Positions 1-21,833 of a stretch of DNA of 21,833 nucleotides are shown here, piece by piece. The DNA is from a virus. The notes beneath the pieces were generated by a model that saw only the letters and a program-made list of their open reading frames with translations, did no database searches and was not told where the DNA came from. The position numbers and the translations under genes are program-made. Position 1 is the stretch's first letter; each line of letters starts with the position of its first letter. The stretch is taken from positions 1 to 21,833 of the IMG/VR virus record IMGVR_UViG_3300050821_004248. One strand, given 5' to 3'.

Positions 1-18
1 CTGTATATGGAGGAAACA

Positions 19-243
19 ATGAGTTTAACCCCAGCATTAGATGAGATTGAAGCTAGAAAGATTCGCGAAGAAATTGAGTTATGCGGTAAGAACCGCGGTC
101 CACATGACTACATTCCAATTGAGCATGTGAATGTAGGAGCTGCTGTCAGAGTAACCCGATTTCTATGCCGTATATGCTTTAATAGTGTCGATACGAGTAC
201 ATTGATTGCTATGTACAAAGACCTTAGCCAGCAACGCCCCTAA
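19..243 (+). CDS. small putative zinc-binding phage protein
   Basis: A 74-residue protein of unknown function. I start it at the ATG at 19 rather than the in-frame ATG at 7, because a strong ribosome site (GGAGG at 9-13) sits 5 bases before the second ATG and overlaps the first. The protein has a charged helical N-terminus, then Cys22, His29 (in a GPHDYIPI stretch) and a C-x-x-C pair at Cys50/Cys53. That C...H...CxxC spacing suggests a small zinc-binding fold such as those often found in phage genomes; metal binding is inferred. There is no membrane segment or signal peptide. Its last 20 bases overlap the end of the convergent lysozyme-like gene. No function should be assigned beyond a likely zinc-ribbon-like small protein. 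Confidence 0.7.
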   Translation: MSLTPALDEIEARKIREEIELCGKNRGPHDYIPIEHVNVGAAVRVTRFLCRICFNSVDTSTLIAMYKDLSQQRP

Positions 244-700
244 AGCCTTCATATAGCTTTATAGAGTGTTCTTTGGTAGCTGCGCCTTTATCGGTATTCC
301 AGAACTTCTTGTAATACCACCAAATGTTGTCAACATCGTCTATCTTCGGGAGTGGTTCTTTAACGCGTTCATAGAAGATTCGAGCGAGAGCAGTTGAATA
401 TCGTAAATCGTAAATCATTCTTTCAGGTGATGGGATATTAACAACATTAAAGTTTGTGATTAAAATCATACGAAGTCTATTTTGATTGTGAAGATAGTTC
501 GCCCAGATGTCCGTATAGGTTTGAGGTTCCATTTGGTAGATTCCCAATGCTGGACCATGAGTCTGACGTATATAGGTGCCACCAAGCGATTCTGTGGCAC
601 ATGTAAAAACTAAAAGTTCTTCTGCTTCAGGTGAGTACAAAAGCAAGTCATTTAGTGTAGACTTGATTATAGATTCCCGAAACTGATTTATATCTAACAT
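224..700 (-). CDS. free-standing lysozyme / lytic transglycosylase-like protein
   Basis: A 158-residue protein on the opposite strand to every other gene. It resembles the SLT/goose-lysozyme fold: Glu37 in ATESLGG fits the catalytic glutamate, and a GPALGIYQMEP stretch at about residues 49-59 matches the conserved G-A-x-G-L-x-Q-x-x-P core of lytic transglycosylases. It should cut the glycan strands of peptidoglycan, either as an endolysin or as a virion-associated enzyme. I start it at the ATG whose first base is 700; the open frame continues to 820, but the extra 40 residues are hydrophobic and low in complexity and would overlap the TerS-like gene. No signal peptide is visible from this start, and no holin or spanin is recognisable nearby. 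It lies only 15 bases head-to-head from the TerS-like gene and overlaps the convergent gene at its end by 20 bases. The muramidase-type identification is fairly secure; the role (lysis or entry) is not. Confidence 0.75.
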   Translation of the reverse strand: MLDINQFRESIIKSTLNDLLLYSPEAEELLVFTCATESLGGTYIRQTHGPALGIYQMEPQTYTDIWANYLHNQNRLRMILITNFNVVNIPSPERMIYDLRYSTALARIFYERVKEPLPKIDDVDNIWWYYKKFWNTDKGAATKEHSIKLYEGFRGVAG

Positions 701-715
701 AGGTGATAATCTCTT

Positions 716-1357
716 ATGCATACAGATAAGTACATGAAAGAAGCCCGTGATAAAGTAGTTAACGAAGTATACGACTTTTTTAAAAGTAATGGGCATAAAA
801 AATATAATGAAGAAATACATGGTAAACTACTAATTAAAGTAATGATGGATAAAAGCAAAGGATGTCCTACTTTTTTTTGTGTTGAAGCAATGATAGGTGA
901 AAATACCTTTTTCGAATGGGTTAGGAAACATGAGCTTTTTGGTAGTCTTTATTTTTTCTGCAAGATGGTTGCTAAACAATGCTGGTATGAAGAAGGCATG
1001 GAAATAAGAAATAAAGAATACCAGATGGGTACTATCAATCATGAAATGGAACATTGGAAATTGATGGGGTGGGCGAAGTTTGGAATTAGCAGGAACTCAC
1101 GCATCCGAATTAACTTTGGTGAAGGTGATTCACCAGCCAAACATTATCAGGCTATTTTAAGACAGGCAGCTGATGGTGACTTTACTGCTTCTGAGTTTAA
1201 ACAGTTAATGGAAGCTGTTAATGTTGGGTTAAATGTTCACCAGACTTTTGAGTTACAAAAACAAATAGATGAGTTAAAATCTGACTTAGAAACAATCTCG
1301 GAGAACTCTGGTGTCCAAAATCCTTTCACAAATAAAGGAATTGCGCAAAAGGATTAG
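716..1357 (+). CDS. putative terminase small subunit (TerS-like)
   Basis: A 213-residue protein that probably recognises phage DNA and works with the large terminase in packaging. The N-terminal half is charged and carries a likely helix-turn-helix followed by an aromatic-rich segment (FFEWVRKHELF, then KQCWYEEGMEI) like podoviral small terminases, in which a Trp-rich region follows the DNA-binding part. Near residues 117-131 is a basic segment (KFGISRNSRIRINFG). The C-terminal part (FTASEFKQLMEAVNVGL, then LQKQIDELKSDL) is a helical and coiled-coil segment suited to oligomerisation. An AGGTG sequence about 10 bases upstream supports the ATG at 716. Its place just before the portal block fits. 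The match is by pattern only; another DNA-binding protein is possible. Confidence 0.6.
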   Translation: MHTDKYMKEARDKVVNEVYDFFKSNGHKKYNEEIHGKLLIKVMMDKSKGCPTFFCVEAMIGENTFFEWVRKHELFGSLYFFCKMVAKQCWYEEGMEIRNKEYQMGTINHEMEHWKLMGWAKFGISRNSRIRINFGEGDSPAKHYQAILRQAADGDFTASEFKQLMEAVNVGLNVHQTFELQKQIDELKSDLETISENSGVQNPFTNKGIAQKD

Positions 1358-1445
1358 ACTTCCCTGGCGCATTGTGTACGTTGACCATGAGATTAAATCA
1401 GAAGATTTCGAACACAAGGTTATTTATGTCCATATATGGATTTAG
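1311..1445 (+). CDS. small overlapping ORF with GTG start
   Basis: A 44-residue open frame starting at a GTG inside the end of the TerS-like gene, in a different frame, and ending 9 bases before the next gene. A ribosome site (GGAG at 1300-1303) sits 7 bases ahead of the GTG. The product is very basic in its first half (IKELRKRIRLPWR), then more acidic, ending in beta-prone residues (VIYVHIWI). It fills what would otherwise be a 97-base gap in a genome with almost no gaps, which favours a real gene. I do not recognise it. There is no cysteine pair and no clear membrane helix. Confidence 0.5.
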   Translation: MSKILSQIKELRKRIRLPWRIVYVDHEIKSEDFEHKVIYVHIWI

Positions 1446-1454
1446 GGGGATAGT

Positions 1455-1802
1455 ATGAGTTGGTGGACTAAGGCAAGAGATGCGATCGAATCACCTTTTA
1501 AAAAGGTTGAAGATTTTGGTGGCAGTTTATTTAATAAAATTACTGGCCGTCCAAGTGCTGAACAAACTCGAGCACAACAGCAACTCGTTACAGACCAGGT
1601 TAAAGCCTATCAGGACCAAACGAATCTTGAAAGACAACAAGTCGATGAAGCACGTAATTCTGAAGCTGTAGAGAAGCGGCGCATTCAGGAAAAACAGATA
1701 CGCAGCCTACGTAGAAATTATCGTGCGCCAAGTTCTGGAGCAGGATTACTTGGTCAAGGGCAACCAGCTACTGATGATATAAACAACCAACTAGGTGGCT
1801 AA
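1455..1802 (+). CDS. small pre-portal virion-associated protein
   Basis: A 115-residue protein directly before the portal. The N-terminus (MSWWTKARDAIESPFKKVEDF) is an amphipathic helix, the middle is a long Gln/Glu/Arg-rich helix likely to form a coiled coil (about residues 35-85), and the tail holds a basic RRNYRAP motif followed by a flexible Gly-rich stretch (SSGAGLLGQG). Proteins with this layout, a coiled coil then an Arg-rich and GLLG-type tail, are often found just upstream of portal genes in short-tailed phages, but their exact role is unclear to me. A strong AGGGGGA ribosome site precedes the ATG. It lies 3 bases from the portal start, so the two are probably co-translated. Confidence 0.65.
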   Translation: MSWWTKARDAIESPFKKVEDFGGSLFNKITGRPSAEQTRAQQQLVTDQVKAYQDQTNLERQQVDEARNSEAVEKRRIQEKQIRSLRRNYRAPSSGAGLLGQGQPATDDINNQLGG

Positions 1803-1805
1803 TCA

Positions 1806-3455
1806 ATGGATACGACGCAAGGGATGCCACCGGTCGCAATGCCAGGTAATTCATTACTGGAAACGTTGCGCAAGAGATACAATGCAGCGAAGTATACGGC
1901 TGACTTATGGATTCCCATTCAGCAAGCTGCGTACTTTTACACTATCCCTTTTCGTAATCGATATTATCTACCTGGTAAAGAGTTTCAAGGAACAATTCAG
2001 AATACCCGTGTCTATGACACAACCGCTGTAGAATCTGTTTCAACATTCGTATCAAAGATTCACGATACGATGACACCTCCAAAAGTTCAATGGGGTTTTC
2101 TTGAAATTGATGATTCAATGGTTGACGATGCTGAATCGGAAGAGAACACCAAGTTTCTTGAAGAAGCGCAAATGAAACTCAACACCTATATGCGTAGGTT
2201 GTTTAACTATATTCATGCATCAAACTTCGATGTCACTATTAACGAATGTTATTATGATTTGGCAGTTGGTACTGCAGCCCTCGTCATTAATCAATTGAAT
2301 GATGATATGCCATTCATGTGCACAAGTATTCCAGCCGATAAATTGGCTATTGAGGAATCTGTGAATGGCAATATCGAAACCTGGTTTCGTACATGGCAAA
2401 ATTTAAAAATTGCAGAACTTAATACGCGCTGGCCAAATATAGTTTTATCACCGAATCTTATTTCAATGATGGCAGCTGACCCTGATGCAGTTGTCCGAAA
2501 CATTTATGAAGGTGTGGCTTATTTCTGCAATCAAAAACAAAAATATTGTTATGCTGTTTGGGCTGACAATGATTTGCTTTATGCGCAATGGATGGATTCA
2601 AGTCCTGGTATTGTATGGCGATGGAAGAAAGTTAATAACGAAACATGGGGTCGTGGTCCTGTTATGGAAGCTTTGCCTTCCATCATATCTTTGAATGAAA
2701 TGGCGAGAGTTGAACTTGCTTCAGCGAATCTTAATACTTTTAGACCGTATATGGCTTTTAGTGATGCTGTATTTAATCCTCATACCTTTAAACTTGAACC
2801 ATTTACTATTATTCCGATTGCACCTATTGGCACAAATGGCCAGGTTCCTCTTATTCCCTTACCTAATAGTGCATCACCCGAATTTGCTCAGATGACAATT
2901 GCTGATTTGCGTATGCAAATCAAACAGCTTTTATTTGCAGAGCAGCCACAGGATTCACGTAGCGTACAGCCACAAACAGCTTACGAATTGGCAATGAAAC
3001 AATCCAATCTCGCTGAAAAGATTGGTCCTGGTTTTTCGCGTATGGAACAGGAAATGGGATGGCCAATTATCAAACGTTGTGCTTACATTTTAAATTCCAT
3101 GGGTTTATTGCCTTATCCAAAAGCGGGTGGTTTACCTATCAAGTTTAAATATCAATCACCGCTGGCGCTTTCAAAAGGACGCGCTGATGTAGAACGTCTC
3201 GTACAGTATGTACAGGTCATGCAAGGCATTATGGGGCAGGAAGCAACACAGCTTTATATTAACCCTAAAACAACGCCTTATATGCTTGCTGAAAGCCTGC
3301 AGATAGACCAGCGTTATCTGAATAAACCAAAAGATGTAGCTCGTGTTATGCAGCAACAACAGAATAAACAAAATCTCGCTGAACTTGCAAATCCAGCAGG
3401 GATGATGCCGCAACAACCGGAAAACCCAAGTGCTCAACCAATAGCGACTTCATAA
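1806..3455 (+). CDS. portal protein (head-to-tail connector, T7 gp8-like)
   Basis: A 549-residue portal of the head-tail connector family (T7 gp8 is 536 residues). Twelve copies are expected to form the ring at one capsid vertex through which DNA enters and leaves, and on which scaffold, terminase and tail dock. Family features visible are an early Arg/Trp-rich helical segment (LRKRYNAAKYTADLWIPIQQAAYF), a Y-D-x-T-A-V-E-S-V stretch at about residue 70 followed by a Pro-Pro pair before VQWGF, the central W-R-W-K-K...GRGP segment before a long helix, and a Gln-rich, disordered C-terminus. An AGGTGG site about 8 bases upstream supports the ATG. The Gln/Pro-rich tail (about residues 515-549) probably lies at the inner barrel end. 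Length, position and sequence all agree. Confidence 0.93.
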   Translation: MDTTQGMPPVAMPGNSLLETLRKRYNAAKYTADLWIPIQQAAYFYTIPFRNRYYLPGKEFQGTIQNTRVYDTTAVESVSTFVSKIHDTMTPPKVQWGFLEIDDSMVDDAESEENTKFLEEAQMKLNTYMRRLFNYIHASNFDVTINECYYDLAVGTAALVINQLNDDMPFMCTSIPADKLAIEESVNGNIETWFRTWQNLKIAELNTRWPNIVLSPNLISMMAADPDAVVRNIYEGVAYFCNQKQKYCYAVWADNDLLYAQWMDSSPGIVWRWKKVNNETWGRGPVMEALPSIISLNEMARVELASANLNTFRPYMAFSDAVFNPHTFKLEPFTIIPIAPIGTNGQVPLIPLPNSASPEFAQMTIADLRMQIKQLLFAEQPQDSRSVQPQTAYELAMKQSNLAEKIGPGFSRMEQEMGWPIIKRCAYILNSMGLLPYPKAGGLPIKFKYQSPLALSKGRADVERLVQYVQVMQGIMGQEATQLYINPKTTPYMLAESLQIDQRYLNKPKDVARVMQQQQNKQNLAELANPAGMMPQQPENPSAQPIATS

Positions 3456-3470
3456 TAAAATGAGGAATGA

Positions 3471-3785
3471 ATGGAACCTGATAAAAATCCGATTCTGCAA
3501 CAGGAAGATTATACCGAACAATATCGAAAGAATGTTGAAGAGCTTAGAAACAGCCCAGCAGTTATTGAATGGGATAAACTCTGTTATGAATTATTTGAAA
3601 TGAACCCTCTAGGGAAGCGTTGGATGGAAATGGTGACTGAGAGATATCTCATACCGGCATTAGCGAGGCCTGGTACGCCTACTTACCAACTTGACATTAT
3701 GTTCTGGGATGGATTCAAGGAATTCGGGCGTATGCTTTTACTAGCGCTTCAAACGCATAAACATAGAATTGCTGCAGGTAAATAA
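3471..3785 (+). CDS. Bbp19-like small phage protein
   Basis: A 104-residue protein between portal and scaffold. Its core (LFEMNPLGKRWMEMVTERYL, then a Pro-Gly-Thr turn, then FWDGFKEFGRMLLLAL) matches the pattern of the small Bbp19-type family: an F-x-T/N-P-x-G-K-x-W/V helix, a loop, and an E-G-R/F-G-R helix ahead of a hydrophobic segment. Members are common next to podoviral portal and scaffold genes and their role is not firmly known; assembly or head-tail joining is a guess from position. GAGGA sits 4 bases ahead of the ATG. An ATG at 3467 is out of frame and ignored. It ends 3 bases before the scaffold start. Confidence 0.65.
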   Translation: MEPDKNPILQQEDYTEQYRKNVEELRNSPAVIEWDKLCYELFEMNPLGKRWMEMVTERYLIPALARPGTPTYQLDIMFWDGFKEFGRMLLLALQTHKHRIAAGK

Positions 3786-3788
3786 TCA

Positions 3789-4457
3789 ATGACAGATGAT
3801 GAACAAAAAGCCGCTTGGTTTATTGATGAAGGTATTCCAGGAGTCGGCGAAAGGCCGTCATGGCTTCCTGATAAATACAAGACAGTAGCTGATTTGGCAA
3901 AGAGTAATTCTGAACTTGAAAGAAGATTAGGGACTGTACCTGATAAATACGATTTTTCGAAATCAAAGTTTCTTGACCCTGAATATGCACCATTTCAAGA
4001 ACTTCAGGCTTTTGCTAAAGATAAGCGTGTTTCTCAGGATGTGATGGATAAATTCATCGAATCGATTGATAAATATGTTGACCAGTTTAGCGTGAAAGAA
4101 GAACAGGAAATGAAAGCATTGGGTGACAATGCGAAAGAGCGAATAGACATTCTTGATAACTGGGCTAAAGCCAATTTATCAAAAGATAGTTATGAAGCAT
4201 TGACCAGTTCCATGAATAACGCCGCATCCATTAAAGCACTTGAAGAATTAAGAGGTAAGTTTATGTCATCGACTCCACAGATTCCTGGCAACAATGGAAC
4301 TGTTTCAACATCTGCTTCTGTTGAAGATATCAAAATGGAATTAAGCAATAATTTACAAAAATACAAGACAGACGAAGCCTATCGTAAAGATATTCAAGGT
4401 CGTCTTGAATTGGCTGCTAAAAATACCTCTGGTTATGTTGACAAGGTTGGTGCATAA
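3789..4457 (+). CDS. scaffolding protein (T7 gp9-like)
   Basis: A 222-residue acidic, helical protein directly ahead of the capsid gene, where podoviral scaffolds sit. Near the N-terminus is the family hallmark RPSWLPDKYKTVADLAKSNSE (residues about 22-42), in which a W-L-P-x-K-Y/F motif is followed by a S-x-L-E-x-x-L-G helix and a P-D-K-Y-D-F turn. The rest is predicted coiled helix, with a low-complexity Ser/Thr linker around residues 158-180 and a charged C-terminal helix of the type that binds the capsid lattice. The protein should shape the procapsid and then leave before or during packaging. Its last codons contain the -35 box of the capsid promoter, so capsid can be made in excess over scaffold. 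Confidence 0.9.
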   Translation: MTDDEQKAAWFIDEGIPGVGERPSWLPDKYKTVADLAKSNSELERRLGTVPDKYDFSKSKFLDPEYAPFQELQAFAKDKRVSQDVMDKFIESIDKYVDQFSVKEEQEMKALGDNAKERIDILDNWAKANLSKDSYEALTSSMNNAASIKALEELRGKFMSSTPQIPGNNGTVSTSASVEDIKMELSNNLQKYKTDEAYRKDIQGRLELAAKNTSGYVDKVGA

Positions 4458-4467
4458 GTTTTATACT
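4438..4467 (+). promoter_or_regulatory. strong sigma70-type promoter for the capsid gene
   Basis: A perfect -35 box TTGACA (4438-4443) lies inside the last codons of the scaffold gene, followed after 18 bases by TATACT (4462-4467, 5 of 6 matches to the -10 box). Transcription would start near 4474, leaving a leader of about 125 bases before the capsid ATG. This is the best bacterial-type promoter I see in the window, and its place directly before the most abundantly needed protein makes biological sense. Activity is inferred. Confidence 0.65.
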
Positions 4468-4600
4468 ATTATCACTACCATTTGTGCTTTTTATAAAGGA
4501 CAACTTGGCTATTCGACCCGTATAGGACAATCGAGACATAGCAAAGCCCTTCGATAAAATGACGATTAATTTATTAATTGATTATTTTTAGGGGATTTCT
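4458..4600 (+). promoter_or_regulatory. capsid gene leader with imperfect direct repeat
   Basis: The longest gap in the window (143 bases). It holds the -10 box above and an imperfect direct repeat of 11 bases, ATAAAGGACAA (4493-4503) and GTATAGGACAA (4520-4530), matching at 9 positions and spaced 27 bases apart, followed by an AT-rich stretch (about 4561-4590) and the ribosome site AGGGG. The repeat could be an operator, a translation signal or chance. A 10-codon ATG frame at 4559-4591 has no ribosome site and is not called a gene. No clear terminator is present. Confidence 0.4.
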
Positions 4601-5431
4601 ATGTCTACTTCATTGACAGCTGTGCAACAGATTGAGTTTGACGCACTCGTAAAAGCTGAATATCAATCGCTAGGTTTTTTATTACGCGACACAGTACGTG
4701 TTCGTCGTGACGTTATTGGTGCTACCGTTTCATTCCGTAAAGTTAACCAGATTCAGGCTGTTCCAACAGGTTACCTGCAAACAGTTGTTATTCAGGACCC
4801 TGGTTACACGCAGTCATCTGCCATTCTTACAAAGTATACAGCGCCAACCGCTGTTGACTCTGTACAGGAACTGACAGTTAACTTCGATGCCAAGATGGAA
4901 AATGCCATGTTGGTTGCGAATGCATTAGGCCGTCGTTCTGACCAAATCATCATTAACTCGTTGGCTACAAGCCCTGGCCAGACGACTGTTGATGGTGGAA
5001 CGAACATGACTTACGCGAAATACACGCAAGCCATCCAGTTCTTTGATAACAATGCTGTGCCACTACCGGAACGTTTTGCAGCTATGTCTGCGAGTAACTT
5101 CCAGTCTTTATTACAAGCACAGGAATTTACATCAACCTTCTATACACAGAATCGTGTTCTGGATAAAGGATTTGTCAGGGATTACCTTGGGATTAATTTG
5201 ATTGTCATTCCTCAGATGGTTGAAGGTGGATTACCGTTTGCAAGTGCAAATATCCGTGAAACATTCTTCTGGCACAAGCAATCAACTGGTATGGGTATTG
5301 GTCATGACTTCCGTACTGAAATCAATTATCTTCCACGCGAAACAAGCTGGTTGATTAACGGTATTTTCAGTGCTGGCGCAATCACCATTGATAATCTGGG
5401 TATCATCCAAATTAACTGCGATGAAGCATAA
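4601..5431 (+). CDS. major capsid protein
   Basis: A 276-residue capsid protein that follows the scaffold gene. The N-terminal part (IEFDALVKAEYQSLGFLLRD, then VRRDVIGATVSFRKV) fits the HK97-type fold seen in the capsid family of many podoviruses: an F-D-x-x-V-K-x-x-Y-Q helix, then the strand pair in which a G-x-T-x-x-F-R/P-x-x motif starts the E-loop region. The centre has the D-A-K-x-E-N-A-M-x-V-A-x-A-L-G-R-R-x-D long helix and the C-terminal part the G-I-G-H-D-F-R-T-E-I-N-Y-x-x-x-R/K-x-S-W-x-I-N-G segment of the family. At 276 residues it is shorter than T7 gp10 (345), with no obvious extra domain. The ribosome site AGGGG lies 6 bases before the ATG. Expression should be high from the promoter at 4438-4467. 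Confidence 0.9.
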   Translation: MSTSLTAVQQIEFDALVKAEYQSLGFLLRDTVRVRRDVIGATVSFRKVNQIQAVPTGYLQTVVIQDPGYTQSSAILTKYTAPTAVDSVQELTVNFDAKMENAMLVANALGRRSDQIIINSLATSPGQTTVDGGTNMTYAKYTQAIQFFDNNAVPLPERFAAMSASNFQSLLQAQEFTSTFYTQNRVLDKGFVRDYLGINLIVIPQMVEGGLPFASANIRETFFWHKQSTGMGIGHDFRTEINYLPRETSWLINGIFSAGAITIDNLGIIQINCDEA

Positions 5432-5458
5432 TCGTTAACGAATAGGAGTAATTTTATC

Positions 5459-6343
5459 ATGGCTTATACGAGTGCGAACTGGGCATGTATATCTTCTTCC
5501 CTTAATCAGGGTCAAGAAACAGTAACACCTTTTGGTGGTTCACCCACAGTTTTGAATGCGCAGAATGTTTTTGCGTACGACAGCCCGACAGATGCAGTAG
5601 CAACAATTGCAGCAGCTAATTACTTTTTAACTCAATGGCCATCTTTAAGTGTGGGTGACTGGATTCTGGTTAATGGTACGGATGCGAGTGAAATTCTTGT
5701 TGTAACCGCTGTATCGTCATCAAGTGTCACTACTGCAGGATTTACCGCAAGTGGAACCGTAAATACGGCGAATATCGTCAATAATGCTGTGACTTATGCG
5801 AAAATTCAGCAGGCTTCTGCAGATACCTTAATTGGTAATCCAACAGGTGGAACCGCGAATGTTGAAGAAATCACATTGGGTAACGGCCTTGAATTTAGTG
5901 GTACAACACTACGTGTGCCTTTAGCTGTAGCTCAATACACTACGGTTAATATGACACTTGCTCAATTCCTTGGAATGTATGCTACACCATTCCAGATTTT
6001 AGCAGCGCCAGGCGCCGGTGTAATGAATATCGTGCATAGCTGTGCTATCAATATGCATTATGGTTCTGCAGCACTTGTTGGTGGTGGTGCGGTCGGTCTT
6101 CAATATGGAAGCACTGCACATTTAGCAGCGCCTCCTGCATCTGCAACAGAAGCTGCTACAGACTTTACGGGTGCGAGTGCTAGCACCATGTTTAGATTTG
6201 GCGGTGGTCTATCGACTGGTGCTGTTGTGTCTACAGCTGCAAACACTGCGATTTATATCAGTAATGCAACAGGAGCATTCACAGTAGGTACAGGTGCTAC
6301 ATTTACAGTAGATGTCTGGTACTCCACTGTTGCTGCGACCTAA
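5459..6343 (+). CDS. head-fibre or decoration-type structural protein
   Basis: A 294-residue protein right after the capsid gene. Three parts can be seen. Residues 1-100: a start domain with W-A-C-I-S-S-S-L-N, F-A-Y-D-S-P-T-D-A-V-A-T-I-A-A-A-N-Y-F and L-S-V-G-D-W-I-L-V blocks, a pattern common in small phage structural proteins placed after the capsid gene. Residues about 108-155: a linker of the type seen in fibres (NNAVTYAKIQQASADTLIGN, then EEITLGNGLEFSG). Residues 155-294: an Ala/Gly/Thr-rich beta domain. The layout points to a trimeric fibre or spike, most likely on the head given its position, though a tail location is not excluded. There is a good AGGAG ribosome site. No signal or membrane part. 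Confidence 0.65.
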   Translation: MAYTSANWACISSSLNQGQETVTPFGGSPTVLNAQNVFAYDSPTDAVATIAAANYFLTQWPSLSVGDWILVNGTDASEILVVTAVSSSSVTTAGFTASGTVNTANIVNNAVTYAKIQQASADTLIGNPTGGTANVEEITLGNGLEFSGTTLRVPLAVAQYTTVNMTLAQFLGMYATPFQILAAPGAGVMNIVHSCAINMHYGSAALVGGGAVGLQYGSTAHLAAPPASATEAATDFTGASASTMFRFGGGLSTGAVVSTAANTAIYISNATGAFTVGTGATFTVDVWYSTVAAT

Positions 6344-6362
6344 TCTATAGGAGAGATTTTGA

Positions 6363-6968
6363 ATGGCTTATACCAAGACTAGTATTATTTCCCTGGCAGT
6401 AATGCTACTTGGTCATAAGCCAATCATCACACTCGATAATGCAGATGATATGGTTATTTCTGCAGAACAGGCATTCGATATTTTATTGCCAAGTGTCCTT
6501 TCAACAGGAAATTGGCGATTTTCAATGAAGATAGAAGAGTTGGTTTTAACAACTTTAATTCCACCTCCTCAAACAAACTGGACGCAGATTTATTTATTGC
6601 CAGCGGGATATCTAAAAAATATACGCATTATTCCCCAAAATTATGTCTACGAAATTTATTCAAATAGTCAGATATGGTGTAACTGGGGAACTCAGTCGCC
6701 TATCTTCATGGAATTCGCATATCTTCCTGAAATTGCACAATTGCCAGCTTATTTTATAAATTATTTTATCTATGAAATAGCAACATTTCTTGGATTGTCC
6801 AGTGCTCAAAAGCCTGAATATGCATCATTTCTTGAGTCAAAGAAAAACACACAATGGGCTATTGCTGCAGCAGCTGACGCACAAAATCGTCCACAGTTTG
6901 TGGAATACGATATTCCAATGCTTACGAAGCGCAATATAACAGGTATCATTGGTCCACAAATCGGTTGA
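6363..6968 (+). CDS. tail tubular protein A (T7 gp11-like adaptor)
   Basis: A 201-residue protein matching the gp11 family, which forms a 12-fold ring joining the portal to the nozzle. The N-terminus shows the family pattern: a short helix ending in LAVMLLGHKPI, then a polar turn with an Asp (DNADDMV), a helix with A-x-x-x-F/Y-D-I-L-L-P-S-V-L, then N-W-R-F-S. The middle contains the L-L-P-A-G-Y-L beta segment typical of the insert, and the C-terminal half is helical (INYFIYEIATFLGLSS). T7 gp11 has 196 residues, so the length fits. AGGAG lies about 10 bases before the ATG. The stop codon nearly touches the next gene. Confidence 0.88.
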   Translation: MAYTKTSIISLAVMLLGHKPIITLDNADDMVISAEQAFDILLPSVLSTGNWRFSMKIEELVLTTLIPPPQTNWTQIYLLPAGYLKNIRIIPQNYVYEIYSNSQIWCNWGTQSPIFMEFAYLPEIAQLPAYFINYFIYEIATFLGLSSAQKPEYASFLESKKNTQWAIAAAADAQNRPQFVEYDIPMLTKRNITGIIGPQIG

Positions 6969-6979
6969 GGGACTATGAG

Positions 6980-9562
6980 ATGGCTTTCACACTTTGGTCG
7001 CAGGATATCTTCACCAAGGGCGAATTATCGCCTTACATGTATGCTCGTGCTACGGTTAATGAATATTACAATGGTTTAAAGACTGCACAGAATGTTTTGA
7101 CCTATCCTACTGGTGCTGCTGGTAAACGCTTTGGGACGCTTTATCAAGCAACAATTGATGCGACGTTAACCTATCAAGAGATTTATTTTCAAACATTCCA
7201 GTATCTTAATGAATGTGTTTATCAACTGGTTTTCATTCCACTATCAGTTTATGTTTTTCTTGAAGGGATAGAAATATTTAGAATAAATACTTCACTGACA
7301 GCATCTCAGGTTTATAACCTTTCAACTACAGTGCTTGGAGCAGCTTTTAGAGGCTCAGGTGTAGGATTTCCTCCTTTCGATATAACGAGAGGTGCAAGTA
7401 TTGGCCATACAATCGCATCATTCACATCAACAACATTTACAACATCTGCAGGAACTTTTTTAGCAGGAACAGTTTTACCGACAATATTTTCTGTCACTGG
7501 CGGTACTATTATGCAGACAACGCCTCAAATAACTGCTGGTATTGTCTATTTTACGGCTTCAACAAGTACGACTGTTTCTGCATTATTCACAACTTCATAT
7601 GATGCTAAACAGTATTTGATAAATAATTCCTGGACTACCAATCAAATTACAATACAGAGTCTTGGAACAGGAACAACGACTGCTACTCCACAAAATGCAT
7701 GGAGTATCGCAAATACACGATTCAGAGACCTACCATTTTATGATTTTAATGGTGCTACGACTTCGTATGACGCGTTAACATTCACACCCAGTGCAACAAG
7801 TGGTGCAGCGGTTACAATCACTGTGAGCAGCGCGTATGCGCCTTTAACAACTGCTTATGTTGGCGGCGCGTTCATTGGCGGCGGTGGTTCGGCCAGAATC
7901 ACAGCAGTAGCGAGTACGACATCATTTACTGTGGCTGTACAAACACCTTTTGCTGGAACATCTGCAATACTTGGTAGTCTCGCTGTATTGGCAGAACCGG
8001 CATGGAGCGATGCACGTGGTTGGCCACAGGTTTGTTCAAGTTATCAAAGTCGTGCGCTATTCGCGAATACATCTAGTCTGCCTAATGGATTCTGGGCAAG
8101 TGTTATTAATGATTACTCAGATTTTGGTGATTTGACGACAGATGATGACGATGCCATAAGTTGGTATCCAACATCTGATAATATGAATTATATTAATTTT
8201 ATCGTGCCTTATCGAAGCATTACTGTCCATACGAATACAGGAATTTATTCAAGTCCATTATCTGATATTGTTGCAATTACACCAACCAACTTTACCCTTC
8301 AATTACAGGATTCAACTCCTGCTGATGTCCTGCAACCACAAGCTGTTGACAACCAGATACTGGTATTATCAGGTAATGATGCACACCAGATGATTTGGGA
8401 CGGTATTAACAATGCATATACATCAACGATTGTATCTGTCATCAATGAACAATTAATCAGAACACCTCTTGATGAAACGGCTTTCCAGAATCTTCATAGG
8501 GCGGGAAGTCGGTTTGTATTTATCATCAACCAGAATGGTTCAATGGCTACATTCCAGACATTGATTTCTCAAGGTGTGGCAGGATTCACGCCACAGATTA
8601 TGGAACAATCATACGGTAATGCTTATTTCAGACAGGTTGCCAGTAGCTCAGATGGAAGATGTTGGTTTCTAAATGAACGTCAGGTTGCAACTGCAGATAT
8701 GCCTGTAACGATTACAGCATTTACACCCTATGTTCCAGGACCACCAATCGTAGAATCGACATTAACTTTTGGAACGCCGGTTTTTGCAGAATCAATTCCT
8801 TATGCTATAACATTTACAACTACAGGCACATTGCCAGCTAGTACGCCGCCATTGGCAATAAATACTTATTATTGGGCATTTCCAACATCGGGTTCATCGG
8901 CGAATATTTATGCAAGTCAGGCTGATGCTATTGCAGGAGTTAACGCTTTCAGGTTCACATCGACAGGTACATCATCGGACGCTATCGTTTGGCCATTATC
9001 GACAATCTTCACTTTGGAAGAATTGAGCGATACAGTATTTTTAGATTGTGCTGTTCAGTATAGCGGTACTCCTACTGATACCATCACGACAGGTGTACTC
9101 TATAATGCACAAGATGTAAAAATGATTGGTGACGGATTTGGATTTGTATCGCCTGCTGAAGTTAATGTAAATAATGAAGTTGTATTTACTGCCCATGGGG
9201 TGACAACAGATGTGTCCAATGCATTTATTGGTTTTCCTATTAATACAGTTATGGAACCTATGGCGCTCAGTATATCCACCGGTTCTTCAGCCAAACAAAC
9301 TTCCTTGACAAGGCCGACTCATGTCAGGTGGGCAAGGTTCATGTTTAATAATACTATTGGTGGTACAATTAATGGTGTTCCTATTGCGCTTGAACCGTTT
9401 GATAAGGCAAATATAGGCAACCCACCACAGCCAGCCCGTGGAATTTTTGAGATGTCAATTATGAAAGGTTGGGATGATTTTAATAATCCAACATATACAA
9501 TTGAGCACAGTGAACCATTTAACATTCAATTGTTAGGTGTTTTTTATTCAGTAGACAATTAG
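6980..9562 (+). CDS. tail tubular protein B (T7 gp12-like nozzle)
   Basis: An 860-residue beta-rich protein that should form the hexameric tail nozzle. Its N-terminus (SQDIFTKGELSPYMYARATV, then QNVLTYPTGAAGKRFGTL) is the family signature F-x-x-G-E-L-S-P-x-x-x-x-R followed by the G-x-x-K-R-x-G-T turn. I choose the ATG at 6980, because the GAGGGA ribosome site at 6967-6972 is well spaced for it; the frame can also be read from a TTG at 6965. It is longer than T7 gp12 (794 residues). Two Ser/Thr-rich beta segments look like inserts, at about residues 145-200 and 590-665; the second (TTGTLPASTPPLAINTYYWA and after) resembles small beta modules found in phage adhesion proteins. The N- and C-terminal parts look intact. 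Confidence 0.88.
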   Translation: MAFTLWSQDIFTKGELSPYMYARATVNEYYNGLKTAQNVLTYPTGAAGKRFGTLYQATIDATLTYQEIYFQTFQYLNECVYQLVFIPLSVYVFLEGIEIFRINTSLTASQVYNLSTTVLGAAFRGSGVGFPPFDITRGASIGHTIASFTSTTFTTSAGTFLAGTVLPTIFSVTGGTIMQTTPQITAGIVYFTASTSTTVSALFTTSYDAKQYLINNSWTTNQITIQSLGTGTTTATPQNAWSIANTRFRDLPFYDFNGATTSYDALTFTPSATSGAAVTITVSSAYAPLTTAYVGGAFIGGGGSARITAVASTTSFTVAVQTPFAGTSAILGSLAVLAEPAWSDARGWPQVCSSYQSRALFANTSSLPNGFWASVINDYSDFGDLTTDDDDAISWYPTSDNMNYINFIVPYRSITVHTNTGIYSSPLSDIVAITPTNFTLQLQDSTPADVLQPQAVDNQILVLSGNDAHQMIWDGINNAYTSTIVSVINEQLIRTPLDETAFQNLHRAGSRFVFIINQNGSMATFQTLISQGVAGFTPQIMEQSYGNAYFRQVASSSDGRCWFLNERQVATADMPVTITAFTPYVPGPPIVESTLTFGTPVFAESIPYAITFTTTGTLPASTPPLAINTYYWAFPTSGSSANIYASQADAIAGVNAFRFTSTGTSSDAIVWPLSTIFTLEELSDTVFLDCAVQYSGTPTDTITTGVLYNAQDVKMIGDGFGFVSPAEVNVNNEVVFTAHGVTTDVSNAFIGFPINTVMEPMALSISTGSSAKQTSLTRPTHVRWARFMFNNTIGGTINGVPIALEPFDKANIGNPPQPARGIFEMSIMKGWDDFNNPTYTIEHSEPFNIQLLGVFYSVDN

Positions 9563-9574
9563 CAAGAGGGTGTT

Positions 9575-10081
9575 ATGCCATTTTATCTCATGCTTGCAAT
9601 GCAGGCTTCAGGAATGATTACTGATTATTTTGGTAGTAAAAATCAGGCCGATATGATGAATCTTGGTTTGAAGTTGAAAAATGCAGAACTCGATACCAAC
9701 CTTGAAGAAAACAGACTTCAAACTGAAAATGAAAGTCTTCAAGGTATGAAGGAGTTACGCCAGACTTTAGGCAGTCAGATTGCTGTTATGGCAGCACGTG
9801 GTACATCAACTGCAGGAGGAAGTGCTTTAAGTCTTCTAAATGAATCACAAGCCAACTTCAATTCTGACGAACAGATTAGACGATTGAATTCACTTGGTCG
9901 TGAAAATCAATTACGCGCAGGGACAGCAATATCACGTCTGCAAAATAGTTCAAACGTATCCAAGTTATGGCAGGGTTTTGCATCGAGAACATTAAATCGT
10001 TTTCCTAGCAGTGTTTCTGGTTGGAAACAGGGAATGTCTGATTTTAGTCAATCATTACCTGATTTCAAGATTGGAGGCTAG
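9575..10081 (+). CDS. internal virion protein (T7 gp14-like)
   Basis: A 168-residue protein placed where T7 has gp14, first of the three internal core proteins ejected into the cell. It starts with a hydrophobic, membrane-compatible segment (MPFYLMLAMQASGMI), followed by long charged helices and a Gly/Ser-rich turn, QIAVMAARGTSTAGGSALSL (residues 69-88), which matches the pattern of gp14-type proteins (A-x-x-A-A-x-G-x-x-x-x-G-S). In T7 gp14 makes an outer-membrane pore with gp15 and gp16; the same is inferred here from position. GAGGGTG precedes the ATG. T7 gp14 has 196 residues, so this one is slightly shorter. Confidence 0.75.
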   Translation: MPFYLMLAMQASGMITDYFGSKNQADMMNLGLKLKNAELDTNLEENRLQTENESLQGMKELRQTLGSQIAVMAARGTSTAGGSALSLLNESQANFNSDEQIRRLNSLGRENQLRAGTAISRLQNSSNVSKLWQGFASRTLNRFPSSVSGWKQGMSDFSQSLPDFKIGG

Positions 10082-10084
10082 TCG

Positions 10085-12301
10085 ATGTCTGACCTTGACT
10101 TTTCGCATAACGTATCAGAGATTCCTGCCGGTCAATCTCTACCTGAGCCATATAAGGGTCGAGAGAAGGTATCTATAACGCAATTCCCTGACATGACAGA
10201 CGCGATTAATGATTATGCTGCGACAAGTAACTGGATGTCTCGAATCGGCTCTTATGTCGCTGGAAAGGCTTCTGACGCCATTGCACAGAAAGTCGGCGGT
10301 GAGCTTGGAAAGAACCCTCAAGGCGATATTGGGGTTCCATTAACTGATTTTGATAAGACCATGCAGGAAAGCTATGAGACCCAAGCACAAGCAACACTTG
10401 GTCTTCAGGCAAATAAACTGATAAATGATTCAGCATTAGATGCAGCTAAAGCAGACCGCATTACACCTGATATTATTAAAAAGACCAATGACAGCATTGC
10501 AATTGGGCTTAAAAATATATTAAAAAATGCGCCATCTCAAGTCTCACCCAAGCTCCAATATCAATATGGAACTCATGCGATGAGTCTCACCAGCGATTTG
10601 ACAAATCGCATGATTAATGAGCAGCATGAAGATAGAAGAAATAATACAGCCTTGGCTTCACAAACAAATGCTGAAAATGCTTATTCTTTCGGTTTAAAAG
10701 GCAATGACAAGGCTGCTGAATCCGCGATTGAGACAACCAGACGTTTGAGTGCAGCTGATGTCGCATCACGCCTATTGACGCCAGAGCAGGCTAAAACCAA
10801 TGTAGATACTGCTCGTAAAAGCTATCTCAGCGGTAAGATGATTCATGAATATGAAAATGCTCGTGCAGCCGGCAAAGGCGAAGCTTATCTAAAATCAATC
10901 GCTGATAAAAAACCATCATACCTTAGCGACACTGATTACATGAGTGTTACTCAGAATTTGAGTCAATATGTTGGCCATCAGGATGCTTTGAGAAATCAAG
11001 ACCAACAATTGCGATTAGCTGATTTCAATACCAGTATAGCCATGAATCCAATGGCACCCGATATGCCACAGCAACTTCAACAATTAAAAAATAATGTTTC
11101 TGCTGAAGCCTATCAAAAAGCTCAGTTAGGTTATATTGAAGCTGTTAAGAAATTCAATAAGGAAAATGCAGATACCAATCTTGCCATGGCCTCATGGAAT
11201 AGTCCTGATGCATTTGCTCGCGTTCCTGATAAAGCCAAAAACAAAAGCTTCGATATGATGTCATCAAGGTATGTGCAACAACGCCAGCAACAAGGAAATC
11301 CTATCACTCAGGAAGACGCAGAAGTACAGGTGGCAGCAGCAGCAGGGGGTAAGATTCCTGCTTTCGTGGCGAGCCTTAAAAACAGAATTAACAGTGGAAA
11401 TCCTGAAATGATGGAAACCGCTGCAAAGCAGATGGACTCGCTTTATTCAATGAATGCAAGTCATGCGCTTGAAGGTCTGGATGATAAAGACAAATCCATA
11501 TTCACGCAGTACAAATCATTACGTGATGCACTACCGCCAGAAGAAGCAGCCAAGGTTGCAATTCAGAATGCCAATCAAGACCCTGATACACAGAAAATGA
11601 ATAAGGAAAAATGGTCTGCTTTTGTTAAAACCCAAACCGGTGGCTTTGCTGGTTTCGGTTCCAAACCTCCACAAAAATGGGCTATGCAACAGGTTGGGCT
11701 TAATCCTGATGATTTCATGAATCCAGGTATCGCCAATGAATATGGAAATATGATTTTACAAAAGTACGGTTCTCTTTATCAAAACATGAATGGAGACCAG
11801 ACGAATGCACTTAAACTCACAAAACAGGAAGTTGATTCTGCTTTTGGTGATACAGGTGTCAATGGTGGGAAGGTTAAAACACTTCACCCGATTGAAAAGG
11901 TTTTAGGCTTTGAATCAAATAGTGATGTGGTTCCATTTATTCAACAGGATGTTACAAATGTCCTGAATAAAAGTTTCATACCTTTAAAAGATGCATATGG
12001 TAAAAAACAATCAAATGTCTATTGGGATATAGTACCCAGCGACATGAAAAATCATGCTTTGGTTTATGGCCATGATTATGCACCGATTCAGGTTAAGCGT
12101 TACACTAAAACTTCCAGTGGAGTGAAAGCCGATACGTATAATGTAATGCTAATTGGAAATTCTTTTAACTGGGATATTGCGTTACAGACAGAAGCGGGAA
12201 TTCGTCCGTTAATTCAAATGGCGCCTTATATTGGCGTACAGACATATACTCCAAACAAAAAAGCCATTACTGATGCTTATGCCAAACGCGGGAAAGCCTA
12301 A
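10085..12301 (+). CDS. internal virion protein (T7 gp15-like)
   Basis: A 738-residue largely helical, Ala/Gln/Asn-rich protein, nearly the length of T7 gp15 (747 residues) and in the same place between the gp14-like and gp16-like genes. By analogy it forms a periplasmic tube in the DNA-ejection machine. It has no predicted signal peptide. There are many short charged helices in the first 500 residues, and the C-terminal 120 residues turn to beta and aromatic content (VYWDIVPSDMKNHALVYGH, then SFNWDIALQTEAGI). GGAGG is 7 bases before the ATG. The assignment rests on length, order and composition more than on a conserved motif. Confidence 0.75.
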   Translation: MSDLDFSHNVSEIPAGQSLPEPYKGREKVSITQFPDMTDAINDYAATSNWMSRIGSYVAGKASDAIAQKVGGELGKNPQGDIGVPLTDFDKTMQESYETQAQATLGLQANKLINDSALDAAKADRITPDIIKKTNDSIAIGLKNILKNAPSQVSPKLQYQYGTHAMSLTSDLTNRMINEQHEDRRNNTALASQTNAENAYSFGLKGNDKAAESAIETTRRLSAADVASRLLTPEQAKTNVDTARKSYLSGKMIHEYENARAAGKGEAYLKSIADKKPSYLSDTDYMSVTQNLSQYVGHQDALRNQDQQLRLADFNTSIAMNPMAPDMPQQLQQLKNNVSAEAYQKAQLGYIEAVKKFNKENADTNLAMASWNSPDAFARVPDKAKNKSFDMMSSRYVQQRQQQGNPITQEDAEVQVAAAAGGKIPAFVASLKNRINSGNPEMMETAAKQMDSLYSMNASHALEGLDDKDKSIFTQYKSLRDALPPEEAAKVAIQNANQDPDTQKMNKEKWSAFVKTQTGGFAGFGSKPPQKWAMQQVGLNPDDFMNPGIANEYGNMILQKYGSLYQNMNGDQTNALKLTKQEVDSAFGDTGVNGGKVKTLHPIEKVLGFESNSDVVPFIQQDVTNVLNKSFIPLKDAYGKKQSNVYWDIVPSDMKNHALVYGHDYAPIQVKRYTKTSSGVKADTYNVMLIGNSFNWDIALQTEAGIRPLIQMAPYIGVQTYTPNKKAITDAYAKRGKA

Positions 12302-12303
12302 TT

Positions 12304-15300
12304 ATGGAAAATGATAATGTCGTTCCTTCAGCAGTAGGTGATATACACGTTCCGAAATCAAACATTCCCTTTGATTTGAATTATACATTTTCGCCAGATA
12401 CTCCTATCACTATGAGTAGTGATGAAGGGTATGGGACATCATCTATTGAAAAAGGGATTCAAGCTTCTTCTCCTGGATTCTTTAAAACTGCCGGTGCTGA
12501 AGCGTATGACTTTAATTCCACGCTACAAGGACTTCATGGGGCATATAAAAAGCTTGGTACGCCCGGACAAGCCACGACATTACATCAGGCTATTTTTGAA
12601 GAACCGGATTCATTTTCTGATTTAGCACCAAATGGTTGGACACCTAGTTCCCAACCAGAAATGTTCTATGATATAAGGCCTGAATATAATTCCTATCTTA
12701 TGGACGCAAAAGGTCCAAAAGACCTTCAATATAGACGTGACCGCGTGCAGTCAGAGCAAGACCATGATGATACACTGGCAAATGGCTCCATGTTTGCAAA
12801 AATCATCGGTGGTGTTGCTGGAGCAGTCACTGACCCAGTTAGTTATATCCCTATTGCTGGATGGGCAAAATACGCCAAGTTTGCACCTACAATGTTGAAA
12901 GCGGCTCAAAAATCTCTTCCTGGCGTTGCAACAGCCGGTGTTTTGCAGGCTGGTGGCAAAGAGCTAGATAAAGTAAACGGAAATATGCATGACTTTGTTG
13001 TTGATTCAGCTATCAATGGAATATTTGGAACAGCAATCTTCGGTGGACTTGGGGCAGGAGCATTGGCTCTGGACAAGATGGAATTGTGGAGTCTAAAGGA
13101 TATTTCCAAAAGCTTTGTTAAAGGAATCGATTTTAAGCATGTGATGGATGAGAAAGGTGAAATCACAGGTATAAAGGCGTTCGATACCACAGGTTCATTG
13201 AATGCTGCTGAAGTCTCCTACGCGCAGGAGCTGGCTGATTCTTCGTTTAATAAAAGTGGCTTTTTCAAAATACCCTATCTTGGCGATGCACTCTTATCAG
13301 TCAAATCCTATCCTGGCATAGGTTCGCCCTTATTGAATATGCTTAATTCATCCTATACAACTGTGCGTGGATTTATAGACCGAGCTGCTGACCACAGTAT
13401 CATTACGAAAGGCGTTGCTGAAGGTGGTGTTAAGCCAAAGAGTTTTGAGTTCTACATGAAACGTGAGTTCGCAGATTTGCGTTCTATTTCTGCTCAAATG
13501 AATGCTCTGCATTTAAAACGTATGGGTATTGATATTAAGAATCGCCCAATATCGGATGCAACTCAGATTGGATTGGGTCTTTATAATAAAACATTAAAAG
13601 TCCTTGGCAAGGATTTGGATAAAACAGGATACGTTCCTCGCGACCAGTTTCATGATGAGATTCAACAGGTTTTAACATCTGAAACACCCAGCGAACATGC
13701 GGCAGTTAATGATGCCGCTGCCATAATGCGAGACAAGATTGATACTACCTATAAAAACTATTTGAAAGCCTACAACCTTCCTGAAGACATTGTGCCCCCT
13801 AAAACAGCGGCAGGATACCTCATGCGTGTTTATGACATTAACTACATGAATGTCAATAAAGATAAATGGGTGAGTACGATTTCAGATTGGCTAAAAGAAT
13901 CAGATGCAACTATTAATGAACGTATGCAACCTATTCATAATCTTGAATCCAATCTGAAGGCACTCAAGGATTCTCATGCAGAATTAATAAAATCACCTCA
14001 TGCAAATGATAGTATGATTAATAAATCATCTGATTCAATTGAAAAGATGCAACGCGACCTTCGCTTTTCAAATGAAAAACTTCAGAACGAATTACGTGAA
14101 AATAAAAACTTGAATATCCATGTTGAAAACATGCATGCACTTTCATCAAATGAAGCAAAAGAATTGACTGGAATACTGAAACCATTAAATGACTTAAAGA
14201 AGAAGGTTGAAGAACAGAAAGGTATTGTTTCAGAATTGAAGAATCAAAAAGCCAAAAGTAAACAATCTTCAATGAAAGGTAAGACTGTAGAAACTGCAAA
14301 AAAACATGCTACAGAAGAAACTGCACATTCAGAGAAAATAAAAGTTGAAGAAGAAAAACTGCATGACCTTAATGTCAAAATTCAGGACACTGAATACGAT
14401 TTATATGACAAGGCACGTAATGGTGAAATTAATCCACGTCTATATTATCCATCCACACATCAATTCAAGGATGTGAATGACCGTCTTAAATTTCGTGATG
14501 TCTATACAAGTGATATCGAACGTCAAAACCATGCAAAGGCTTACTATGATTCTATAATGCATCTTAAACCTGAAGATATCATTAATGATGTCATGGGAAA
14601 AGTTACAGGTAACTCAAGTGAGAATCATTTGAAGAGTCGAACACTTCTTGTTCCAGATGAATTGCTTTACAACAATAACTTTATGACAAAGGACTTGATG
14701 GCGAAGTTAGCGAATTACACACTCTATCTTTCTCGTCGAACACATTTAAAAAATGTCTTTCAGGATGTGACGCATGATGGTGGCATTGAACCTTTGGTTG
14801 AGAAACTTGGTCAGGAGTATCAAGCAAAACGTTTACCTTGGGATACTCGTAAGTCTGCTATTTCTGATGAAATTAAAAAGATGGATATTGAGGCAAGAGA
14901 GAAAAACACTTCTGATTCTCGTCGAAAAACTATTGAAACTTCTAAACTGGAGTTGCAAAAAGAACAAAAACAATTAGATAAAAATCTAAAAGCTGAAGCA
15001 ACACGCTTTGATGCTGCCAAAAATCAAATGAGCAAGTCTTATGAAAAGATGATGGGTTATAGCAATCGAAGTCGGGGTGAGAATCTGGCACGCAGTGTTA
15101 TCATGTCTATGACTGCCATGACAAATCTACACTTTCTAGCTGCGACACAGGTTGCTGATATTGGTGCCATAGGATTACAACATGGTGTTTGGCCATTCAT
15201 CAGGGATTCTGTTTATCCAGTCATACAAAGCCTTGGTGGCATTTTAAAGACAAAGGATAGTGAAGCATTACGTAAGTCTGCACCTTCTGTACATCTGGCA

Positions 15301-16308
15301 TTACAAGACGTTCTTGGGGGTGTCAGTGACAGGAACTGGTCAATGGAAGCCCAACCGTATCTTAATCTTGGTAGGGTAGTTGGAGGCATAGAAAAGCTCG
15401 CACAGTTTTCAGCTAACACGGACTTGACTACCTACATCGATAATGGTCTTCAACACTTGTCAGGTGCCACGATTCAATCTGAATTTATGCGTATTTTGCA
15501 TGATTCAGTCAATGGAACCATGTCTAAAAAAGATAGTGAATATCTGCGTAAATATGGTTTAGACCCGAAGAAGTGGGATAAACGAATGGTGGCAGCATAC
15601 GAAGGTGCTGGTGGCTTTAAAACAAAGCTGGGTGGATATCAGAGCCGCTTCTGGTCTTGGCAGGATATGGAAGCTTCAAATGAGTTTTCTGAGGCTGTAT
15701 TCAGAGGAATTCAAAACACAATTATTAACCGCGGAATGTTTGATTCGCCTTTCTGGGCTGACAATTTTCTTGGGATGCTATTTCATACTTTTACAGGGTG
15801 GGGCTATGCATCTGTTAACCGTTATCTTGTACCAATGTTACAACGACCTGATGCCCAACAAATACTGGGTGTCTTGTTCTCATTGGGAACCGGTTCACTC
15901 GTAAGCCCTATGCGCCGTGCGGCACGCGGCGAAGATGCTGTTCCTGACAATATGAGTGATGGGCAACGCTTCTGGGAATCGATTAATGATTCAGATGTGG
16001 GAAGTGCTATAGCAACAACTCTTGATTGGGCAAACTTGATTTCTGGTGATAGATTATTAGGAGACCTGAAGAATGATAAATATCGCAATCGCATGCGTAG
16101 CGGTGCTTTGGGTCCAGTCTTTTCAACCGCCAACCGCATGACGAGTATAATTGATGCCCTGGCTTCTGGTGAATTTAACCAAAAAGATGCTTCTCAGATG
16201 GCGAGAATGTTGCCTATTACTGGTACAATGTGGGGTTATCAAATGAGCCAGATGATGATTGATAAGTTAGGATTACCGCCTAATAGAGCGGCTGCAAAGG
16301 CTGAATAA
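12304..16308 (+). CDS. internal virion protein (T7 gp16-like), no lysozyme domain seen
   Basis: A 1334-residue protein, close to T7 gp16 (1318 residues) in size and position. It should be ejected first and help make the channel through the inner membrane. Visible parts: a polar N-terminus without the E...GA.G..Q..P core of lytic transglycosylases; hydrophobic segments at about residues 159-190 (KIIGGVAGAVTDPVSYIPIA) and 233-258 (NGIFGTAIFGGLGAGALAL); very charged coiled coils at about 535-700 and 850-915; and a membrane-prone C-terminal region from about 930 on, with the LFHTFTGWGYASVN and MARMLPITGTMWG blocks typical of the ends of such proteins. The ribosome site is weak, and the start lies 2 bases after the previous stop, so translation is probably coupled. 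The T7 enzyme domain at the start seems replaced or lost. Confidence 0.8.
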   Translation: MENDNVVPSAVGDIHVPKSNIPFDLNYTFSPDTPITMSSDEGYGTSSIEKGIQASSPGFFKTAGAEAYDFNSTLQGLHGAYKKLGTPGQATTLHQAIFEEPDSFSDLAPNGWTPSSQPEMFYDIRPEYNSYLMDAKGPKDLQYRRDRVQSEQDHDDTLANGSMFAKIIGGVAGAVTDPVSYIPIAGWAKYAKFAPTMLKAAQKSLPGVATAGVLQAGGKELDKVNGNMHDFVVDSAINGIFGTAIFGGLGAGALALDKMELWSLKDISKSFVKGIDFKHVMDEKGEITGIKAFDTTGSLNAAEVSYAQELADSSFNKSGFFKIPYLGDALLSVKSYPGIGSPLLNMLNSSYTTVRGFIDRAADHSIITKGVAEGGVKPKSFEFYMKREFADLRSISAQMNALHLKRMGIDIKNRPISDATQIGLGLYNKTLKVLGKDLDKTGYVPRDQFHDEIQQVLTSETPSEHAAVNDAAAIMRDKIDTTYKNYLKAYNLPEDIVPPKTAAGYLMRVYDINYMNVNKDKWVSTISDWLKESDATINERMQPIHNLESNLKALKDSHAELIKSPHANDSMINKSSDSIEKMQRDLRFSNEKLQNELRENKNLNIHVENMHALSSNEAKELTGILKPLNDLKKKVEEQKGIVSELKNQKAKSKQSSMKGKTVETAKKHATEETAHSEKIKVEEEKLHDLNVKIQDTEYDLYDKARNGEINPRLYYPSTHQFKDVNDRLKFRDVYTSDIERQNHAKAYYDSIMHLKPEDIINDVMGKVTGNSSENHLKSRTLLVPDELLYNNNFMTKDLMAKLANYTLYLSRRTHLKNVFQDVTHDGGIEPLVEKLGQEYQAKRLPWDTRKSAISDEIKKMDIEAREKNTSDSRRKTIETSKLELQKEQKQLDKNLKAEATRFDAAKNQMSKSYEKMMGYSNRSRGENLARSVIMSMTAMTNLHFLAATQVADIGAIGLQHGVWPFIRDSVYPVIQSLGGILKTKDSEALRKSAPSVHLALQDVLGGVSDRNWSMEAQPYLNLGRVVGGIEKLAQFSANTDLTTYIDNGLQHLSGATIQSEFMRILHDSVNGTMSKKDSEYLRKYGLDPKKWDKRMVAAYEGAGGFKTKLGGYQSRFWSWQDMEASNEFSEAVFRGIQNTIINRGMFDSPFWADNFLGMLFHTFTGWGYASVNRYLVPMLQRPDAQQILGVLFSLGTGSLVSPMRRAARGEDAVPDNMSDGQRFWESINDSDVGSAIATTLDWANLISGDRLLGDLKNDKYRNRMRSGALGPVFSTANRMTSIIDALASGEFNQKDASQMARMLPITGTMWGYQMSQMMIDKLGLPPNRAAAKAE

Positions 16309-16329
16309 TTTTAAAAAGGATTATTAATT

Positions 16330-17190
16330 ATGTCTCAGGTTGTCATCGGTGATATCTTGCCTTACACGCAAGCAATAGCTATTTTAAACCAGACTGTATA
16401 TGGAACAAACTGGACAGCCAATGTTGAATCTGATGTCGTAGTTTATGTGACACCTTTTGGTGATGCGCCTGATGACTTTACTCAAATCCTCTCATATCCT
16501 TCTGACTTTTCAGTAGCATTTATCGGCTCTGAAGAAGAAGTACAAGTCACATTGGTAACTCCATCTTCAGCTGGTGATATTGTTACAATCACTCGTCAGA
16601 CACCCGCTGACAGAATGAATCTATATACGAATACGAATTTCATTCCTTCGATGCTAAATAATGATTTTGGCATTCTGACTTTAGTTGACCAACAGGCACA
16701 ATTAGTTAATCAGTTGATTGGTCCTCGCTATAATTATTCAGCAATTATTCAAGACGTCATCGATACTATTTTACCGATATTAGGTCCAGGACAAATCTGG
16801 ATGAAAGACCAAGGTAATGATGCAATTGTCGCCGTAGATTTTGCAACAGGAGGGGGTGGCAATATTACATCATGGGAAACAGTTTCTGTTCCCTCAGTAA
16901 ATGCCGCGTCTGGTAATGGTTTTGTCGCAGACAGGACAGCCACACCGGTTCAAGTTGTTTTGCCTGCAGTATTTAATGTTGGTGATGAAATTGGTGTTTT
17001 AGGTTTAGGCGCTGGTGGATGGAGTTTAGTCGCTAATACTGGACAAACTATTAAATTTGGCTCTGTCACAAGCAGCAGCGCTGGTGCTATTAATTCTGAT
17101 GTTCAATATGCAAATATTTTTGTTCGAGGACTTGTTGCCAATACAACATGGTCTGTTGAACTTGTGAATTCAAATCCAACTGTAATATAA
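16330..17190 (+). CDS. tail fibre adaptor protein (gp17 N-terminal-like) with beta module
   Basis: A 286-residue protein whose first half resembles the tail-attachment domain at the start of T7-type fibres. The blocks are V-V-Y-V-T-P-F-G-D-A-P-D-D, D-F-S-V-A-F-I-G-S-E-E-E-V-Q-V-T-L, VTITRQTPADRMNLYTNTNF and a final helix LNNDFGILTLVDQQAQLVNQ. It should dock on the nozzle and adaptor ring. After a flexible Gly-rich linker (GGGGN, about 175-179) comes a beta module (about 180-286: a W-E-T-V start, VLPAVFNVGDEIGVLGLG, ANTGQTIKFG, LVANTTWSVEL) that is repeated in the next gene. It is too short for a full receptor-binding fibre and probably acts as an adaptor for the proteins downstream. The ribosome site is AAGGA. 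Confidence 0.75.
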   Translation: MSQVVIGDILPYTQAIAILNQTVYGTNWTANVESDVVVYVTPFGDAPDDFTQILSYPSDFSVAFIGSEEEVQVTLVTPSSAGDIVTITRQTPADRMNLYTNTNFIPSMLNNDFGILTLVDQQAQLVNQLIGPRYNYSAIIQDVIDTILPILGPGQIWMKDQGNDAIVAVDFATGGGGNITSWETVSVPSVNAASGNGFVADRTATPVQVVLPAVFNVGDEIGVLGLGAGGWSLVANTGQTIKFGSVTSSSAGAINSDVQYANIFVRGLVANTTWSVELVNSNPTVI

Positions 17191-17202
17191 GGAAATAATA
17201 CG

Positions 17203-17736
17203 ATGACTACGAATAACATGATTAATACTCCAGAACCATTTGCTCTTGCATCAGGTGGTACAGGCGCTGCATTATCTGCCGTACAGGGTGCAATTGCTTA
17301 TTCAGGTGCTTCTGCAATGGCATTTACAGCAGCAGGCTCTGCAGGACAATTTTTACAGTCTCAAGGTACTGCGACTCCTATCTGGACAGCTATACCCGGT
17401 GTTTTGGTTACGTGGACAACTATCACAGCGGCAACATTAGCAGCAGCAATTAACAACGGTTATATAATGAATCATGCTTCAACCGCATGCGTAATTACAC
17501 TACCAGCAACTGCACCTATTGGAAGCAAAATATCTATTAGAGGATTAGCTGGAAGTGGAGGCTGGACAGCAACCGCAAATACAGGACAGACAATTCAGTT
17601 TGGTAATCAATCCTCAAGCTCTGCTGGTTCATGGTCATCAACCGACCCAGGCGATTGCTGTGATTTGGAATGCATCGTTGCCAATACAACTTGGGTTCTG
17701 ACCAATGCCGTTAGTAGCGGGTTAACAAAAGTGTAA
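17203..17736 (+). CDS. short tail-fibre-type protein sharing the beta module
   Basis: A 177-residue protein. Residues 1-68 are a fibre-like Ala/Gly segment with the common phage-fibre phrase ALASGGTGAALSAVQGAIAY followed by GQFLQSQGTATPIWT. Residues about 70-177 are a beta module that is plainly related to the end of the previous protein: W-T-T-I start, a V/I-x-L-P-A strand, I-S-I-R-G-L-A-G-x-G-G-W, ANTGQTIQFG with a S-S-S-S-A-G turn, and IVANTTWVLT. The first eight residues (MTTNNMIN) are almost repeated in the third fibre gene (MTTNNQIN). It lacks a receptor-binding tip of known type. It is likely part of a multi-protein fibre. AAGGAA precedes the ATG at a normal distance. Confidence 0.7.
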   Translation: MTTNNMINTPEPFALASGGTGAALSAVQGAIAYSGASAMAFTAAGSAGQFLQSQGTATPIWTAIPGVLVTWTTITAATLAAAINNGYIMNHASTACVITLPATAPIGSKISIRGLAGSGGWTATANTGQTIQFGNQSSSSAGSWSSTDPGDCCDLECIVANTTWVLTNAVSSGLTKV

Positions 17737-17748
17737 GGAGTTTTTTAC

Positions 17749-18762
17749 ATGACTACTAACAATCAAATTAATACCCTTATGACTGCAACGCCTACGGCGA
17801 ACGCAAGTTCGTTGTGGGATGGAAATAAAAACCTGTCAGCTAATAATCATTTAGCAGGTTATGCAACAACATCAACTGCAGCTGGCACAACGACTTTAGT
17901 TGTTGGTAGTGCATGGCAACAATTTTTTACAGGTTCAACAACGCAGATAGTTGTAATGCCTGTTACATCGACACTAGTTTTAGGCCAGTCATTTTATATT
18001 GTTAATAACTCCACTGGTAATGTAACTGTCAATTCTTCAGGAGGGAATGCAATTCAGGTGATGGGTGCAAGCACTACACTTCTGATTACTTGCATTTCAA
18101 CCAGTGGAACAACAGCAGCTTCATGGTCTATTGAATATGTAGGCGCATCTTCAGGTGGTACTGTTAGCAATGGAACGATAAATGATTTAGCTTATTATGC
18201 CGCTACGGGTACAACTGTTAGCCCATTAGCAACTGCCAATTCAGGCTATTTGGTTACATCTGCTGGTGGTGTTCCATCTATTAGCTCTACAGGTCCTGCA
18301 ATTACATTGCCGAGTGTTACGTTTAACTCAACCAGTGGTATTATTGGAACAACCACAAATGACAGTGCAGCAGCAGGTAGCGTAGGGGAATATGTTACTT
18401 CAGGTGCAAGTTTTGTAACTGGTAACATGACTACATCAAATACTCCACAAAACCTGACGTCTATTTCATTAACAGCTGGTGATTGGGATGTTTGGAGTTC
18501 TGCTGTTCTCGTTTTAAATATTGCAACTACAACCGCCTGGACTGGTGGTATCAGTACTACATCTGCCACAGCGCCTTCTGGCGGGTTAACTTCTGCCTGG
18601 TATTGGATTTTTGCTGGTGTAAATGGTGCATCCTATGATGGCAAATGTTATACAAGATTAAGTCTTTCAACTACCACAACAGTTTATCTGGTTGGAACTT
18701 CAACCTGGACAACTACTGCGCCGACTTTTTATTGCCAATTAAATGCTCGAAGAGCAAGATAA
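17749..18762 (+). CDS. tail fibre / receptor-binding-type protein
   Basis: A 337-residue Ser/Thr/Gly-rich protein, the third fibre-type gene in the row. It starts with MTTNNQINT, like the gene before. A beta module at about residues 45-135 (W-Q-Q-F-F, LVLGQSFYIVNNSTGNVTV, then SWSIEYV) looks like a distant cousin of the module in the two previous proteins. A typical fibre linker follows (GTINDLAYYAATGTTVSPLA, then LVTSAGGVPSIS, about 145-180). The C-terminal domain (about 215-337) has the L-T-A-G-D-W-D-V-W block, T-T-V-Y-L-V and the N-A-R-R-A-R end common among phage fibre tips. It is the best candidate for host binding. AAGGAG stands before the ATG. The three fibre genes are intact and in the same direction. 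Confidence 0.75.
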   Translation: MTTNNQINTLMTATPTANASSLWDGNKNLSANNHLAGYATTSTAAGTTTLVVGSAWQQFFTGSTTQIVVMPVTSTLVLGQSFYIVNNSTGNVTVNSSGGNAIQVMGASTTLLITCISTSGTTAASWSIEYVGASSGGTVSNGTINDLAYYAATGTTVSPLATANSGYLVTSAGGVPSISSTGPAITLPSVTFNSTSGIIGTTTNDSAAAGSVGEYVTSGASFVTGNMTTSNTPQNLTSISLTAGDWDVWSSAVLVLNIATTTAWTGGISTTSATAPSGGLTSAWYWIFAGVNGASYDGKCYTRLSLSTTTTVYLVGTSTWTTTAPTFYCQLNARRAR

Positions 18763-18801
18763 AAAGATTTATAATAGTTAATATTGATATAAGGAATAGC
18801 C

Positions 18802-19002
18802 ATGAGTAAGTTAACATCTTCCGTAAGGAACAAATTACCTAAATCAGAATTTGCAGGTGCTAACCGTTCTTATCCTATTCCGGATAGAAGCCACGCGGCG
18901 AATGCAAAAGCACGCGCACAGCAACAATATAATAAAGGCCATATATCACTTTCGATGCTCCATGATATTGATGAAAAAGCGAATAAGAAACTGGGCGAAT
19001 AG
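18802..19002 (+). CDS. small phage protein with FA..R.YPI.D..HA motif
   Basis: A 66-residue basic protein. It carries the pattern LPKSEFAG..RSYPIPDRSHAANAKARA, a small motif common in phage genomes and in prohead or fibre regions, where F-A, Y-P-I-x-D and H-A-x-x-A-x-A-R are conserved. The function is not known to me. AAGGAA lies upstream at a proper distance. The 39-base gap before it holds an AT-rich stretch with a TATAAT-like hexamer at 18770-18775 but no proper -35 box, so no promoter is called. Confidence 0.7.
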   Translation: MSKLTSSVRNKLPKSEFAGANRSYPIPDRSHAANAKARAQQQYNKGHISLSMLHDIDEKANKKLGE

Positions 19003-19029
19003 ATTAATTTTTTAGATAGGAATATTTGA

Positions 19030-19356
19030 ATGTCTGAAGTTATGCAAAAAGAAATTGATGATTTGAAAAAACAACTTGCTCAAAAAGATATGGCGTTCGA
19101 TGGTCTGCTTTCACAATTGGATGCTTACCGTGAAGTTTTAAATGAAGGTGCAAATACAACCATGAATTTACGTACAAACGTAATTCATCTTAAAAAAGCC
19201 CATCAAAAACTATCGAATGAATGTCAGGAAGAAAAAACAAAATCATCTTCTTTACTTTCACAATATGAAGAAGCTCTTAAAAGAAATACAGAACTTGATT
19301 CGGAATTATCTACTATTAAAAATGAACTTGAAAGTTTAAAACAAACTTTAGCGTAG
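19030..19356 (+). CDS. small coiled-coil protein
   Basis: A 108-residue protein made almost wholly of charged helix with heptad-like spacing of Leu (IDDLKKQLAQKD at the start, then LDSELSTIKNELESLKQTLA at the end), so a coiled coil that probably forms dimers or trimers. There is no signal peptide or membrane segment, so it is not a typical Rz spanin. I do not recognise a family. It lies in the run of small genes between the fibres and the terminase. The ATAGGAA ribosome site fits the ATG at 19030. Confidence 0.65.
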   Translation: MSEVMQKEIDDLKKQLAQKDMAFDGLLSQLDAYREVLNEGANTTMNLRTNVIHLKKAHQKLSNECQEEKTKSSSLLSQYEEALKRNTELDSELSTIKNELESLKQTLA

Positions 19357-19371
19357 TCATGAGGATTGTAT

Positions 19372-19560
19372 ATGCCATTAATAAAATCTTCTTCTAATGA
19401 AGCTCGACAAGAAAATATTAAAGAGATGATTCACGCAGGCCATCCTGTTAATCAGGCGGTTGCTGCGTCTTATCACAATCAGCGTGAAGCAGAGCGTGAT
19501 ACTCATGAAGAACGTCAAGCTGAGAGGCATGCACATGAGCGTATGAAATATGGCAAGTAA
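19372..19560 (+). CDS. small conserved-type phage protein (NI...G.P..QAVA pattern)
   Basis: A 62-residue protein with the layout of a small family widespread in phages: M-P-L-x-K-S-x-S at the start, N-I-K-E-M-x-H-A-G-H-P-V-N-Q-A-V-A-A-S-Y in the middle, and a charged His/Glu/Arg-rich helix at the end. Function unknown. The frame can be read from a TTG at 19366, but GAGGA at 19361-19365 is properly spaced for the ATG at 19372, which I choose. Its last 11 bases overlap the start of the homing endonuclease gene, so the two are probably coupled in translation. Confidence 0.7.
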   Translation: MPLIKSSSNEARQENIKEMIHAGHPVNQAVAASYHNQREAERDTHEERQAERHAHERMKYGK

Positions 19561-19972
19561 ACTATGTGGCGCGTCTAAAAGACTTCAAATGATTTATTAT
19601 GATATGAAGCATAGATGTACAAATCCAAATAATAAAGTTTATTATCGCTATGGTGGTAATGGAATTACTGTTTGTGATGAATGGTTGAAAAGTCGTAAAT
19701 CATTTTATGAATGGTCTATCTTAAATGGTTATCAAGAAAATTTAACTATCGACCGAATTGATAATCTTAAAGGCTATTCACCTGAAAATTGCAGATGGGT
19801 AACTCATAAAGTTCAAACACGAAATAGAGCGATGTCAGTAGTTAATGAAGAAATTGTTAAACAACTTAGAGCTGAACCAAGAGGTTCGAGTCTAAAGCTT
19901 CTTTGTGCTAAGTATGGATTAAAGCGAAGTACTTTAACTTATATTCGATATAAAGCTAGCTGGAGAGATTGA
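19550..19972 (+). CDS. free-standing HNH/AP2-type homing endonuclease
   Basis: A 140-residue protein with the signature of a well-known phage endonuclease group: I-Y-Y-D-M-K-H-R-C-T-N-P near the start, YRYGGNGITVCDEWL, LTIDRIDNLKGYSPENCRWV, then H-K-V-Q-T-R-N-R. These proteins carry an HNH-like nuclease core and often spread by cutting allelic sites that lack the gene. The last 45 residues (EEIVKQLRAEPRGSSLKLLC and on) form a likely helix-turn-helix that helps choose the DNA target. The start lies inside the end of the previous gene, and the stop TGA directly touches the ATG of the next, so it is inserted without visible harm to neighbours. The ribosome site is weak. Classification as HNH-type is secure; homing activity is inferred. 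Confidence 0.85.
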   Translation: MASKLCGASKRLQMIYYDMKHRCTNPNNKVYYRYGGNGITVCDEWLKSRKSFYEWSILNGYQENLTIDRIDNLKGYSPENCRWVTHKVQTRNRAMSVVNEEIVKQLRAEPRGSSLKLLCAKYGLKRSTLTYIRYKASWRD

Positions 19973-20161
19973 ATGCAAGACATAAATACGGGAAATAGTT
20001 TTGGTGAAAATTTCGAAACTGAAAGAGAAGAGCAGGAAGTTCGTAAGTACGGTCCGCGCCTTCCTATTCCGGAAATGGCGGCGCACCCTCACGTATACAC
20101 GAAACATTCAATCGAGCCTGCTTATGGCAATTATGATAGGCCAATAAATGAATCTGTCTAA
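19973..20161 (+). CDS. small hypothetical protein
   Basis: A 62-residue polar protein, acidic at the start (ETEREEQEVRK) and then Pro/His/Tyr-rich (YGPRLPIPEMAAHPHVYT). No family recognised; it has no cysteine pair and no membrane part. A clear ribosome site (GGAGAG) sits in the end of the endonuclease gene, and the ATG directly follows that gene's stop. Its last 14 bases overlap the next gene, so coupling is likely. Confidence 0.55.
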   Translation: MQDINTGNSFGENFETEREEQEVRKYGPRLPIPEMAAHPHVYTKHSIEPAYGNYDRPINESV

Positions 20162-20414
20162 TATTCCTTGGCCTACATGCGCTATTTGTAATAAGACTGT
20201 CGAATCACTGGAATCAATGACAGATTTTAGAACTATGGAATATGTAGCTATGGTTAAGTGTCATGGCGAACAAGAAGTTGCTAGTATAGCAAAAGAGATA
20301 ATTATGGATGGCGTCAAGATTGAAGCTGGTATTGCATTCAATCAAAAAACTAAACTTTTGAGCAGCTCTCTTACCTCAAAAAATAGAAAGTCAAGTAATT
20401 TAATTGAGAATTAA
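20148..20414 (+). CDS. small putative zinc-binding protein
   Basis: An 88-residue protein with Cys11-x-x-Cys14 (WPTCAICNK) and Cys38-His39 (VKCHG), a CxxC...CH set that suggests one bound zinc. Between and after are beta and helix stretches (FRTMEYVAMV, then EEVASIAKEII-like residues), and the end is a Ser/Lys/Asn-rich tail that looks disordered. Small proteins with a C-x-x-C...C-H-G pattern occur in phage genomes ahead of the terminase gene; the role is unknown. GATAGG stands 7 bases before the ATG, which lies inside the end of the previous gene. Confidence 0.65.
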   Translation: MNLSNIPWPTCAICNKTVESLESMTDFRTMEYVAMVKCHGEQEVASIAKEIIMDGVKIEAGIAFNQKTKLLSSSLTSKNRKSSNLIEN

Positions 20415-20423
20415 TTTAAAATA

Positions 20424-20445
20424 ACCGGTAATTGTTATTACCGGT
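20424..20445. repeat. perfect 9-bp stem-loop ahead of terL
   Basis: ACCGGTAAT (20424-20432) and ATTACCGGT (20437-20445) are a perfect inverted repeat around a TGTT loop, 9 bases after the stop of the small zinc-binding gene. No run of T follows on the + strand, so it is not a standard intrinsic terminator there; it may be a weak terminator, an RNA-processing site, a mRNA-stability element, or a protein binding site. Confidence 0.6.
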
Positions 20446-20455
20446 GTTAACGAAA

Positions 20456-20471
20456 GTGCTTGACAAAGCAC
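20456..20471. repeat. perfect 6-bp stem-loop next to terL ribosome site
   Basis: GTGCTT (20456-20461) and AAGCAC (20466-20471) pair perfectly around a GACA loop. The stem ends 2 bases before the AGGG (20474-20477) that would serve as the terL ribosome site. It could tune terL translation. The loop overlaps a TTGACA (20460-20465), but no good -10 box follows at 16-18 bases, so I do not call a promoter. Confidence 0.5.
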
Positions 20472-20484
20472 ATAGGGTTATGAA

Positions 20485-21798
20485 ATTTATATCCGCATTC
20501 CTAACATTGCACCTTACCCACATCAAGCGCGGATGTTTCGTGCTATGGTGGAAGATAAAAACGTTTGCGCAGTTATTCACCGCCGCGCAGGAAAAGATAT
20601 CTTTAGTCTCCAAGCATGGCTCTTGCGTGGGTTGCGGCGTGTCGGTACGCACGTGTACCTGTTTCCCCTCCACAAACAAGCAAGGTCAGTCATCTGGCAA
20701 GGATTAGATTTCGATGGCCGTCCATTCATGGATGCAATCCCTCCTGCTCTCATTGCTAAACGTAATGAAGCGCGAATGGAAATTGATTTATTTAATGGTA
20801 GTAAACTCATTCTGGCTGGCAGTAACAATTACAATGGACTCATGGGTTCCAATCCTATTACCATTATCTATTCTGAATTTAGTTTGCACAATCCTCTTGC
20901 TCGCCAGTACCTCAATCCAATCATTGTTCAAAACAGAGGTCGGGAAATCCTCCAGTTCACGCCACGTGGAATGAACCATGGATGGGAAGCATTCAACCAG
21001 ATTAAAGACCTACCTGATTACCATATAGAACATCTTAGCGTTGACCAGACATTCAAACATGATGGTGTCACTCCTATTATAAACAAGGCTGATATTCAGC
21101 GTGCTAAAGACCTTGGCATGTCTGATGAATTAATACGTCAGGAATTCTTTGTTGATTTCGAAGTGGGAAATTTAGGTGCATACTATACCCGTGAAATGTC
21201 TGATATGGTGCGTGAAGGACGTATCTGCTCGCTCCAGCCAGACCCAAGATTAAAGCTTCACTCTATCTGGGATTTAGGGGGAACGGATGCAACTGCTGGG
21301 ATTCTTTTTCAAGTTACTGGGCGTCATGTCCATTTGCTTTATCTTATTCATGATACTGGCCGCGGATTTCGATCCTACCTGGATGAGGCAGAACGAGTCA
21401 GAAGTAATTTTGGCTGCGAATGGGGAATGCATTTTGGGCCCCATGATATCGACCAAAAACACCAGGGATGGGAACACACAGAATCAAGATTGATGCTAGC
21501 ACGGCGCTATGGCTGGCAATTCCAGATGGTTCCGAAAGTCTCTATAGAAGATGGCATAGAATCCGTTCGTTACCTATTTTCAAAGCTGAGAATCGATAAA
21601 ATCAATGGTGACCTTATTGTGCGCGCTCTGCGCGAATACCAACGTCTATTCGATGAAAAGCTTGGCGTTTATAAAAAGAAACCGCTTGAAAACTGGGCGA
21701 TACATATCGCCGATACTGTTAGATATCTTGGCGTGATATACAGGCGATTATACGACACCCCAATGAGCCCCTCAACCTATTCCACCGGAAACATGTAA
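20485..21798 (+). CDS. terL: terminase large subunit (packaging ATPase and nuclease)
   Basis: The motor that cuts and pumps DNA into the procapsid. The first ATG in frame is at 20533, but the family's conserved N-terminal part lies before it: IRIPNIAPYPHQARMFRAM includes the Tyr-x-x-Gln adenine motif. The only start in frame after the TAG at 20473 is a rare one, the ATT at 20485, which has AGGG 7 bases ahead; I use it. From there: Walker A HRRAGKD (about 32-38), Walker B-like TIIYSEF (about 126-132), a coupling FTPRG (about 157), and a nuclease domain with acidic sites WDLGGTDA (Asp about 263), PHD (about 319) and HIADTVRY (about 405). The length is about 437 residues, shorter than T7 gp19 (586). 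The enzyme identity is secure; the exact start is uncertain. Confidence 0.85.
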   Translation: MYIRIPNIAPYPHQARMFRAMVEDKNVCAVIHRRAGKDIFSLQAWLLRGLRRVGTHVYLFPLHKQARSVIWQGLDFDGRPFMDAIPPALIAKRNEARMEIDLFNGSKLILAGSNNYNGLMGSNPITIIYSEFSLHNPLARQYLNPIIVQNRGREILQFTPRGMNHGWEAFNQIKDLPDYHIEHLSVDQTFKHDGVTPIINKADIQRAKDLGMSDELIRQEFFVDFEVGNLGAYYTREMSDMVREGRICSLQPDPRLKLHSIWDLGGTDATAGILFQVTGRHVHLLYLIHDTGRGFRSYLDEAERVRSNFGCEWGMHFGPHDIDQKHQGWEHTESRLMLARRYGWQFQMVPKVSIEDGIESVRYLFSKLRIDKINGDLIVRALREYQRLFDEKLGVYKKKPLENWAIHIADTVRYLGVIYRRLYDTPMSPSTYSTGNM

Positions 21799-21833
21799 TA
21801 AACCTCAAGTGAAACTTCCTCTCTAAAATATAT
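21799..21833. other. 35 bases after terL with no feature
   Basis: The window ends here. The stretch is AT-rich; I see no terminator, promoter or start of a gene in it. Confidence 0.4.

Follow-up and report, generated by a model that had tools for sequence, protein, structure and literature searches.

Evidence that a phage large terminase gene has a conserved non-canonical start codon

Non-canonical start codons that are conserved across a whole gene family are rare in bacteria. Initiation at such codons is repressed by translation initiation factor IF3, whose own gene, infC, begins with ATT in E. coli and ATC in Streptomyces, and the Streptomyces gene sigR has a GTC start that is repressed by IF3 (PMC5472188). 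In vitro, AUU read by the normal initiator anticodon counts as one of the weak pairs, for which the yield of full-length product was very low (PMC10158994). The large terminases of phages D6E, T4 (gp17), Sf6 and P74-26 share an ATPase plus nuclease fold. To our knowledge, no non-canonical start is known for any of these genes, and no AUU or AUC start on a phage terminase or packaging gene was found reported in the literature searched.

The window analyzed here is a 21,833-nucleotide stretch of viral DNA (IMG/VR record IMGVR_UViG_3300050821_004248) in which terL, the large terminase gene, very probably starts at an AUU codon at position 20485, within a clade having AUU or AUC starts. As expected of genes of the infC/sigR type, there is no upstream standard start, the codon is homologous to standard starts, and a Shine-Dalgarno (SD) sequence lies at initiation spacing. 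Like infC, terL carries a conserved ATT/ATC start; however, infC is a host gene under autoregulation by IF3, whereas terL encodes a phage packaging motor for which IF3 dependence would hold by analogy, and codon 1 of terL, unlike that of infC, often switches to ATG, GTG or TTG among relatives. The non-canonical start of sigR holds one product below its partners, and terL may be subject to the same kind of control; yet sigR is a bacterial sigma factor gene with an experimentally shown GTC start, whereas the AUU/AUC start of terL is proposed here from sequence comparison. Confidence in a conserved non-canonical start on a phage large terminase is high for the codon and moderate for a regulatory role.

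Identity of the terminase gene and layout of its 5' end

The 437-residue product matched 434 phage records by tblastn, with most of the matches listed annotated as terminase. All phage-record matches were below 60% identity, the best being Alteromonas phage ZP6 at 35%. The TerL of this phage, the closest cultured match, is homologous over residues 12 to 420 and starts at approximately the same place, although with ATG rather than ATT. An AlphaFold model built on an alignment of 43 related sequences reached a pLDDT of 87 (mean 83 for residues 1–10 and 96 for residues 11–20), compared with 52 for an earlier model from 19 close sequences. Foldseek matched the model to the large terminases of D6E (E = 1.8e-16) and T4 (gp17; 3e-15), as well as to the Sf6 large terminase and to nuclease-domain structures in the PDB. 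Likeness to the D6E, T4, Sf6 and P74-26 enzymes, at about 15% identity, includes the Walker A motif (HRRAGKD) and an N-terminal segment preceding it. As modeled, the product is a large terminase with an ATPase domain followed by an RNase H-like nuclease fold, and is predicted to hydrolyze ATP and cleave DNA. A Pfam search of TerL at E 0.01 returned no match, and a profile search against PDB sequences gave nothing useful. The neighbors of terL encode portal, capsid, tail-tube and internal virion proteins, which points to a podovirus-like late module. No Rfam match or tRNA was detected in the window, and a scan of genome contigs found no relative, thus giving no prophage or host clue.

The first-pass annotation had described a terL frame lacking any ATG, GTG or TTG between a TAG at 20473 and an ATG at 20533, with an ATT at 20485 preceded at seven bases by AGGG. 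Direct reading bears out both descriptions, and the AAATTTA run lies where it had been placed, at 20483–20489. After the TAG the frame reads GGT TAT GAA ATT TAT ATC CGC ATT CCT AAC ATT GCA and continues CCT TAC CCA CAT CAA GCG CGG ATG, the last codon being that at 20533; the stop codon of terL occupies 21796–21798 (Table 1). A second record, IMG/VR 3300021403_000035 (33.9 kb), matches the window at 6349 of 6349 compared bases, and the two may share reads. Gene callers limited to ATG, GTG and TTG drop the first 16 residues of TerL, which hold the conserved segment before Walker A, or otherwise misplace the start.

Table 1. Features of the terL leader and 5' end, in window coordinates
Feature	Position	Strand	Basis
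9-bp hairpin in the 70-base gap before terL	20424..20445	+	RNA fold
6-bp hairpin, ending 2 bases before AGGG	20456..20471	+	RNA fold
In-frame TAG closing the terL frame upstream	20473..20475	+	sequence
Shine-Dalgarno core AGGG	20474..20477	+	7 bases before ATT; peak of SD duplex profile in ATT/ATC loci
Out-of-frame ATG, judged incidental	20480..20482	+	2 bases from AGGG; 14 of 26 ATT/ATC relatives lack an ATG leader in that frame
Probable ATT start codon of terL (codon 1)	20485..20487	+	homologous codons in relatives; switches on tree
terL, large terminase, 437 aa	20485..21798	+	tblastn to annotated terminases; AlphaFold model
First ATG in terL frame (Met17), rejected as start	20533..20535	+	no SD, inside predicted helix 12–22, unconserved

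Codon 1 among relatives and the site of initiation

Scans of viral contigs yielded 61 terL loci, of which 50 were left once loci with at least 95% identity over 300 bases had been merged; every ATT/ATC member is an uncultured contig. At the codon homologous to ATT 20485, these 50 nonredundant loci have ATT (17), ATC (9), ATG (17), GTG (6) or TTG (1), and none has any other codon. ATA is absent from this position, yet it makes up 23% of isoleucine codons in the ATT/ATC-started genes (p ~0.001 if independent). A set of ATT, ATC, ATG, GTG and TTG without ATA is the pattern of a start codon, since an internal isoleucine would include ATA. One of two explanations offered by the first-pass annotation, initiation at the ATT, is upheld by these comparisons, a standard start occupying exactly codon 1 in 24 of the 50 relatives. 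On a TerL tree built leaving out codon 1, well-supported branches force at least six changes between ATT/ATC and standard starts, and the best tree has 10. In the window and 24 further nonredundant ATT/ATC relatives, the stretch from the preceding stop to the conserved coding sequence holds no in-frame ATG, GTG or TTG; in another ATT/ATC relative, L027, the upstream frame is open by chance and the true upstream gene ends in another frame. The in-frame stop ahead of codon 1 is mostly 3 to 30 bases upstream; beyond this stop, many members have unrelated DNA because the gene preceding terL differs. Separately, a stop or shift near residue 222, either an error or real, divides terL into open frames of 223 and 214 codons in L092 (G014), positions 17–1333, and also in L034 and L036.

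Among ATT/ATC members, codons 2 to 15 show 0.61 substitutions per site at third positions as compared to 0.31 and 0.26 at the other two, while the 42 bases before codon 1 have no codon pattern and a flat, near-random divergence of 0.65–0.68. Coding constraint in codons 2 to 15 and none upstream indicate that this frame is translated from codon 1 or a codon beside it. Consistent with this placement, the start codons of cultured TerLs (30–35% identity), ATG or GTG, lie within a few residues of the ATT position. Comparison for homologues that begin at the methionine of the MFRAM sequence, proposed in the first-pass annotation as a way to refute the ATT start, revealed none, and that methionine is missing from several relatives. 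The in-frame isoleucine codons 3, 5 and 8 were considered as starts and rejected: standard codons replace isoleucine at codon 1 only, and the SD spacing suits codon 1 instead.

Other accounts of the 5' end fare poorly against these comparisons. No standard start precedes Met17 in the frame, and a gene caller limited to ATG, GTG and TTG would choose it, but initiation there would leave a conserved upstream frame untranslated despite its protein-level constraint; the codon has an SD duplex energy of 0.0, is replaced by Ile in L041 and Cys in L042, and as a start would cut a confident helix (residues 12–22) of the AlphaFold model and drop the P-Y-P-H-Q segment, and cultured TerLs contain the region upstream of it. 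This start is extremely improbable. Scarcely any probability attaches, likewise, to the second explanation of the first-pass annotation, namely that a T has been lost, by sequencing error or real mutation, from a gene normally starting at the ATG at 20480. Such an ATG does lie five bases upstream in the neighboring frame, and AAATTTA is an error-prone kind of site; however, the block is identical in the second record and the longer form occurs in no relative. Relatives with unrelated upstream bases nevertheless have ATT or ATC at codon 1 with an in-frame stop just before it, and three loci (L002–L004; DNA 76–78% identical) retain ATT despite quite different upstream bases. A start conserved across the group and accompanied by a stronger ribosome-binding site makes an evolved brake likelier than a sequencing error.

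The same out-of-frame ATG could instead open a short leader ORF from which TerL is reached by -1 frameshifting, an account that we regard as very unlikely. Of the 26 ATT/ATC loci, 12 have a +1-frame ATG upstream whose reading frame stays open into codon 1, versus 4 of 24 standard-start loci (Fisher p 0.035, the sequences not being independent), an excess due in part to the K-Y-G-stop ending of the preceding gene or to its stop codon. Conversely, 14 of the 26 lack such an ATG, the leaders vary in length and sequence with no conserved leader ORF, and inspection of the junction found no in-phase X XXY YYZ heptamer. In the window and in L022–L024 the SD lies beside or downstream of the leader ATG, properly spaced from codon 1, and relatives place ATG, GTG or TTG exactly there.

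Initiation signals and a possible role for the weak start

Base pairing to the 16S tail is predicted to be strongest for a 7-mer whose 3' end lies near -7 relative to codon 1. The mean SD energy at -7 is -4.6 kcal/mol for ATT/ATC starts versus -2.1 kcal/mol for standard starts, values that assume a host with a typical anti-SD. Each of the 26 ATT/ATC loci has a stronger SD at codon 1 than before its next ATG, GTG or TTG (Wilcoxon 8e-6), and the codon-1 SD exceeds that of most internal ATT/ATC codons within these genes (mean rank fraction 0.079; combined p 3e-9, the sequences not being independent). With relatedness considered, the difference between start classes is suggestive: an average of 4.5 of the six usable tree-independent pairs agree with it and none contradicts it (median p 0.125). 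Weak SDs are found at the ATT/ATC loci L042, L050 and L060.

Start codons of other virion genes were compared in up to 21 genomes sharing them. Portal and capsid have ATG in all 20 clean comparisons each, and several other virion genes are also ATG-started wherever the comparison is clean. The tail-tube A gene (homologue of window 6363–6968) has ATC in 2 of 21 genomes, G003 (L075) and G011 (L087), on the minus strand and with GAGGA or AGGAG 8 to 9 bases upstream; elsewhere its start is ATG, in 17 other genomes and the window, or GTG, in one. Read from sequence, the tail-tube gene is thus a second gene with a putative non-canonical start in this phage group.

In the proposed mechanism, AUU 20485 would be decoded by initiator tRNA, such that the protein should begin with methionine, and AGGG seven bases upstream would guide initiation there. 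Codon 1 has swapped between AUU/AUC and AUG/GUG/UUG at a fixed position, the weak codon being paired with a stronger SD that may partly offset poor initiation. The infC and sigR cases, together with in vitro studies of IF3 and weak start codons, suggest by analogy that AUU/AUC initiates poorly and is checked by IF3. Slow, IF3-discriminated initiation could then keep the packaging motor scarce relative to products of the capsid genes. The nuclease of T4 gp17 is active on over-expression (PMC9958956); such activity, together with the few motor copies needed per capsid, would be a plausible reason for low TerL.

Whether the codon acts as such a brake on the amount of TerL, a plausible idea already raised in the first-pass annotation, we judge, assuming a typical host IF3, to be about evenly balanced. 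A variant in which the start is a valve responsive to IF3 or host ribosome state, with TerL rising late, is unlikely; if true, a late change in initiation fidelity or IF3 supply would set the timing or stoichiometry of packaging. It is possible, though somewhat doubtful, that the start is real but neutral, the hosts initiating well enough at AUU/AUC, or termination-reinitiation from the upstream gene giving codon identity little weight, so that the codon drifts. Neutral drift opposes only the regulatory part of the preferred explanation. It is favored by the frequent codon switching, by ATC in the tail-tube gene of two genomes, and by the short distance, at most 16 bases, between most ATT/ATC starts and the preceding stop. 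Against it, the other virion genes of the same genomes stay ATG, ATT/ATC goes with stronger SDs, and the terL start of the window stands 70 bases beyond the preceding stop. Furthermore, terL overlaps or abuts the preceding stop in 16 of 24 standard-start loci but in 1 of 26 ATT/ATC loci, whose terL genes typically begin a few bases downstream of that stop with an SD. This contrast suggests that the two classes may use different routes, coupled re-initiation and SD-led initiation, respectively. The relatives constitute a natural experiment in which the same codon has changed between weak and standard several times, with the SD going the opposite way, and this switching offers a direct way to study what sets the initiation strength of a motor protein required in low copy number.

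The terL leader and neighboring genes

The two hairpins in the gap (Table 1) are confined to the window and its identical record. An HNH endonuclease gene (phrog_3377) occupies 19550–19972 of the window, between a conserved small gene at 19372 and terL, and related HNH genes lie directly upstream of terL in L022, L045, L053, L157 and L171; endonuclease insertion thus seems to remodel the terL leader. An 88-residue ORF at 20148–20414, with no Pfam or PHROG match and present in 2 of 21 genomes including that of the window, overlaps the end of a 62-residue ORF at 19973–20161. In the identical 33.9-kb record, the early region (L070 of G001, 2292–9460) encodes RusA, an O-like replication initiator and a RecE-like exonuclease, and these early genes adjoin podovirus-type virion genes.
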